The translations under genes were made by a program, and so were the position numbers. Shown one piece after another: positions 1 through 64,000 of a stretch of DNA of 64,000 nt (position 1 is its first letter; each line of letters begins with the position of its first letter). This DNA is from Alphaproteobacteria bacterium (GTDB taxonomy: Bacteria > Pseudomonadota > Alphaproteobacteria > Sphingomonadales > Kordiimonadaceae): assembly GCA_021774735.1 (NCBI GenBank), contig JAJFIS010000046.1:1-64000 (forward strand), read 5' to 3'. Under the pieces are notes generated by a model. It had not been told where the DNA came from, did no database searches, and saw only the letters and a list, made by a program, of their open reading frames with translations.

Positions 1-95
1 CCAATCAAAGCGGCAGCGCAACGTGCTGTCGTACCCGCTACAAAATGTTCTTGTAATCGTGATCGTTTAGCTTGGCTTAATCTGCTCTTTCTCAT
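1..95 (-). CDS. IS1595-like transposase, N-terminal fragment (cut by window edge)
   Basis: Only the first 31 codons are present. The protein begins MRKSRLSQAKRSRLQEHFVA and continues with GTTARCAAALIG. This matches from memory the N-terminus of IS1595-family DDE transposases (a basic start, then a helix-turn-helix with an F-V-A-G-x-T-A-R pattern). It would catalyse transposition of the element at the window edge. I chose the ATG at base 95 because this frame gives the family signature; the ATG four bases upstream is in another frame. Whether the gene is intact cannot be seen here. Confidence 0.65.
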   Translation of the reverse strand, partial: MRKSRLSQAKRSRLQEHFVAGTTARCAAALI

Positions 96-139
96 ACATA
101 CCCCTATAACACAAATTATGCATTATCTGGGTCAGCCCC
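1..139 (-). mobile_element. End of an IS1595-like insertion sequence (partial)
   Basis: The left edge of the window holds one end of an insertion sequence running off the window. Read on the reverse strand, it starts near base 139 with GGGGCTGACCCAGATAATGC, which resembles an IS terminal inverted repeat. The start of a transposase gene follows about 45 bases in. The element lies only about 10 bp from the stop codon of the neighbouring DksA-like gene, so it inserted just downstream of it. The family assignment rests on the transposase N-terminus; the other end is outside the window. Confidence 0.65.
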
Positions 140-149
140 TATTCTTTTA

Positions 150-479
150 TTATTTAGCACACTTAGCACAATTCAAGCTGGCGGGATTTAATTCAAGCCG
201 TTTTATCTCAATATCCTCGCCGCATTTCATACAATAACCAAATTCACCGTCCTCAAGTCGTACTAGGGCAGAATCGATCCGTGCAATTTCCTGACGGCGG
301 CGTAATGCTACCGCCTTGTTCATCGCTTGTCGTTGCATGGCATCAATGCGAGATAAGCGACCAACTTTGGACTGATCAAGCTCAACCGCATTTCTAGCAT
401 CAGCACTTACAGTATCCAGGGCTTCTAATTCTGCTCGGCGATCAACTAGAATGTTGTGCCATTTAATTTCTTTAGTCAT
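150..479 (-). CDS. DksA/TraR family C4 zinc-finger protein
   Basis: This is a 109-residue protein of the DksA/TraR family, whose members bind in the RNA polymerase secondary channel and tune transcription, often with ppGpp. A helical region precedes a C-terminal zinc finger with C83-x2-C86-x17-C104-x2-C107. The N-terminal coiled coil is shorter than in full DksA (about 150 residues), so this is a short TraR/YbiI-like paralogue rather than the main DksA. The start at base 479 is preferred over upstream in-frame ATGs because a GGAA stretch lies just before it. The gene stands alone; an IS element abuts its 3' end without removing the last cysteine pair. Confidence 0.85.
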   Translation of the reverse strand: MTKEIKWHNILVDRRAELEALDTVSADARNAVELDQSKVGRLSRIDAMQRQAMNKAVALRRRQEIARIDSALVRLEDGEFGYCMKCGEDIEIKRLELNPASLNCAKCAK

Positions 480-539
480 GAAATTTTCCATTCCAATACA
501 GTGCAAGAACAGCCATATTTTAGCAGGCAATCTTAATAG

Positions 540-860
540 TGAAATGATTCTTTAAAAAAATATAGTGTTCCAAACTTGGAATTACATCTTTATCAAATAA
601 TAATATGGATAAGATTCATATTTTTCAAAGCAATAGTGATAAATTAAAGTCAAATTTATGGATGCCAATGTAAATTTATATTTTATCAAGTTAGATTTGG
701 TTAGATGAAAATTACTCTCACATAGTTTGAAATAGTTGATTTTTCTAAATGTTTATCGATATATGTTAGCTGAAAGTAACAATATAGAGCAAAGCAGAAT
801 TGTAAATTGCAAAATCTTCTAATTAGTAGGTCTTTTTTCTATTGTTAATTCACGCACATA
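540..860. other. AT-rich intergenic stretch without visible genes
   Basis: This very AT-rich segment lies between the DksA-like gene and the small-RNA candidate. I see no open frame with a plausible ribosome-binding site and no clear repeat. It probably contains the promoter of the DksA-like gene on the reverse strand and the promoter of the RNA on the forward strand. Confidence 0.5.
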
Positions 861-870
861 AAGCTATATC
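842..870 (+). promoter_or_regulatory. Candidate sigma70 promoter of the small RNA
   Basis: TTGTTA (842-847) and TATATC (865-870) are separated by 17 bp, the optimal spacing for a housekeeping promoter. Transcription would start near base 877, just before the two-hairpin RNA. The match to consensus is moderate and the surrounding DNA is AT-rich, so chance occurrence is possible. Confidence 0.4.
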
Positions 871-876
871 TCATAT

Positions 877-980
877 AGGCCGTTAATTCGGTTATTCAAA
901 ACGTCAATCCCTTTGGCCTGTTCCAAAGAATGACGTTGACCCAGAGAGCTCACCCCCATCGCTCTCTGGGTCTTACTTTT
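877..980 (+). ncRNA. Candidate small structured RNA with its own terminator
   Basis: Two hairpins lie side by side in non-coding DNA. The first pairs AACGTCA (900-906) with TGACGTT (931-937), then CTTTGG (911-916) with CCAAAG (923-928) around a 6-base loop. The second has a perfect 12-bp stem, GACCCAGAGAGC (938-949) with GCTCTCTGGGTC (961-972), and a C-rich 11-base loop TCACCCCCATC. It is followed by TTACTTTTTC, which suits Rho-independent termination. A promoter-like pair of boxes ends 7 bases before the inferred start. The product would be about 100 nt. The C-rich loop could pair with purine-rich ribosome-binding sites, a feature known in alphaproteobacterial regulatory RNAs. I do not recognise the family, and no neighbouring gene reads into it on this strand. 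Confidence 0.55.
938..979 (+). terminator. Strong hairpin terminator ending the small-RNA candidate
   Basis: A perfect 12-bp inverted repeat (938-949 and 961-972) has an 11-base loop and is followed by a T-rich tail (973-981). It would also form on the reverse strand, but there it is not followed by a T-tract. Confidence 0.6.
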
Positions 981-1182
981 TCTGACATATTTATGATTGG
1001 CTCAACGTGGAGAATAATATCCCATGGGTATTGCTCGTAAAATAGAGGCCTGTTTGCTGATGCTTCTGTTGACGCTTATTGCTTTTGATTAGCATGCAAT
1101 GTTGTCAGAGAAAATCAAATGACCAGCTACTGAATAAATACTCACAGCTTCATGATATTAGCGGCTAAAGGAAAAGCTGAAA

Positions 1183-1272
1183 TGGCGGGCAGGGTGGGAT
1201 TCGAACCCACGAAGGAGTTGCCCCCTTGCCGGTTTTCAAGACCGGTACATTCAACCGCTCTGTCACCTGCCC
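1183..1272 (-). tRNA. tRNA-Ser (anticodon UGA)
   Basis: On the reverse strand this 90-nt sequence folds as a class II tRNA. The acceptor stem GGGCAGG pairs with CCTGCCC and is followed by G and an encoded CCA. The anticodon stem-loop ACCGGTCTTGAAAACCGG carries TGA. A long variable arm typical of serine tRNAs follows, and the T-arm is GTGGG-TTCGAAT-CCCAC. It reads UCN serine codons. Confidence 0.95.
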
Positions 1273-1512
1273 GCGCGTTTCAGAACCGGGTTTTTAGGGC
1301 CTTTTAATTGCCTTGTCCAGCCCTTGTTTTTTATTCACCAAAAAAGCGGTATTTTAACCCCAGATAACTTGCACCAACCACTAGGAATTGGTACTAATAT
1401 AGTCATAATACACAAGATGAAGGGGGTATGGTAATTTAACCCATTATTTTACGCCTTCAGTTTGTCACAGGTATATTAGCATGGCCATATGAGCCAGAAG
1501 TGAGAGTTTAGG

Positions 1513-4248
1513 GTGAGCGAAAATACGCCTATAGAGCCAATCGACGAAAATATCGAAACCATCTACATTGAAGACGAGATGAAGGCGTCCTATTTGGACT
1601 ATGCCATGAGTGTCATTGTGTCCCGGGCACTGCCAGATGTGCGCGATGGTTTAAAGCCAGTTCACCGCCGTATTTTATACGCCATGCACGAAAGTGGTTA
1701 TGAATGGAATAAGGCTTATAAGAAGTCTGCTCGTATTGTCGGTGATGTGATGGGTAAATACCATCCTCACGGCGATAGTGCTATTTATGATGCTCTCGTG
1801 CGCATGGCACAGGATTTCTCCATGCGGGCTCCTCTGATTGATGGTCAAGGTAATTTTGGCTCTATGGATGGTGATAGCCCAGCCGCGATGCGCTATACCG
1901 AATCGCGCATGGCCAAAATTTCTAGCGTCTTGCTGGCAGATATTGACAAAGAAACCGTAGCTTTCCAGCCCAACTATGATGAGAGCGAAAGCGAACCAAC
2001 TGTTTTGCCCGCACGCTACCCCAATTTACTTGTCAATGGCGGCTCGGGTATTGCGGTTGGTATGGCAACCAATATTCCGCCTCATAATCTTAATGAAGTT
2101 ATCGACGCCACCTGCGCTGTAATTGCTAATCCTGACATTACGGCGCTTGAGCTGATGGAAATCATCAAAGGGCCAGATTTTCCAACAGGCGGCATTATTA
2201 TGGGTGAAGGCGGTATTCGCCAAGCCTTTGAGACCGGACGTGGTTCCGTTGTTATTCGCAGCCGCACTCAAATTGAGGAGATTCGTAAAGACCGTTTTGC
2301 GATTGTAATCACAGAGATTCCTTTTCAGGTAAATAAATCTTCTATGATTGAGAAAATTGCTGACTGTGTCCGCAATAAACGCATTGAAGGTATTTCAGAC
2401 CTGCGAGACGAAAGCGACCGAGACGGCGTCCGAGTGGTGATTGAGCTGAAACGCGATACGGTGCCTGAGGTCGTTTTAAACCAGCTTTTCCGCTTTACAC
2501 CTGTGCAGACACACTTTGGTATAAATATGTTGGCGTTGAATGGCGGTAAGCCAGAGCAATTGCCAATCAAGAAGGTTTTAACCGCTTTTATCGCCTTTAG
2601 AGAAGAGGTCATCACCAAACGTACCAAATATGAGCTGAATAAAGCCCGTAACCGGGCACATTTAATGGTTGGTCTGGTGACAGCAGTTGCCAATATTGAT
2701 GAAGTGGTCGCGATCATTCGAGGTGCTAGTTCACCAGCTGATGCAAGAGAAAAATTAGCCGCCAAAGGTTGGGATGCTAAAGAGATATTGCCATACTTAG
2801 AATTGATCGGTGAGCAAGGCAGCATCGGTGAAGATGGCAGCTATTATCTTAGCGAAGCTCAGATCAAAGCTATCTTGGATTTGCGCCTGCACCGCCTAAC
2901 GGCTCTTGGCCGTGATGATATTGGTAAAGAACTTGAGGAACTCTCTGTAAAGATCCGTGAATACTTAGAAATATTAACTTCACGGGCGCGACTTTATGAA
3001 GTATTGCATGAAGAAATTTTGGCAGTTCGTGATGAATTTGGTAATGAACGCCGCACCGAAATCGACACAACTACCCTTGGTGCATATGACGATGAAGACC
3101 TGATTCAGCGCGAAGACATGGTCGTTACCGTTACGCATACAGGCTATATTAAGCGTGTGCCACTTTCCACTTACCGCGCACAACGCCGGGGCGGCAAGGG
3201 TCGTGCAGGCATGAGTACAAAGGATGAGGACTTCCTCTCAAGTGTGTTTGTCGCCAACACCCATACTCCTGTTCTGTTTTTCTCTAACCTTGGTCAAGTG
3301 TATAAGATGAAGGTATGGAAATTACCTCTCGGTAGTCCAACATCAAAAGGCAAGGCCGTCATAAATCTACTACCCTTGCAACAGGGTGAAACTATCGCCA
3401 CCATTTTGCCGCTTCCAGAAGATGAGGACACATGGGAAAACTTGCATGTGATGTTCGCCACCGCCATGGGCAATGTGCGACGTAATAGGCTTAGTGATTT
3501 TTCTAATGTTATGTCTAATGGTAAAATTGCTATTCGCTTTGCTAGTGAAGAAGATAAATTAATTGGCGTTGGCGTTTGTACAGAAGATGATGATGTCTTA
3601 CTTGCCAATTCTGCAGGTAAATGCATCCGGTTTAAGGCAACTGATGTGCGACTATTCGTTGGACGGACATCCTCGGGCGTTCGGGGGGTTAAGTTAGTTG
3701 GGGATGACCATGTTATTTCCATGTCAATTTTAAAAGGTGTCGCAGCAACCGTTGAAGAACGGGATCAATATTTAAAGGCTGCAAGCTGGAAAAGCGAACC
3801 GGCAGAATCCGAATTATCTGAAGATCGTATGCAGGTACTTTCTGAAGCAGAACAGTTTATTTTATCAGTTACAACAAATGGTTACGGCAAGCGCACCTCT
3901 GCTTATGAATATCGCACCGCCGGGCGCGGGGGCATGGGCATCAAAAATATTGAAGCTAGTGAACGCAATGGCTCGGTCATAGCTGCCTTCCCGATTGAAG
4001 TAAAAGATCAGATCATGCTGGTGACCGACCAAGGCAAACTTATTCGCACCTCGGTTCATGATGTACGCATTGCTGGCAGGGCCACTCAGGGAGTGACCAT
4101 CTTTAAAGTTTCAGATGGCGAACAAGTAGTGTCTGTTGCACATTTAATGGACACAGGCGAAGATGATGAAGAAGGCGATGAGGGTATGGAATCAGAAGCT
4201 GCATCAGATGTGGTTGTTGATTTATCAGTTGATAACCAGCAAGATTAA
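1513..4248 (+). CDS. gyrA: DNA gyrase subunit A
   Basis: GyrA is the DNA-breaking and rejoining subunit of the type II topoisomerase that introduces negative supercoils. The 911-residue protein shows the winged-helix/tower region with the catalytic tyrosine Y128 (in AAMRYTE). The quinolone-resistance region [10 protein letters not shown] has the drug-sensitive residues S89 and D93 (E. coli S83 and D87). The C-terminal beta-pinwheel contains the GyrA box QRRGGKG near residue 557. The end is an acidic tail rich in D and E. The start is GTG; no strong Shine-Dalgarno is visible. Its 3' end overlaps the convergent transporter gene by 24 bp. It is not in an obvious operon. Confidence 0.98.
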
Positions 4249-4851
4249 TGCACCCATAGCTAAAAATGATCCTGAAATGCGGCCTATTAGTTTAGCGCCG
4301 CCTTTTTTGTGTAACCATTTGCGGGCAAATGAGGCAAAAAAGACCCATCCGCAGTCACTCAGTCCGCTTATGATGATGAAGACGATGGCTAAACTAGCCA
4401 TTTGTGGCACTAATGGCGCTTCAAAGTCCAAAAATTGTGGAAAAAAAGCAGCAAAGAACAAATACCCTTTTGGATTTGTACTGGCTACTATCAAAGCTTT
4501 CTTAAATGCTTTTTTGGGGTTTGCTATTAAATTTTTACTTAGGCTATCATCAGCAATGTCAGTAGCCTTTCTCAGCATTTGATAGGCCATATACAATAGA
4601 AAGACAGCACCAATATACCGGATGACATCGTTGGCCCATGGCGGCAACATCATAAATAGAGTTGCGCCGCCAGTTACATAAATTGCTAAAAACACAACGC
4701 CAAAAATCAAGGTGCCTAAAACTACTGCAAAACCATGGCGGGGCCCGAAAGTTAATGTTTCAGCAATAATTAGGGAAACAATGGGGCCTGGCGTGAGAAC
4801 CAATGTCATGGTTGCTAAGGCAAATAACGATAATATTATCGGGTCTGGCAT
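4225..4851 (-). CDS. LysE/RhtB family amino-acid exporter
   Basis: This 208-residue hydrophobic protein belongs to the LysE/RhtB family, inner-membrane exporters of amino acids and related compounds. About six membrane segments are visible, with the family's N-terminal pattern [17 protein letters not shown] near residues 20-36 and GARHG-like FGPRHGF. Length is normal. I chose the ATG at 4851 (MPDPIILS) because the upstream in-frame extension is not hydrophobic in the family manner and would run into the coaD start region. It converges on gyrA with a 24-bp overlap and is divergent from coaD. The substrate cannot be told. Confidence 0.85.
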
Positions 4852-4951
4852 AGGAAAAGCCTTAAAAGAGTAAAAATGCATTGCCTTTTGAGCGTAATTG
4901 CCCAATCTTGCGACTTTCAACAATAGTTGCAACAGTTTTATGGGAGGTCAC

Positions 4952-5473
4952 GTGGGCAACAAACGTATTGGTTTATACCCTGGCACCTTTGATCCAATAA
5001 CCAATGGTCACCTAGATATTATAAAGCGTAGTCTTCAGCTTGTGGACCGCCTTGTCATTGGCGTGGCGACAAACCCGAGCAAGAACCCTATGTTCACTTT
5101 GGATGAAAGAGTGGCGATGGTGGTTTCTGAGGTTCAGGAAATAGCGGTTGTCACAAAAACCCAAATTGATGTGGTTGCCTTTGATGAATTGTTGATGTTC
5201 TTCGCAAAACGTGTGGGTGCTAACTTTATCATTCGCGGACTTCGTGCTGTAGCTGATTTTGAATATGAGTTTCAAATGACCGGTATGAACTATCAAATTG
5301 ACCCCGATATTGAGACGGTCTTTTTAATGGCGGACCCAAAGTATCAAGCGATTGCTTCACGCCTGGTTAAGGAAGTGGCTATCTATGATGGCAAGATCAG
5401 TGCTTTTGTGCCCACTGCTGTTGACAAAGCTGTCCGTGAAAAAGTTACATTAATGAACCGCAAGAAGTCTTGA
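4952..5473 (+). CDS. coaD: Phosphopantetheine adenylyltransferase
   Basis: CoaD transfers AMP from ATP to 4'-phosphopantetheine, the fourth step of coenzyme A synthesis. The 173-residue protein opens with IGLYPGTFDPITNGHLDII, which contains the nucleotidyl-transferase T-x-G-H motif (residues 17-20). It carries FIIRGLRAVADFEYE in the middle and an IASRLVKEVA segment equivalent to the ISSTxVRE signature. I chose the GTG at 4952, 4 bases after a GGGAGG ribosome-binding site at 4942-4947. The ATG at 4940 would place that site inside the gene. Two cyclophilin genes follow within 20-35 bp, forming an operon arrangement common in this class. Confidence 0.95.
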   Translation: MGNKRIGLYPGTFDPITNGHLDIIKRSLQLVDRLVIGVATNPSKNPMFTLDERVAMVVSEVQEIAVVTKTQIDVVAFDELLMFFAKRVGANFIIRGLRAVADFEYEFQMTGMNYQIDPDIETVFLMADPKYQAIASRLVKEVAIYDGKISAFVPTAVDKAVREKVTLMNRKKS

Positions 5474-5490
5474 GTTAAGGATGTTATGGA

Positions 5491-6069
5491 ATGAAGAAAC
5501 TATTTATTATGCTGCTTTTATGGATGGGAGGGTCACTTTCTGCCACAGCTCAGGTCGATTTAAGCGGAGTTGACCCAGAGAAACTACTGGTCCTTGATGT
5601 TTCATATCCGGGCGGTAAAGGCCGTATCGTTATAAATACTTTTGAAAAATTTGCACCGGTTCATGTAGCCCGCCTGAAAGAGCTGGCCCGGCAAGAATTT
5701 TACGACGGTCAAATATTTCACCGGGTGATTGATGGCTTTATGGCCCAGACGGGCGACCCAGAGGGAACAGGGCTCGGCGGCTCAGGTCAAAATCTTCAGC
5801 CAGAATTTTCCCGCCTGCCTCATTTGCGGGGTACCTTGTCTATGGCAAGAGCCGATGAAGAAGATAGTGCAGACAGCCAGTTTTTCATTGCACTGAACCG
5901 GGTGGCTTACCTCGACAATAAGTATACGATTTGGGGCAGGGTCGTCTCAGGCATGGAACATGTTGATGCAATCCCTAAAGGGGAGCCGCCAATGACCCCA
6001 GGAAAGATTATTCGGATGCGGGTTGCCGCTGATATAGCAAATTGGCCCGCACTTACTATCCCTGAATGA
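5491..6069 (+). CDS. Exported cyclophilin-type peptidyl-prolyl isomerase
   Basis: This cyclophilin catalyses proline cis-trans isomerisation in the periplasm. Residues 1-20 form a signal peptide ending ATA, with cleavage likely before Q21. The isomerase domain has the core FHRVIDGFMAQTGDP with the catalytic arginine R78, F83 and Q86, and SQFFIAL further on. Length (192) fits a short bacterial cyclophilin plus signal. It starts 17 bp after coaD and lies 33 bp before a cytosolic paralogue, so the pair divides the two compartments. Confidence 0.92.
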   Translation: MKKLFIMLLLWMGGSLSATAQVDLSGVDPEKLLVLDVSYPGGKGRIVINTFEKFAPVHVARLKELARQEFYDGQIFHRVIDGFMAQTGDPEGTGLGGSGQNLQPEFSRLPHLRGTLSMARADEEDSADSQFFIALNRVAYLDNKYTIWGRVVSGMEHVDAIPKGEPPMTPGKIIRMRVAADIANWPALTIPE

Positions 6070-6102
6070 ATATTATTAGCACTAACCGAGAAGGAACAGG
6101 CA

Positions 6103-6579
6103 ATGACCGACCTTGAAAACAGACTTTATCTAGACATTAACACCGGCGAAGACGAAGGCCGTGTTGTCATTGATTTACGGGAAGACAAAGCCCCGGGTCA
6201 TGTGGCACGCATCAAAGAACTTGCCCGTGAAGGTTTTTATGATGGCATCATCTTTCACCGGGTTATTGATGGCTTTATGGCCCAAACGGGTGACCCAAAA
6301 GGAACCGGCATGGGCGGTTCAGGCCAAAAGCTTAAAGCAGAATTTAATGATGTTAATCACGGACGCGGGGCGGTGTCTATGGCGCGTTCGCAAAATCCAG
6401 ATAGCGGTGATAGCCAGTTTTTCATCTGCTTTGGTGATGCATCCTTCCTAGACGGCCAATATACGGTTTGGGGACAAGTGGTTGAAGGCATGGAGCATGT
6501 AGACGCTATCCCAAAGGGTGAACCACCTAGGTCACCAGGCAAAATTGCTAAAATGCAGGTGGCCGCTGACGTGGAATAA
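6103..6579 (+). CDS. Cytosolic cyclophilin-type peptidyl-prolyl isomerase
   Basis: This is the second, leaderless cyclophilin (158 residues). The catalytic core FHRVIDGFMAQTGDP is identical to that of the upstream gene, with R53, F58 and Q61, and it shares SQFFI and GMEHVDAIPKGEPP. It lacks a signal peptide and should act in the cytoplasm. A GAGAAGGAACAGG stretch just upstream serves as ribosome-binding site. The two genes look like a tandem duplication with divergence of the N-terminus. The transcript probably ends at the hairpin right after this gene. Confidence 0.93.
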   Translation: MTDLENRLYLDINTGEDEGRVVIDLREDKAPGHVARIKELAREGFYDGIIFHRVIDGFMAQTGDPKGTGMGGSGQKLKAEFNDVNHGRGAVSMARSQNPDSGDSQFFICFGDASFLDGQYTVWGQVVEGMEHVDAIPKGEPPRSPGKIAKMQVAADVE

Positions 6580-6607
6580 CTGCTCTAAAAACTAACTCTT
6601 TTCATCT

Positions 6608-6630
6608 GGGCACCTTTTGGTGCCCTTTTG
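6608..6630 (+). terminator. Rho-independent terminator after the cyclophilin pair
   Basis: GGGCACC (6608-6614) and GGTGCCC (6619-6625) form a perfect 7-bp GC-rich stem with a TTTT loop, followed directly by TTTTGTTT. It closes the coaD-cyclophilin transcription unit before queA. Confidence 0.85.
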
Positions 6631-6671
6631 TTTGCTTGAGCATTTACCAAAGGTGATATACAAGCGCGGCC

Positions 6672-7715
6672 ATGAAAGTATCTCTATTTGATTTTGATTT
6701 ACCCCGCGCATCCATTGCGCTTCGCCCCGCACGGCCACGTGATGCCGCGCGTATGTTGCTTGTGGGTGATGGAGGCCTGCGAGATAGCTTTGTTGCCGAG
6801 TTGGAAAGCCAACTACAGGCTGGCGACATGCTGGTCTTTAACGACACCAAGGTTATCCCCGGTCGGCTTTACGGCAAACGCGGAGAGGCCAATGTTGAGG
6901 TAACGCTGCATAAACGTGAAGCCACTTGCACTTGGCGGGTGTTTGCCCGGCCAGCAAAGAAGTGCCGTTTGGACGACATTTTGACATTCGGTGACCTTCA
7001 AGCAAAAGTCACGCATATAGGCGACGCGGGCGAACGAACGCTTGAGTTTTTGGTCTCCCCTGATGCCATGATGCCAACCTTGGTGCGCTGTGGTGAAATG
7101 CCTCTGCCGCCTTATATAGCCTCTCAGCGCGCTATCGACGCTGCCGACGCAGATGATTACCAAACCATGTTTGCCCGCGTTGAGGGGGCCGTTGCGGCGC
7201 CAACAGCAGCATTGCATTTCACCGATGACATGATGGCGCGTTTGAAAGCAAAGGGCGTTCTTTTTCAATATTTGACCCTACATGTGGGGGCGGGCACTTT
7301 TTTACCAGTGAAAGTGGATGATACTGAGGATCATATTATGCACAGCGAATGGGGCCTGATCACCGAGAAAGCAGCAGGTGCGATGAATGCTGTGAGAGCG
7401 CAAGGCGGGAGACTTGTCGCCATTGGGACCACGTCACTGCGGTTAATGGAAAGTGCTGCAGACGCGGAAGGTTTGCTGCATGAGTTTGAAGGCGACACCG
7501 ATATTTTTATAACACCGGGTTATAAATTCCGGGCAGTTGATTTGCTCATGACCAATTTTCATTTGCCAAAATCTACGCTATTCATGTTGGTATCGGCCTT
7601 TGCAGGCTCTGAGGTCATGCAAGACGCCTACAGACATGCGATTGATACTGGCTATAGATTTTACAGTTACGGCGATAGCTCGCTTTTATACCCAAAGGAC
7701 AGCTCCCAGCGATGA
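6672..7715 (+). CDS. queA: S-adenosylmethionine:tRNA ribosyltransferase-isomerase
   Basis: QueA moves the ribosyl part of SAM onto 7-aminomethyl-7-deazaguanine in tRNA to make epoxyqueuosine. The 347-residue protein has family landmarks: a start [22 protein letters not shown] near residue 55, GEMPLPPYI near 142, the long stretch [11 protein letters not shown], and [19 protein letters not shown] near the C-terminus. The stop codon overlaps the tgt start (ATGA), so the two queuosine genes are translationally coupled. It begins 42 bp after the terminator of the previous operon. Confidence 0.97.
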
Positions 7716-8854
7716 GTGAACGATTTAAATTTGATATTAGCGCGACCGACGGCAACGCCCGCACCGGTGTCATTAAAATGCAGCGCGGTGAAATTCGCAC
7801 CCCAGCTTTTATGCCGGTTGGAACCGCAGCCACCGTTAAGGCTATGACGACTTCGAGCGTGCGCGCGACCGGCGCGGATATTCTGCTCGGCAACACCTAT
7901 CATTTGATGTTGCGGCCAACGGCTGAACGTATTGACCGGCTTGGTGGCTTGCATAAATTCATGAATTGGGACCAACCCATTTTAACTGATAGTGGTGGTT
8001 TTCAAGTCATGTCACTGACCGACCTTCGCAAAATGAGCGAGGACGGCGTTGAGTTTCGCTCTCACATTGATGGTAGTCGCCATATGCTAAGCCCCGAGCG
8101 TAGTATGGAAATACAGCGCTTGCTTGGCAGCGATATTGTTATGGCTTTTGATGAATGCACGCCCTATCCAGCCACAAAGGATGAAACCCGTGTCTCCATG
8201 GAGCTTTCCATGCGCTGGGCAAGGCGATCACGCGATGGCTTTAATAGTGGCAAGGAACATGCTGACAAATCAGCACTTTTTGGCATTGTGCAAGGCGGTG
8301 TTCATGAGGATTTACGCCGAACAAGCATCAATGCCCTGACCGAGATTGGTTTTGACGGTTATGCTGTTGGTGGCCTTGCGGTGGGGGAAGGCCAGAAGTT
8401 GATGTTTGAAGTGCTTGATTTTACCATGCCCATGATGCCAACCGATGCCCCGCGTTATTTGATGGGGGTAGGCAAACCCGATGACATAGTAGGAGCCGTT
8501 GAACGCGGTATTGATATGTTTGACTGTGTTTTGCCTACGCGTTCGGGCCGTACAGGGCAAGCCTTTACCCGCCGTGGTACGGTGAATATGAAAAATGCTC
8601 GTCACAGGGATGACCCGCGCCCTATCGACGAGACATGTGGCTGTCCAGCATGCAGTGATTATTCTAGGGCCTATATTCATCATCTGATAAGAACAGGTGA
8701 GATATTGGGTGCCATGCTGTTAACTGGGCATAATTTACAATATTACCAAGACCTTATGTCGGGATTAAGAGAAGCGATTGCTGTGGGGGCATTGCGCGAA
8801 CATGTGGCAGCGTTTCACGAGAAGCGTTTAGGCGGCGATATTACAGCCTTGTAA
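7712..8854 (+). CDS. tgt: Queuine/preQ1 tRNA-guanine transglycosylase
   Basis: Tgt exchanges guanine-34 of GUN-anticodon tRNAs for preQ1. The 380-residue protein shows the general-base aspartate D93 in [11 protein letters not shown], the pocket GLAVGEG, the nucleophile region [15 protein letters not shown], and the structural zinc site C-x-C-x2-C (residues about 309-314) with the following YIHHL histidine. The start overlaps queA by four bases. The gene ends 6 bp before the stop of the convergent hydrolase gene, with no clear terminator between them. Confidence 0.97.
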
Positions 8855-8860
8855 GGCGCT

Positions 8861-10426
8861 TTAACCAGCAAACTTAAGGCTCCACCAAAATTTTAGCTGT
8901 TGCTCTCGTTTACGGCATCGAGTTTTACCATTAAATCTACTGGGCTCTGTTAAAAAACGATCAATATCTGCTCGTGAACAGGGCAGGGTCGCCGCTAACC
9001 CATGGCCGGTGGCTGGATAGATGATGTGATAGGCCATACCCGCCTTGCGCACCAGCTCGGCTCCAGCGCTTGGCGGTATAATGGGGTCAAAAGCGCCGTT
9101 CAGTACCAAGGTTGGGATTGACGCGGGGATTCCCGCCGTTGTAGCCGTAGTTAAGTGACTAAATTCTTTGGGTGGGTATAAGCGCGTGCAAAATTCCTTG
9201 GTCAAGCTGCTCTCCCAACTTATGAAATGGCTAATTTCGGGATATTGTTTAAATTGTATGTCCAACCGAGGCTTTAAAACATGCCATGGCAGGTCATGGC
9301 ACCTTACCAATCGGTGAGTTAAAGAATTGACACCGGATGAATTTACAATGGTATTCGTCAATAAGTTACCAAGAAACTCATTCCGCTTTCGCCCCGGTCG
9401 GCTGGCTAAAATCTCGGGCAAAATGGCGGTTAATTCACGAATGTAAAGGCTAGAAAATATACTCGCTTGAAATAAATTTGGGGTCACTGTAACCCAATAT
9501 TCCCTGTCTTCTTCAATGTCATGCACCCGAACTGTCGGTGGATTTGCTGCTAAATCATCCGAAATTTGTTTAACCCGTCCGTGGAAGTTTTTTACGCGCG
9601 CACGGCAATCCCGTTTTTTGTGGCAATAAATTTCAACAGCCTTCAGGGCCCGCATAAAGTTTTGAGCATAATAACCATCGGTTTCTGCACCCGCTACATC
9701 GGGCGAATCTAATATCATGGCTGAAATAGCATTTGGGTCGGCTCGCATCGTCGCAACAGCAAGACGTGCCCCAAAGGATACGCCGTATAAGGCCCATTTG
9801 TTAATATTGAGCGCTAAACGCAAATCACGCAGGTCCTGTGCCATAGATTTTGTCGTATAGAGGCTCTTGTCGATATTTAGCTGACCAAAACGCGCTAAAC
9901 ATTTTTTAATCTTTCGTATTTTCTCCTCTCTCGCCACTGGCCGAGCATCTTCTTTGATGAGAGCCGCGCCTAAAGACTGGTGATTATCACCGGCTTCATG
10001 GCATTCAAATATTTCTGCACCATCATCTTCGGTTCCGCGCTGGCCCAGTAAAATAGCGTCACGAGGAACAGTTCGAGTTGATTCACGCCAAATATTTAGC
10101 CATATGTCACGGGAATAACTGTTTTCTAGATTGAAGCCCGCCCCGGGGCCTCCCGTTATCATAACAAGGGGTTCTGCTTTGGGTTGGTTGGTTGCTTTAA
10201 TGCCAACTGCTCGGAAAATCCAGACAGGCAAAGGGCTTAAATTATTGCCTTTATGGGGCTGAAATAATTGGCCGCATTCAATGAATGGTAATTGAATATA
10301 TTCTTGAGGGCATTCGACCGCGCGGTAATATGGACTGGCTTGGTCATCAAGGCCATATGACGAAGCTGTTAGTGCAGTCGTTATAAAGACTGATAAGCAA
10401 GCTAACCCTTTGAAATGTCCGGCCAT
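8861..10426 (-). CDS. Exported alpha/beta hydrolase, S33 peptidase-like
   Basis: This 521-residue protein resembles the tripeptidyl/prolyl-aminopeptidase-type alpha/beta hydrolases (peptidase family S33, with a TAP-like C-terminal part). The oxyanion motif GGPGAG is at residues 92-97, the nucleophile S217 lies in GVSFG, and the likely triad partners are D447 (NGAFDP) and H475 (ATGHG). A signal peptide spans about residues 1-25. I chose the ATG at 10426 because it starts directly at the signal peptide; longer in-frame starts add a non-hydrophobic extension. It probably cleaves peptides or esters in the periplasm; the substrate is unknown. It stands alone, facing tgt. Confidence 0.8.
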   Translation of the reverse strand: MAGHFKGLACLSVFITTALTASSYGLDDQASPYYRAVECPQEYIQLPFIECGQLFQPHKGNNLSPLPVWIFRAVGIKATNQPKAEPLVMITGGPGAGFNLENSYSRDIWLNIWRESTRTVPRDAILLGQRGTEDDGAEIFECHEAGDNHQSLGAALIKEDARPVAREEKIRKIKKCLARFGQLNIDKSLYTTKSMAQDLRDLRLALNINKWALYGVSFGARLAVATMRADPNAISAMILDSPDVAGAETDGYYAQNFMRALKAVEIYCHKKRDCRARVKNFHGRVKQISDDLAANPPTVRVHDIEEDREYWVTVTPNLFQASIFSSLYIRELTAILPEILASRPGRKRNEFLGNLLTNTIVNSSGVNSLTHRLVRCHDLPWHVLKPRLDIQFKQYPEISHFISWESSLTKEFCTRLYPPKEFSHLTTATTAGIPASIPTLVLNGAFDPIIPPSAGAELVRKAGMAYHIIYPATGHGLAATLPCSRADIDRFLTEPSRFNGKTRCRKREQQLKFWWSLKFAG

Positions 10427-10525
10427 AATGCAAAACCTTTTTTTGCCTATAAACATTTTACGGGAAAAATACGGCGTTCGTAAAGCTTGCCATGAAAAAA
10501 AACACACATTTTTGAATAGTTTTGC

Positions 10526-10554
10526 TTGACGCTAGAGTAGGTTGCTCCTACTTT
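10526..10554 (+). promoter_or_regulatory. Promoter of tRNA-Lys
   Basis: TTGACG (10526-10531) and TACTTT (10549-10554) are 17 bp apart, ending 16 bp before the tRNA. The start of transcription would fall near 10561, leaving a short 5' leader for RNase P. Confidence 0.6.
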
Positions 10555-10570
10555 CCGCCCGTCCTCGCGA

Positions 10571-10646
10571 GGGCCCGTAGCTCAGCTGGTAGAGCACCTG
10601 ACTTTTAATCAGGTTGTCACAGGTTCGAACCCTGTCGGGCTCACCA
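10571..10646 (+). tRNA. tRNA-Lys (anticodon UUU)
   Basis: The 76-nt sequence folds as a normal tRNA. The acceptor GGGCCCG pairs with CGGGCTC (one G-U) and is followed by A and an encoded CCA. The anticodon loop CTTTTAA carries TTT, flanked by the CCTGA/TCAGG stem. The T-arm is ACAGG-TTCGAAC-CCTGT. Confidence 0.97.
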
Positions 10647-10666
10647 TTTAAACCGCAAGGTTATAG

Positions 10667-10698
10667 CGCCTTGGTCTTCATTGACCAGGGCGTTTTTT
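10667..10698 (+). terminator. Terminator after tRNA-Lys
   Basis: CGCCTTGGTC (10667-10676) pairs with GACCAGGGCG (10683-10692) through 10 bp with one G-U, around a 6-base loop, and is followed by six T (10693-10698). Confidence 0.85.
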
Positions 10699-10877
10699 CT
10701 TAGGCCACGCTAATCGAATGTTAGTTAAAATCTGTAATTTGAGTGGCTGAGCTTTCAAGTTTGTCGATTAATCACTAATCATTTGCCTTTTGCCCTTAAA
10801 AAGTCATGATTTCAGCTTGTCATCACCGGCGGTGAAGGCCATAAAAGTGTCTTGGATGTATGGGATGATCAGAATTT

Positions 10878-11972
10878 ATGTTTCGAAGCAATTGCATTGG
10901 CGTTTTAACTATAGTTACTTGCTTGTTTGGCGCGCAGGCGTTTGCCCAGCAAACCAATGAGGGACAGATAGAAACACCAAGTTCAGCGAATGTAGCAACC
11001 CCAATAGACCCTGAAAAAGCAGCTTTTGCGGCATGGCTACAAGATCTTCGTGATGAAGCCTTGGCAAAAGGCATTTCCCAAGAAACCATCGATACAGCAT
11101 TGGCCGATGTATCCTTGATCAAGCGCGTTATTAAGCGTGACCGTAATCAGCCTGAAGTTAAGCAAACCTATGCCAAATATCTGCACGCCCGCGTTTCAAC
11201 ATGGCGGAAAGACAAAGGCCGCTTAATGATGAAGGAATCGGCTGATGATTTAGCTGCGGTGGCATTAAAATACGGTGTGCAGGCAAAATATATCGCGGCC
11301 ATTTGGGGTATAGAAACCAACTATGGCACAATACCTTTGACGATTAGTGCCTTTGATGCCCTTGCTACGCTTGCTTATGACCCACGTCGGGCGAAACGGT
11401 TTCGCGCTGAACTATTCGCCGCGCTTGAAATTGTCGATAAGGGTTATGCGACATATGATCTGATGAAGGGAAGTTGGGCAGGCGCCATGGGCCAACCACA
11501 ATTCATGCCCGTCAGCTATTTGCAATTTGCCCAAGACTTTGACGGTGACGGCAAAAAAGACATTTGGACGAACCGCGCGGATGTTTTTGCCTCCATCGCA
11601 GCTTACTTACAGCATTATGGTTGGCGTGACGATCAAACATGGGGCAGGGCCGTTAGTTTGCCCAAGGGGGGCGAGCTTAGCCTTATCGCCAAGCAAGAGG
11701 ACGGCGCGAGCCCTGACAGGGTTTGTAAGCGCTTTAAATCTATGGGGGCATGGCGTGATTTGTCAGATTGGCAAAAACTGGGTGTTCGCCGCTTAAACAA
11801 GGATGATCTACCGACCCGCACTATTGATGCGGCGCTTATCATTGGCGATAAAGGTGATGATCGAGGCTACCTAGTTTACCGAAATTTTTGCTCCACCATG
11901 CTATATAATCCAGCCTTTAAATATGCGCTAGCGGTTGGAATGCTTGCCGATGAAATATCGAAAGGGCCATGA
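10878..11972 (+). CDS. Lytic murein transglycosylase (MltB/SLT3 family)
   Basis: The enzyme cleaves the glycan strands of peptidoglycan, leaving 1,6-anhydromuramic ends. The 364-residue protein has a signal peptide (about residues 1-24, ending QAFAQ). The catalytic glutamate E147 lies in AAIWGIETNYG. The family pattern WAGAMGQPQFMP is near 197-208, followed by the calcium-loop-like FDGDGKKDIW. There is no C-terminal peptidoglycan-binding domain, which many alphaproteobacterial homologues have. Its stop overlaps the start of rlpA (ATGA), so both cell-wall proteins are made together. Confidence 0.92.
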   Translation: MFRSNCIGVLTIVTCLFGAQAFAQQTNEGQIETPSSANVATPIDPEKAAFAAWLQDLRDEALAKGISQETIDTALADVSLIKRVIKRDRNQPEVKQTYAKYLHARVSTWRKDKGRLMMKESADDLAAVALKYGVQAKYIAAIWGIETNYGTIPLTISAFDALATLAYDPRRAKRFRAELFAALEIVDKGYATYDLMKGSWAGAMGQPQFMPVSYLQFAQDFDGDGKKDIWTNRADVFASIAAYLQHYGWRDDQTWGRAVSLPKGGELSLIAKQEDGASPDRVCKRFKSMGAWRDLSDWQKLGVRRLNKDDLPTRTIDAALIIGDKGDDRGYLVYRNFCSTMLYNPAFKYALAVGMLADEISKGP

Positions 11973-12742
11973 TGCATCGTTTTTTATCGCTGCTTATCAT
12001 TACTTTGCTTCTTAGCGCCTGCGTGGGCGGTGCCCGAATGCCGCCAGACAATCAAATACCCAAAGGCAATCAAGGTGGCATCCAAAAAGTTGGTAAACCA
12101 TATAAAATTGGCGGCGTTTGGTATCATCCAGAAAACAACCCTTACTATGATGAAGTTGGTAATGCCTCATGGTACGGCAAACAGTTCCATGGTCGCAAAA
12201 CGGCGAATGGTGAAACCTATAATATGAATGCGCTAACCGCGGCACATAAAACACTGCCCATGCCAACCTATGTGAAAGTAACCAATCTTGCCAATGGGCG
12301 CAGTGTTATTTTGCGTGTTAATGACCGGGGGCCCTTTGTTGCGGGCAGGGTAATTGATGTATCCCGTCGTGGTGCGCAATTGTTGGGGTTTCAGCAAAAG
12401 GGCGTAACAAGAGTTCGTGTTCAAGCAGTTGACGAAAATGGTAGAGTTCGCCGCAACCCAAATAAAAACAGGCGACAGAAAGCCAAGATGCCACCAACTA
12501 ATGACACTAGAGGCCATTTTGTGCAAGTTGGGGCTTTTGCTAACCTGACAAACGCTGTTACACGTAAACGGCAGTTGGATAGTGTTGGCCAAAATGCTCG
12601 CATTGTTGAAGGTAAGTCCGGTAATCGCACCTTGTTTCGGGTTAGAGTTGGACCCTTCAACAATCTGACTAAAGCAGAGACTATTTTGGAGAAAATTCTT
12701 GCCCTTGGTTTTTATGATGCACGACTTTTCAAATTAAAGTAA
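11969..12742 (+). CDS. rlpA: RlpA-like septal ring lipoprotein
   Basis: RlpA is an outer-membrane lipoprotein that binds or cleaves denuded peptidoglycan at the septum. The 257-residue protein has a lipobox LLSAC with lipidated C18. It has a double-psi beta-barrel domain (about residues 65-155, with GNASWYGKQFHGRKTANGE and VNDRGPFV) and a C-terminal SPOR domain (about 178-257, starting HFVQVGAF). Two consecutive ATG codons occur at the start; the first overlaps the transglycosylase stop. The next gene, a D-Ala-D-Ala carboxypeptidase, follows after 53 bp, completing a wall-remodelling cluster. Confidence 0.93.
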   Translation: MMHRFLSLLIITLLLSACVGGARMPPDNQIPKGNQGGIQKVGKPYKIGGVWYHPENNPYYDEVGNASWYGKQFHGRKTANGETYNMNALTAAHKTLPMPTYVKVTNLANGRSVILRVNDRGPFVAGRVIDVSRRGAQLLGFQQKGVTRVRVQAVDENGRVRRNPNKNRRQKAKMPPTNDTRGHFVQVGAFANLTNAVTRKRQLDSVGQNARIVEGKSGNRTLFRVRVGPFNNLTKAETILEKILALGFYDARLFKLK

Positions 12743-12795
12743 TGTGTTACCACTGAAATTAGAACTAGTATTCGCGTTTACATTTGGATCTTAAC

Positions 12796-13977
12796 ATGAA
12801 ATTAACCACACATCTGCACGCTCTGGCTTTCACCATTATTTTGGTAGCATTTTCAGCCGTGGCACCATTATCCGCTCAGTCAAATACCGAAACAATTGCG
12901 AAGAACGGTTTGTTGCTAGACCTGGAATCTGGAGCAATATTATTCGAGAAAAATGCCGATGAAGCCTTCGAGCCTTTTTCAATGTCCAAATTAATGACGA
13001 TATATTTGGCATTAGACCAGATAAAGCGCGGCAATAACACTTTAGATGAAATGGTTACAGTTTCTGACGATGCATGGAAGAACTGGAACAACCGTGGCTC
13101 AACCATGTTCTTAAAAGCGGGTGATCAGGTTACAATAGCCGACCTTTTGCGCGGTATTATCGTTCTGTCTGGTAATGATGCCTGTGTGGTTTTGGCCGAG
13201 CATATTGGCGGTACGGAACAGGGCTATGTGGACTGGATGAATGACAAAGCGGCTGAGATTGGCCTTACAGGCAGTGTCTTTAGGAACACCACAGGGTGGG
13301 AGGCAGAAGGCCACCACATGACCGCGAGGGACCTAGCAACTTTAACTAGGCATTTGATCGAGGATTTCCCCGACCTATATCAAATTTTTGCAGAAAAAGA
13401 ATTCATCTATAAAAATTTCGTCGGCAATAAAAATAATCGCAATCCGCTGCTTTATCGATTTGATGGGGCTGACGGTCTTAAAACAGGATCCAATAATGAA
13501 ACTGGTACCTTTGGCCTTACGGGGTCAGCAATGCGTGATGGTCGCCGACTTATTCTTGTGCTTGGTGGTATGGACAGTGCCAGTGTGCGCTCCCGCGAGA
13601 GCCAACGCTTGATGCAAATGGGTTTCAGCCGCTATAAAAATTATCCACTTTTCGCTGCAGGTGAAACTGTAGATGAAGCGGATGTTTGGCTTGGCCAGAA
13701 AGCTACCGTTCCTTTGGTGATCACTGATGGCTTGATGATGACATTAACCCGCCGTCAGCGCAGTGGCATGAAAGTCATTCTTAAGCATAAAAGTCCCATT
13801 CCAGCGCCAATAAAGGCTGGTCAACCCATGGCAACTTTGGAAATCACAGCCCCAGGGATGGAGCCAAAGCTTATTGAATTGGTGGCCGGCACAGATGTGA
13901 GCCAAGTGAATGGCTTTGGCCGCATTGGTGCAGCACTTTCTTATATGGTGTTTGGTGCATCGATAGCCGAGGAGTAG
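12796..13977 (+). CDS. D-alanyl-D-alanine carboxypeptidase (PBP5/6 type)
   Basis: This penicillin-binding protein removes the terminal D-alanine of peptidoglycan stem peptides in the periplasm. With the ATG at 12796 it has 393 residues and a signal peptide ending LSAQ near 28. The three active-site motifs are S62-M-S-K65, S125-G-N127 and K229-T-G231. The C-terminal PBP5-type beta domain begins near residue 290. A TTG four codons earlier is open but less likely. The position between rlpA and tmk is a conserved alphaproteobacterial order. Confidence 0.95.
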   Translation: MKLTTHLHALAFTIILVAFSAVAPLSAQSNTETIAKNGLLLDLESGAILFEKNADEAFEPFSMSKLMTIYLALDQIKRGNNTLDEMVTVSDDAWKNWNNRGSTMFLKAGDQVTIADLLRGIIVLSGNDACVVLAEHIGGTEQGYVDWMNDKAAEIGLTGSVFRNTTGWEAEGHHMTARDLATLTRHLIEDFPDLYQIFAEKEFIYKNFVGNKNNRNPLLYRFDGADGLKTGSNNETGTFGLTGSAMRDGRRLILVLGGMDSASVRSRESQRLMQMGFSRYKNYPLFAAGETVDEADVWLGQKATVPLVITDGLMMTLTRRQRSGMKVILKHKSPIPAPIKAGQPMATLEITAPGMEPKLIELVAGTDVSQVNGFGRIGAALSYMVFGASIAEE

Positions 13978-13981
13978 GCCG

Positions 13982-14635
13982 GTGCGGGGTAATTTTTTCA
14001 TTAGTTTTGAAGGCGGCGAGGGGACGGGTAAATCCACCCAGATACGCTTGCTGCAGGACCGTTTATCGGGGGTTGGCTGCACCGTGAAGGTGACCCGAGA
14101 ACCCGGCGGATCTGAGGGTGCTGAAGACATTCGGACTATGTTAGTAACCGGTGACACTGATCGTTGGACGCCTATGTCTGAGGCGTTGCTTGTTTTTGCA
14201 GGCCGGGTTGACCATGTTGAGCGGGTTATTAAACCGGCTTTAAAGCGCGGTGAATGGGTTCTAAGTGACCGCTTTTTCGATTCCACGGTTGCCTACCAGG
14301 GTGTGGGCGGTAAATTAGGGGTCGATAAAGTCCGTGCACTGCAACATCTAGCGCTCGGCGACTTTGCTCCGGATTTAACTTTGGTGTTAGATATTCCCGC
14401 TGAAGAAGGGCTAGCCAGAGCAGGGGTGCGGGAAGCGGATAGTAATTCAGGTGAAGACCGCTTTGAACGTGTGGGGGATGACTATCATCGTTCCCTAAGG
14501 CAATCATACTTGGATATGTGTGATGAACACCCTGAGCGCTGCAAGCTTGTCTCGGCTTTAGGGACCGTGGAAGAGGTAGCTGAGCGTATTTGGCAACAGG
14601 TTTCGCCTTTGGTTATCAAGCGCGAGTGTAGCTAA
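13982..14635 (+). CDS. tmk: Thymidylate kinase
   Basis: Tmk phosphorylates dTMP to dTDP for DNA synthesis. The 217-residue protein has the P-loop GGEGTGKST (residues 11-19), the DRFFDSTVAYQG substrate region near 99-110, and the LID segment DRFE. The start codon is GTG, four bases after the preceding stop. The stop TAA shares its last base with the ATG of holB, so kinase and polymerase subunit are coupled. Confidence 0.96.
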   Translation: MRGNFFISFEGGEGTGKSTQIRLLQDRLSGVGCTVKVTREPGGSEGAEDIRTMLVTGDTDRWTPMSEALLVFAGRVDHVERVIKPALKRGEWVLSDRFFDSTVAYQGVGGKLGVDKVRALQHLALGDFAPDLTLVLDIPAEEGLARAGVREADSNSGEDRFERVGDDYHRSLRQSYLDMCDEHPERCKLVSALGTVEEVAERIWQQVSPLVIKRECS

Positions 14636-15732
14636 TGGATGATAACCGCCCCGAGCTGCACCTTCATATGTCGAGCAAGCTGGTTGGGCAGGAGGGTGCA
14701 GAGCGAGCATTCTTGGACGCCTATAATGACGATAAATTACAGCATGCATGGCTCATTAGTGGCCCCAAGGGGGTTGGTAAGGCAACACTGGCCTATAAGG
14801 TTGCCTGTTTTATGTTGGCGAGCAGTGCTGAGGGCACTAGCGCTGGTGCATCGCTGTTCGGGGATGCAATAAGCCCTGATAGTTTAACTGTTGATGATAA
14901 CAACCCCGTAAAGCAGCGTATCATCTCCGGCAGTCATGGTGATTTAATGGTCATTAACCGTTCGGTGAATGTTAAAACTGGTAAGCTGCGTAATGATATC
15001 GTCGTTGATGATGTGCGCAAGCTGAGTAAATTTTATAGCCAAACTGCGTCTGAAGGTGGGTGGCGGGTAGCAATTATTGATGCTGCTGACGAGATGAATA
15101 TCAATGCTGCCAATGCCTTACTGAAAAACCTTGAAGAACCACCTGAAAAGGCATTGTTGCTTCTTGTCTCTCATGCCCCGGGGCGATTACTGCCAACTAT
15201 TCGCTCTCGCTGTCGGCAATTAGCACTGAAACCACTGGGTGATGACGCGGTAGTAGATATTTTGCGTAGCCAGTATCCGGCGTTGAACGACAGCGACTAT
15301 AAAACCTTAGCCGCGCTATCTGGCGGCGCACCGGGCAGAGCGCTTGAGCTGGCAGAAGGCGATGGTCTCGGCCTATATGGACGTATCACAAGCTTGATGA
15401 TGACTTTGCCTAGGTTGGATATTCCAGCGCTTCACCAATTGGCCGATAGTTTAGCTAGCATAAAAGCGGATAGCGATTACCGTTTATTCCGTGCCTTGTT
15501 TCAAGATATTATGCAACGTCTGATCCGCTTCAGCGCCACCGGGCAGGTGGCACCCGCTGCATTAATCGCAGAAAATCAGCTTTTTGAAACCCTTGGCCCC
15601 ACACGCGGGGTTGATCAATGGTTAGACCTGTGGGAAAAGATGGCCGAACAGTTCACAAGCGCTGATGCCGTCAACCTTGACCGCAAGCAGATTTTGCTGA
15701 CATGCTTTGGTAAATTAGCTGGTAGGGCCTAA
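14635..15732 (+). CDS. holB: DNA polymerase III subunit delta-prime
   Basis: HolB is the delta-prime subunit of the clamp loader that places the sliding clamp on DNA. The 365-residue AAA+ protein has a P-loop-like GPKGVGKAT (residues 43-51). Conserved NALLKNLEEPP is near 160, and the sensor-type RSRCRQL arginine finger region is near 190. Length fits alphaproteobacterial HolB. It lies in the order tmk-holB-metG-tatD found in many members of the class. Confidence 0.94.
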   Translation: MDDNRPELHLHMSSKLVGQEGAERAFLDAYNDDKLQHAWLISGPKGVGKATLAYKVACFMLASSAEGTSAGASLFGDAISPDSLTVDDNNPVKQRIISGSHGDLMVINRSVNVKTGKLRNDIVVDDVRKLSKFYSQTASEGGWRVAIIDAADEMNINAANALLKNLEEPPEKALLLLVSHAPGRLLPTIRSRCRQLALKPLGDDAVVDILRSQYPALNDSDYKTLAALSGGAPGRALELAEGDGLGLYGRITSLMMTLPRLDIPALHQLADSLASIKADSDYRLFRALFQDIMQRLIRFSATGQVAPAALIAENQLFETLGPTRGVDQWLDLWEKMAEQFTSADAVNLDRKQILLTCFGKLAGRA

Positions 15733-15758
15733 AAGCTACCCATTTTGAGAGAATATTT

Positions 15759-17309
15759 ATGACCGACCGTCCGTCCTATTATGTGACTACGCCCATCTAT
15801 TATGTGAATGATGTGCCACATATTGGCCATGCCTATACCACCCTTGCCTGTGACTTTTTGGCGCGCTTCAAGCGGCTAGATGGCTTTGATGTGATGTTTT
15901 TAACCGGCACAGATGAGCATGGCCAAAAGGTCGAAAAATCAGCCGATGCCAAAGGTGTGGACCCACTTAGCTTTTGCGACGGGGTCTCCAGCCGCTTTAA
16001 GGACCTAGCAGAGGCGCTGCATTTTTCCAATGATCAATTTATTCGCACAACAGAGCCACGCCACGCGGTTTCTGTGCAGGATATATGGCGTAGAGCACGG
16101 GACAATGGCTTTATTTATGAAGGCAAATATGCCGGTTGGTATGCGGTTCGCGATGAGGCCTACTATGCCGAAAGTGAGCTTTTAACTGCTGATACCGGCG
16201 AACAGGTTGCCCCAAGCGGTGCCCCGGTTGAATGGGTTGAGGAGCCAAGTTATTTTTTCAAGCTTTCCGCCTTTGAAGACAAGTTGATCGCGCTTTATGA
16301 AGATCAGGAAGACTTCGTCCTGCCAAAGTCACGCTTGAACGAGGTTTTATCCTTTGTGCGTGGTGGGTTGGATGATTTATCTGTATCGCGCACCAGCTTC
16401 AATTGGGGCATTCCTGTGCCAGATGCAGACGGCCATGTGGTTTATGTTTGGTTCGATGCTCTCAGCAATTATTTGACCGCGACAGGGTATCCGGATGATA
16501 GCTCGGCGGACTTCCAGAAATTTTGGCCTGCGGACGTGCATATCGTAGGTAAAGACATTTTGCGTTTTCATGCGGTATATTGGCCCGCTTTCCTGATGGC
16601 GGCAGAGCTAGATTTACCAAAGCGTGTTTTCGCTCATGGTTGGTGGACCAATGAAGGTCAAAAAATATCAAAGTCCCTCGGTAATGTCATTGATCCTTTT
16701 GATCTGATTGAAGAATTTAGTGTTGACGCGGTTCGCTTCTTCCTGATGCGCGAAGTGCCCTTTGGTAACGACGGTGACTTCTCCCGCTCGGCTTTTGTTA
16801 ACCGGGTCAACGCGGACCTTGCCAATGGTCTGGGCAATATGACCCAGCGTACGCTTTCGATGATCGCCAAGAACTGTGATGCCATGGTGCCAACAGCGGG
16901 TGAATTGACCGCGCAAGACAATGCCTTGCTAGATACTATTGGCGTTGTTTTGGCGGATGTACGCATGCATATGGACCGGCAAGCCTTCCACCATGCGCTC
17001 GACGTGATATGGAAGCAGGTGGCGGCGGGTGATGTTTATATCTCTAACCAAGCACCATGGACGCTGAAGAAGACCGACCCGGACCGCATGGCAACCGTGC
17101 TGTATGTTATGGCGGAAGCTGTGCGCCAACTGGCAATATTAGCGCAGCCCATTATGCCGTCGTCTGCGGCTTTGATCCTCGACCAATTGGCTGTTAGCGC
17201 CGATGATCGAGGCTTTGATAAATTGGGCGAAGCGGGCAGATTGCAAGCTGGCACCAAGCTGCCATCGCCAAAGGGCGTTTTTCCCAGAATGAATTTAGAT
17301 AAAGAATAA
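15759..17309 (+). CDS. metG: Methionyl-tRNA synthetase
   Basis: MetG charges tRNA-Met. The 516-residue class I synthetase has HIGH at residues 21-24 (NDVPHIGHAY) and the KMSKS-type loop KISKS at 302-306. The anticodon-binding helical domain follows, with NQAPWTLKK near 430. It lacks the four-cysteine zinc knuckle and the C-terminal tRNA-binding extension of the E. coli type, so it is the shorter form usual in alphaproteobacteria. The gene lies 26 bp after holB and 23 bp before tatD. Confidence 0.97.
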   Translation: MTDRPSYYVTTPIYYVNDVPHIGHAYTTLACDFLARFKRLDGFDVMFLTGTDEHGQKVEKSADAKGVDPLSFCDGVSSRFKDLAEALHFSNDQFIRTTEPRHAVSVQDIWRRARDNGFIYEGKYAGWYAVRDEAYYAESELLTADTGEQVAPSGAPVEWVEEPSYFFKLSAFEDKLIALYEDQEDFVLPKSRLNEVLSFVRGGLDDLSVSRTSFNWGIPVPDADGHVVYVWFDALSNYLTATGYPDDSSADFQKFWPADVHIVGKDILRFHAVYWPAFLMAAELDLPKRVFAHGWWTNEGQKISKSLGNVIDPFDLIEEFSVDAVRFFLMREVPFGNDGDFSRSAFVNRVNADLANGLGNMTQRTLSMIAKNCDAMVPTAGELTAQDNALLDTIGVVLADVRMHMDRQAFHHALDVIWKQVAAGDVYISNQAPWTLKKTDPDRMATVLYVMAEAVRQLAILAQPIMPSSAALILDQLAVSADDRGFDKLGEAGRLQAGTKLPSPKGVFPRMNLDKE

Positions 17310-17332
17310 TGATGTTAGATCAAGAGTAGGCC

Positions 17333-18136
17333 ATGGAACCTTATATCGTTGATAGCCATTGTCACCTTAATTACAAAGGGTTAAAGGATGACACTGATGC
17401 AGTAGTTGCGCGGGCCCGCGCCGCTAATGTTGGCTGTATGCTGGCGATCAACACCAAGCTGAGCGAATATAGTGAGATCACCGATCTTGTAGAGCGCTAT
17501 GACGACGTGTTTGGCACCGTCGGCATTCACCCGCATGAGGCTGAGCGCGAGCCTGATGTCGCTGTTGAAGCGCTTGTGACCCGCGCGGAACACCCAAAAA
17601 TTGTTGGTATTGGGGAGACCGGCTTAGATTATTACTATGATAATGCGCCGCGCCATATGCAGCAGGTTAATTTCCGCGCCCATATTAAAGCTGCCAGAAT
17701 TACAGGCCTGCCGGTTATTATTCACACCCGCGACGCTGATGATGACTGCGCGGCAATATTAAGTGAGGAGATGGAAGAGGGGGCTTTCACTGCCGTTGTT
17801 CATTGCTTCACCGCCGGGCCTGCGCTGGCGAAAGTAGCTCTTGAGCTTGGTCTTTATATTTCTATATCCGGCATTGTGACCTTCAAAACCGCGAAAGACC
17901 TGCAAGCGATTGCTAAGGACCTGCCGTCTGATCGCATATTGGTGGAAACTGATGCGCCTTTCCTCGCCCCCGTGCCGCACCGGGGAAAAACCTGCGAACC
18001 AGCTTTTGTTGCTGATACCGCGCGCTTTCTGGCTGGTCTTCGCGGCCAAGACTTCGCAGAATTTACAGCGCTGACGACAGAGAATTTTTTTCGCCTTTTC
18101 AATAAGATAACGCCGCCTGTTAAGGTGATGCCATGA
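17333..18136 (+). CDS. tatD: TatD family metal-dependent DNase
   Basis: TatD-family enzymes are TIM-barrel metal hydrolases with DNase activity. The 267-residue protein begins IVDSHCHLNY with the metal pair H9 and H11. It has the GETGLDYYY motif near 97, FRAHIKAA, VIIHTRDA, HCFTAG, and the closing LVETDAPFLAP motif. Length is typical. Its stop overlaps the ATG of the MBL-fold gene, a common partner downstream of metG-tatD in this class. Confidence 0.93.
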   Translation: MEPYIVDSHCHLNYKGLKDDTDAVVARARAANVGCMLAINTKLSEYSEITDLVERYDDVFGTVGIHPHEAEREPDVAVEALVTRAEHPKIVGIGETGLDYYYDNAPRHMQQVNFRAHIKAARITGLPVIIHTRDADDDCAAILSEEMEEGAFTAVVHCFTAGPALAKVALELGLYISISGIVTFKTAKDLQAIAKDLPSDRILVETDAPFLAPVPHRGKTCEPAFVADTARFLAGLRGQDFAEFTALTTENFFRLFNKITPPVKVMP

Positions 18137-18885
18137 AGATGACTGTCCTTGGCTGTGGCACTTCGGGTGGGGTGCCGAAGGTGCCGGAATATTGGGGAGC
18201 TTGCGACCCAAGCAACTCCAAGAACCGCCGCCGCCGGGCCAGCATCCTCATTGAGGAAGGCGATACCACATTGCTGGTTGATACAACGCCGGACCTGCGC
18301 GAGCAGCTGTTATCCGCACAGGTGCAAGGCTTAGACGCGGTATTTTATACCCATGACCACGCCGACCATACCCACGGCATTGATGACCTGCGCGGCATTT
18401 TCCACACCACGCGGCAAGCGGTGCCTATTTACGCCGATGCCGCTACCTTGGACGTGCTAAAGCGCCGTTTTGACTATATTTTCAAAAACCAAGATGGCTA
18501 CCCCGCCATTTGCAAGGGCTATACGCTCAGCGGGCCGAAACGGGTAGGGGACATTCGCATGGTCCCGTTCAATCAGGGCCACGGTAATATCATCAGCACC
18601 GGCTACCGATTTGGTGACATGGCCTATTCCACCGACCTGAATCAGCTTAGCGAAAGCGCTTTTGAGGCGCTTGAAGGCGTTAAAGTGTGGGTGGTGGACG
18701 CGCTGCGTTATAAGCCCCACGCCACCCACACCCACCTCGCGCAAACGCTTAAGTGGATCGAGCGGGTGAAGCCTGATCGCGCAATTTTGACCCATATGAC
18801 CTGGGAAATGGACTATGATACCCTGATGCGGGAATTGCCAAAGGGCGTTGAGCCCGGCTATGATGGTATGGTAATCGAGCTTTAA
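18133..18885 (+). CDS. MBL-fold metal-dependent hydrolase (PhnP-like)
   Basis: This 250-residue metallo-beta-lactamase-fold protein resembles PhnP-type phosphodiesterases. The metal motif H74-D-H76-A-D78-H79 is present (TYPE HxHxDH), with H residues near TFNQGH and the late THMTWEMD. The N-terminal GCGTSGGVPKV loop is typical. The natural substrate is unknown; cyclic phosphate or other phosphodiester bonds are likely from the family. It overlaps tatD by four bases, and a retropepsin-like gene follows after 19 bp. Confidence 0.87.
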   Translation: MKMTVLGCGTSGGVPKVPEYWGACDPSNSKNRRRRASILIEEGDTTLLVDTTPDLREQLLSAQVQGLDAVFYTHDHADHTHGIDDLRGIFHTTRQAVPIYADAATLDVLKRRFDYIFKNQDGYPAICKGYTLSGPKRVGDIRMVPFNQGHGNIISTGYRFGDMAYSTDLNQLSESAFEALEGVKVWVVDALRYKPHATHTHLAQTLKWIERVKPDRAILTHMTWEMDYDTLMRELPKGVEPGYDGMVIEL

Positions 18886-18904
18886 GTCCTTATATAGGGT
18901 ATCT

Positions 18905-19834
18905 ATGAAAGACAAACGATCAGCAGGCCAAGTGCCAAACGCTTCGGGCGCAAAGTCGAAGGACGGTGATGTGCGCGGAAAAGATAATCGTGAAAACCTG
19001 CGCGAGACCTTGGATTGGACCGGCGGCAAACGCCGTGCGGAAGAACGCGAACGCAAAGCCCAACCTCCTCAGAAACAAAACCGCGCTGACCAAACCCCCA
19101 ATATTTATGATCTAGAGCAGGGCCGACAGCAGGGCCAGAAACATAGCCGCGAGCATGGGCATGTAAGCCGGCCATTACGCTTATTGGTGTTCTTCATTGG
19201 CATTGGCTTATTGATGTTGGGGCTTAGCATCGCATTCCCGGCGACAAAATTCGGTGATCCTTATCTTATTCGGGGGCTTCTGGTCGCGGGCATATTCGGC
19301 GGCATCATGGTGTTTTATTCGCGCTCATCCATAATGCGGATCGCCAAAGCGGCAGGCGCTTGGATCGCCATCATCATGCTTCTCGCGGGCTTTTATCTGT
19401 TTAACTCTAATTTCTCATCGGACTTCGCCGCCGCCTTCATGCCGGGCTATGTGGCCGAGCGCGGCGATGGTGCTTTGGTCATCAAACGCGCCGAGGACGG
19501 CCATTTTTGGATCCGCACGACCATTAATGGTGCCACGGTGCCAATGATGATCGATACCGGCGCCAGCAATGTGGTGTTAAGCCCAGCGGACGCCAAGCGA
19601 GCAGGGATAAATACTGCCGCTCTGCGCTTCAATAATATTGCCGCCACTGCCAACGGTGATGTCACCTTTGCCACCACGAAAGTTGATACGCTGGAACTTG
19701 GTACCTTCAAGCTCGTGCAATTCCCAGTGACGGTCAACGGCACCGCGATGCAGGGCTCGCTGCTTGGGCTGCGGCTTATGAATGAATTCTCAAGCTATGA
19801 GGTCAGCGGCGACACGATGATCCTGAAACCTTGA
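18905..19834 (+). CDS. Membrane-bound retropepsin-like aspartic protease (clan AA)
   Basis: The 309-residue protein belongs to the alphaproteobacterial clan AA aspartic protease group related to retropepsins. A charged, glutamine-rich cytoplasmic segment (1-92) is followed by three membrane spans (about 95-116, 122-142 and 150-168). A C-terminal single-lobe protease domain has the active-site D217-T-G-A-S. Because only one D-T-G lobe is encoded, it would work as a dimer, with the active site probably in the periplasm. The native substrate is unknown. It ends the forward operon that starts at the wall genes; AT-rich DNA begins right after it. Confidence 0.85.
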   Translation: MKDKRSAGQVPNASGAKSKDGDVRGKDNRENLRETLDWTGGKRRAEERERKAQPPQKQNRADQTPNIYDLEQGRQQGQKHSREHGHVSRPLRLLVFFIGIGLLMLGLSIAFPATKFGDPYLIRGLLVAGIFGGIMVFYSRSSIMRIAKAAGAWIAIIMLLAGFYLFNSNFSSDFAAAFMPGYVAERGDGALVIKRAEDGHFWIRTTINGATVPMMIDTGASNVVLSPADAKRAGINTAALRFNNIAATANGDVTFATTKVDTLELGTFKLVQFPVTVNGTAMQGSLLGLRLMNEFSSYEVSGDTMILKP

Positions 19835-19932
19835 GCGGAGTGATTATTGCTCCATACTGATCAGGTCGTTCTATAGACCTCAATTTCACTTCAGTATCAC
19901 TGATCTGTGAATATTGTGCAGTTTTGTTATAT

Positions 19933-21531
19933 TTAAGCAATTTGGCTTGGTATACTTATCCCGGCTTGGGTGCCTATACCAATTTTCGATTCAAATATGA
20001 ATTCGCCACCAAGAACTTCTGCAAACTGTTTGACAAGCGGTAAACCAAGGCCGGTTCCGCCAGCCCCGTCAGTATTTTGTCCGTCGCCGCGTACTTGCAC
20101 AAAAGGCTGCTGTACCAATAGGATATCTTCCTTACTTAAACCACAACCGGTATCGTTAAACATGATTTGGTAATTACCTGCTATACATTGACCAGTTACA
20201 GATATAGAACCGCCAACTGGAGTGAATTTGGCAGCATTGGAGAGCAAATTGACCAAAATTTGCTTGACCATGCGTTCGTCGCTGAAAATTTCAGTTTCCT
20301 CACAAGAAACTTTAAGACATATTTCTTTTTGGCTGATCAGAGGGCCGTTGAGCATTATAGAATCATTCAGACAGTCATGGATCATAAATGTAGTTGGAAG
20401 AGCCTCGAATTTGTTAGCTTCCAGTTTAGATAGGTCAAGAATATCATTGATCAGGGATAGAAGGTGCTGGCCGCTGGAGTGAATAATTCGGTGGTAATTA
20501 TCTTGATCTGCCTTAACAAACCCGGAACCAGTCATCAACATTTCGCTGAATCCTATAATTGCGTTCAGTGGCGTTCTAAGCTCATGGCTCATAGAAGCCA
20601 CAAATTTCGACTTACTTTCATTGGCAACTTTTGCAAGCCGTGCACTTTCCTGTGCCTTTATCTCTGCTCGGGATGCGTTGTCTAGGGCTTCAAGCAATTT
20701 TGTACGGCTTTCGTATCTTTCTGTGATGTCTTGGATGCTGCCTATATGTTCGCTTGGTTTGCCGTAGGTATCTAAAAATATTTCACCAATTTCATAGATA
20801 TATTTAATTTCGCCAGATGGCATAAGCATACGATATTCAACTTCATATCGATTCCCAGAGCGCGATGCTACTTCCAGCACATGACTTACTTTCTCAATAT
20901 CTTTGGGATGAACTGTTTTATTGATACGGTCTTCAAACGTGGCATGAATTTGATTTCGGGCAACACCTAACATATCGACTAGTGAATCTGAATTGGATAG
21001 CAGGCTCTGCATTTTGATACACCAACGCCAACTGGCAATCCCGGCTATAGTCTGTGCAGCTTGAAAAGTTTCTTCAAGCTTACTCTGGCCAGTTATTTCG
21101 AATGAAATACAGCCCAAGCCCACTACATCTTTCTTAGCATTAATTACTGGGAACCGCACTTCATCAAAGGTCCGTTCAATACCTGACTGATCACAGGGCA
21201 CAATCCGACGCAAAGGATCGGGCAGGGACATGACGCGCTCGTCCACTTCTATCAGTCTTTTTGCTCTATCTTCTGGAAAAATATCAAAAGGGGTATTACC
21301 GAGCAAACCATCACGGGTAATGCCAATGGCATTTTCGAATTCCGCGTTTACGAGTAAATATCTACTATCTATATCTTTGAACCAAAACTCAAAGGGAGCG
21401 ACGTGATCCATGGATCGAAACCAGTTGCGCATAGTTTCTAATTCATTGCGCAACGTTACGTTTTCGCGCTGAAGTGCTATCAGTTCTTCTTCTGATGAAA
21501 TTTCAGATTTGCTCAAACTTAAAACCTTCAT
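19933..21531 (-). CDS. PAS-PAS sensor histidine kinase, orphan
   Basis: This is a 532-residue sensor kinase without membrane segments. A short N-terminal coiled coil (15-38) precedes PAS domain 1 (about 42-150) and PAS domain 2 with a PAC-like end (about 155-275). The dimerisation/phosphoacceptor helix has H316 in SHELRTPLNAIIGF. The ATPase domain has N-box N428-LLSN, G1 DTGCG (460-464) and G2 GGTGLGL (491-497). It is probably cytosolic, sensing an internal cue through the PAS domains. No response regulator lies nearby, so its partner is unknown. It sits in AT-rich DNA. Confidence 0.9.
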   Translation of the reverse strand: MKVLSLSKSEISSEEELIALQRENVTLRNELETMRNWFRSMDHVAPFEFWFKDIDSRYLLVNAEFENAIGITRDGLLGNTPFDIFPEDRAKRLIEVDERVMSLPDPLRRIVPCDQSGIERTFDEVRFPVINAKKDVVGLGCISFEITGQSKLEETFQAAQTIAGIASWRWCIKMQSLLSNSDSLVDMLGVARNQIHATFEDRINKTVHPKDIEKVSHVLEVASRSGNRYEVEYRMLMPSGEIKYIYEIGEIFLDTYGKPSEHIGSIQDITERYESRTKLLEALDNASRAEIKAQESARLAKVANESKSKFVASMSHELRTPLNAIIGFSEMLMTGSGFVKADQDNYHRIIHSSGQHLLSLINDILDLSKLEANKFEALPTTFMIHDCLNDSIMLNGPLISQKEICLKVSCEETEIFSDERMVKQILVNLLSNAAKFTPVGGSISVTGQCIAGNYQIMFNDTGCGLSKEDILLVQQPFVQVRGDGQNTDGAGGTGLGLPLVKQFAEVLGGEFIFESKIGIGTQAGISIPSQIA

Positions 21532-21864
21532 TACTCTCTATGTCTAACTATAATCTCTTCTAATTCGCTGTGAACATTAATACAAATATAGTAAAAATAT
21601 TGTAAATGAGGAATGAGATGACATTAAATACGGCGTAAAAACACTGTAATAAGGCACGACAGGTAATTCAATAATTTCCCATAATATAAATTATGCGCTA
21701 AATATGACTCCCTAAATGTTCAAGTCATTGATTTCGCTAGTTTTCTAATACGTCCCTACTTTTCACAATATAATTATCCTCACAATTCATCTGTTCCGTG
21801 CGTTAGCCATAGGACAACGGGTTTACCCGTGGTCCTATGGCTGCTTAGGGATGGTGTTTCAGCA
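21532..21864. other. AT-rich intergenic region with one long hairpin
   Basis: About 330 bp separate the histidine kinase start from the dehalogenase stop, both reverse-strand genes. It should contain the kinase promoter. Apart from the hairpin at 21805-21842 I see no gene or repeat. Confidence 0.5.
21805..21842. terminator. Long inverted repeat, possible terminator of the dehalogenase operon
   Basis: AGCCATAGGAC-A-ACGGG (21805-21821) pairs with CCCGT-G-GTCCTATGGCT (21826-21842) around a TTTA loop: 16 of 17 positions pair. It lies 23 bp beyond the stop of the dehalogenase-like gene on the reverse strand. Neither side has a T-tract, so it is not a classical intrinsic terminator. It may protect the mRNA 3' end or be a remnant of a mobile repeat. 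Confidence 0.5.
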
Positions 21865-22857
21865 TCAATGGTCAAAATTGCGTCTATGCCAGTCTACTAT
21901 TCCGCGACCAATTGCTTGTGGATTGTCTTCTTGAATAAAATGGGTGCCGTAACCAACAAATTGCGTTTCGATGTTGCGAAAACTCTTGGCGGCCCAATCA
22001 GCTCTATCCGGCGTTACCAGCGCACCTGGCGAAACATATTGAAGGAGTTTTGGTGTCTTGGATGTTTTCAACCACTCACCATATTTGTTAAACACCGCTA
22101 GATTTCGAGCTGGCATCCCCTTGATAGGAAGTTCTTGTGGCCAAATATATATTGGCTCGCGTGCAGATGGATCGAGAAAAGGTTCACGGTAAACGTCCAG
22201 TGCTTCTTTAGGCATAGTTCGTGTCAAAGAAGCATACCCAATGATTTGTTCAATGAAAATATTCTGATTAATAATCAGCTCTCGCCCAGTCTCAGGATTT
22301 CGCAATTGGTTTAAGAAACCCGCAGAGGGTCCAAATATGTCCACAGAGTCCGCCGGAAACATTGGTGGAATGAGCGCTTCCATCATTACAATGCCTTTAA
22401 CGTTGCGTGAATGAGTGGCGGCGTAATTTAGCCCCAATGCTGACCCCCAATCATGTACAACTAAGATAACATTTTTTAGCTGAAGTTTCTTTATAACCGC
22501 ATTGGTATATTCAATATGTGTCTGCAGAGTATAGTCGACTGCAGGTTTGTCGGATTTACCAAAACCTATATTGTCAATGGCGACTATTCTTCCATGCGGC
22601 TTCACATATCTCATGACATTTCGCCATAGATAACTCGACGTTGGATTTCCGTGAAGAAACAAGAAGGTATCGCCCTGACCTTCATCGATGTAATGCATCT
22701 TCGAACCAAGTATTTCTACATACTTAGATTGGTATGGAAATTCTGTTGAAAACTCTGCCGCTCTATAAGGTTTCTCCTCCGGCGCTTCATGTGCTTGTGC
22801 AGTATTTAACGATGATACACACGCAAGTAAAAATCCAATTATAATCCTACGTAACAT
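21865..22857 (-). CDS. Exported haloalkane dehalogenase-like alpha/beta hydrolase (HLD-II type)
   Basis: The 330-residue protein looks like a subfamily II haloalkane dehalogenase (DhaA/LinB group, which also contains Renilla luciferase). These enzymes break carbon-halogen bonds via an aspartate nucleophile. All five expected active-site residues are present: N71 (HGNPTSS), D136-W137 (VVHDWGSALG), E160 (MMEALIPP) and H306 (GTHFIQEDNP). The spacings N-D 65 and D-E 24 equal those I recall for DhaA. Unlike most of the family it carries a signal peptide (about 1-22, ending AQA), so it should act in the periplasm. GGAGATTTCAAATG gives a good ribosome-binding site. It is the third gene of an operon with DUF4386 and DUF2306 proteins. 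Another alpha/beta-hydrolase activity is possible. Confidence 0.85.
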   Translation of the reverse strand: MLRRIIIGFLLACVSSLNTAQAHEAPEEKPYRAAEFSTEFPYQSKYVEILGSKMHYIDEGQGDTFLFLHGNPTSSYLWRNVMRYVKPHGRIVAIDNIGFGKSDKPAVDYTLQTHIEYTNAVIKKLQLKNVILVVHDWGSALGLNYAATHSRNVKGIVMMEALIPPMFPADSVDIFGPSAGFLNQLRNPETGRELIINQNIFIEQIIGYASLTRTMPKEALDVYREPFLDPSAREPIYIWPQELPIKGMPARNLAVFNKYGEWLKTSKTPKLLQYVSPGALVTPDRADWAAKSFRNIETQFVGYGTHFIQEDNPQAIGRGIVDWHRRNFDH

Positions 22858-22972
22858 TTGAAATCTCCTTTTATTTGGTAAAAATTTGACGACTTAAACA
22901 ATCCGAAGCCAAGTGTCATTCATTGTCTCACATGCTTGCCTTTTTGGTTCACATAGATGGTTGTTTGATTAG

Positions 22973-23680
22973 TCATTCTGAGCTCTGTGCTGGAATTTTG
23001 GCACCGACAAGCAAAAGCCAAAAGCCCGTCGATATCTCTGCTATAAACATTGTCAGCCAACCTGGTTCTAGGATGTCTGCATGATCCGGAATAACAAGAT
23101 TTGTAAATCCGATGATGAGCACTACCAATGACGCAAATATTCCCCACAACGCAAAGACCTTGGGGATATATCTAGACTTAAACAACAAGTAGAAAAATAC
23201 TGCAGATCCTAGGCTAAAAAATATTGCGGCAATATAGAGCCCAGCATTTCCAGCATCTGACAGAATGTCAACGAAGCCTTGCAATTGACCAGATTCAAAT
23301 ATTTCGAGCGATTCTGGTTTGCTATAAACGTGCAATTTACTAAAGCTTATTACGGCCATGATCCCGCCGATAGTGGCTTCTCCAACCCGGAAAATAAGGG
23401 CAAGCATTGCAAGGTTTTTATCAACTTTTTTTAGTAACGCAAAAAAAGCGAGCGCTAGAAGTACAACGCTTAAGCTGGAAAGTAACTGGCTGGCGAGCGC
23501 AGTGCGGTAAAGTCCTTCGTTGGCCAGAATATTCTTACTTGTTTCAGCAAAATCACCCGCAACAGTAAACTTTGAAGCAGTTAACATTCCAAACATATAT
23601 GCGACAGTCACGAACAGATACATGAAGCCAGCAACTCGCGCATATACTTGCCGGGTTCGAGCATCTCTTTGGTCTTCCAT
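22973..23680 (-). CDS. DUF4386 family membrane protein
   Basis: This 235-residue integral membrane protein has about six hydrophobic segments and matches the DUF4386 family from memory. Signs are the N-terminal R-x-Y-A-R-x-A-G-F-x-Y-L-F segment, the RVGEATIGGI motif near 107, and the SxGNAGLYIAAIFFSLGS segment near 162. The function of the family is not known. An AGGAGTTCTTACC ribosome-binding site precedes the ATG at 23680. It lies between the DUF2306 gene (64 bp upstream) and the dehalogenase-like gene (115 bp downstream), in the same orientation. Confidence 0.8.
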   Translation of the reverse strand: MEDQRDARTRQVYARVAGFMYLFVTVAYMFGMLTASKFTVAGDFAETSKNILANEGLYRTALASQLLSSLSVVLLALAFFALLKKVDKNLAMLALIFRVGEATIGGIMAVISFSKLHVYSKPESLEIFESGQLQGFVDILSDAGNAGLYIAAIFFSLGSAVFFYLLFKSRYIPKVFALWGIFASLVVLIIGFTNLVIPDHADILEPGWLTMFIAEISTGFWLLLVGAKIPAQSSE

Positions 23681-23744
23681 GGTAAGAACTCCTATAAATT
23701 TTTACTTGTAAGGAACATCGTGTTCGCTGCTGCTGGTTAATGGG

Positions 23745-24611
23745 TCACATTTTGGGGAGCCACATTCCCGTAAATGCACCGTAGATACCGACGCCCATGG
23801 CAATTGTGAGCACTGTAATTGTTATGGCCATCGCAAAAGATGCCCGTGCATTCTCTCGATCTTTTACGCGAAAATAAACTTCAAGCACCAAGAGCGGGAA
23901 AAGATATTGTGCGAAAGCCAAAATATACAAAAATGGACCCGTGAACGTGATTGGGTCATAGCCATACGGTCCTTGGTGGATGCTCATCCATAACATGAGG
24001 CCGACACGAAAAAACCACACACCACTCACAACCAGAAATAAACGTAATGCCCAACGCTTATGCTTAGTGATGTTTCCTTTAATCGCATAGCCTAGCGCAA
24101 TGGCTGCGAAAACAATAATCAGAACGCCATTAAGGCTAATGGCAATATGTTGAGCAAGGCCCCCTATTGTACCTCGCGTCCAAATCATGTAGAGGCCACC
24201 GATACTGATCAGGAAAGCGGTCATCATATAGATGCGCCCGTTTAACCGATGAACTAATGCCGTAGCTCCTCGAATATTGGATGCCGGTTTAAACCGGTCG
24301 GCATCCATTAAAATAGTGCCGAGAATAATTTGAAGGGGGCCACCAAAGGTAATAATTGCGGCCAATATAAGGTGAGTGATGACCATAAAATTTCCGATAT
24401 GATCACCGGAAATAATGCCGTGTATGAGGTTTTTATTTATAGCCTCAATATCTCCACGTATGGCCGAGCCGCCGTAGAATAGGACGGTATAATAAGCGAA
24501 AATCCACTGACCCACAACGGTGATGAAAAACCAAAATAAAGCCGCCGACTTCAAGGTAAGTTTTGCAATATCATTCGAATTTCCTGCAAGGATTGTTGTT
24601 TTTTTAGTCAT
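23745..24611 (-). CDS. DUF2306 family membrane protein
   Basis: The 288-residue protein has about seven to eight membrane segments and resembles the DUF2306 family. The recurring histidines in THLILAA, ALVHRLNGRIYM and LAQHIAISLNG are typical and could bind a metal or haem, but that is inference. The start ATG (24611) overlaps the last codons of a truncated TetR gene, so translation was or is coupled to it. It is the first membrane gene of the operon whose promoter carries two palindromic operators. No function is established. Confidence 0.78.
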   Translation of the reverse strand: MTKKTTILAGNSNDIAKLTLKSAALFWFFITVVGQWIFAYYTVLFYGGSAIRGDIEAINKNLIHGIISGDHIGNFMVITHLILAAIITFGGPLQIILGTILMDADRFKPASNIRGATALVHRLNGRIYMMTAFLISIGGLYMIWTRGTIGGLAQHIAISLNGVLIIVFAAIALGYAIKGNITKHKRWALRLFLVVSGVWFFRVGLMLWMSIHQGPYGYDPITFTGPFLYILAFAQYLFPLLVLEVYFRVKDRENARASFAMAITITVLTIAMGVGIYGAFTGMWLPKM

Positions 24612-24800
24612 GATTAAATCTCAATTTATTTGCAATCAGGAGTTCAGATCGTGCGGGAAAATGCTTGTAGAGTGCATGTCGACTTATTCCCGTTTTCTTA
24701 GCAATATCTCTCATTCGGACAGGCCTGCTTGAACTGGCTTCAAGCAATTTCCATGTCGCCAGTAATATTTTTCTCTAGTGTCAGTGATTTTAGTTGACAT
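24604..24800 (-). pseudogene. Frameshifted, truncated TetR-family regulator
   Basis: The DNA encodes only the N-terminal helix-turn-helix of a TetR regulator. Frame 1 reads MSTKITDTREK and then goes out of phase. The next frame continues ILLATWKLLEASSSRPVRMR, DIAKKTGISRHALYKHF, PARSELLIANKLRFNHD, then stop. The break lies at a run of five A (six are needed to stay in frame), so one base is missing. The ligand-binding C-terminal domain of about 120 residues is absent; the frame stops at the DUF2306 start. The ATG (24798-24800) lies within the inner operator. A sequencing error or slippage at the A-run could restore the frame, but not the missing C-terminus. Confidence 0.75.
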
Positions 24801-24835
24801 AGTGTCAATATAAATACAGTTGACACCATGTCAAC
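24794..24835 (-). promoter_or_regulatory. Promoter with two palindromic TetR-type operators
   Basis: Two near-identical palindromes occur: TTGACA-TAG-TGTCAA (24794-24808) and GTTGACA-CCA-TGTCAAC (24819-24835), with centres 26 bp apart. On the reverse strand the outer one supplies a consensus -35 TTGACA (24834-24829). After 16 bp, TATATT (24812-24807) forms the -10 box. The inner operator covers the predicted start point, which coincides with the ATG of the TetR fragment, so the mRNA may be leaderless. This arrangement fits repression of the DUF2306-DUF4386-dehalogenase operon by a TetR protein. Confidence 0.65.
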
Positions 24836-24887
24836 ATATCATTTGAAAGATATGGATATAGATACCCTCAGGTAAACCCATAGGTAT

Positions 24888-25178
24888 CTATAAGTGCTGT
24901 TCAAAGTCCATGGCGATACCAAGTACCCTGACGATACAGATTTTATTATCTGTGCTCCGATAAACTATTAGATGACGTTTATAAGGGATTTTTCTGTAGC
25001 CTTTACGTACAGTGCCGATATCAACGCTAATTTTAGGATTGTCGGTAATGGTGGTCAGGAAATTATTCATTTGATAAAGATAGCGATTAGCTTGCGCTTG
25101 GCCCCAAGTGTCTACGCTGTAGTGCCAAATCGCTCGCAGGTCCTCTTCCGCTTTTGTTAGTATCCGCAGGGAATACAT
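24888..25178 (-). CDS. ParE/RelE-type toxin
   Basis: This 96-residue basic protein belongs to the RelE/ParE toxin superfamily. Family signs are the start YSLRILTKAEEDLRAIWHYS, the middle NPKISVDIGTVRKGYRKIPY, and the beta-strand end HLIVYRSTDNKICIVRVLG. The sequence looks closer to ParE (gyrase-poisoning) than RelE (mRNA-cutting), but the target is not certain. It follows the antitoxin gene with one base between them, the usual order for this type of module. Confidence 0.88.
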   Translation of the reverse strand: MYSLRILTKAEEDLRAIWHYSVDTWGQAQANRYLYQMNNFLTTITDNPKISVDIGTVRKGYRKIPYKRHLIVYRSTDNKICIVRVLGIAMDFEQHL

Positions 25179-25179
25179 A

Positions 25180-25434
25180 TTATTCGGTCAATCCGGCTTC
25201 TTTTTCAGCATCTTTGATAATATTATCCATGCTTAAGGCGCGCTCCCCGCCGCTTGCTTCACCTTCGATAATTGCAGCGAGCAAGGCCTGTTCTTTTAAT
25301 TGGCGGTAGTCTTCATGCGACATAAGGATAGCGACAGCTTTCCCGTTTTTGGTAACGCTCACCGGCTCTCTTTGGGATTTCATCAAAAGTTCGCCAAATT
25401 GGTTGGAAGCCTTTGTTGCGCTAATTCGTTGCAT
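25180..25434 (-). CDS. Phd/YefM family antitoxin
   Basis: This 84-residue antitoxin has the Phd/YefM DNA-binding N-terminus: ISATKASNQFGELL, then EPVSVTKNGKAVAILMSHEDY. An acidic C-terminal tail would wrap the toxin. It is the first gene of a two-gene toxin-antitoxin operon. It would repress the operon by binding palindromes in its promoter, candidates for which lie just upstream. Confidence 0.9.
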   Translation of the reverse strand: MQRISATKASNQFGELLMKSQREPVSVTKNGKAVAILMSHEDYRQLKEQALLAAIIEGEASGGERALSMDNIIKDAEKEAGLTE

Positions 25435-25499
25435 GGTAAGTTACCTTATCAGTTATTCCCTAATTTCCCTATATTAGCTAATTTGGGCAATATTTACAA
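25435..25499 (-). promoter_or_regulatory. Toxin-antitoxin promoter with palindromes
   Basis: On the reverse strand TTGTAA (25499-25494) and TAATAT (25476-25471) are spaced by 17 bp. The perfect palindrome ATTAGCTAAT (25473-25482) overlaps the -10 box. A second one, GGTAA-G-TTACC (25435-25445), sits directly before the antitoxin ATG. Both are plausible autoregulatory sites, though short palindromes in AT-rich DNA also arise by chance. Confidence 0.45.
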
Positions 25500-25544
25500 C
25501 TATAATCCTTGATTTGCTGACTGTGACTACAGAGCCGCCAGCCC

Positions 25545-26018
25545 CTAAATTCTGAAATGCACCCCGATGATGCGGCTTAGGTCGCGGGTGGGCCGCAGGT
25601 CCGGTTCAACCCAGCCTGCCCGGCATTTGGGGTCGGCGAGCAGGTTAAAGCTATAAAAATAGAGCGGGAATTTGGCCGAGATCAGCTCGCTGTTTATGGT
25701 CGCTGCGACCCGCGCGGTCGGTGTTTTGGCGTCCCCCGAGCCCTTAAGCACATGCTCTGTCGCAATCAACATGAATTTGGTAACGCTGTCATGGTAGCCA
25801 GCATTCGCCGTATTTTCGCCGCCGAGCGACAGGTTAAGCGCCTTGATGCGTGGCCGCATGGCCGTGAGCGCCGCCTCCACATCGCCATATCGCGCTAAAT
25901 AATCCTGCGCCATTACCAAGTGCGCTTGGTGGGTCCAGCGGCTTTTGCTAACATTTGCCTCGTCAAAGTCCCGCACCAAAGCTGCGATACTGTCGCTATC
26001 CCAATGCTGATCACTCAT
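25545..26018 (-). CDS. Conserved hypothetical protein (WTHxAHL / GYHDSVT type)
   Basis: The 157-residue soluble protein has no signal peptide or membrane segment. It shows a string of conserved-looking residues: SRWTHQAHLVMAQDYLARYG near 25-44, LGGENTANAGYHDSVTKF near 65-82, and a C-terminal W-x-E-P-D-L-R-P. I have the impression of a widespread uncharacterised family with these W-H and G-Y-H patterns but cannot name it. I chose the ATG at 26018, 9 bases after an AAGG site, over an in-frame ATG eight codons upstream. It follows the GDPD gene by 20 bp and may be in its operon. Confidence 0.7.
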   Translation of the reverse strand: MSDQHWDSDSIAALVRDFDEANVSKSRWTHQAHLVMAQDYLARYGDVEAALTAMRPRIKALNLSLGGENTANAGYHDSVTKFMLIATEHVLKGSGDAKTPTARVAATINSELISAKFPLYFYSFNLLADPKCRAGWVEPDLRPTRDLSRIIGVHFRI

Positions 26019-26038
26019 GATGCAATACCTTAATAAAT

Positions 26039-26896
26039 TCACTTAAGCGCTTTTGCTTTCACAGCAATAGTGGGGTTATCGGTGGCTATCACCGTCACGC
26101 CGCTTGTCAATATACGGGTGTAAATCAGCGCGCTGCCACTGGCTTTGGCTTGATTGTCGATACGGCCAAAGGTGCCCCGTTGAACATGCGCCGCCACTTC
26201 CTTTGCTGCCTTGTAATAATCGGGCTTTAGATCATCGAAGCCCGACCAGATCCAAGTTTGTTTGCGTGGCAGATGCAAGGCCTTCAGTGCTGCTAGCTCT
26301 TGCGCATTGTCAGCAGAGGCAGAAAGCCCTGCTTTTGGTAGCAACCGCGCGAAGGTGCGGGCGTCGCGGAAATTATAATTAATGATGAAAACACGGTCCG
26401 AGGCCCCCTCGTCCTTAATAACCGCTGATAGTTTAGTCGAGCTAATCCCGCGTTTAACATCCAACATCAACACCGCTTTGCCGTCCGCCCAGCGCAACAT
26501 GGCTTTAAGCGTTGGTATTTTATAGGGGGTAACTTTGCCGTCATTGTCCTTGAGGCGAATATCTTTGAGGTCTGCGGCGCTCATGTCCTTCACAAGCCCT
26601 GCCCCTGTGGTGGTGCGCTCCAGCGTGTGATCATGCATAAGGATGAAGCTGCCATCGGCTATCTGGCGCACATCCAACTCAAACACCATGGGTCCACCCG
26701 TGTTCTCGCTGTGCCAAGCCAGCGTTTCGATCGCATTTTCAGGCAAGCCGGGCATGGGCCCACCCCGGTGAGCGGAGACAATAAACTTGGCCTCGCTCAA
26801 GCTTAAAACCGTCGGGCCATCACCGTCCGCATAGGCCGTAGCGCTCAGTGACAGCCAAAATGGCACGAGCAGCAGATATAGAAAGCGTTTGGTCAT
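26039..26896 (-). CDS. Exported glycerophosphodiester phosphodiesterase
   Basis: This 285-residue GDPD-family enzyme hydrolyses glycerophosphodiesters, such as deacylated phospholipids, to sn-glycerol-3-phosphate and an alcohol. A signal peptide (1-23, ending AYA) directs it to the periplasm. The TIM-barrel active site shows H43-R44, E73-x-D75 and H88 in the usual spacing, plus the late KPDYYKAAKEVAAHV region. Its promoter region separates it from the divergent mazG. It belongs to a GC-richer stretch than the operon to its left. Confidence 0.9.
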   Translation of the reverse strand: MTKRFLYLLLVPFWLSLSATAYADGDGPTVLSLSEAKFIVSAHRGGPMPGLPENAIETLAWHSENTGGPMVFELDVRQIADGSFILMHDHTLERTTTGAGLVKDMSAADLKDIRLKDNDGKVTPYKIPTLKAMLRWADGKAVLMLDVKRGISSTKLSAVIKDEGASDRVFIINYNFRDARTFARLLPKAGLSASADNAQELAALKALHLPRKQTWIWSGFDDLKPDYYKAAKEVAAHVQRGTFGRIDNQAKASGSALIYTRILTSGVTVIATDNPTIAVKAKALK

Positions 26897-26984
26897 TTCG
26901 GTTATCCTTCACTGATTGCTTGACGGTCGCTAGCGTGGCTTGCATAGCTTACACAGGTGACACTATCAAAAGAAAGCAGCGCGA

Positions 26985-27857
26985 ATGTCCAGCACAAATA
27001 CATCCACGGAGAAATTGTTAGAGATTATGCAGGCCCTGCGCACGCCGGGCACTGGCTGCCCGTGGGATCTGGAGCAAACATTCGCGAGCGTTTCCCCCTA
27101 CACCATTGAGGAAGCTTATGAGGTCGATGATGCCATTCAAGCGGGCGATATGGGTGCGCTGAAAAGTGAGCTCGGCGACCTGTTGTTTCAAGTGGTGTTC
27201 CACGCCCAAATGGCGGATGAGGCTGGCGAGTTTAGCTTTGGTGACGTGGTGCAAGCGGTCAGCGATAAAATGATCACCCGTCACCCCCATGTTTTTGGCG
27301 GCGATACGGGCGATAGGGGGGACGCTGAGATTAACGACGCCGCCATTAAAACCGCTGACGACCAAACTGCGGCGTGGGAGGTTCATAAGCAAAAGGAACG
27401 TGCAAATGCGGCTAAGGATAGCGGTGAGCCGGTTAGCGCCTTGGACGGAGTAGCGCTCGCCCTGCCCGCCTTGCTGCGAGCGGTGAAACTGCAAAAAAGG
27501 GCCGCCAGAATTGGCTTCGACTGGCCAGAGGTCATGATGGTGGTCGATAAAATCCGTGAGGAAAGCTTAGAGCTCGCCACCGAGATTGCCGCCATGAAGG
27601 ATGATATAGGTGACCCGGCCGCAAAGGCACGGGCTAGGGAAGAATTCGGCGACCTGATGTTTGTTCAGGCCAATTTAGCGCGGCATTTGGACATCGACCC
27701 CGAGCATGCGCTCAGAGATGCTAACGCCAAGTTCGTGCGCCGCTTTAAACGCATTGAGGCTTTGCTTATGGCGGATGGCCGCACACCCGAACAATCCGAC
27801 CTCACAGAAATGGACAACCTCTGGAACCAAGTGAAACTGGAAGAGAGAGCTGGCTAA
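26985..27857 (+). CDS. mazG: Nucleoside triphosphate pyrophosphohydrolase MazG
   Basis: MazG hydrolyses nucleoside triphosphates to monophosphates and pyrophosphate, cleaning up damaged nucleotides and lowering ppGpp signals. The 290-residue protein has two tandem MazG domains. The first carries the metal-binding E42-E43-x2-E46 and E62-x2-D65 (EEAYE, ELGDLLFQ). The second repeats the theme near residues 185-235 (REESLELATE, EEFGDLMF). The last 20 codons are duplicated 944 bp downstream, so this 3' end may have been renewed by an insertion event. Confidence 0.94.
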   Translation: MSSTNTSTEKLLEIMQALRTPGTGCPWDLEQTFASVSPYTIEEAYEVDDAIQAGDMGALKSELGDLLFQVVFHAQMADEAGEFSFGDVVQAVSDKMITRHPHVFGGDTGDRGDAEINDAAIKTADDQTAAWEVHKQKERANAAKDSGEPVSALDGVALALPALLRAVKLQKRAARIGFDWPEVMMVVDKIREESLELATEIAAMKDDIGDPAAKARAREEFGDLMFVQANLARHLDIDPEHALRDANAKFVRRFKRIEALLMADGRTPEQSDLTEMDNLWNQVKLEERAG

Positions 27858-27921
27858 TTGCTTTTAAGGGTACCGTCTGGTATCAATTTTACTCTGTGAG
27901 CATAGTTGGTTGGGGTGAAAG

Positions 27922-28743
27922 ATGGGTATAGTTGTCGTTCCTATAGCGTTTTTATGGTTTTTTGTCTCGGTTCTAATCAGTCATTTTATTGTCCGTAGAC
28001 TTTATAAAGTTAGCATTGAAAGCCAAGACCCATGGGCAGAACCCGTAGAGCCAAAATACACAATCCTTTTTAAAGTTCTATTGGTGTCATTTTTCACTAT
28101 TCCCATCTGGGATGGTTATTTGTTGAAAGGTTTGAAACCAGTTTTGTGCCTAAATGAGGGGATCGATGAATGGGACTCTATCGAGGTTGAAGGTTATTTT
28201 TCGCCGTCATTTAAATCATTAGAGCGAATAGGCCTTGAAGGCTTCAGCTATATTGAGGCACCTATCCATCAGAGGTATTTGAGTAAAATAAACAAATTAA
28301 CGTCTGGGCCGATTGAGCCTTATATTTTGAAAAGTGGTAAATTTCGCTTTGAACTTGTTTCCCACAATGATCAGCGGTGCATAACTACAAAAGATTTACT
28401 TAGGGCGTTTCTTGAACAAAACCGAAGCAATGATTTGATAAAAATTTTATCGGCGCAAATGTCAGAGACAGAATGTATGGGCATGAGCCGGATAGATAAA
28501 GTATCTGCTGATATACGGATTGTAACACAAGGAATCCCGACTGGTAGAAGGCCATATGGGGTGTATGTGTATAAATATTGGGGCGTGGTAGAAAGTAGCA
28601 ACTACCATTTTTATTCTAAATATAATAGCTACCGATTATCCAAGGGGAAAATAGATGGGTTTCTGTTTGGCGGCCGTGGGCCCAGATGCACGCCTAGGAT
28701 GACATTTCAAGAATTTGAGCATCAGGCTATTAAAGCAATCTGA
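27922..28743 (+). CDS. Hypothetical membrane-anchored protein
   Basis: I do not recognise this 273-residue protein. Two hydrophobic segments (about 3-25 and 47-65) suggest a hairpin anchor. The remaining 200 residues are polar, rich in Y, S and K, with several cysteines, and probably lie outside the cytoplasm. Base composition is more AT-rich than mazG. The stop codon lies inside a copy of the mazG 3' end, so the present C-terminus (IKAI) sits at a recombination junction and the gene may be shortened. A GGGGTG site precedes the ATG. Confidence 0.6.
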   Translation: MGIVVVPIAFLWFFVSVLISHFIVRRLYKVSIESQDPWAEPVEPKYTILFKVLLVSFFTIPIWDGYLLKGLKPVLCLNEGIDEWDSIEVEGYFSPSFKSLERIGLEGFSYIEAPIHQRYLSKINKLTSGPIEPYILKSGKFRFELVSHNDQRCITTKDLLRAFLEQNRSNDLIKILSAQMSETECMGMSRIDKVSADIRIVTQGIPTGRRPYGVYVYKYWGVVESSNYHFYSKYNSYRLSKGKIDGFLFGGRGPRCTPRMTFQEFEHQAIKAI

Positions 28744-28798
28744 CCTCACCGAAATGGATGACCTCTGGAACCAAGTGAAGGATGAGGAGAGAGGCTGA
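28736..28798 (+). pseudogene. Duplicated 3' end of mazG
   Basis: This 63-bp stretch repeats the end of mazG (27792-27857). In translation it gives DLTEMDDLWNQVKDEERG then stop, against DLTEMDNLWNQVKLEERAG in mazG. The first 44 bases match at 40 positions, and 19 bases are identical (27817-27835 and 28761-28779). It has no start of its own. It looks like the displaced original tail of mazG left when the segment carrying the hypothetical gene came in, or the decayed remainder of a tandem duplication. Confidence 0.8.
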
Positions 28799-28831
28799 GG
28801 GTTGCAATTATGGCGGTCCTTCAACCGCTCC

Positions 28832-29314
28832 TTAAAGACAATCTTTATTTTTAGTGACTAAGGCAAGTCTAAATGGTTCATTTCGCTTGGCATGAAATCC
28901 CTGAGATCCAAAATTGGCACTGACACAAACAAGGGTGCCATTTCCATATTTTCCATTGGAATAGGATGAATAGTGGGGAAAATATACTTGCCCTGCAAAG
29001 GGTGCATAAAGGGCAATTTCGTTGAGCATGCTTAACATGACAAAAAAAGTCTGGCGCTGATTGCTCTTGTCAATGAAAGTGATGAGGTAATATGGCATAT
29101 AGCTGTCTTTATCAGGAAAACGTTCGTGATAAATCTTCACTTCATCAGCGCCAGTCGTTTTTTTCAAAAAATTACATTCAATATTTTCTGCTTCACACAG
29201 TTTGAAATCCTTTGCCAGAAGGGCTTTGTCATATGCATTGGTTCCGTTGAAGCCAATGAGCATATAAATCAGACCAACAACAATTAAATTTAAACCTAAA
29301 AATCGTTTTCTCAT
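28832..29314 (-). CDS. Hypothetical protein with one N-terminal membrane segment
   Basis: The 160-residue protein starts with a membrane segment or uncleaved signal (about residues 6-24) followed by a polar domain likely in the periplasm. The domain contains LCEAENIECNFLKKTTG and a C-terminal LVTKNKDCL with scattered cysteines. I do not recognise a family. It starts 3 bp after the stop of the next upstream gene, so the two form an operon. It lies in the unknown-gene block behind mazG. Confidence 0.6.
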   Translation of the reverse strand: MRKRFLGLNLIVVGLIYMLIGFNGTNAYDKALLAKDFKLCEAENIECNFLKKTTGADEVKIYHERFPDKDSYMPYYLITFIDKSNQRQTFFVMLSMLNEIALYAPFAGQVYFPHYSSYSNGKYGNGTLVCVSANFGSQGFHAKRNEPFRLALVTKNKDCL

Positions 29315-29317
29315 CCG

Positions 29318-30055
29318 TCAGTCCTTCTCTGGCATGAGGTTTTCGATGTAGCTTTCGTGCTCGAGATTCTTAATCAAAAAGGAATCTATCGCTGCTGCGA
29401 GGCGATCGGCATTCTGATCCCAATTATCAAAATCGCTCTGCGGAAAATGCGCTGTAATCAGGAACCCTTTTTTTGTTTGAATTTGAATCATGCATTTATC
29501 CGGACGGGAGCTGCAGTTGGCCGAAAATGCTGCAGGATGAGCATCAGATCGCCTTCGATAGAGTTTTATTTTACCACTCTCCAAGCCGTGCTCCCAGACA
29601 TACCACCCATATTTACTTTTTCTGATTGTCCGATTGCTATTTTCCCCACAGCGATCAGCCTTACAGTTTAAAAAAGTGCCTTCTTGATTTTTAATAAATA
29701 CTGGAAGAGCAATCGACCAACTTACCCGTGTCCATCCATATGAGCTGCCTGAACGGCTCCGCTCTTTACCTGACTGTTCAAATTCCGGGTAATTAAGTAA
29801 AATATGTGCTCTTTCCCTTTTATGAGGATTTTCTGGAGTTCCTTCCGCGTAAAGAGCTTTAAATCTTGATTGGACTAAATTCATCGGGATTTTTATAATT
29901 TTATTTTCGAAGGGACCAACTAATTCTATTGTCACAAATTGTGGCAGGAACAATTCGTGGATATCGTCTTTGAAAAATAGATAAAGGCTTCCAAAAACTA
30001 AAATTGTTAGAATTTTATGCTTTAATATGATCCCAAAATACCGCTCTATCATCAT
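29318..30055 (-). CDS. Hypothetical membrane-anchored protein
   Basis: I do not recognise this 245-residue protein. An N-terminal membrane segment (about 13-28) is followed by a domain with several cysteines (LNCKADRCGEN near 128-138, ANCSSRPDKC near 177-186) that may form disulfides in the periplasm. Late on comes the hydrophobic GFLITAHFPQSDFDNW. Two adjacent ATG codons are possible starts. It is the first gene of a pair with the 160-residue protein. Confidence 0.6.
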   Translation of the reverse strand: MMIERYFGIILKHKILTILVFGSLYLFFKDDIHELFLPQFVTIELVGPFENKIIKIPMNLVQSRFKALYAEGTPENPHKRERAHILLNYPEFEQSGKERSRSGSSYGWTRVSWSIALPVFIKNQEGTFLNCKADRCGENSNRTIRKSKYGWYVWEHGLESGKIKLYRRRSDAHPAAFSANCSSRPDKCMIQIQTKKGFLITAHFPQSDFDNWDQNADRLAAAIDSFLIKNLEHESYIENLMPEKD

Positions 30056-30261
30056 TTTCCCTTCACTCTAATGACGGTTGCATCAAAGGTCCTAGGGTCG
30101 GTTTTATGGAACTTGAAGCTTTTGTTTTTTTGCATTTGAACATACCCCCATGAAGTTCATCAATACTCGCTATTATTCAAGGAGTAACAGGAAGCGGGGT
30201 CTTTGGCAATGTCGCGTCGGGAAACTGAGTGTAAGTGGGCGTAGACGAGCGGGCTGAGGGC

Positions 30262-31686
30262 TTATCCCTCGCCCTCACCCTCGTCCACTGTTGGCAGTTG
30301 CCGCATGAAGCGGACGCCGGGGCCACTGACGAAGCGGGCGTAGGTGTCTTCGCTCATGGAAGCTTTGAGGGTCATGCCATCTTCATTGGCGCCCTCTTCC
30401 AATATTTCGCAGTTGTTATGCAGCCAAGCGATGGCGGCACCGTGCGCAAAGGGTATGCAAATGTCATATTCGCGGTCCTGCGCGCCGAGCACATTATCGA
30501 TAAGCTCTAGCAGTGGCTCGCAGCCGAGGCCAGTGAGGCCCGATACCATTATCTGGTCGTCGTCGCGTTCGCTGTTACCGCTGAGCAGCTCGAAAGCTTC
30601 CTCGTCCAACAGGTCAGATTTGTTCAGCGCCTCTAACATCGGGGTCTCGCTATCACCAGTTTCCAAGCTCACACCCAGGTCGGTCAGCACGTCCAGCACA
30701 TCTTGTTTTTGGGCTTCGCTGTCCGGGTGGACCATATCGCGGATATGAACGATCAAGCTGGCTTCCAACACTTCCTCGAGCGTCGCGCGGAAAGCGGCGA
30801 TAAGCGTTGTCGGCAAATTGGAGACAAAACCAACGGTGTCAGACAGGATGACCTTGCGGCCACTGGGCAGCTCGACCGAGCGCATGGTGGGGTCAAGGGT
30901 GGCGAACAGCATATCTTGGGCCATTACGTCAGCGCCCGATAATTTGTTGAACAGCGTTGACTTGCCCGCATTGGTATAGCCAACAAAGGCAATGACGGGG
31001 GTGTTAGTTTTTTGGCGACGCTTGCGCTGCAAACGTCTGGTCTGCGTAACGCTCTCTAATTGCCGTGTGATACTGGTGATACGCTCAGAAATGATGCGGC
31101 GGTCATTTTCAATTTGGGTTTCGCCCGGGCCGCCCATAAAGCCGTGGCCACCACGTTGGCGTTCCAAGTGGGTCCAGGATCGCACCAAGCGCCCTTTTTG
31201 GTAATTAAGATGCGCAAGCTCAACCTGCAACTCGCCTTCCTTGGTGCTGGCGCGGGCGCCGAATATCTCGAGAATCAACGCCGTGCGGTCAATGACCTTA
31301 GCGCCAATTTCGGCCTCTAAATTACGTTGCTGAATGGGGCTGAGCTCGCAGTCAAAAACGATCAGGTCAATCGCGTCCGCTTTAACGCGTTCACCCAAGT
31401 CTTCGATCCAGCCTTTGCCAATGTAGGTAGCGGCGTGAATACGGCGCAGGCTAATAAGCTCGCCGCCGACCACATCCACATCAATGGCTTCAGCGAGGCC
31501 AATAGCTTCCGCCAGCCGCGCATCCGGGCTGCGCAGAGGCACATCAGATGCCCGCGCTTTGACAAAGGGATGCACCACAAGCAATTTCTGCTTGGTCTCT
31601 TGGTCCGATAGATAGGCTAGGCCATCAGTGGACCAGCCCTTCCCTTTATGGTCAAGGTCGCTCGCTCCATTCTTCGGATCAGACAA
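30262..31686 (-). CDS. hflX: GTPase HflX
   Basis: HflX is a ribosome-binding GTPase that splits or rescues ribosomes under stress. The 474-residue protein has the N-terminal HflX domain. The glycine-rich linker GGHGFMGGPGETQIENDRR is followed by the G domain with G1 GYTNAGKSTLFN and G3 DTVGFVSNLP. The start is a TTG two bases after the hfq stop, preceded by GAGGA at the end of hfq, so translation is coupled to hfq. The hfq-hflX order is conserved in proteobacteria. Confidence 0.96.
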   Translation of the reverse strand: MSDPKNGASDLDHKGKGWSTDGLAYLSDQETKQKLLVVHPFVKARASDVPLRSPDARLAEAIGLAEAIDVDVVGGELISLRRIHAATYIGKGWIEDLGERVKADAIDLIVFDCELSPIQQRNLEAEIGAKVIDRTALILEIFGARASTKEGELQVELAHLNYQKGRLVRSWTHLERQRGGHGFMGGPGETQIENDRRIISERITSITRQLESVTQTRRLQRKRRQKTNTPVIAFVGYTNAGKSTLFNKLSGADVMAQDMLFATLDPTMRSVELPSGRKVILSDTVGFVSNLPTTLIAAFRATLEEVLEASLIVHIRDMVHPDSEAQKQDVLDVLTDLGVSLETGDSETPMLEALNKSDLLDEEAFELLSGNSERDDDQIMVSGLTGLGCEPLLELIDNVLGAQDREYDICIPFAHGAAIAWLHNNCEILEEGANEDGMTLKASMSEDTYARFVSGPGVRFMRQLPTVDEGEGEG

Positions 31687-31688
31687 GA

Positions 31689-31934
31689 TTAGTCCTCGTC
31701 GATTTTCTCAGGCTCAAACAATTGAACCGGGCCAGATGGCATGACGGTGGAAATGGCATGTTTATAAACGAGTTGCGAATGGCCATCGCGGCGCAGCAAC
31801 ACGCAAAAATTATCAAACCATGTGATGACGCCTTGCAACTTTACGCCGTTAACCAAAAACACTGTTACCGATGTTTTGGTTTTGCGTACTGAATTTAGGA
31901 AGACGTCCTGAAGATTTTGTTGTTTTTCTGACAT
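31689..31934 (-). CDS. hfq: RNA chaperone Hfq
   Basis: Hfq is the hexameric Sm-like protein that pairs small RNAs with mRNAs. The 81-residue protein has the normal alphaproteobacterial length, with [24 protein letters not shown] (Sm1) and the Sm2 segment [11 protein letters not shown]. The C-terminal tail is short. It is followed immediately by hflX on the same transcript. Confidence 0.98.
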
Positions 31935-32162
31935 TTATTGTCCGTTCTCTATTTTTATTTTCGGCTTCTTATTTGTGAGCCACCATTTAGGCCAGCCCAA
32001 TATCTCTTATTTTAAAGTATTCTTGTTGGCTATGAAAGCATTTCTACTTAAAAATGTGTAAATAGTACGCTTCACATACGAAGCGCAGCATAATATGTCA
32101 AATAAATACACCAAAGTTTAGCATAATATGCGCAAACATTAATGCGATCGCATTGTATATGT
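31935..32162. other. Intergenic region between trkH and hfq
   Basis: About 230 bp of AT-rich DNA contain the hfq promoter region, a small stem CGCTTC-ACATAC-GAAGCG, two copies of AGCATAATATG, and a 14-bp perfect palindrome next to the trkH stop. No gene is visible. Confidence 0.5.
32142..32155. repeat. 14-bp perfect palindrome AATGCGATCGCATT
   Basis: The sequence reads the same on both strands and lies 8 bp beyond the trkH stop. It contains GCGATCGC. It could be a protein-binding site or chance; there is no loop, so it is a poor terminator. Confidence 0.4.
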
Positions 32163-33629
32163 CTAAGACCGCCAAATGGCTTTGGTCAAAAGAGCTAGGA
32201 ATATTGACACTTCCAGTCGCCCAACCAGCATTAAGATAGACAGCACCGTGTAATCTTGTGGCAGCAGGCCGTTATAGCCAGTGAAATCAATATCCATCAA
32301 ATACATCAAAGGACCAGAGGTTGTCAGCGATGTTAGCGCCAGCAAAAAGGAAGTTTGAAACCCGAGACCCTGGATCGCCAAAAGCAATGTGCCTACCACC
32401 AGAAAGAGTAAGAAGCCTGCTACCAATAGCCATACGGCTTGCAAGTCACGTTCCCCCACCTGAACGCTCGCAAAACGCAGTCGCGCTACCCCGTGCGGGT
32501 GGGCTAACCGTGCTAGCTCCCGCGCGCCGTGACGGATCAAAATGATAAGCCGCAGGATTTTCAAGCCGCCGGTGGTGGAACTAACCGAGCCACCAACGCA
32601 TGTAAGACCAACTAGGACAATCAAAAGCGACAAGCTGACCGGCACCGTCGCAATATTTTCTGGTACCCAACCTGTTGTGGTTAGGGCCGAGAGGGATAAG
32701 AATAGACCATCCCACAGAAAAGCTAACATGCCGCCTGGGTCTTGCAATGTTATCCAACGGACGAAAAGAACGACCATGAAAGCGGCAAAGGCCATGATGA
32801 AGAAAAGGCGCGTTTCACCATCTTGGAAATAGACCGATTTTTGGCCTTTGAAATAAGCATAGTGATAATCAAGGTTTAAGCTGGCGATAATCATGGCACC
32901 CAGTGCCACGGCTTGCACCATGCCGCTGGGGATGATGGCTGACCCTATATCAGATGTAATACCCGCTGTGGAGATTACGCTTAGGGCTAATATTATACTG
33001 TCTCGAAAACCAGCGCCGACAATCCAAAAACTTAGGAAGATCACCGAAGTTAAACCAATATAAAAAGGCATCAACCGCATTGCCGTGGCGGAAAGGCGTG
33101 CGTGCCCCGAACCTGCATCACTGACATGCACAGGGGATCGGTGTAGGCGCAAGCCACCCGCGTTAACATGGCTGGCGATAGTTAAGGCCAAGATGACCGA
33201 ACCAAAAGCCCCAAGCCAAGATAGCAGCGCCCGCCACAATACCACGGCATATAGACCAGCGCTTGGGTCTGCTGTTGCGGAGACACCCGTCGTAGTGATG
33301 GACGACATGCCTTCAAATAAAATCAATGACCAATGAGAGTTTTCCGCGAGCAAAAATTGCGGCAGACCGCCAACAACGGCGAGAAAAAGAAAGCCGAGCA
33401 CTGGTAATAATATCAACGCGCCCATGGTGCGGCGTCGCTCATAGCCCCAAAAGCTGATAACGAATGTCAGGGCGAAAAAGCCAGCGAATAAACTGGTGCT
33501 AAGGAATACTTGAAAGGTGTGATAATCGTCGTCTATGAGTGCAAACAAGGCTGGAATGACCGCGAGAAAGGCCGTGATGCTGGTCCAAAGACCCAAGAGA
33601 AATAACATGCGTCCATAATGGGCAAACAT
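32163..33629 (-). CDS. trkH: Trk system potassium uptake membrane protein
   Basis: TrkH/TrkG is the membrane channel of the Trk potassium uptake system. The 488-residue protein has about ten membrane segments and four degenerate pore loops of the T-x-G type: SSITTTGVSA, VISTAGITSD, LTTTGWVPE and LTTSGPL. Length is normal. It starts 3 bp after trkA, its cytosolic regulatory partner, so the two are co-translated. Confidence 0.96.
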   Translation of the reverse strand: MFAHYGRMLFLLGLWTSITAFLAVIPALFALIDDDYHTFQVFLSTSLFAGFFALTFVISFWGYERRRTMGALILLPVLGFLFLAVVGGLPQFLLAENSHWSLILFEGMSSITTTGVSATADPSAGLYAVVLWRALLSWLGAFGSVILALTIASHVNAGGLRLHRSPVHVSDAGSGHARLSATAMRLMPFYIGLTSVIFLSFWIVGAGFRDSIILALSVISTAGITSDIGSAIIPSGMVQAVALGAMIIASLNLDYHYAYFKGQKSVYFQDGETRLFFIMAFAAFMVVLFVRWITLQDPGGMLAFLWDGLFLSLSALTTTGWVPENIATVPVSLSLLIVLVGLTCVGGSVSSTTGGLKILRLIILIRHGARELARLAHPHGVARLRFASVQVGERDLQAVWLLVAGFLLFLVVGTLLLAIQGLGFQTSFLLALTSLTTSGPLMYLMDIDFTGYNGLLPQDYTVLSILMLVGRLEVSIFLALLTKAIWRS

Positions 33630-33632
33630 GAT

Positions 33633-35009
33633 CTAGAAAAAGTCCACACGGGCTGCAAAAAGCTGCTCCAGTTTTTTCACATGGTCGCTAAGAACAAGCA
33701 CTACAACATTATCTCCTGCTTCAAATACAGTATCTGATTTAGGTGTTATGGCATCCTCGCCCCGCACGATCATACCAACACGAACATCATTGTGAAGTTT
33801 CAAATCTTTTATCGACTTACCAACAAGGCTTGAGGATTCTATAACTTCCGCCTCGATGATCTCGGCTTGGCCTTCGCGGATACTTTGCAGGTCGCGGATT
33901 CTGCCCCGTCGCATATGCTGGACAATTGATGAAACGGTTGTCTCACGCGGGTCGAGGGCAACATCAATGCCGAGAGAGCCAACAAGCATGCCGTATACGG
34001 GGTTATTCATCAAGGTTATGGCCCGCGCACAGCCCTGTTGTTTTGCCAAGAGTGAGGCGAGAATATTCACTTCATCATCATCTGCCACGGCAACAATGGT
34101 CTCAGATTCTGCCACATTGGCTTCCATTTGAATATCCCGGTCAAGGGCGTCACCGTTTATAACAATGGTCCGGTGCAAGCGCTCAGCTGCCTTTGTCGCC
34201 CTCGCCTCGTCAATTTCAATGACTTTCAAAATAATATCTTTTTGCTCGGCTTCTAAAAGCTCGGCCAAATGCAAACCAACTGTGCCACCGCCAACGATGG
34301 TAACGCGGCGCGCGGCTTTTTCTTCATGGCCGAAAACAGCCATGGTGCGATCGGTCATATTTTCTTCAACGGCAATGTAAACATCGTCGCTTACTTGCAT
34401 CTGGTCACGGCCTGTGGGGACAAAAACTTTATTATCACGCACGATTGCCATTACAGTACTGCGTAATTTTGGAAATAATTCAGTTAGTTGGCGCAGTGGT
34501 GTATCAACCACAGGGCAATTCTCTTCTAGATGCATACCAATCACGCGGACGCGGCCATTCACGAAGGGCAGCATATTAAAAGCACCTGGCACTTTAAGAC
34601 GGCGGTTTAAAGCTTCAGCGACTTCAACCTCTGGCGAAATAATAACATCGATGGGCATTGCCGTGCGCGCGAACAGGTCTGCCCAGCGCGATTTAAGGTA
34701 ATCTTGGTTGCGAATACGGGCAATTTTTGTTGGTACTTTAAAAATGGAATGTGCCACTTGGCATGCCACCATATTCACTTCATCAGATTGGGTGACCGCA
34801 ACCAGCAAGTCGGCATCAGATGCCATGGCTCGGTCCAACATGGTGGGGTCAGAGGCATGGCCAACGATGCCTTGAACATCAAGCGATTCTGATATTTTCT
34901 GGATAAGTTTTTGCGATGTGTCGATAACCGTCACATCATTACTTTGGTCCGCTAAATGCTTGGCTATATGAAAACCAACCTGCCCGGCCCCGCAAACAAT
35001 TACTTTCAT
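33633..35009 (-). CDS. trkA: Trk system potassium transporter regulatory subunit
   Basis: TrkA is the peripheral NAD(H)/nucleotide-binding regulator of Trk potassium uptake. The 458-residue protein has two RCK units: Rossmann domain 1 starting MKVIVCGAGQVGFHIAKHLA, and Rossmann domain 2 with TIVGGGTVGLHLAELLE near 236. Each is followed by a TrkA-C domain. It lies between ntrX (46 bp upstream) and trkH, an order common in alphaproteobacteria. Confidence 0.96.
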   Translation of the reverse strand: MKVIVCGAGQVGFHIAKHLADQSNDVTVIDTSQKLIQKISESLDVQGIVGHASDPTMLDRAMASDADLLVAVTQSDEVNMVACQVAHSIFKVPTKIARIRNQDYLKSRWADLFARTAMPIDVIISPEVEVAEALNRRLKVPGAFNMLPFVNGRVRVIGMHLEENCPVVDTPLRQLTELFPKLRSTVMAIVRDNKVFVPTGRDQMQVSDDVYIAVEENMTDRTMAVFGHEEKAARRVTIVGGGTVGLHLAELLEAEQKDIILKVIEIDEARATKAAERLHRTIVINGDALDRDIQMEANVAESETIVAVADDDEVNILASLLAKQQGCARAITLMNNPVYGMLVGSLGIDVALDPRETTVSSIVQHMRRGRIRDLQSIREGQAEIIEAEVIESSSLVGKSIKDLKLHNDVRVGMIVRGEDAITPKSDTVFEAGDNVVVLVLSDHVKKLEQLFAARVDFF

Positions 35010-35055
35010 CAGGTCCCTCTTTCGTTAATAGTCAATAACACACTAATATAGTGAT

Positions 35056-36450
35056 CTATGCCTTAGTGGCGTTATTTTGACTATCCCCTGTTAAGCCCAA
35101 AGATTTTAACTTTCTATGCAGCGCACTGCGTTCCATTCCAATGAAGGAAGCTGTTCGCGATATATTACCACTGAAGCGGTTAATTTGAATTTTTAAATAT
35201 TCTCGTTCAAAAGTTTCCCGCGCTTCCCGCAGTGGTGCGGTCATGATGGCGGTATTTTCGTCAGAGCGCAACATTTCCACCGATGGATTGGTTAGATCCT
35301 GTGGTAAATCATCCGCATTAATGATTTTTTCTGCGTCACCGTCGTCTAAGATTAATATACGTTCAATGATATTTTTAAGCTGGCGTACATTGCCGGGCCA
35401 TTCACAGGCTTGCAAGGCAGCCAGTGCTTCGGTGGAGAAACTACGCTGGGGTCTGCCATTAGCCGTCGCAACGGTTTCCATGAAAAAATTACACAGTAAA
35501 GGTATGTCTTCGCGCCGCTCTGATAGCGATGGCATAAAAATAGGTACAACATTTAAACGGTGGTATAAATCATCTCTAAAACGTCCTTGCCCAATCTCTT
35601 CGGGAAGGTTCTTTGCCGTAGCGCTAACCACTCTCACATTAACCTTAACCTGCTTTGTGCCACCAACCCGGTCAAAGGACTGTTCCGTCAAAACCCGCAA
35701 AATTTTAGCCTGTGTTGGCAGGGGCATATCTCCCACTTCATCAATAAACAATGTGCCACCATGGGCGCGCTCAAATAAGCCAGTTTTTACGACGCCGCCA
35801 TTCTGCTCAATGCCGAATAATTCTTGTTCCATACGGGTGGGTTCCATAGATGCGGCCCCAACCACAATGAAAGGGCCAGCAAAGCGTTGGCTCTTTTCGT
35901 GGATCATCCTTGCAGCAATTTCTTTACCAGAGCCTGATGGCCCTTCAATGAGGATACGGCTGTTAGTCTGCGCAACCCTCTCCACAGCTTGACGAACTAT
36001 ATTTATGGCAGCTGAACGTCCAGTTAGGTCAACGACATAACCGGAACGGCGCTTTAAGTCCTCATTTTCGGTGCGTAGTCTTTCAGCTTCCGTCGCCCGT
36101 TCGACAACTAAGATCAAATGCGCCATCTCGAAAGGTTTTTCGATAAAGTCATAGGCACCCTTTTTAATGGCGGCAACGGCCGTTTCCACATTGCCGTGGC
36201 CAGAGATAATGATGACAGGTAAATTACGGTGGCGACTTTTTACAAGCTCCAACAATTCTAAACCATCCAAGCGACTACCTTGCAGCCAAATATCTAAAAT
36301 GAGCAATGAAGGTAGGCGGGCCTCAATCGCAGCAAGGGCGCTATCGCTATCATGGGCAACGCGGGTTTCATAGCCGTCATCATCTAATATTCCGGCAATT
36401 AGTTCCCGAATATCAGCTTCATCATCAACAATTAAAATATCAAGCGCCAT
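35056..36450 (-). CDS. ntrX: Nitrogen regulation response regulator NtrX
   Basis: NtrX is the response regulator partner of NtrY, linked to nitrogen, redox and envelope control. The 464-residue protein has a receiver domain with phospho-acceptor D53 (LILDIW). The AAA+ domain has the P-loop GPSGSGKE. A Fis-type helix-turn-helix ends it (NISRTASFIGMERSALHRKL). At the place of the GAFTGA loop that contacts sigma-54 there is GIEQNGGVVKTGLF, so it probably does not activate sigma-54 in the usual way. This loss is typical of NtrX. It follows ntrY by 21 bp. Confidence 0.95.
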   Translation of the reverse strand: MALDILIVDDEADIRELIAGILDDDGYETRVAHDSDSALAAIEARLPSLLILDIWLQGSRLDGLELLELVKSRHRNLPVIIISGHGNVETAVAAIKKGAYDFIEKPFEMAHLILVVERATEAERLRTENEDLKRRSGYVVDLTGRSAAINIVRQAVERVAQTNSRILIEGPSGSGKEIAARMIHEKSQRFAGPFIVVGAASMEPTRMEQELFGIEQNGGVVKTGLFERAHGGTLFIDEVGDMPLPTQAKILRVLTEQSFDRVGGTKQVKVNVRVVSATAKNLPEEIGQGRFRDDLYHRLNVVPIFMPSLSERREDIPLLCNFFMETVATANGRPQRSFSTEALAALQACEWPGNVRQLKNIIERILILDDGDAEKIINADDLPQDLTNPSVEMLRSDENTAIMTAPLREARETFEREYLKIQINRFSGNISRTASFIGMERSALHRKLKSLGLTGDSQNNATKA

Positions 36451-36471
36451 ACATACTATCCTTTAGGGGCG

Positions 36472-38859
36472 TTACTCTGCTGCATCACTATCTGCAATCG
36501 GTACATTCTGTTTTGAACCGCTGCGTTTGTTTAAAAGTGCATGCGAAATAGTCAAAATAGCCCGCGCACCTTGGCGCTTGCGGTCAACAAGTTGGATCGT
36601 TCCGCCGTGGTCTTCGACAATTTTTCGCACAATCGCTAGACCAAGGCCTGTTCCCTTTGCTCGCGTTGTCACATACGGCTCCAGCAAACGCTCACGCTGC
36701 TCATAGGGCAACCCGGCGCCATTATCTTCAATAGTAATACGGGTCTTTTCACTGTCCTGGGTCAGGGTAATGGTTATTTTACCCTGCTTAGTATCATCAT
36801 CTGTTGCTTCGCTGTGGGCTTGGACAGCCTCAACCGCATTCTTTATTAAATTGGTAATGGCTTGGCCTAATAGACGCCCATCGCAATTTAGGGGGTTGCT
36901 TTTGCCCGGAACAGCTAGTGAGAATAAAATATCTGACGCAGCTACATCTTGCAGGAACACCGCTTGGCGTACCACATCAACAATATCCGTAGGGCGCAGC
37001 ACAGGGGCTGGCATGCGGGCAAAAGACGAAAATTCATCCACCATACGCCGCAGGTCACCCACTTGCCTGATTATGGTTTGGGTGCATTGATCAAAGACAT
37101 AGGGGTCTGACTTGATCTCATTTGAATATTTACGTTTCAGGCGCTCAGCCGATAATTGAATGGGGGTTAGTGGGTTCTTAATCTCATGGGCAATACGCCG
37201 TGCTACATCGGCCCAAGCAGCAGTACGTTGATCTGCCAGTTGCTCGGTCAAATCGTCAAAAGTCACCACATACCCTTCGGTCTGCCCGTGGTTATTTTCT
37301 ACCGAAACCCGAACAAGAAGGGTCATTTGACTGTCATCGTTGTCTAATTTAACGGGTCCCTGCGCCGTTGAACTCTCAGCAAGATCAGCTTGGAGCAAAA
37401 GATCCTCCATTTCGGGCACGATATCCGTCAGTTTCTTGCCTATGATATCTTCTTCTTGCATACCTAAAAGCATTAAAGCAGAGCGGTTTGGCAGAAATAC
37501 ATGTCCGTCAGAATTTAGACCTAGAACTCCAGCTGATACACCAGCCAGAACCTCTTCTAAGAAGCGGCGGCGTTCTTCCAGTTCAGTATTGGCAACAATA
37601 AGGTCTTTCTGCTGTCCGGCTAATTGGTCAGTCATGCGATTAAAGGCACGGCTCAGTGTACCCACTTCATCGGAGGAGGAAACAATGGGTACACGGGCCT
37701 CAAGGTCCCCCTTGGCCACGCGCTCAGACGCTGTCACCAGGTTAGACAGGGGTGTCACAAGGCGACTGGAGAAGCGAATGCCCACCATAACCGCGACAAA
37801 TAGGATCAGTAGAGCCATGGCGATAAAAACAATATTAAACTGCAATAAAATATCGCTACGCTCATTTTCCAGCTGCTGGTAATCTGAAACTGCATCATTA
37901 GTTTGCTTTAGATATTGCAATACCTTGGGGCTGACATCACGGTTTATGAATAAATATGTTGGGGTTAGAAACGAATCTAATCGTCGCATTGCAATAACGT
38001 TATCATCAGCAGTATTGGGGGCAAATACAGGCACCCCTGCTCTAACGCTATTCAGCATAAGACTGTTGATAGTGTCCGTTTTTTGGTCTAGATCAGGGGT
38101 TAAAGCACGAACGATGATAGTACCTTCACCGCCGCTTTCTTGGATCAGAATAACCTCGGTCAAACCCCGGGCGGCGAGGCCATTATCTGCTACCTGTTGC
38201 AATCTAAACAAGTTAGAACGGTCAGTTGCTGACAAACGGTCATAGTCTAGCGAAATACCTTGCAAGTCGGTCAAAATCATATTGCGATGTTCGGCCATGT
38301 AAACCTCGGCAACTTGCTTAGAATTGATAACGGTCTCACGCACTTTGTCGGAAAACCAAGTTTCAACGCCAAATTCTAAAAAAACCGCTGAAAAGACTGC
38401 CATAACGATCGGCGGGAGAATTGCCATAGTGGAAAAAACAGCTACCACCCGTCCATGCAAACGTGAGCCGGGAGCATCACTCCGGTTCAATAGCCAAACT
38501 TTTACCATTCTACGAGCCACCATGGCACCAAGCGCTAAAACTATCAAAAGGTCGATGAAAAGCATTGTACGCACGGTGGTGCTGCTGGCGATTTCCAGCG
38601 CAGAATCTTTGCGGGACATTGCAATTGACGTTATTAAGAAAGAAATAGCCGCTAGGGAAGCTAGCATCCAATCAAGCTTGATGGAAGCTGTTGCCCACCG
38701 GAAAAACAGCCGCGCCTTCGCCAAAGCACGCCGTTGTTTACCAAATGCAGGTGCACTTAAATTGTCACTTGTTAACACACGTTCGGTGTTGTTTTGATCA
38801 CTTACAGTCATATCGTACATGATGCACAAATACCACAGGTCGTCCAGCATCATTTTCAT
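36472..38859 (-). CDS. ntrY: Sensor histidine kinase NtrY
   Basis: NtrY is the membrane sensor kinase that phosphorylates NtrX. The protein is up to 795 residues. It has membrane segments at about 50-70, 85-105 and 130-155, a periplasmic sensor region, another span near 340-360, then HAMP and PAS domains. The phosphoacceptor region AHEIKNPLTPIQLSAERL has H558 (counted from base 38859), and the ATPase motifs are EDNGAGLP and GTGLGL. Three in-frame ATGs (38859, 38820, 38811) are possible starts; none has a clear ribosome-binding site, and the later two give the more usual N-terminus. Confidence 0.94.
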   Translation of the reverse strand: MKMMLDDLWYLCIMYDMTVSDQNNTERVLTSDNLSAPAFGKQRRALAKARLFFRWATASIKLDWMLASLAAISFLITSIAMSRKDSALEIASSTTVRTMLFIDLLIVLALGAMVARRMVKVWLLNRSDAPGSRLHGRVVAVFSTMAILPPIVMAVFSAVFLEFGVETWFSDKVRETVINSKQVAEVYMAEHRNMILTDLQGISLDYDRLSATDRSNLFRLQQVADNGLAARGLTEVILIQESGGEGTIIVRALTPDLDQKTDTINSLMLNSVRAGVPVFAPNTADDNVIAMRRLDSFLTPTYLFINRDVSPKVLQYLKQTNDAVSDYQQLENERSDILLQFNIVFIAMALLILFVAVMVGIRFSSRLVTPLSNLVTASERVAKGDLEARVPIVSSSDEVGTLSRAFNRMTDQLAGQQKDLIVANTELEERRRFLEEVLAGVSAGVLGLNSDGHVFLPNRSALMLLGMQEEDIIGKKLTDIVPEMEDLLLQADLAESSTAQGPVKLDNDDSQMTLLVRVSVENNHGQTEGYVVTFDDLTEQLADQRTAAWADVARRIAHEIKNPLTPIQLSAERLKRKYSNEIKSDPYVFDQCTQTIIRQVGDLRRMVDEFSSFARMPAPVLRPTDIVDVVRQAVFLQDVAASDILFSLAVPGKSNPLNCDGRLLGQAITNLIKNAVEAVQAHSEATDDDTKQGKITITLTQDSEKTRITIEDNGAGLPYEQRERLLEPYVTTRAKGTGLGLAIVRKIVEDHGGTIQLVDRKRQGARAILTISHALLNKRSGSKQNVPIADSDAAE

Positions 38860-38913
38860 AAAGATCGATATAAGTTATAAGTATTTGTAATATTGAGATA
38901 ATTATTATCAATT

Positions 38914-40362
38914 TTATGGTATCTGAATATTATTCTCAGTAATTTTCTTGCGTAATGTGTTGCGATTAAGTCCCAGTAATTTCGCCGCTTTTAACTGATT
39001 GCCCTCGGTCACTTCGAGGCATTTTTCAATTAAAGGCCTTTCCATTTCTTTTAATAACCGCTGATAAAGCCCATCAGGCGGAATGTGATTGCCGTGGGCA
39101 GCAAAATAGCGATCCAAATGTTCGCGCAGGGACACACTGATGTTTTTGGGCGTTTGTTCCCTTGTTGAATGTTGTTTTTCATGTGGAGAGAAATCGGACA
39201 ATTTGGGCAATTCACCGGCTAGAATATTACCCGTAATTTCGTCGCTGGCATATAACGCGGTAACTCGTTGCAAAAGATTTTCCAACTCACGCACATTACC
39301 GGGCCAACTATAGGATTTTAAGATAGTAGCAGCGTCGATTGCCAATGTTTTTGGAGGCAAACCGCTTCTACTCGCCTGTTTTAGGAAAAACTCTGCTAGC
39401 TCAATGATGTCATCACCGCGCATGCGCAAGGGAGGCAAGGACAAAGGGACAACATTCAGGCGATAATAAAGGTCTTCTCGGAACTGACCTTTGCGGACAA
39501 GCTCACCGAGGTCTTGGTGAGTAGCAGCCATAATACGGACATTAGCGTGGATAACCTTGCTGCCACCTACTGCATGATACTCCCCTTCTTGCAGAACCCG
39601 TAACAGCCGAGTTTGGGCATCCAGAGGCATATCGCCAATTTCATCCAAAAATAATGTGCCTCCTTGGGCTTGGCCAAAGCGTCCGCTTGACCGCGCTAGA
39701 GCGCCCGTAAAGGCCCCGCGCTCATGGCCAAAAAGTTCACTTTCGATCAAGTCTCGTGGGATGGCGGCCATATTAACGGCAACAAAGGCTGCGGCGTTCC
39801 GTGGTCCATTGTTATGCAAGGCGCGGGCGGCAAGCTCTTTGCCAGTACCAGATTCGCCCGTTATTAATACGGTCAGGTCGGTTGGCACCACCCGTGCAAT
39901 GATGCGATATACTGTTTGCATAGCAGATGAACTACCAATCAGGAGATTTTCATCTTCAACCTTAATCTCAGGCGCTGGAATATCAGCAATAGTGTTATTT
40001 TGGTTTAAAAGTTCCCGCACTTTTCTGGTTAATACATCTAGGTCAAAGGGCTTGGGGAGATAATCCTGCGCCCCTTGGCGGGTCGCTTTAATGGCAGTTT
40101 CAAGCGTGTTTTTAGCACTCATTACTAAAAAAGGAAGCTTGGGACGTGCCTCAATCATTGCTGGTAGCAAATCAAGGGCGTTACCACCAGGCATCATAAC
40201 ATCAGTAATAACAAGGTCACCCTCGCCGCTTAAAATCGCTTTCTTTAATTCTATAGAATCAACAGCTTCCAGCACATGCCAGCCCTCTTGGCGAAGAGTT
40301 TCACCAACAACCAGCCGGATGGCCGCATCGTCATCGGCAACTATAATCGTTGCTTTCTTCAC
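38914..40362 (-). CDS. ntrC: Nitrogen regulation protein NR(I), NtrC
   Basis: NtrC activates sigma-54 promoters for nitrogen assimilation when phosphorylated by NtrB. The 482-residue protein has a receiver with D54 (LVITDVMMPGG). The AAA+ domain has the P-loop GESGTGKE and an intact GAFTGA loop (HERGAFTGAL). The C-terminal Fis-type helix-turn-helix is QLKAAKLLGLNRNTLRKKI. Its ATG overlaps the ntrB stop by four bases. Confidence 0.97.
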   Translation of the reverse strand: MKKATIIVADDDAAIRLVVGETLRQEGWHVLEAVDSIELKKAILSGEGDLVITDVMMPGGNALDLLPAMIEARPKLPFLVMSAKNTLETAIKATRQGAQDYLPKPFDLDVLTRKVRELLNQNNTIADIPAPEIKVEDENLLIGSSSAMQTVYRIIARVVPTDLTVLITGESGTGKELAARALHNNGPRNAAAFVAVNMAAIPRDLIESELFGHERGAFTGALARSSGRFGQAQGGTLFLDEIGDMPLDAQTRLLRVLQEGEYHAVGGSKVIHANVRIMAATHQDLGELVRKGQFREDLYYRLNVVPLSLPPLRMRGDDIIELAEFFLKQASRSGLPPKTLAIDAATILKSYSWPGNVRELENLLQRVTALYASDEITGNILAGELPKLSDFSPHEKQHSTREQTPKNISVSLREHLDRYFAAHGNHIPPDGLYQRLLKEMERPLIEKCLEVTEGNQLKAAKLLGLNRNTLRKKITENNIQIP

Positions 40363-41477
40363 CGCAAATCTCCTTCTTCTGATATCGGCAACAAAATCTT
40401 AAAACCGGCACCTCCACCCTGACTTGGTACATATTCAATAATGCCGCCCATATCAGCGATATAGCGGGCAACTAGCGCTAAGCCGAGGCCAGAGCCTGCC
40501 TCTTTGCTGGTCACAAAGGGGTCAAATAAACAGTCCAAAATATTGTCGGGCACACCCGGCCCATTATCTTCGATCAGGAGCTCAATGGGCATTTTGTGCA
40601 TCCGGTCATCTTTGTCGGTAATCCACATGGCATGGCGAAAAGAAGTAGTAACTTTAACCGTAGGATATTTAACATTATCAAGGGCTTCTGATGCATTTTT
40701 AAAGAGATTAATAAGCACCTGTATTAAGCGATCATGATGGCCTTGCACGAAAGGTAAGGACGGATCATAATTTTCAAAGAACTGAATATTGCGACCAAAG
40801 CCTGCAAGGGCGATTTGTTTGGCGTGGTCGATAGCGACATGAATATTTATAGTGTCAAAATTGCTGGGGCGTTCGGCGCTAAAGGCGTCAAGTTCATCGA
40901 CAAGTCCATGAATTCGATCAACTTCACGGCAGATAAGCGTCGTCATTTCTGCGTCCTTACCACTTGCTTTACGCGAAAGCAGTTGCGCGGCGCCGCGAAT
41001 ACCCGATAGCGGGTTTTTTATTTCATGGGCTAGCATTGCTGCCAAGCCAGATACAGAGCGTGCAGCTGCATTTAAATCTGCTTGACGTTCTACAAAGCTT
41101 GGTATCGACCTGCGTTGCAGGCTAATCAGAATAGTGTCCTTTGCGTCTAAAGGCACCGCATGAGCATCAACAATCTGAACGTCGCCCCCATTGGGCTTAA
41201 TTTCCATATCATGCTCAAATACCGCATTTTGATTGCTACGTGCCTTTGTTAGCAAAGTAAAAATAGAACTGTGGTTGCCAAAAACCATGTCAATTGGGAG
41301 TCTGATAAGACTTGATCCACTGAAAATAGCGGATAAATTACCAAAAGCAGCGCTAATAATATTATCTCCACCCACCATAAGAAGCGCGTTGGGAAGGGCT
41401 TGCATTATTGTTTCCGCATTAGGTTGAGTTTGGCTGCGGGTTTGTTTTGGCTTTTTTTCTGGAGCTTTTGTCGTCAT
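40359..41477 (-). CDS. ntrB: Nitrogen regulation sensor kinase NtrB
   Basis: NtrB is the cytosolic kinase/phosphatase that sets NtrC phosphorylation in response to the PII protein. The 372-residue protein has a PAS domain (about 25-120), phosphoacceptor H151 in MLAHEIKNPLSGIRGAAQLL, and ATPase motifs EDNGPGVP and GSGLGLAL. It starts directly at the end of dusB and overlaps ntrC, giving the dusB(nifR3)-ntrB-ntrC operon classic for alphaproteobacteria. Confidence 0.97.
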   Translation of the reverse strand: MTTKAPEKKPKQTRSQTQPNAETIMQALPNALLMVGGDNIISAAFGNLSAIFSGSSLIRLPIDMVFGNHSSIFTLLTKARSNQNAVFEHDMEIKPNGGDVQIVDAHAVPLDAKDTILISLQRRSIPSFVERQADLNAAARSVSGLAAMLAHEIKNPLSGIRGAAQLLSRKASGKDAEMTTLICREVDRIHGLVDELDAFSAERPSNFDTINIHVAIDHAKQIALAGFGRNIQFFENYDPSLPFVQGHHDRLIQVLINLFKNASEALDNVKYPTVKVTTSFRHAMWITDKDDRMHKMPIELLIEDNGPGVPDNILDCLFDPFVTSKEAGSGLGLALVARYIADMGGIIEYVPSQGGGAGFKILLPISEEGDLR

Positions 41478-42461
41478 TCAAGCCGCCATTTGGTCGCAGA
41501 GCGGCATATAAAATGCCTTCAGTGCTTCCTTAACATCCTTTGGATCGGCGATAGTATTGACGACATTACGGAATTCAGCAGAATTTTTTAAGCCCTTGGT
41601 ATACCAGCCTAAATGCTTGCGTGACATGCGCACGGCGATCTCTGGTCCGTAATGCTCTATCATATCATTATAGTGGGTGATAACGGTTTCATATTGTTTG
41701 GCTATGTCTGGGTCAGCTAGCCGTTCGCCTGTGCGCAAAAAATGAATAGCTTGGTTGACGAACCATGGCCGACCATAAGTACCCCGCCCAATCATAATGC
41801 CATCAGCACCAGAATCTGCCAGTGCCTGCGTAATATCGTCATATTCATTGATGTCACCATTAACAACAACCGGCAGGTCAACAGCTTCGCTCACTTGGGC
41901 AACGGCTTTCCAATCAGCGTGGCCTTTATACATTTGACAACGAGTGCGTCCGTGGACGGCGATAAGCTTAATGCCCGCTTGCTCGGCTATTTTGGCGAGT
42001 TCAGCGCAGTTGATACTGTTGTCGTCCCATCCAAGGCGCATTTTAAGGGTAACAGGCAGAGAAACAGCATTGACCGTGGCGTGAAGTAATTCACCCGCAT
42101 GGTCGAGATCACGCATCAGCGATGAACCAGCGTGGCCGTTAACGACCTTTTTTACCGGACAACCCATGTTGATATCGATGATGGCGGCACCACGGTCTTC
42201 GTTTAATTTGGCCGCTTCGGCCATGCGCGCGCCTTCGCAGCCTGCTAACTGCACGGACATAGGCCATTCTTCGGCGCAGCTTGACGCCATTTTCTGGCTA
42301 CGGCGATTGGCACGGATCATGGCCTCTGATGCGATCATTTCAGAAACCACCAAACCAGCACCAAAGCCTTTCACCAACCGGCGAAATGGCATATCAGTAA
42401 CCCCAGACATGGGGGCTAAAATAACGGGGTCTTTGACCGTGATAGGGCCGATTTCGATCAT
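41478..42461 (-). CDS. dusB: tRNA-dihydrouridine synthase B
   Basis: DusB (historically NifR3) reduces uridine to dihydrouridine in the tRNA D-loop using FMN. The TIM-barrel protein of 327 residues begins IEIGPITVKDPVILAPMSGV. It has the catalytic-cysteine signature MGCPVKKVVNGHAGSSLM near 100 and the phosphate-binding ADGIMIGRGTYGRPW near 220. I chose the ATG at 42461; a TTG three codons upstream is open. It is the first gene of the ntrBC operon and is divergent from ispDF. Confidence 0.96.
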   Translation of the reverse strand: MIEIGPITVKDPVILAPMSGVTDMPFRRLVKGFGAGLVVSEMIASEAMIRANRRSQKMASSCAEEWPMSVQLAGCEGARMAEAAKLNEDRGAAIIDINMGCPVKKVVNGHAGSSLMRDLDHAGELLHATVNAVSLPVTLKMRLGWDDNSINCAELAKIAEQAGIKLIAVHGRTRCQMYKGHADWKAVAQVSEAVDLPVVVNGDINEYDDITQALADSGADGIMIGRGTYGRPWFVNQAIHFLRTGERLADPDIAKQYETVITHYNDMIEHYGPEIAVRMSRKHLGWYTKGLKNSAEFRNVVNTIADPKDVKEALKAFYMPLCDQMAA

Positions 42462-42551
42462 TATATACAATACCTATAGCGACTTGCGTTTAAGTTCGGT
42501 ATAGAGAACCAAAGTTAACGCAATGAAAATTGCCTAAAATTTGGGCACCTT

Positions 42552-43775
42552 ATGCCAGAAAGCCTTTCAAAAAGCGAGTCCTTAGATCGCACAAATCTGC
42601 GTAAATCCGTTGCCGTGCTTATTGTCGCGGCCGGAGCGGGGGTGCGCGCTGGCGGTGAATTGCCGAAGCAGTATCAACAGCTAGCCGGAAAAATGTTGTT
42701 GCGCCATACGATTAATGCCTTTTTAAACCATCCGCACATTACCAACTGCCTAGTTGTTATGAACCCAGATGACCGCCCTTTATACGATCACGCAGTGGCC
42801 GGATTAAATCTGCATGAGCCAGCACATGGTGGGGCAAGCCGTTCTAAGTCTGTCCTAAACGGCTTAAAGGCTCTTGATGCCATGATGCCAAAGCCTGATT
42901 ATGTACTTGTGCATGATGCCGCTCGGCCTTTTGTTTCTGGCCAGACCATTGATAATGTCATTGATTGCTTGGAGGCGGGTACCGATGGTGCCCTACCAGC
43001 ACTGGTAATAAGCGACACAGTAAAGCGCATTCAAGACAGTAGTATCATTGCTGAAACAATCGATAGAACTGGTCTATACTCTGCTCAAACCCCGCAAGGC
43101 TTCCCGCTGTCTGCCCTATTGGCAGCCAATGCGCAGGTTGAGGGTGATTTCACAGATGATGCCAGCATCGCTGAAGCGGCGGGCATGAAAGTGCAGATTG
43201 TTCCCGGAGATATTGATAATTTCAAAATCACTAGGGCAGAGGACTTCATTCGGGCAGAGAGGTATATTATGCAGCGACTTGTTGATATTCGGGTTGGGCA
43301 AGGCTTTGATGTCCACCGTTTTACAAGCGGCGACCATATTTGGTTAGGCGGCGTTAAAATTGCGCATGATCAAAGCCTTATGGGCCATAGTGATGCGGAT
43401 GTTGCCTTGCATGCACTGACAGATGCCCTGCTTGGTGCCATGGCACTAGGAGATATTGGCGATCATTTCCCCCCAAGCGATGATGAATGGGCCGGGGCTT
43501 CATCAGACCGTTTTGTGCGATTTGCGGGCGATAAGATCAGGGATGTAGGCGGCCTGATCGCTAATGTAGACGTAACGATTATTTGTGAAGCGCCCAAAAT
43601 ATCACCCTATAAGGCTGAGATGATGGAACGTATCGCACAAGTTTTACAAATAGACCTATCCCGGGTCAGCGTAAAAGCCACAACAACAGAAAAATTAGGT
43701 TTCACTGGGCGCGGAGAAGGCATTGCCGCACAAGCAACGGCCACTATTCGTCTGCCATATGGGAATTCGCCATGA
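42552..43775 (+). CDS. ispDF: Bifunctional IspD/IspF isoprenoid synthesis enzyme
   Basis: The 407-residue fusion covers two steps of the MEP pathway. The N-terminal IspD domain (about 15-240, AVLIVAAGAGVRAGGELPKQ) makes CDP-methylerythritol. The C-terminal IspF domain (about 246-405, DIRVGQGFDVHRF, MGHSDADV, KATTTEKLGFTGRGEG) forms the cyclodiphosphate and shows the zinc-binding D-x-H. Such fusions are normal in alphaproteobacteria. The stop overlaps the pgpA start (ATGA). Confidence 0.97.
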   Translation: MPESLSKSESLDRTNLRKSVAVLIVAAGAGVRAGGELPKQYQQLAGKMLLRHTINAFLNHPHITNCLVVMNPDDRPLYDHAVAGLNLHEPAHGGASRSKSVLNGLKALDAMMPKPDYVLVHDAARPFVSGQTIDNVIDCLEAGTDGALPALVISDTVKRIQDSSIIAETIDRTGLYSAQTPQGFPLSALLAANAQVEGDFTDDASIAEAAGMKVQIVPGDIDNFKITRAEDFIRAERYIMQRLVDIRVGQGFDVHRFTSGDHIWLGGVKIAHDQSLMGHSDADVALHALTDALLGAMALGDIGDHFPPSDDEWAGASSDRFVRFAGDKIRDVGGLIANVDVTIICEAPKISPYKAEMMERIAQVLQIDLSRVSVKATTTEKLGFTGRGEGIAAQATATIRLPYGNSP

Positions 43776-44269
43776 ATGAATGGAGCGGACGCTTTAAGCA
43801 TCCGGCCTTTTGGATAGCAACTGGTTTTGGCTCAGGGTTGATGCGCCCTGCCCCCGGCACTTGGGGCACCATTGTCGCTGTGTTCATTGCATGGGGCGTG
43901 GCACATAGTGCAGGCCTCATAGGTATTATCGCCATCACGGTTTTATCAATACCCATCGGCATTTGGTCCGCAGAGATATACGGGCAGAAAAGTGGTAAAA
44001 AAGATGCCTCCGAAGTGGTTATCGACGAATTTACTGGCATGTGGATTGCTTTGCTGCCTCAGTCTTTTGCAATGCCGGGGTTAGAGAGTCCTCCAATATG
44101 GATCATTGTGGCTTTCATAACTTTCCGTTTCTTTGATATTTTAAAGCCGTGGCCCATTGGCTGGTTAGATAGAAATGTTCCCGGCGGATTAGGTGTTATG
44201 CTGGATGATATTGTCGCTGGTATCTTCACTGCCATCATCATGCTCATCGCCATAAGCCTGTGGGGTTAA
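43772..44269 (+). CDS. pgpA: Phosphatidylglycerophosphatase A
   Basis: PgpA dephosphorylates phosphatidylglycerol phosphate to phosphatidylglycerol in the inner membrane. The 165-residue protein has the family's GSGLMRPAPGTWGTI start region and the conserved acidic block EVVIDEFTGMWIAL near 87-100. FRFFDILKPWPIGWLD near 110-125 and a closing membrane segment LDDIVAGIF follow. It overlaps ispDF by four bases. Confidence 0.94.
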   Translation: MNEWSGRFKHPAFWIATGFGSGLMRPAPGTWGTIVAVFIAWGVAHSAGLIGIIAITVLSIPIGIWSAEIYGQKSGKKDASEVVIDEFTGMWIALLPQSFAMPGLESPPIWIIVAFITFRFFDILKPWPIGWLDRNVPGGLGVMLDDIVAGIFTAIIMLIAISLWG

Positions 44270-44272
44270 TTG

Positions 44273-45268
44273 ATGATTGATATCAGCATTTCAAAGGTGA
44301 AGCTTTTATTCCCGGGTATTTTGATCGCGGTCATCGTCGCCTTTGCAGCTAATTTTCTCGGCGAACATTACGGCGCACCGACCATGTTATTTGCCTTGCT
44401 GCTTGGTATGGCGGTTAACTTTCTCGGTGACGACCCAAAAATTCGGGTCGGTATTGATTTTGCAGCCCGCACCATATTGCGAATTGGTGTTGCGTTACTG
44501 GGCCTTCGCATTGCATTTAGTGATGTGGTGGAACTCGGCTGGCAACCTGTGATGCTATTGGTGCTCGGGGTTGTCTCAACTATTGCAGTTGGCATTATCG
44601 TGGCCCGCTTGCTGGGTGGAAATGCTCGCTTTGGCACACTAACTGGCGGTGCAGTTGCCATTTGCGGCGCATCAGCGGCTCTTGCCCTATCTGCCATAAT
44701 GCCAAGGGATGAAACCCTAGAACGTAACACCGTTTTTACGGTAGTTAGTGTCACGACCCTTTCCACTTTAGCGATGATAATATACCCGATTATTGCCCAA
44801 GCACTGTCCTTAAATGACGCGCAGGCGGGTTTATTCTTCGGTGCCACCATCCATGATGTAGCTCAGGTGGTTGGCGCAGGCTTTTCAGTGTCTGATGAGG
44901 CTGGCAATATTGCCACGCTGACAAAGTTAATGCGGGTTGCCCTGTTGGTGCCTGTTGTCTTGGTGGTGTCAATTGCCTTTCGCTCTAAAGCGACCAAGGG
45001 CGGTAGAAAACGCCCTTTCCTACCGCTGTTCTTGATTATGTTCATGACAAGCGTTGCCGTAAATAGCGCAGGCTTTGTTCCCGACAGCATTGCAGATAGC
45101 CTGATAGACCTATCGCGTATGTGTTTGATCACCGCGATTACAGCCGTGGGCATAAAAACCCAATTGAAGTCGGTTATGGAAGTAGGTATTTTACCCGTAG
45201 TATTGATGTTGGTTGAAACACTGTGGCTTGCAGGGTTGGTCTTGCTGTGCCTGCCCTATGTGGTCTAG
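44273..45268 (+). CDS. YeiH-family membrane protein (putative sulfate exporter)
   Basis: This 331-residue protein has about ten membrane segments and matches the YeiH/UPF0324 family. Examples are GAPTMLFALLLGMAVNFL near the start, GGAVAICGASAALALSA near 125, GATIHDVAQVVGAGFSVSDE near 190, and the end KSVMEVGILPVVLMLVETL. Some members are proposed to export sulfate or sulfite; the substrate is not proven. I prefer the ATG at 44273 over the TTG before it. It lies 3 bp after pgpA and 9 bp before pncC. Confidence 0.87.
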   Translation: MIDISISKVKLLFPGILIAVIVAFAANFLGEHYGAPTMLFALLLGMAVNFLGDDPKIRVGIDFAARTILRIGVALLGLRIAFSDVVELGWQPVMLLVLGVVSTIAVGIIVARLLGGNARFGTLTGGAVAICGASAALALSAIMPRDETLERNTVFTVVSVTTLSTLAMIIYPIIAQALSLNDAQAGLFFGATIHDVAQVVGAGFSVSDEAGNIATLTKLMRVALLVPVVLVVSIAFRSKATKGGRKRPFLPLFLIMFMTSVAVNSAGFVPDSIADSLIDLSRMCLITAITAVGIKTQLKSVMEVGILPVVLMLVETLWLAGLVLLCLPYVV

Positions 45269-45277
45269 GGTATAAAG

Positions 45278-45766
45278 ATGGATGCTGAGATTGACATATT
45301 AGCCACCCGGGTTCTGGAAAAAGCTCGGACCAAAGGCTGGCTGATTGCGACAGCCGAATCGTGTACTGGTGGTTTGGTTGCCGCTGCTTTAACTAAAATT
45401 CCAGGCTCATCAGATGTCTTTGAACGTGGTTTTATCACCTATAGCAATGACGCTAAAATGGACATGCTCGACGTTAAAGCAGAAAAGCTTGCTGAACACG
45501 GCGCTGTTAGTGAATTGGTAGCCGGAGAGATGGCTGTAGGTGCATGTTTGCATTCACGCGCTAACTTAACGGTGTCAATAACCGGAATCGCAGGCCCCGG
45601 TGGCACCACGAATAAAGCCGAGGGTATGGTCTGCTTTGGTTTGCACTTTAAAGGTACAACACCATCAGTATCAACCCAGCAATATGGTGCGTTAGGCCGC
45701 GAAGTAGTGCGGAGACATGCTTGTCTACAGGCACTTTCACTTTTAGAGCAGCGCTTGGACGCCTAG
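45278..45766 (+). CDS. pncC: CinA C-terminal type nicotinamide-nucleotide amidohydrolase
   Basis: The 162-residue protein is the stand-alone CinA C-terminal domain, which deamidates nicotinamide mononucleotide and returns it to NAD synthesis. Motifs are ATAESCTGGLVAAALT near 22-37, GFITYSNDAKMDML near 53-66 and SITGIAGPGGTTNKAEGMV near 104-122. Length matches PncC (about 160). It ends the ispDF-pgpA forward cluster and overlaps the convergent 90-residue gene by four bases. Confidence 0.94.
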   Translation: MDAEIDILATRVLEKARTKGWLIATAESCTGGLVAAALTKIPGSSDVFERGFITYSNDAKMDMLDVKAEKLAEHGAVSELVAGEMAVGACLHSRANLTVSITGIAGPGGTTNKAEGMVCFGLHFKGTTPSVSTQQYGALGREVVRRHACLQALSLLEQRLDA

Positions 45767-46035
45767 CTCAATCTATTTTGCCATGCTTCATAGCGAATTT
45801 TCAACTTGGTGTGTTTATCCATAATTGAACGTTCGAATGTTTCATTAAATTCACAACCTTCTTTTTCTAAGGCTTCAATGCGGTCAGCAAATGTGTGAAA
45901 TTCTTCCTTAAGGGTAGAATACTCATCGCTGAATGATTTGCTTTCAAGCTCAAAAATTGGATGATGGTTGACATCTTCCATGAATTTTTCGCGGGTTCTC
46001 AGCTCTTCAGCCAAGGTGTGAAGAAAGTTTGTCAT
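45763..46035 (-). CDS. Small helical hypothetical protein
   Basis: The 90-residue protein has no membrane segment and is predicted mainly helical, with heptad-like stretches (SDEYSTLKEEFHTFADRIEA). It is rich in E, K, F and H. I do not recognise a family. It converges on pncC with a four-base overlap and is separated by about 80 bp from the RatA-like gene, with a GGAGACATAGC ribosome-binding site. Real but of unknown function. Confidence 0.65.
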   Translation of the reverse strand: MTNFLHTLAEELRTREKFMEDVNHHPIFELESKSFSDEYSTLKEEFHTFADRIEALEKEGCEFNETFERSIMDKHTKLKIRYEAWQNRLS

Positions 46036-46114
46036 GCTATGTCTCCTATTAATAAGCGAGACAACATACCATGAAATGCGTAATCAATTTTTGAGGAAGG
46101 TCAAATACGCAGGG

Positions 46115-46555
46115 TTATTTTGGGCCGTAGAGTTCTATGGCCCGGTCTTCAAAAGCGGCCACCATTTTGCGTGATGCTTTGGTGAACATTGGCCCGATCA
46201 TTTTATTCAAGGTGCGGCTTTTAAATTCGAAGTCTACATGAAAATCCACCTCACATGTAGCTTCAGAAAGGGCCTTAAAATGCCAGTGGTTATAAAGCTT
46301 CTTCAAGGGGCCACGCAAATAATCAACCATCACACCTTCGGGGCTATTGTTTACCACGCGCGATGTGTAGCGCTCCCGAAACATTTTAAAACCAATGATC
46401 AGGTCCGCATCGAATTGTCTGTCGCCGACATGGTTATAGACCCGGGCACCAGCACACCACGGCAAAAATTCAGGGTACTTTTTGACGTCGTTAACCAGCG
46501 AGCACATTTGCTCAGCGCTATAGGGTAGAACTTTAACTTCACGGTATTCTGGCAT
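46115..46555 (-). CDS. RatA/COQ10-like START-domain protein
   Basis: The 146-residue protein belongs to the polyketide-cyclase/START family that includes COQ10, which binds coenzyme Q in mitochondria, and bacterial RatA. The start VKVLPYSAEQMCSLVNDVKKYPEFLPWC is typical, as are VDYLRGPLKKLYNHW and VDFHVDFEFKSRTLNKMIG. In alphaproteobacteria this gene usually follows lipA, as here (12 bp downstream). A role in ubiquinone handling is more likely than the toxin name suggests, but this is inference. Confidence 0.9.
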   Translation of the reverse strand: MPEYREVKVLPYSAEQMCSLVNDVKKYPEFLPWCAGARVYNHVGDRQFDADLIIGFKMFRERYTSRVVNNSPEGVMVDYLRGPLKKLYNHWHFKALSEATCEVDFHVDFEFKSRTLNKMIGPMFTKASRKMVAAFEDRAIELYGPK

Positions 46556-46567
46556 ATAAGCTGCGCC

Positions 46568-47482
46568 TTACTTCACAGCCACGGCCAGCTTTTTCTGGCG
46601 GGCCGCGCGTAATTTTGCAAAATCATCTCCAGCAAGATAACTGGAGCGGGTGAGCGGTGAGGAGGAAACCATCAAGAAGCCCTTACCCTTCGCCATTCTA
46701 CCATATGATTTAAACTCATCAGGGGTGACATAACGGTCCATTTTCACATGGCGCGGGGTGGGTTGCAAATATTGGCCAATGGTGATGAAGTCGATGTCTG
46801 CTTGGCGCATATCATCCATCACTTGGCTAACCTCAAGGCGTTCTTCACCGAGGCCCGTCATAATACCAGATTTGGTGAAAATGCTGGGGTCAATTTTTTT
46901 AACGGTCTCCAGCAAACGCAGGCTGTTATAATAACGCGCACCGGGCCGAATGCGCGGGTAATTGCGCGGCACGGTCTCTAAATTATGATTAAAAACATCG
47001 GGCTTGGCTTCCGCCACCACTTCAACCGCCCCTGGTTTGCTGCGAAAATCGGGGGTTAAAATTTCAATAGTGGTGTCTGGGCACATGTCGCGCACGGCTT
47101 TGATAACCTGTACAAATTGGTCAGCACCGCCGTCGGCCAAGTCATCACGGTCAACGCTGGTAATCACGATATGTTTCAAGCCCATCAATAAGCAGCTTTC
47201 AGCCACATGCTCAGGCTCAAGCGGGTCAACGGCCATGGGGCGGCCTGTTTTAACGTTGCAGAAAGCACAAGCGCGGGTGCAGGTATCGCCCAAAATCATC
47301 ACCGTCGCGTGGCGCTGTTGCCAACATTCACCAATATTGGGGCAAGCTGCTTCTTCACACACTGTATGCAGGTTCTTTGAGCGCATCAGTTTGCGAGTTT
47401 CAGCAAACTCACGGCTGGTTGGGGCTTTCACCCGCAGCCATTCTGGTTTGCGTTGGCGCTTGATTGGTGCTGGGCTGTCCAT
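46568..47482 (-). CDS. lipA: Lipoyl synthase
   Basis: LipA inserts two sulfur atoms into octanoyl groups on lipoyl domains. The 304-residue radical-SAM enzyme has the auxiliary cluster ligands C42, C47 and C53. The SAM cluster C68-x3-C72-x2-C75 and the third auxiliary ligand region SSPLTRSSY near the C-terminus are also present. It is 81 bp after lpd and serves the lipoylated E1-beta and E2 proteins encoded just upstream. Confidence 0.98.
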
Positions 47483-47563
47483 GGTTATTCAAACGGTCCT
47501 ATTAGGCTTACTTATACGCTATGCAGGTAAGCTGCGTTGGTCGGCATTACAAGGCCTAAGGCG

Positions 47564-48961
47564 CTAAAAGTGGATAGCACGGCCATAAGCATCCAGCACG
47601 CTTTCATGCATCATTTCGCTCAGGGTGGGATGCGGGAATACAGTATGCATCAGCTCGGCCTCAGTGGTCTCAAGCGTTCGCGCGACCACATAGCCTTGGA
47701 TCATCTCCGTCACTTCGGTACCAATCATATGGGCGCCGAGCAGTTCACCGGTTTTCTTGTCAAAAATGGTTTTAATGAAGCCTTCAGGCTCACCGAGCGC
47801 AATGGCTTTGCCGTTTCCTTGGAAAGGGAAACTGCCTGTGCGGATGTCCCGCCCTGCTTCCTTAGCCGCCCGCTCGGTCATGCCAACACTTGCGACCTGT
47901 GGCCGGCAATAGGTGCAGCCTGGTATGTTGCTTTTGTCGATTGGGTGTACATTTTTTTGGCCGGTCATCTTCTCGACCGCGATAATACCTTCGTGGGATG
48001 CTTTATGGGCTAGCCACGGCGCGCCCGCTACATCACCAATGGCCCAAACGCCTTCTATAGCAGTTTGGCCGTAAGGGTCAGCGACAATATGGCCGCGCTC
48101 TGCTTTAACACCGATTTTCTCTAAACCAAGCCCTTCGACATTGCCTGTAATACCAATCGCGAGGATGACATTATCGACCGTGATCTGCTCAGTCTTACCT
48201 TTTTGCTCGACCGTGCAGGTAACACCCTTTGCATTGGTGACAAGCTTGGTAACCGATGCTTCAGTCTTTATCGTCATGCCTTGCTTTTTAAAGGCTTTTT
48301 CGGCGAAGGCGCTTATCTCATGGTCTTCGACAGGCAGAACCCGGTCCATCATTTCAACCACTGTAACGTCAGCGCCTAATTCATTGTAAAAGCTTGCGAA
48401 TTCAATGCCGATAGCACCTGAGCCTATAACCAGCAAACGCTTGGGCATGCTGTCATTAGCTAGGGCATGCTTGTAAGTCCACACTCGCTTGCCGTCGGCT
48501 TTCAGGTGCGGTAATTCACGCGCTCGGGCCCCTGTGGCGATGATAATATTTTTAGCGGTTAGCGCTTCTGTACCGCCTTTGGTAAGGGCAACTGACAGGT
48601 TATTGGCGCTCAAAAACTTTGCCGTGCCATCAAAAACACTGACTTTATTTTTCTTGAGCAAATGCCCAATACCGCCAGAGAGCTGTCCGGCGACGCCGCG
48701 GCTGCGCTTAACGATTTTCTTAAGGTCAAATGTGGGGTTTTTCACTTCAATGCCATAGTCTGCGGCAGTTTTCGCCAGATGGAAAACCTCAGCTGAACGC
48801 AATAAGGCTTTGGTGGGTATGCAGCCCCAATTTAGGCAAATGCCGCCCAAGTGTTCGCGCTCAACAAGGGCCACTTTTTGGCCAAGCTGTGCGGCACGAA
48901 TTGCTGCAACATAACCGCCCGGTCCGCCACCAATGATAATAATGTCGAAGGATTTTGCCAT
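47564..48961 (-). CDS. lpd: Dihydrolipoyl dehydrogenase (E3)
   Basis: E3 reoxidises the dihydrolipoyl groups of the pyruvate dehydrogenase complex with NAD+. The 465-residue flavoprotein starts FDIIIIGGGPGGYVAAIRAA. It has the redox disulfide C42-x4-C47 (GGICLNWGCIPTKA), the NAD-binding VIGSGAIGIEFASFY, and the HPHPTLSE-type active base near 440 (VFPHPTLSEMMHE). It follows pdhC by 10 bp. Confidence 0.98.
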   Translation of the reverse strand: MAKSFDIIIIGGGPGGYVAAIRAAQLGQKVALVEREHLGGICLNWGCIPTKALLRSAEVFHLAKTAADYGIEVKNPTFDLKKIVKRSRGVAGQLSGGIGHLLKKNKVSVFDGTAKFLSANNLSVALTKGGTEALTAKNIIIATGARARELPHLKADGKRVWTYKHALANDSMPKRLLVIGSGAIGIEFASFYNELGADVTVVEMMDRVLPVEDHEISAFAEKAFKKQGMTIKTEASVTKLVTNAKGVTCTVEQKGKTEQITVDNVILAIGITGNVEGLGLEKIGVKAERGHIVADPYGQTAIEGVWAIGDVAGAPWLAHKASHEGIIAVEKMTGQKNVHPIDKSNIPGCTYCRPQVASVGMTERAAKEAGRDIRTGSFPFQGNGKAIALGEPEGFIKTIFDKKTGELLGAHMIGTEVTEMIQGYVVARTLETTEAELMHTVFPHPTLSEMMHESVLDAYGRAIHF

Positions 48962-48971
48962 GATATTTCCC

Positions 48972-50222
48972 CTAAATCAGCATCGTGAGTGGGTTTTCTA
49001 AGAAGCCTTTGAATGCTTTTAAGAATTCAGCCCCCACAGCGCCGTCAATCGCTCGGTGATCACAGCTCATGGTGCATGTCATGACCGTGGCAACGGTAAG
49101 CGCGCCGTCAGCGCCGACAATAGGCCGTTTCTCACCCGCCCCAATGGCTAAAATAGCGCCTTCAGGTGGGTTTATAACGGCGGAAAATTCACGGATGCCG
49201 AACATACCAAGGTTGGATATAGAGAATGTACCGCCTGAATATTCATCCGGGGTCAGTTTGCCGTCCTTTGCTCTGCCTGCAAGGTCGCGGACCTCAGTGC
49301 TGATCGCCGACAAGCTTTTGACGCAGGCACCACGCACAACAGGGGTGATGAGGCCGCCTTCAATGGCGACAGCGACGGAAATGTCCGCGCGCTCATACCA
49401 GCGCATGGTGTCGCCCGCGAATTGAACATTGGCAGCAGGCACTTTTTTGAGCGCCATAGCGGTTGCCTTAATAACAAAATCATTAACACTGATTTTAATG
49501 CCCTCGTCGGCTAGCCCGGCATTAATGTCAGCGCGCGCTGCGAGCAATTTATCAAGCTGGCAATCCACTGTCAGGTAGAAATGCGGCACTGATTGTTTCG
49601 ATTCAGTGAGGCGGCGAGCGATAGTTTTGCGCATGTTGGACAAACGCTCTTCACGGTAAGGCGCATCGCCAACGGCGGCTGTGGAAGCGGCGGCCATCGG
49701 TGCGGCGGCCGATGGACTTGCATAGCTTTCAATGTCGCGCTTGATGATACGTCCATAAGGTCCTGTGCCTGTTACTGTTTTAAGATCAATGCCTGCACCC
49801 GCAGCCAAACGCTTGGCAAGCGGTGAGGCTTTAATGCGGCTGTCAGATGTCATAGTATCTTTAGGCGAAGGCGCAACAGCTTTTAGCGGTGTTGGCGCTG
49901 TTTCAACTGCTTTTGGTGCTGCCTCAGGCGAGGCGGCAACGACTTTTGGTGCTTCTTTCAAAGCAGCAGCAACATCTTCGTCCTCTTCGGCCAAAATGGC
50001 AATTATAGTCCCCACGGGCACATCATCGGTGCCATCCGCAACCAGCAATTTTGCCACAACACCATCATCAATGCTCTCGACTTCCATCGTTGCCTTGTCG
50101 GTCTCAATTTCAGCGATAATATCACCGTTGGCAACGCTGTCGCCTTCCTTCACCATCCATTTGGCGAGGGTCCCTGTTTCCATCGTCGGCGATAATGCCG
50201 GCATAAATATCTCGATCGCCAT
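48972..50222 (-). CDS. pdhC: Dihydrolipoamide acetyltransferase (E2) of pyruvate dehydrogenase
   Basis: E2 forms the core of the complex and transfers acetyl to CoA. The 416-residue protein has one lipoyl domain (1-78, lipoylated K43 in [11 protein letters not shown]) and an alanine/proline-rich linker. The peripheral-subunit-binding domain lies near 125-160 ([17 protein letters not shown]) and the catalytic domain ends with DHRAIDG. Only one lipoyl domain is present because another sits on E1-beta. A small membrane-protein gene separates it from pdhB. Confidence 0.97.
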
Positions 50223-50251
50223 ATCTCTACCTTTGTTAGCGGGTTAGACTG

Positions 50252-50506
50252 CTAATCCATTAACCCAAAGAATTTTAAAATATAAAGAAGCAAAGCAAAA
50301 CCAACGAATACCAAAATGATATTTAGAGGAAATATACATAAAACCGCAATTATCCTATCTTCCCATTTTTCACTTGAACCACTTTTTAAACGCACTGTGC
50401 GAAAATCACCCCTACACACCATATTGGACCATCTGTGCCCATACCGTCGCCAAGCCTGTCGTATTTTGCGTCTTCTAATCGCTAACTCCTTATTGCGTAT
50501 AAGCAA
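50252..50506 (-). CDS. Small membrane protein inside the pdh operon
   Basis: This 84-residue protein is not part of the usual pdh operon. The N-terminal half is strongly basic ([20 protein letters not shown]) and the C-terminal half is one membrane segment (about 53-80, [20 protein letters not shown]). The start overlaps the end of pdhB by 17 bp in another frame, and pdhC begins 29 bp later, so it is probably translated from the same mRNA. I know no family. It could tether something to the membrane, or be a non-functional frame, although its composition is protein-like and it fills the gap exactly. Confidence 0.55.
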
Positions 50507-51866
50507 CCTGCTTCACTGCTGCCATGATGCCATCCGCGTTAATCAGCGCTGCTTTTTCCAAATTATTGGCGTATGGCAACGGCACATCAACATTATTTAC
50601 CCGGGTCACTGGCGCGTCTAAATGATCAAAAGCATGCTCCATCAGCTGGGCAGATATCTCAGCTGCTACGCCGCACTGGGGCCAGCCTTCTTCGGCGACA
50701 ACAACGCGGTTGGTTTTCTGGACGCTCTCGATAACCGTATCCATATCAAGCGGGCGAATGGTGCGCAGGTCGATAACTTCGGCGCTAATGCCCTCACCGG
50801 CCAAAGCCTCAGCCGCTTTAATGCTTTCACCCACAGCAATAGAATAGGTAACGATGGTAACGTCACTGCCCTCAATCATGATACGCGCCTTGCCGATGGG
50901 CAGAGTGTGGTCTGGCAAGTCAGGCACTTCAAAGCTTTCGCCGTATAGCAGCTCGTTTTCCAAGAATACCACCGGATTGGGGCTTTGGATGGCGGCTTTC
51001 AGCAAGCCTTTAGCGTCAGCGGCGTCATAAGGCGCAATAACCGTTAAGCCCGGCACATTGGCGTACCACGGAGCATAGTTTTGGCTATGCTGTGCGCCGA
51101 CGCGGCTGGCGGCACCATTGGGACCCCTAAATACGATAGGGCTGGTAACTTGTCCGCCGGACATATAGCGAGTTTTAGCCGAACTATTTATAATGTGATC
51201 AATGGCTTGCATGGCGAAGTTAAAGGTCATGAATTCCACGATAGGTTTGAGCCCAGCAAATGCGGCACCGGCTGCGAGACCAGCAAAACCATGCTCGGTT
51301 ATCGGGGTATCGATAACGCGTTTGCCACCAAATTCAGCGAGCAGCCCTTGGGTGACTTTGTAAGCCCCTTCATATTCAGCCACTTCTTCGCCGATGACAA
51401 AAACATCACCGTCTTTGCGCATTTCTTCCGCCATGGCATCGCGCAGGGCTTCCCGCACGGTTAGAGATACCATATCAGTGCCCGCAGGTACCTCCGGGTC
51501 ATCGGCTACAACCATTTGGGCGGCGGCTGGTGCAGTTTCAGCAGCTGTATCAGCAACAATTTCAACTGGCGTTTCAACTTTAGCTACTGGCGTGCTTGAA
51601 ACTTCTATGTTCGCTGCATCTTCGCCTTCCTCTGCGATAAGCGCTATAACGGTGCCAACCAGCACATCATCCGTGCCATCCGTGACCAAAATGCTGGCAA
51701 CAGTGCCCTCGTCGATGCTCTCAACTTCCATCGTTGCCTTATCGGTCTCAATTTCAGCGATAATATCGCCGGATGTAATGGTATCACCGACGGCCACCAG
51801 CCATTTAGCTAGCGTGCCCTTTTCCATTGTTGGCGAAAGCGCCGGCATGGTAATTTCAATAGCCAT
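50490..51866 (-). CDS. pdhB: Pyruvate dehydrogenase E1 beta subunit with fused lipoyl domain
   Basis: E1-beta pairs with E1-alpha to decarboxylate pyruvate. The 458-residue protein has an N-terminal lipoyl domain (1-78, lipoyl site K43) and a linker. The transketolase-type E1-beta part follows from about residue 130 ([33 protein letters not shown]). This lipoyl fusion is known from several alphaproteobacteria. It follows pdhA by 19 bp. Its lipoyl domain is very close to that of pdhC, even at DNA level. Confidence 0.97.
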
Positions 51867-51885
51867 TATACTGTATCTCCTGCGC

Positions 51886-52920
51886 TTACGCTTCTACGTC
51901 GGTGTAAAGTTCGGCCAAATCTGGCTCTGGGCTATTTTGGGCATATTCAGCTGCCTCAGCCACAATAGCTTTCACTTCTTTGTCCATGGCTTTCAGTTCT
52001 GCTTCATCTTGCATGCCGCCATTGAGGATCATAGCCTTCACAAGTTCGAGCGCATCTTGCTCGCTGCGGATCTTCTGAACTTCTTCTTTAGAGCGGTATT
52101 TTGCCGGGTCCGACATTGAATGACCCCGGTAACGGTATGTTTTCAATTCTAAAATGATAGGCCCTTTACCTGCACGGCAATGAGCAACGGCTTCGTCGGC
52201 AGCGGCTTTGACCGCCAGAACATTCATGCCATCAACCTGTTTGCCTGGAATTTGGAAGCTTTCGCCACGTTTATAAAGCTCAACCTCACTGCTGGCGCGC
52301 TTGATAGCAGTACCCATGGCATATTGATTATTTTCAATCACATATATAACCGGTAAGTTCCACAGCTTCGCCATATTGAAGCTTTCATAGACTTGGCCCT
52401 GGTTGGCTGCACCATCGCCGAAATAAGCCATGGAAACATTATCATTGCCCCGATAGTGATGTGCAAAAGCCAAGCCAGTGCCAAGGGATACCTGAGCGCC
52501 GACAATGCCGTGACCGCCATAAAAACCTTTTTCCACATCAAACATATGCATAGAGCCGCCTTTACCCTGTGATATGCCACCTGAGCGACCAGTTAGCTCC
52601 GCCATAACGGCCTTAGGGCAGCAATCAGCCACCAGCATATGGCCGTGGTCCCGGTAGCCTGTAATGATGCTGTCACCGTCCTTCAGCGCGCTTTGCAGGC
52701 CCACAACCACAGCCTCTTGACCTATGTAAAGGTGACAAAAACCACCTATGAGACCCATGCCATACATTTGGCCAGCTTTCTCTTCAAAACGCCGAATGAG
52801 CAACATTTGGCGGTAAAAAGTGAGCAACTCTTCTGGGCTGGCGTTATAAAGCGCTGGTTTACGCCCACGTTTACGCGCAGAAGGCGTTTTTTTTGCAGCA
52901 GCAGATTTACTGATTGCCAT
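51886..52920 (-). CDS. pdhA: Pyruvate dehydrogenase E1 alpha subunit
   Basis: E1-alpha binds thiamine diphosphate and starts pyruvate decarboxylation. The 344-residue protein has the ThDP motif [20 protein letters not shown] near 171-190 and the phosphorylation-loop equivalent [16 protein letters not shown] basic N-terminus ([16 protein letters not shown]) may bind E2. It is the first gene of the pdhA-pdhB-(small protein)-pdhC-lpd-lipA operon. Confidence 0.97.
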
Positions 52921-53063
52921 AGCGGAAGTGGCCTTTCATATGAAGCATAGAATTAGATAAATGACCCGTAGATACATGTAAGACATAACGGGAAATAGAC
53001 TATTTTACAATAGTGGATAAAGTGTTGATATTTATTAATTTTTTGTGATTAACCTAAATAAGG

Positions 53064-53375
53064 TTAATTCATTAAGACGATGATATCATCAGGGTGGGCA
53101 AAGCCAAGCTTGTTCCGAACCACTTCTTCAAGCAAGTCTGGATCAATATGAAGGCGGCGCAATGCATCAATACGCGTTTCTACAAGTTGGCGTTGAGAGG
53201 ACAAACTTTTAGCTCTGAGCGACAACCTATTATGCTGAAGTTCTAGTTGTTTCATTGCGCTTAGGCCAGAATCGCCAATGAAGATATGAACAGAGAAATA
53301 AAAGCTGAGAAGCACCATAAAGCCGCTCAACCATGACCGCCCGAAGCGGTATTTTATAACTTCAATCTTATTCAT
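53064..53375 (-). CDS. ftsB: FtsB/DivIC-like septum formation protein
   Basis: FtsB/DivIC proteins are small bitopic division proteins that join FtsL and FtsQ at the septum. This 103-residue protein has one membrane segment (about 15-35) and a coiled coil (about 42-75). The conserved C-terminal stretch DPDLLEEVVRNKLGFAHPDDIIVL is also present. I chose the ATG at 53375; a TTG 12 codons upstream is also open, and neither has a clear ribosome-binding site. The position between eno and pdhA is the standard one in alphaproteobacteria. Confidence 0.88.
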   Translation of the reverse strand: MNKIEVIKYRFGRSWLSGFMVLLSFYFSVHIFIGDSGLSAMKQLELQHNRLSLRAKSLSSQRQLVETRIDALRRLHIDPDLLEEVVRNKLGFAHPDDIIVLMN

Positions 53376-53512
53376 AAGACGAATCGAATCATATTCGAAT
53401 CGCTGGGTCAAGTTTTTTCTTTGGAATCAATCTGTTAGCAGGCTTGTAAGTTTTTGCCCTGCGATTCGCAAGTGATTGAAATGATTCGTTATTTCGGCGA
53501 TTACTCACAGTG

Positions 53513-53541
53513 AAAAAGGCCTGCAAAAAATGCAGACCTTT
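53513..53541 (-). terminator. Terminator after eno
   Basis: On the reverse strand AAAGG-T-CTGCA pairs with TGCAG-G-CCTTT (one mismatch) around a T-rich loop, continuing into TTTTTCAC. It lies 24 bp beyond the eno stop. Confidence 0.65.
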
Positions 53542-53564
53542 CGCTTTACCCTATTAGAATTGCT

Positions 53565-54857
<1,293 letters not shown>

Positions 54858-54911
54858 CTAAGGGTTAGTATGGGTATCAATTAGTACAAACAATAAAAAA
54901 AGGCACTGTGA

Positions 54912-56570
<1,659 letters not shown>

Positions 56571-56620
56571 TCATCAATGCACTTAATGAAAAATACCTTA
56601 AAGCCATATAGCACATAGAG

Positions 56621-56646
56621 AAGCGGGGGCACTTGGCCCCCGCTTT
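56621..56646 (-). terminator. GC-rich hairpin between secG and pyrG
   Basis: AAGCGGGGGC (56621-56630) and GCCCCCGCTT (56636-56645) form a perfect 10-bp stem with a 5-base loop, right behind the secG stop. The T-tract is weak on the secG strand and slightly better on the other, so it may act as an attenuator rather than a full stop. Confidence 0.6.
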
Positions 56647-56653
56647 AATTCAG

Positions 56654-56977
56654 TCAGTCGCTTTCCGGAATTGTTGGTATTTCCGGTATGTCACTTGGTT
56701 TCGCATTTTCAGCTGCCTCCTGCTCAACAATATCAGCGACCGATTGTTCGCCGGTGCGTTTTTGCGCGAGCCAGCTAAGCCCTAGTGTGATGGATAAAAA
56801 GGCAATCGCAAGCCATTTGGTGGTCTTGGATAGCATATCGCCAGCACCGCGCGCGGACATTAAGCCCCCTGCTCCGCCGCCAATGCCCAGTGCACCACCT
56901 TCAGAGCGTTGCAGAAGAATTGTTGCCACAAGGGCAATTGCTACAAAAATTTCAATAACTAAAAGTACTTTTTCCAT
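56654..56977 (-). CDS. secG: Preprotein translocase subunit SecG
   Basis: SecG is the auxiliary membrane subunit of the SecYEG translocon. The 107-residue protein has two membrane segments (about 5-23 and 52-70). The typical glycine-rich loop LLQRSEGGALGIGGGAGGL and the FLSRRGAxDxLS-like segment MSARGAGDMLSKTTKWLA are present. The C-terminal tail is acidic, ending IPEIPTIPESD. The tpiA-secG-pyrG order is usual. Confidence 0.95.
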   Translation of the reverse strand: MEKVLLVIEIFVAIALVATILLQRSEGGALGIGGGAGGLMSARGAGDMLSKTTKWLAIAFLSITLGLSWLAQKRTGEQSVADIVEQEAAENAKPSDIPEIPTIPESD

Positions 56978-57144
56978 CGAACCATTCGCTTCAATTTATA
57001 TGTGTGGGGCTACTGTAATAACCCAGCGCTAAACACAGCGTCTCATTAAGCGCGCTTTCTAGACTATCAAACAGGCTTTTACCAGACGAAAATAGGCCTG
57101 ACATGCAAGAATTTCAATAGCCGTCTATTTAGAAAGTAATTTCC

Positions 57145-57912
57145 TTAAACACGATACGCATCAATTATGCCGTCAAAGTCGGTCGCTTTTAAGCTAGCGC
57201 CGCCAACCAAAGCCCCGTTTACATTGGCCGCAGCCATTAATTCACTAGCATTTGATGGCTTGACCGAGCCCCCGTATAAAAGGGCAAAAGCTTGGCCAGA
57301 TGCGCCAAACCGCGCGACCAGAGCAGACCGAATGGCACTGTGGACATCGGCAACATCCTCTACCGTCGGGGTGCGGCCCGTGCCAATGGCCCAAACGGGC
57401 TCGTAAGCTATGATAGTATTTTCGGCAGCAGAGCCATCAGGAATTGACCGTGCAATTTGATCGCCGACCACTTCTAAGGTTTTACCTGCATCGCGCTCAG
57501 CGTCGGTTTCCCCAACACAGATAATGGCAATAAGACCAGCTTGATGGGTGGCAACCGCTTTTGCTTTAACAAGTTCGCTGCTCTCACCGTGGTCAGCTCT
57601 GCGCTCAGAATGGCCAACAATAATATGGGTTGCTCCAGCGTCTGCAATCATGTCGGCGGATATATCCCCCGTATGGGCACCAGAATAGGCGGCATGACAA
57701 TCCTGCGCCCCAATCATCACTGTACTGCCAGCCGCTTGTGCTGCCATTGCGGCTATCAGTGTATAGGGTGGGCAGATTAAAATCCCACAGGTTGGGGCAG
57801 TCTTGGTATTAACTGCATGTATTAAAGCTGCCAATTCCCCAGTACTGGCGCTCAGGCCATTCATTTTCCAATTTCCGGCGGTAAGCGGCGTCGGCTGCAA
57901 AGGGTCTGTCAT
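57145..57912 (-). CDS. tpiA: Triosephosphate isomerase
   Basis: TpiA interconverts dihydroxyacetone phosphate and glyceraldehyde-3-phosphate. The 255-residue barrel has N14-W-K16 (GNWKMNG), catalytic H101 (VGHSERR), E171 ([11 protein letters not shown]) and the phosphate loop YGGSVKP. Length is normal. It is divergent from ppiD. Confidence 0.98.
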
Positions 57913-58037
57913 AATCTAAAGTCCTAAAATGATGCGTTATGGATAAAATATAGTTCAGCATGTATCAATTTCGCTCTCGCTTTGCCAGTTATTGTAAAAA
58001 AAATGCATAAAAGCAACAAATGTCCCTGTCTTTGCTG

Positions 58038-58066
58038 TTGCCGAGGCTATGATGCATCCCTATGAT
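58038..58066 (+). promoter_or_regulatory. Candidate promoter of ppiD-trpE
   Basis: TTGCCG (58038-58043) and TATGAT (58061-58066) are separated by exactly 17 bp. The start point would be near 58073, 50 bp upstream of the ppiD ATG. Confidence 0.5.
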
Positions 58067-58122
58067 GCGCGGCCAAACCGGATGAAGCCGGCGTATATAT
58101 ATTAGCTTTAGGAGCCTGATTG

Positions 58123-60045
58123 ATGCTGCTTAAATTGCGTAGCGGACAAAATAGTTTTTTGGTTACCATACTGTTAGCCGTTTTAATTGCCAGTTTTGTA
58201 CTTGTCTCTGGTGGAGGCAGCTTTTTTGGTAACAGCACTGCGATTGTCGCCACGGTGGGTAATACAAATATTTTAACGCAGGAATATAGCAACCGTGTTT
58301 CGCAACGAGCTCAGGATTTACAAATTCAATATGGTGGGGCGATCAGCTCGGCTGATATAATCCGTACTTTCCAATTGGACCAACAGGTTCTGACCCAAAT
58401 GATGGCCCGGGCATCCTTTGTTGAAGCCTCAGGGGAACTTGGTCTGCGCGGCACACCAACGCAAGTTGGTAAAAGCTTAAAAGATACACCAGCCTTTTTG
58501 TTTAACGGGGTCTTTTCCAAGGATGCTATGGAAGCAGCCCTTAATCGCAGTGGCATTACGCCAAGGCGCTATGAAGAATTAACCGCCGAAGATATTGCCA
58601 CCGGCCAGTTGCTTGAAGCCATAATGGCGCCTAGGCCTGAGATGACGAAACTTGCGGCCTATATTTACGCCCATGATACCGAGCGCCGCACGGCTGACCT
58701 TATTAGTATATCTGCCGCTTTGATTGATGAGATTGCTACGCCTACCGAAGAACAATTGACCGCCCTATATGAAGCCAACAAAGGCAGCTATATTGAACCT
58801 GAGCGGCGCTCATACCAGTATATATTATTGACCCTTGATCAATTTATGGATGGCATTGATATTAGCGAAGAAGATATTGCAGAAGATTACGACATTAACC
58901 TTTATGACTATGTAACCCCTGAAACACGGGTAATAGAACAGGCTATTTTTGCTGACATTGAAGCGGCTACTGCATTTTTAGCACGGGTAAATGCCGGTGA
59001 AAATTTTGCTGTAGTTGCGGCAGAAATGACCGACTTTACCGAAGAAGAAATAGCCCTGCCCGCGCTTGATCAACGCACCGCAGAAACAGATTTTGATGAA
59101 AGTTCTGCCGCAGTTGTCTTTAGCCTAGAACTTAATACACCGTCGGCACCCTTGCCCGGTTTTGCAGGCTTTAACGTGTTTCAGGTGACTGAAATCACTT
59201 CAGGCAATGAAAAATCCTTGGATGATGTTAGGGAAGAAATTCGTGCCAAGCTTTCACGGGACCTAGCGGTTGATGCAATGTATAATAAACTGCCTGATAT
59301 TGAAGACACTTTAAGTGTTGAAAATAATTTGGATGTAGTGGCTGAAAAGCTTGGTCTTACCTTGGCATCAGTGGATGGGTTAGATAATCGCGGCCAGAAT
59401 GCTGATGGATCCATTAAGCTGACCACCGCCCTTGAGCAACGCATATTATCTGAGGCATTCTCGCTTGAAGTTGGGGACCTGATCGACACCAAAAATGTTA
59501 ACCCGCAGGATAGTGGCGACGGCATGTATTTGGTCCAAGTGCTGGATATTGTCGAGCAGTCTACCAAGCCATATGAAGAGGTTGCGGAAACGGTAGCATC
59601 TGCATGGCGCAACCAGGAACGGATGAACAAAGCGGGTGAGTTGGCTGAACAGGCACTTGCACGTTTAATTGCCGGTGAAACACCAGAAGCTATTATCGAT
59701 GACATTGGGGGCACATCCTTCCAAGCCAAGAATGTTAGCCGCACTGCAGCCAATGCAAATTCTGGTGTATCGCCAAATATCCGTAGTTTGATATTTGACC
59801 TTGGTGAGGGTGAAAGTGATATTGACCGTAGTGGCGATAATTCAGGTTATATGGTTGTTCGCGTAAATGAGATCAAAAAAACCAAGGTTGATGTTGACAG
59901 CTTTGAAGTGGCTGCCATGGCTGGCCGCATGCAGGGCGAAATAGCTAATGAGCTGCAAGCCCAGTATCAGCGGGCACTGTGGAATCGTTATTCGCGCACC
60001 CAGAATAATTTAGTCATCCAGCAACTTTTCTACAAAGATCAATAG
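58123..60045 (+). CDS. ppiD: PpiD-like periplasmic chaperone/peptidyl-prolyl isomerase
   Basis: PpiD-type proteins are membrane-anchored chaperones that assist newly exported proteins. The 640-residue protein has one N-terminal membrane segment (about 10-32), a SurA_N-like helical region, a degenerate parvulin-type domain (about 230-350) and a long C-terminal part. The parvulin core lacks clear catalytic residues, so chaperone activity is more likely than isomerase activity. I chose the ATG at 58123, 8 bases after AGGAG; the TTG before it is also in frame. trpE starts immediately at the next base after the stop. Confidence 0.88.
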   Translation: MLLKLRSGQNSFLVTILLAVLIASFVLVSGGGSFFGNSTAIVATVGNTNILTQEYSNRVSQRAQDLQIQYGGAISSADIIRTFQLDQQVLTQMMARASFVEASGELGLRGTPTQVGKSLKDTPAFLFNGVFSKDAMEAALNRSGITPRRYEELTAEDIATGQLLEAIMAPRPEMTKLAAYIYAHDTERRTADLISISAALIDEIATPTEEQLTALYEANKGSYIEPERRSYQYILLTLDQFMDGIDISEEDIAEDYDINLYDYVTPETRVIEQAIFADIEAATAFLARVNAGENFAVVAAEMTDFTEEEIALPALDQRTAETDFDESSAAVVFSLELNTPSAPLPGFAGFNVFQVTEITSGNEKSLDDVREEIRAKLSRDLAVDAMYNKLPDIEDTLSVENNLDVVAEKLGLTLASVDGLDNRGQNADGSIKLTTALEQRILSEAFSLEVGDLIDTKNVNPQDSGDGMYLVQVLDIVEQSTKPYEEVAETVASAWRNQERMNKAGELAEQALARLIAGETPEAIIDDIGGTSFQAKNVSRTAANANSGVSPNIRSLIFDLGEGESDIDRSGDNSGYMVVRVNEIKKTKVDVDSFEVAAMAGRMQGEIANELQAQYQRALWNRYSRTQNNLVIQQLFYKDQ

Positions 60046-61557
60046 ATGGTAACCTTGCCTGAGTTTGGCAATTTTGAACGTAAGTATGATGATGGTTGCG
60101 CGCAGGTGGTTTATCAACATTTGGTCGCTGACTTAGACACGCCAGTATCGACTTATTTGAAATTAACCGACGGTGAAAATTATAGTTTTCTGCTAGAATC
60201 GGTTGAGGGCGGCGAGGTTCGTGGACGCTATTCAATCATTGGCCTAAAGCCTGACCTAATTTGGCAGGTCATGGATGATAAGGCCACTATTTGCCGTAAC
60301 CCAGACGCTGACAGCCCAACCTATACAGCCGAAGACCAAGCGCCCTTGGATAGTTTGAGGTCGCTGTTAACTGCTTCGCATATCGACTTGCCAGAAGAAT
60401 TACCGCCAATGGCTGCGGGCATTGTCGGCTATATGGGCTATGACATGGTGCGCCAGATGGAAAGATTGAGCGACGCCAAGCCCAATCCGCTGGATGTACC
60501 CACTGCTATTTTTGCTCGACCAACCCTGATGGCTATATTTGACAGTGTGACCAATTTGATCACGGTTGTTACGCCGGTGCGGCCCTGTGAGGGAGTTAGT
60601 GCAGCACAAGCGTATGATATGGCCGGAAAACGCTTAGAGCAGCTCATAGAGCGCTTAGAAGGCCCCTTGCCTAAAGTCGCAACGGATAAACCAGTTGAGA
60701 AAACAGCGGCAATAGCATCATCCAATACTACAGAGGATGAATATTCCGCCATGGTGAAGCAGGCACAAGACTATATTCACGGCGGGGATATCTTTCAGGT
60801 CGTTCTTAGCCAGCGTTTCAGTCTTGATTTTCCCCTGCCCGCCTTTTCGCTATATCGTGCCCTGCGCCGCACCAACCCTTCGCCTTTCATGTACCACCTC
60901 AATTTCCCGGGTTTTTCTATCGTTGGCTCTAGCCCAGAGATATTGGTGCGTCTGCGCGACGGTGAGGTTACTATTCGCCCCATCGCTGGCACTCGCAAAC
61001 GTGGGAGCACTGTGGCGGAGGATATAGCACTGGAAGCAGAGCTGCTGGCGGACCCCAAGGAACTGTCTGAGCATTTGATGCTGCTGGACCTTGGTCGCAA
61101 TGATATTGGGCGGGTATCGGAAAAAGGCTCGGTTAAAGTTACGATGCAGAACAGCGTTGAGCGCTATTCCCACGTTATGCATATAGTCTCAAATGTGGTC
61201 GGTAACATTGCACCGGGCATGGACGCTATCGATGCCTTAAAGGCTGGTTTTCCGGCGGGGACCGTTAGCGGCGCCCCCAAAATACGGGCGATGGAAATCA
61301 TCGACGAATTAGAGATAGAAGCCCGCGGGCCCTACGCTGGCAGCGTTGGTTATTTCTCCGCCGGTGGCAGTATGGACACTTGCATCGTTCTGCGCACCGC
61401 CATTGTCAAAGACGGTGTCATGCATGTGCAAGCGGGCGCGGGTATTGTCGCCGATTCAGACCCCGCAATGGAACAGCAAGAATGCGAAAATAAGGCGAAA
61501 GCCCTCGTCGGTGCGGCGCAAGAAGCGATGCGTTTCGCTAGGTCTACCCGAGGGTAA
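60046..61557 (+). CDS. trpE: Anthranilate synthase component I
   Basis: TrpE converts chorismate and ammonia to anthranilate, the first step of tryptophan synthesis. The 503-residue protein shows the tryptophan-feedback element LLESVEGGEVRGRYS. Chorismate-binding motifs include GGDIFQVVLSQRF, PIAGTRKRG, LLDLGRNDIGRVS, FPAGTVSGAPKIRAMEII, and the final QAGAGIVADSDP with ENKAKAL. It begins directly after the ppiD stop with no leader, so there is no room for a classical attenuator. No trpG lies in the window. Confidence 0.97.
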   Translation: MVTLPEFGNFERKYDDGCAQVVYQHLVADLDTPVSTYLKLTDGENYSFLLESVEGGEVRGRYSIIGLKPDLIWQVMDDKATICRNPDADSPTYTAEDQAPLDSLRSLLTASHIDLPEELPPMAAGIVGYMGYDMVRQMERLSDAKPNPLDVPTAIFARPTLMAIFDSVTNLITVVTPVRPCEGVSAAQAYDMAGKRLEQLIERLEGPLPKVATDKPVEKTAAIASSNTTEDEYSAMVKQAQDYIHGGDIFQVVLSQRFSLDFPLPAFSLYRALRRTNPSPFMYHLNFPGFSIVGSSPEILVRLRDGEVTIRPIAGTRKRGSTVAEDIALEAELLADPKELSEHLMLLDLGRNDIGRVSEKGSVKVTMQNSVERYSHVMHIVSNVVGNIAPGMDAIDALKAGFPAGTVSGAPKIRAMEIIDELEIEARGPYAGSVGYFSAGGSMDTCIVLRTAIVKDGVMHVQAGAGIVADSDPAMEQQECENKAKALVGAAQEAMRFARSTRG

Positions 61558-61616
61558 GACCTAGGAATCATCTCCACTTGTAAATGTTGGTGACCCTGGG
61601 ATCCAACGAGGTAGAT

Positions 61617-62045
61617 TTAAATCTCATTCGATAGTGCTTTTATTAAAGCCACAATTTCATCTTCCTCAATTGTTCCGTCTACTATATCACCCAACTCCTC
61701 TAATCTTGCGACTGCATCTATAATTTTACCCTCTTCAAACTCTGAATGACCCCAACGGATCTCAAAAGGTAGTTCGATTATGATATTCTGAGAGTTGCAG
61801 AATGTTCCCCAGCGTATGAGTTCAGCCCATTCTTGAATTAATGCATTTGATTCAGAACCAGTTTTCAACAATTTAAGTACATAAATAACTGAAGAAATTT
61901 CTACACAAAAACTATTATCAGGAAAAATATTAAAGTTATCTGCAACTACATTTAATGCTTTTAAATCATTAATCGCGGATACATTACCTTTCGCAATCTC
62001 TATCAAAATTGTGTTCATCTGTTCGGATGGGATCAAACTAATCAT
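61617..62045 (-). CDS. Hypothetical AT-rich orphan protein
   Basis: The 142-residue acidic protein has no signal peptide or membrane segment and looks soluble and mostly helical. I do not recognise a family. The gene is clearly more AT-rich than trpE and the deacetylase on either side, which suggests a recent arrival. It is preceded by GAGGA 12 bases before the ATG at 62045. A role as an immunity- or SMI1-like small protein is conceivable but unsupported. Confidence 0.5.
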   Translation of the reverse strand: MISLIPSEQMNTILIEIAKGNVSAINDLKALNVVADNFNIFPDNSFCVEISSVIYVLKLLKTGSESNALIQEWAELIRWGTFCNSQNIIIELPFEIRWGHSEFEEGKIIDAVARLEELGDIVDGTIEEDEIVALIKALSNEI

Positions 62046-62096
62046 GTGTCATGAATTTCCTCTGGAATAAACCCTTCGGGCCTCATTTTGTAGCCA

Positions 62097-64000
62097 TCAT
62101 TGAGCCTCGGCCAACCTTGTGTTGCGGCGTCGTTCTTCCTTCATCAAGGCACTGAGTGACACCAGCTGTACGCCGCTTCCATCGAGTGATTTTGTCCATT
62201 CATCGAGCACTTGCAGTGTTTCAGGGTATGGATGGCCGATGGCTATGGCCGCGCCGGTGCGCATGGCAATATTTTCAGCTAATCGCAACTGTGCCCATAT
62301 CAAAGCAGGATCGCGTTCATTATCCAGGAACACATCTCGTTTTAAGGCCGGAACTTGGTTATTCACAGCAGCATCATAGGCCCTGCTTTGCGGCGTGGTT
62401 AAGCTATCGAGGAAAAGCAGTCCTCGCTTTTGCAGGACCTCCATAACCAGTTCCATCGCCACTTTATTCTCTGTCAGCGAGCTGCCCATATGGTTATTGA
62501 TGCCAACGAAGCCATCAAAGCGCGATAGGTTCCAGTCTAACCTCGCGGTAAAGTCCTCAACGCTGAGCTGGGAAACAAGAGCATTATAGCCGGGGTCGCC
62601 ATTACCGTGGGGTTCCATCGGCATATGCACCATTAGCTCATGCCCGGCTGTGCGCAGCTTGCTTGTTTGCTCCACCAGCCTGTTGGCATAGGGCAGAAAG
62701 GCCAGCGACAGTGGCCCTTGGATGGTTTCCAGCCGCTTTGACGCCCGCATCGACAGGCCCAAATCATCAATGACAATGACAAGCTTCGGCGCATCAGAGA
62801 TTTCATTGCTAGGAATTGCTGCATATAATTGCCATGCGGGTAGATTATTGGGCTCGGTTGGTTCAATAGCTGTTGGATCAGGAATGCGACGGTCTATCGA
62901 CACATTTGGTGCAATAATGGCTTCGGATTTAATTGTTGCAGGAATATCTGGAATTGGCTGAGACGGCGTTAGTAATCTGCGTTCTTTATCTGCCTGAGCC
63001 GCACTCTCCGTATAGCTATCATATTGTATTTCAACCTCTGTCTCTGCGCTCATATCAGCTGTGGGTTCCTTATTTATCATCGTTGATGCAATGATAGTTG
63101 CCAGCGAAACCACCATCAATGCATAGGCAGTTCGAACAACAGGCACCCGAGCCATAATATGGCGAATATACCGCCGAACCAGTTTCATATGCTCATTTGC
63201 GCTCCGTAGCAGCCATATGATGGCTTCACCCAATAGGCGCACAAGAATGAGAAGAAAAACCATTAATGTTCGGCTTATGGCAACAGCTATTGAGGCTATA
63301 AAATAAAGCAATCGTCCAATTTGACGCGCCACACGAACGGGGGCGAGCAATATGAAGACTATTTGACGGATGACATATTTAAAGGAGGTAAGGGTGATGC
63401 GCGTAATTTTAGCTAATTGCTGGTAGATAGCAGAAGCAAATTTTGCGCTGCTCGTCATGCCTTGCGCCGCTAAATCACTACTGTTTTTTAAGCCGTGCGC
63501 GGCAATGTCGGCACTGCTTTTACTAACAGCAGACGTTTTTAATTTAATAGACTTTCCGGCTCTAGTTACAAAAGATAGTGCGGCTACAATTAAGCTGGCA
63601 AGTTTTCGAATTGCTGACCATATCAGACTTGCTATTGAATTTATGCCAGACCAAATGAAGGCATTGTTTTTAGCCACTGCTTTAGCGGTAAAATTTGAAA
63701 TCAGTTGGATGCTTTTGTTTATGGCCAATATGCTGCGCTTAAACAGGCCCCATAGTGTTTTTATAAAACTACTTAGACCACTGAATATTATAGCTGTAAG
63801 CCCCTGCCCGCCGCGCCAGACAAATTTAATCGCCAATAATAAAATTACGCCTACTGCATCATTAAACCACCATATGGCTGAAGCTATCCGGCTGGGTATA
63901 ATGGCGATTATACGGGCTATGGAGCTGATAACGCGCCACAGCCCACGGCCAGCAACGCTAAGAATATGCAAAAGGTTGCTAGCAATTAATTTGAATTTAG
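62097..64000 (-). CDS. Divergent polysaccharide deacetylase with long hydrophobic N-terminus (partial)
   Basis: The C-terminal part (about 245 residues) is a divergent polysaccharide deacetylase domain of the YibQ/DUF610 type, with VIVIDDLGLS, FLPYANRL, ELMVHMPMEPHG and the late AIAIGHPYPET. Such proteins are exported and of unknown substrate. Before it lies a linker with T and P and a membrane segment near residue 285, counted from a TTG at 63971. The roughly 280 residues before that consist of alternating hydrophobic and basic stretches with repeated I-W-S-x-I-x-x-I patterns. The frame stays open to the window edge beyond that TTG, so the true start is probably outside and the gene is cut here. 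Confidence 0.75.
   Translation of the reverse strand, partial: KFKLIASNLLHILSVAGRGLWRVISSIARIIAIIPSRIASAIWWFNDAVGVILLLAIKFVWRGGQGLTAIIFSGLSSFIKTLWGLFKRSILAINKSIQLISNFTAKAVAKNNAFIWSGINSIASLIWSAIRKLASLIVAALSFVTRAGKSIKLKTSAVSKSSADIAAHGLKNSSDLAAQGMTSSAKFASAIYQQLAKITRITLTSFKYVIRQIVFILLAPVRVARQIGRLLYFIASIAVAISRTLMVFLLILVRLLGEAIIWLLRSANEHMKLVRRYIRHIMARVPVVRTAYALMVVSLATIIASTMINKEPTADMSAETEVEIQYDSYTESAAQADKERRLLTPSQPIPDIPATIKSEAIIAPNVSIDRRIPDPTAIEPTEPNNLPAWQLYAAIPSNEISDAPKLVIVIDDLGLSMRASKRLETIQGPLSLAFLPYANRLVEQTSKLRTAGHELMVHMPMEPHGNGDPGYNALVSQLSVEDFTARLDWNLSRFDGFVGINNHMGSSLTENKVAMELVMEVLQKRGLLFLDSLTTPQSRAYDAAVNNQVPALKRDVFLDNERDPALIWAQLRLAENIAMRTGAAIAIGHPYPETLQVLDEWTKSLDGSGVQLVSLSALMKEERRRNTRLAEAQ

Follow-up and report, generated by a model that had tools for sequence, protein, structure and literature searches.

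Organization of the mazG locus

In the window, by which we mean the entire 64-kb stretch of DNA analysed, an intact mazG gene is separated from hflX by 2.4 kb of AT-rich DNA that holds three orphan genes, g1, g2 and g3 (Table 1). The window genome comprises 2.8 Mb, and the nearest named mazG is that of Kordiimonas. In relatives from the same family, hflX and mazG converge, with a distance of -4 to approximately 60 bp between the two stop codons in almost every locus containing both genes, so that the insert in the window interrupts an otherwise tight junction. Only one of the 30 family genomes, that of the window, encodes g1 or carries a second mazG tail; the 29 relatives, which come from other genera, all lack g1 and possess a single tail. 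Thus, the outcomes that the earlier note had named as contradicting its reading, relatives with g1 or relatives with two tails, were not encountered in the family. In two family genomes (G016 and G018; L006 2353-2853 and L011 2300-2722, both loci reverse-complemented), one unrelated gene is present between mazG and hflX, with no second tail.

Table 1 Features of the mazG-hflX region in the window
Feature	Position	Strand	Basis
mazG, intact, ends in tail copy 1	26985..27857	+	Pfam MazG, E 1.7e-35; orthologues in 60/61 genomes
Tail copy 1, terminal 66 nt of working mazG including stop	27792..27857	+	Repeat comparison
19-bp core in copy 1 (ACCTCTGGAACCAAGTGAA)	27811..27837, approximate	+	Read from sequence
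g1, orphan, 273 codons, GC ~0.40, hydrophobic N-terminal helices, stop within copy 2	27922..28743	+	Sequence; no relatives found
Tail copy 2, apparent displaced mazG 3' end, no start, in frame to own stop	28736..28798	+	Repeat comparison; mazG C-terminus profile
g2, AT-rich orphan	28832..29314	-	ORF list, Pfam/PHROG searches, GC
g3, AT-rich orphan	29318..30055	-	ORF list, Pfam/PHROG searches, GC
hflX, directly abuts mazG in relatives	30262..31686	-	Family comparison, Pfam

The end of mazG recurs on the far side of g1 as a direct repeat (27792-27849 versus 28736-28793; 58 nt, 49 of 58 bases the same, 84% identity) with a spacing of 944 bp and a core of 19 identical bp, ACCTCTGGAACCAAGTGAA. In 30 simulated 64-kb windows, the best match of the 58-mer reached 28 to 32 identities, compared to the 49 observed, which confirms the claim of the earlier note that the mazG tail is found again at this distance. 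At spacings within 12 kb, this is the sole direct repeat found in the window besides two ordinary gene or domain duplications. The latter (5653-6569 and 49973-51866) consist of peptidyl-prolyl isomerase genes in tandem and a pair of lipoyl domains encoded by the pyruvate dehydrogenase genes. Through copy 1, the MazG protein ends in ...QSDLTEMDNLWNQVKLEERAG followed by the stop, and copy 2 translates in the same frame as QSDLTEMDDLWNQVKDEERG, with the stop, at 28798, one codon earlier; copy 2 was recovered independently by a profile of MazG C-termini (E 4.7e-6). The stop codon of g1 (CAATC-TGA) lies inside the first bases of copy 2, in agreement with the earlier observation that the enclosed gene terminates at the junction.

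The insert has a low GC content (0.40 vs 0.56). Searches of Pfam, PHROG, phage, plasmid and PDB collections detected no relatives of g1, no convincing ones were found among 385 genomes of the class, and the predicted structure of its product has a mean pLDDT of 39. We considered and rejected a viral origin for g1, with just two matches, of 29 residues, that we take to be due to chance, and for g3, which has no viral match; g3 also lacks relatives among 101 related genomes. Together, g2 and g3 probably represent an older insertion layer at the mazG/hflX junction; no duplicated hflX tail was found near them (28832-30055). Pfam detected no integrase among the insert genes, no Rfam match was obtained at the locus, and the results of the promoter and terminator scan were close to chance. 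Three tyrosine recombinase genes, one of the phage-integrase type and two Xer-like by size, are present in the window genome, all on other contigs. The phage-type gene (L122 241-1338, contig C43) is located at the very start of its contig and adjoins phoB-phoU-pst, so that any element it belonged to is cut by the contig end. Elsewhere in the window, a toxin-antitoxin pair is encoded on the minus strand (24888-25434), with a ParE-like toxin (E 2.3e-13) and a Phd/YefM-like antitoxin (E 3.2e-12).

Two apparently once-functional tails

Both tails were once under coding constraint. The copies differ by 9 substitutions over 18 codons, which yield only 2 amino acid differences and no stop codons. Given 9 random substitutions, at most 2 amino acid changes without a stop occurred in 0.03-0.07% of neutral simulations, with either copy as the start (P < 0.001), under a simulation that is short, at 18 codons, and assumes that every change fell on one copy. 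Because the differences are mostly synonymous and the frames are open, the copies look like two once-functional mazG alleles rather than a gene end and its decayed tandem copy. Copy 2 has no start codon, which makes selection for a mazG function unlikely at present, and the divergence therefore probably arose mostly while both copies ended working mazG genes in separate lineages. The two copies are equally distant from the tails of relatives, with a mean identity of 31.4 and 31.6 of 51 bases, and the comparison thus favours neither copy as the tail of the uninterrupted state, which the earlier note had expected to be the downstream one. A single crossover within the core would make each of them a hybrid, which may explain why neither looks more native than the other.

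Similar arrangements in other Alphaproteobacteria

The same architecture, with different cargo, is present in three further Alphaproteobacteria, namely, Pelagibius marinus, the metagenome-assembled genome G409 and the genome G488, the latter two of which are draft assemblies. The case of P. marinus came from a comparison of mazG tails with their own downstream DNA across the collected loci, which yielded this one further strong case. In this genome (L062), an MFS gene separates the intact mazG tail from a second one, which includes an in-frame stop codon. The second tail adjoins a DUF2938 gene, as does the single mazG in the relative G486, and thus occupies the apparent ancestral junction. Compared with another relative, G485, the upstream tail has diverged no further than the rest of the gene, which counts against the displacement scenario proposed below; the incoming allele would have been a close one, or the crossover would have occurred late in the gene. 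In two other relatives (G487 and G484; L178 and L179), a 1547-codon RTX-like ORF and a 415-codon ORF are found between mazG and DUF2938, with no second tails.

A profile of MazG C-termini run over the 385 genomes of the class, with most genomes that had more than one match listed again, revealed one more pair of matches near each other, in G409. Among the matches listed, the count is at least 2 of the 277 genomes of the class with any match, a lower bound also because displaced tails of fewer than approximately 20 codons escape the 46-residue profile. Other genomes with a second match were dismissed: in G380, the match is within the same ORF; G292 carries two full mazG copies on separate contigs; and the second tail in G503 belongs to a second mazG with the same neighbour, which likely reflects a mixed assembly. 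The integrase-bearing insertions at mazG that the earlier note had suggested looking for in other genomes did not turn up in this survey, which was not designed for long elements.

The constant gene body with an exchanged 3' end is clear in G409 (L174 131-2749), where a chimeric mazG is followed by a GNAT-ASCH gene and then by the native mazG 3' end. Codons 1-165 of this mazG have a GC content of 0.695 and 78% identity to the relative L152; the last 101 codons (166-266) are AT-rich (GC 0.48) and are at most 46% identical to any sequence compared. The GNAT-ASCH gene has a GC content of 0.42, and the downstream 3' end returns to 0.715, with 76% identity to L152. The same FDW motif marks both junctions. 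This mazG is an unmistakable chimera of a native, GC-rich front and a foreign, AT-rich end. In G488, the arrangement spans two contigs: the terminal 99 bp of one recur without a mismatch at the start of the other (reverse strand). Joined through this overlap, they read mazG, RTX-like genes, a remnant of the mazG tail (70% over 164 bp), a further RTX-like gene and a DUF2938-like gene. The insertion points vary, being located approximately 66 (window), 116 (P. marinus), 190 (G488) and 306 (G409) nt upstream of the mazG stop, and an integrase was seen at none of these four loci.

Proposed displacement of the mazG 3' end and alternative explanations

We give roughly an even chance to the scenario in which the resident mazG received a foreign segment, consisting of the mazG 3' end of a related allele and the orphan gene g1, whereby the old 3' end was shifted 944 bp downstream, behind g1. 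Under this scenario, the working mazG would have retained a complete reading frame, with all or part of the incoming tail, so that copy 1 is possibly in part incoming sequence and copy 2 would be the native end. The part of the earlier note that had the insert supply a new mazG tail is well supported and likely right, given that this pattern is seen directly in G409. All four loci are compatible with an old 3' end that was moved behind a new one and the foreign DNA accompanying it. The likeliest route would be that a small donor DNA, circular or circularised, entered the resident mazG through a single crossover performed by the recombination enzymes of the cell, and this crossover probably would fall inside the 19-bp identical core, the likeliest zone being that in copy 1. 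Such a crossover of a circular intermediate has been proposed for the displacement of rhs tips (PMC2935791), and linear DNA that circularises and then enters via a single crossing-over has been documented in Escherichia coli (PMC3240628). The coincidence of the two junctions, which is clear in G409 and consistent in the window, points to one crossover with a circle, via either host recombination or an integrase acting from elsewhere, and the lack of integrases at the loci together with the scattered positions favours the host route. The short homology, 58 bp at 84% identity with 19 identical bp in the window and shorter in G409, argues against this route, being poor for RecA. Also counting against displacement by such a donor, no donor molecule was found in the plasmid and phage collections searched. 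The plasmid matches to the tail came mostly from records of very large size and resemble normal, complete mazG genes; those in phages were less than 52% identical. The insert DNA had no match among plasmids, and the full mazG had no relative among viral contigs.

The arrangement is, at the same time, the textbook outcome of site-specific integration, whereby a small or remnant element, its tyrosine recombinase lost or remote, would have entered the 3' end of mazG and restored the gene end, with the two tails corresponding to attL and attR. The duplicated core that flanks the insert is a trait of att sites, and the 19 identical bp are of the right size; the junctions in G409 coincide without loss; and the phage-integrase-type recombinase of the window genome could have acted from another contig. 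However, no integrase was observed at the four loci, the four different entry points in mazG are not those of one attachment site, the survey of the class, not being designed for long elements, showed no integrase-bearing element at mazG, and no attachment site at this gene was found in the literature searched. We consider this scenario unlikely. Thus, of the att-like insertion scar proposed in the earlier note, the insertion and the derivation of the second 3' end from a functional allele are upheld, but the att component is not. Homology-facilitated illegitimate recombination of a linear fragment, attached by homology within mazG at one end and by microhomology within the old tail at the other, appears to us improbable. 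Its documented products are foreign inserts of approximately 1 kb with a one-sided homology anchor (PMC3240628), it has already been proposed for displacement scars of type VI secretion systems (T6SS) (PMC5361080), and the stop codon of g1 comes from copy 2, as though the join had cut this gene. Yet, resident DNA of similar size is usually deleted in such events, which are rare in experiments, and the two joins need not coincide, although they do in G409. Finally, a tandem duplication of the tail of mazG itself, later split by g1 and decayed, was the alternative offered in the earlier note. The residues DLTEMD and LWNQVK, which are uncommon in relatives, occur in both copies and point to one lineage, but copy 2, which has no start and is hardly selectable now, retains an open frame and differs from copy 1 mainly at synonymous positions, the arrival of g1 would take a separate event, and the two 3' ends in G409 plainly differ in origin. 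This explanation is disfavoured by the synonymous bias and the open frames, and we regard it as very improbable.

Relationship to known systems

If the mazG 3' end was indeed displaced, the closest known process appears to be the C-terminal (tip) displacement of rhs genes (Jackson et al. 2009, PMC2935791), in which a new 3' end is inserted along with the DNA that follows it, the former 3' end persists farther downstream as a silent fragment, and the proposed route is a single crossover with a circle that involves no integrase. A displaced 3' end downstream of the insert, a trait of this type of displacement, is present in the window. Unlike rhs, mazG encodes a housekeeping enzyme, and what it receives is another mazG end rather than a new toxin tip; furthermore, the passenger genes are unrelated to each other, and long tip arrays were not seen. 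Integration at the 3' ends of housekeeping genes, such as that of SGI1 at trmE (PMC8409611), similarly flanks the insert with two copies of the gene end and restores the reading frame. In contrast to SGI1, the 0.9-kb insert at mazG has no integrase, mobilisation genes or fixed position. The products of homology-facilitated illegitimate recombination (PMC3240628) and of the displacement of T6SS effector-immunity genes (PMC5361080) share with the mazG scar the anchoring of approximately 1 kb of foreign DNA to one gene and the retention of old 3' material downstream; the G409 scar differs from those of illegitimate recombination in that its junctions coincide.

The event is of a known kind in an unusual place, and its interest is raised by the recurrence at mazG; a limited search of the open-access literature found no earlier report of such displacement at this gene. 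On the strength of the four loci, we suggest only tentatively, as a generalization that is doubtful at this stage, that tiny, integrase-free units made up of a mazG 3' end and one or a few passenger genes repeatedly land at the mazG 3' end in Alphaproteobacteria, in a manner similar to rhs. If this is true, an rhs-like displacement would act on a housekeeping enzyme and import unrelated genes. The displaced gene tail offers a readable footprint of the apparently integrase-free entry of single foreign genes between closely spaced convergent genes.
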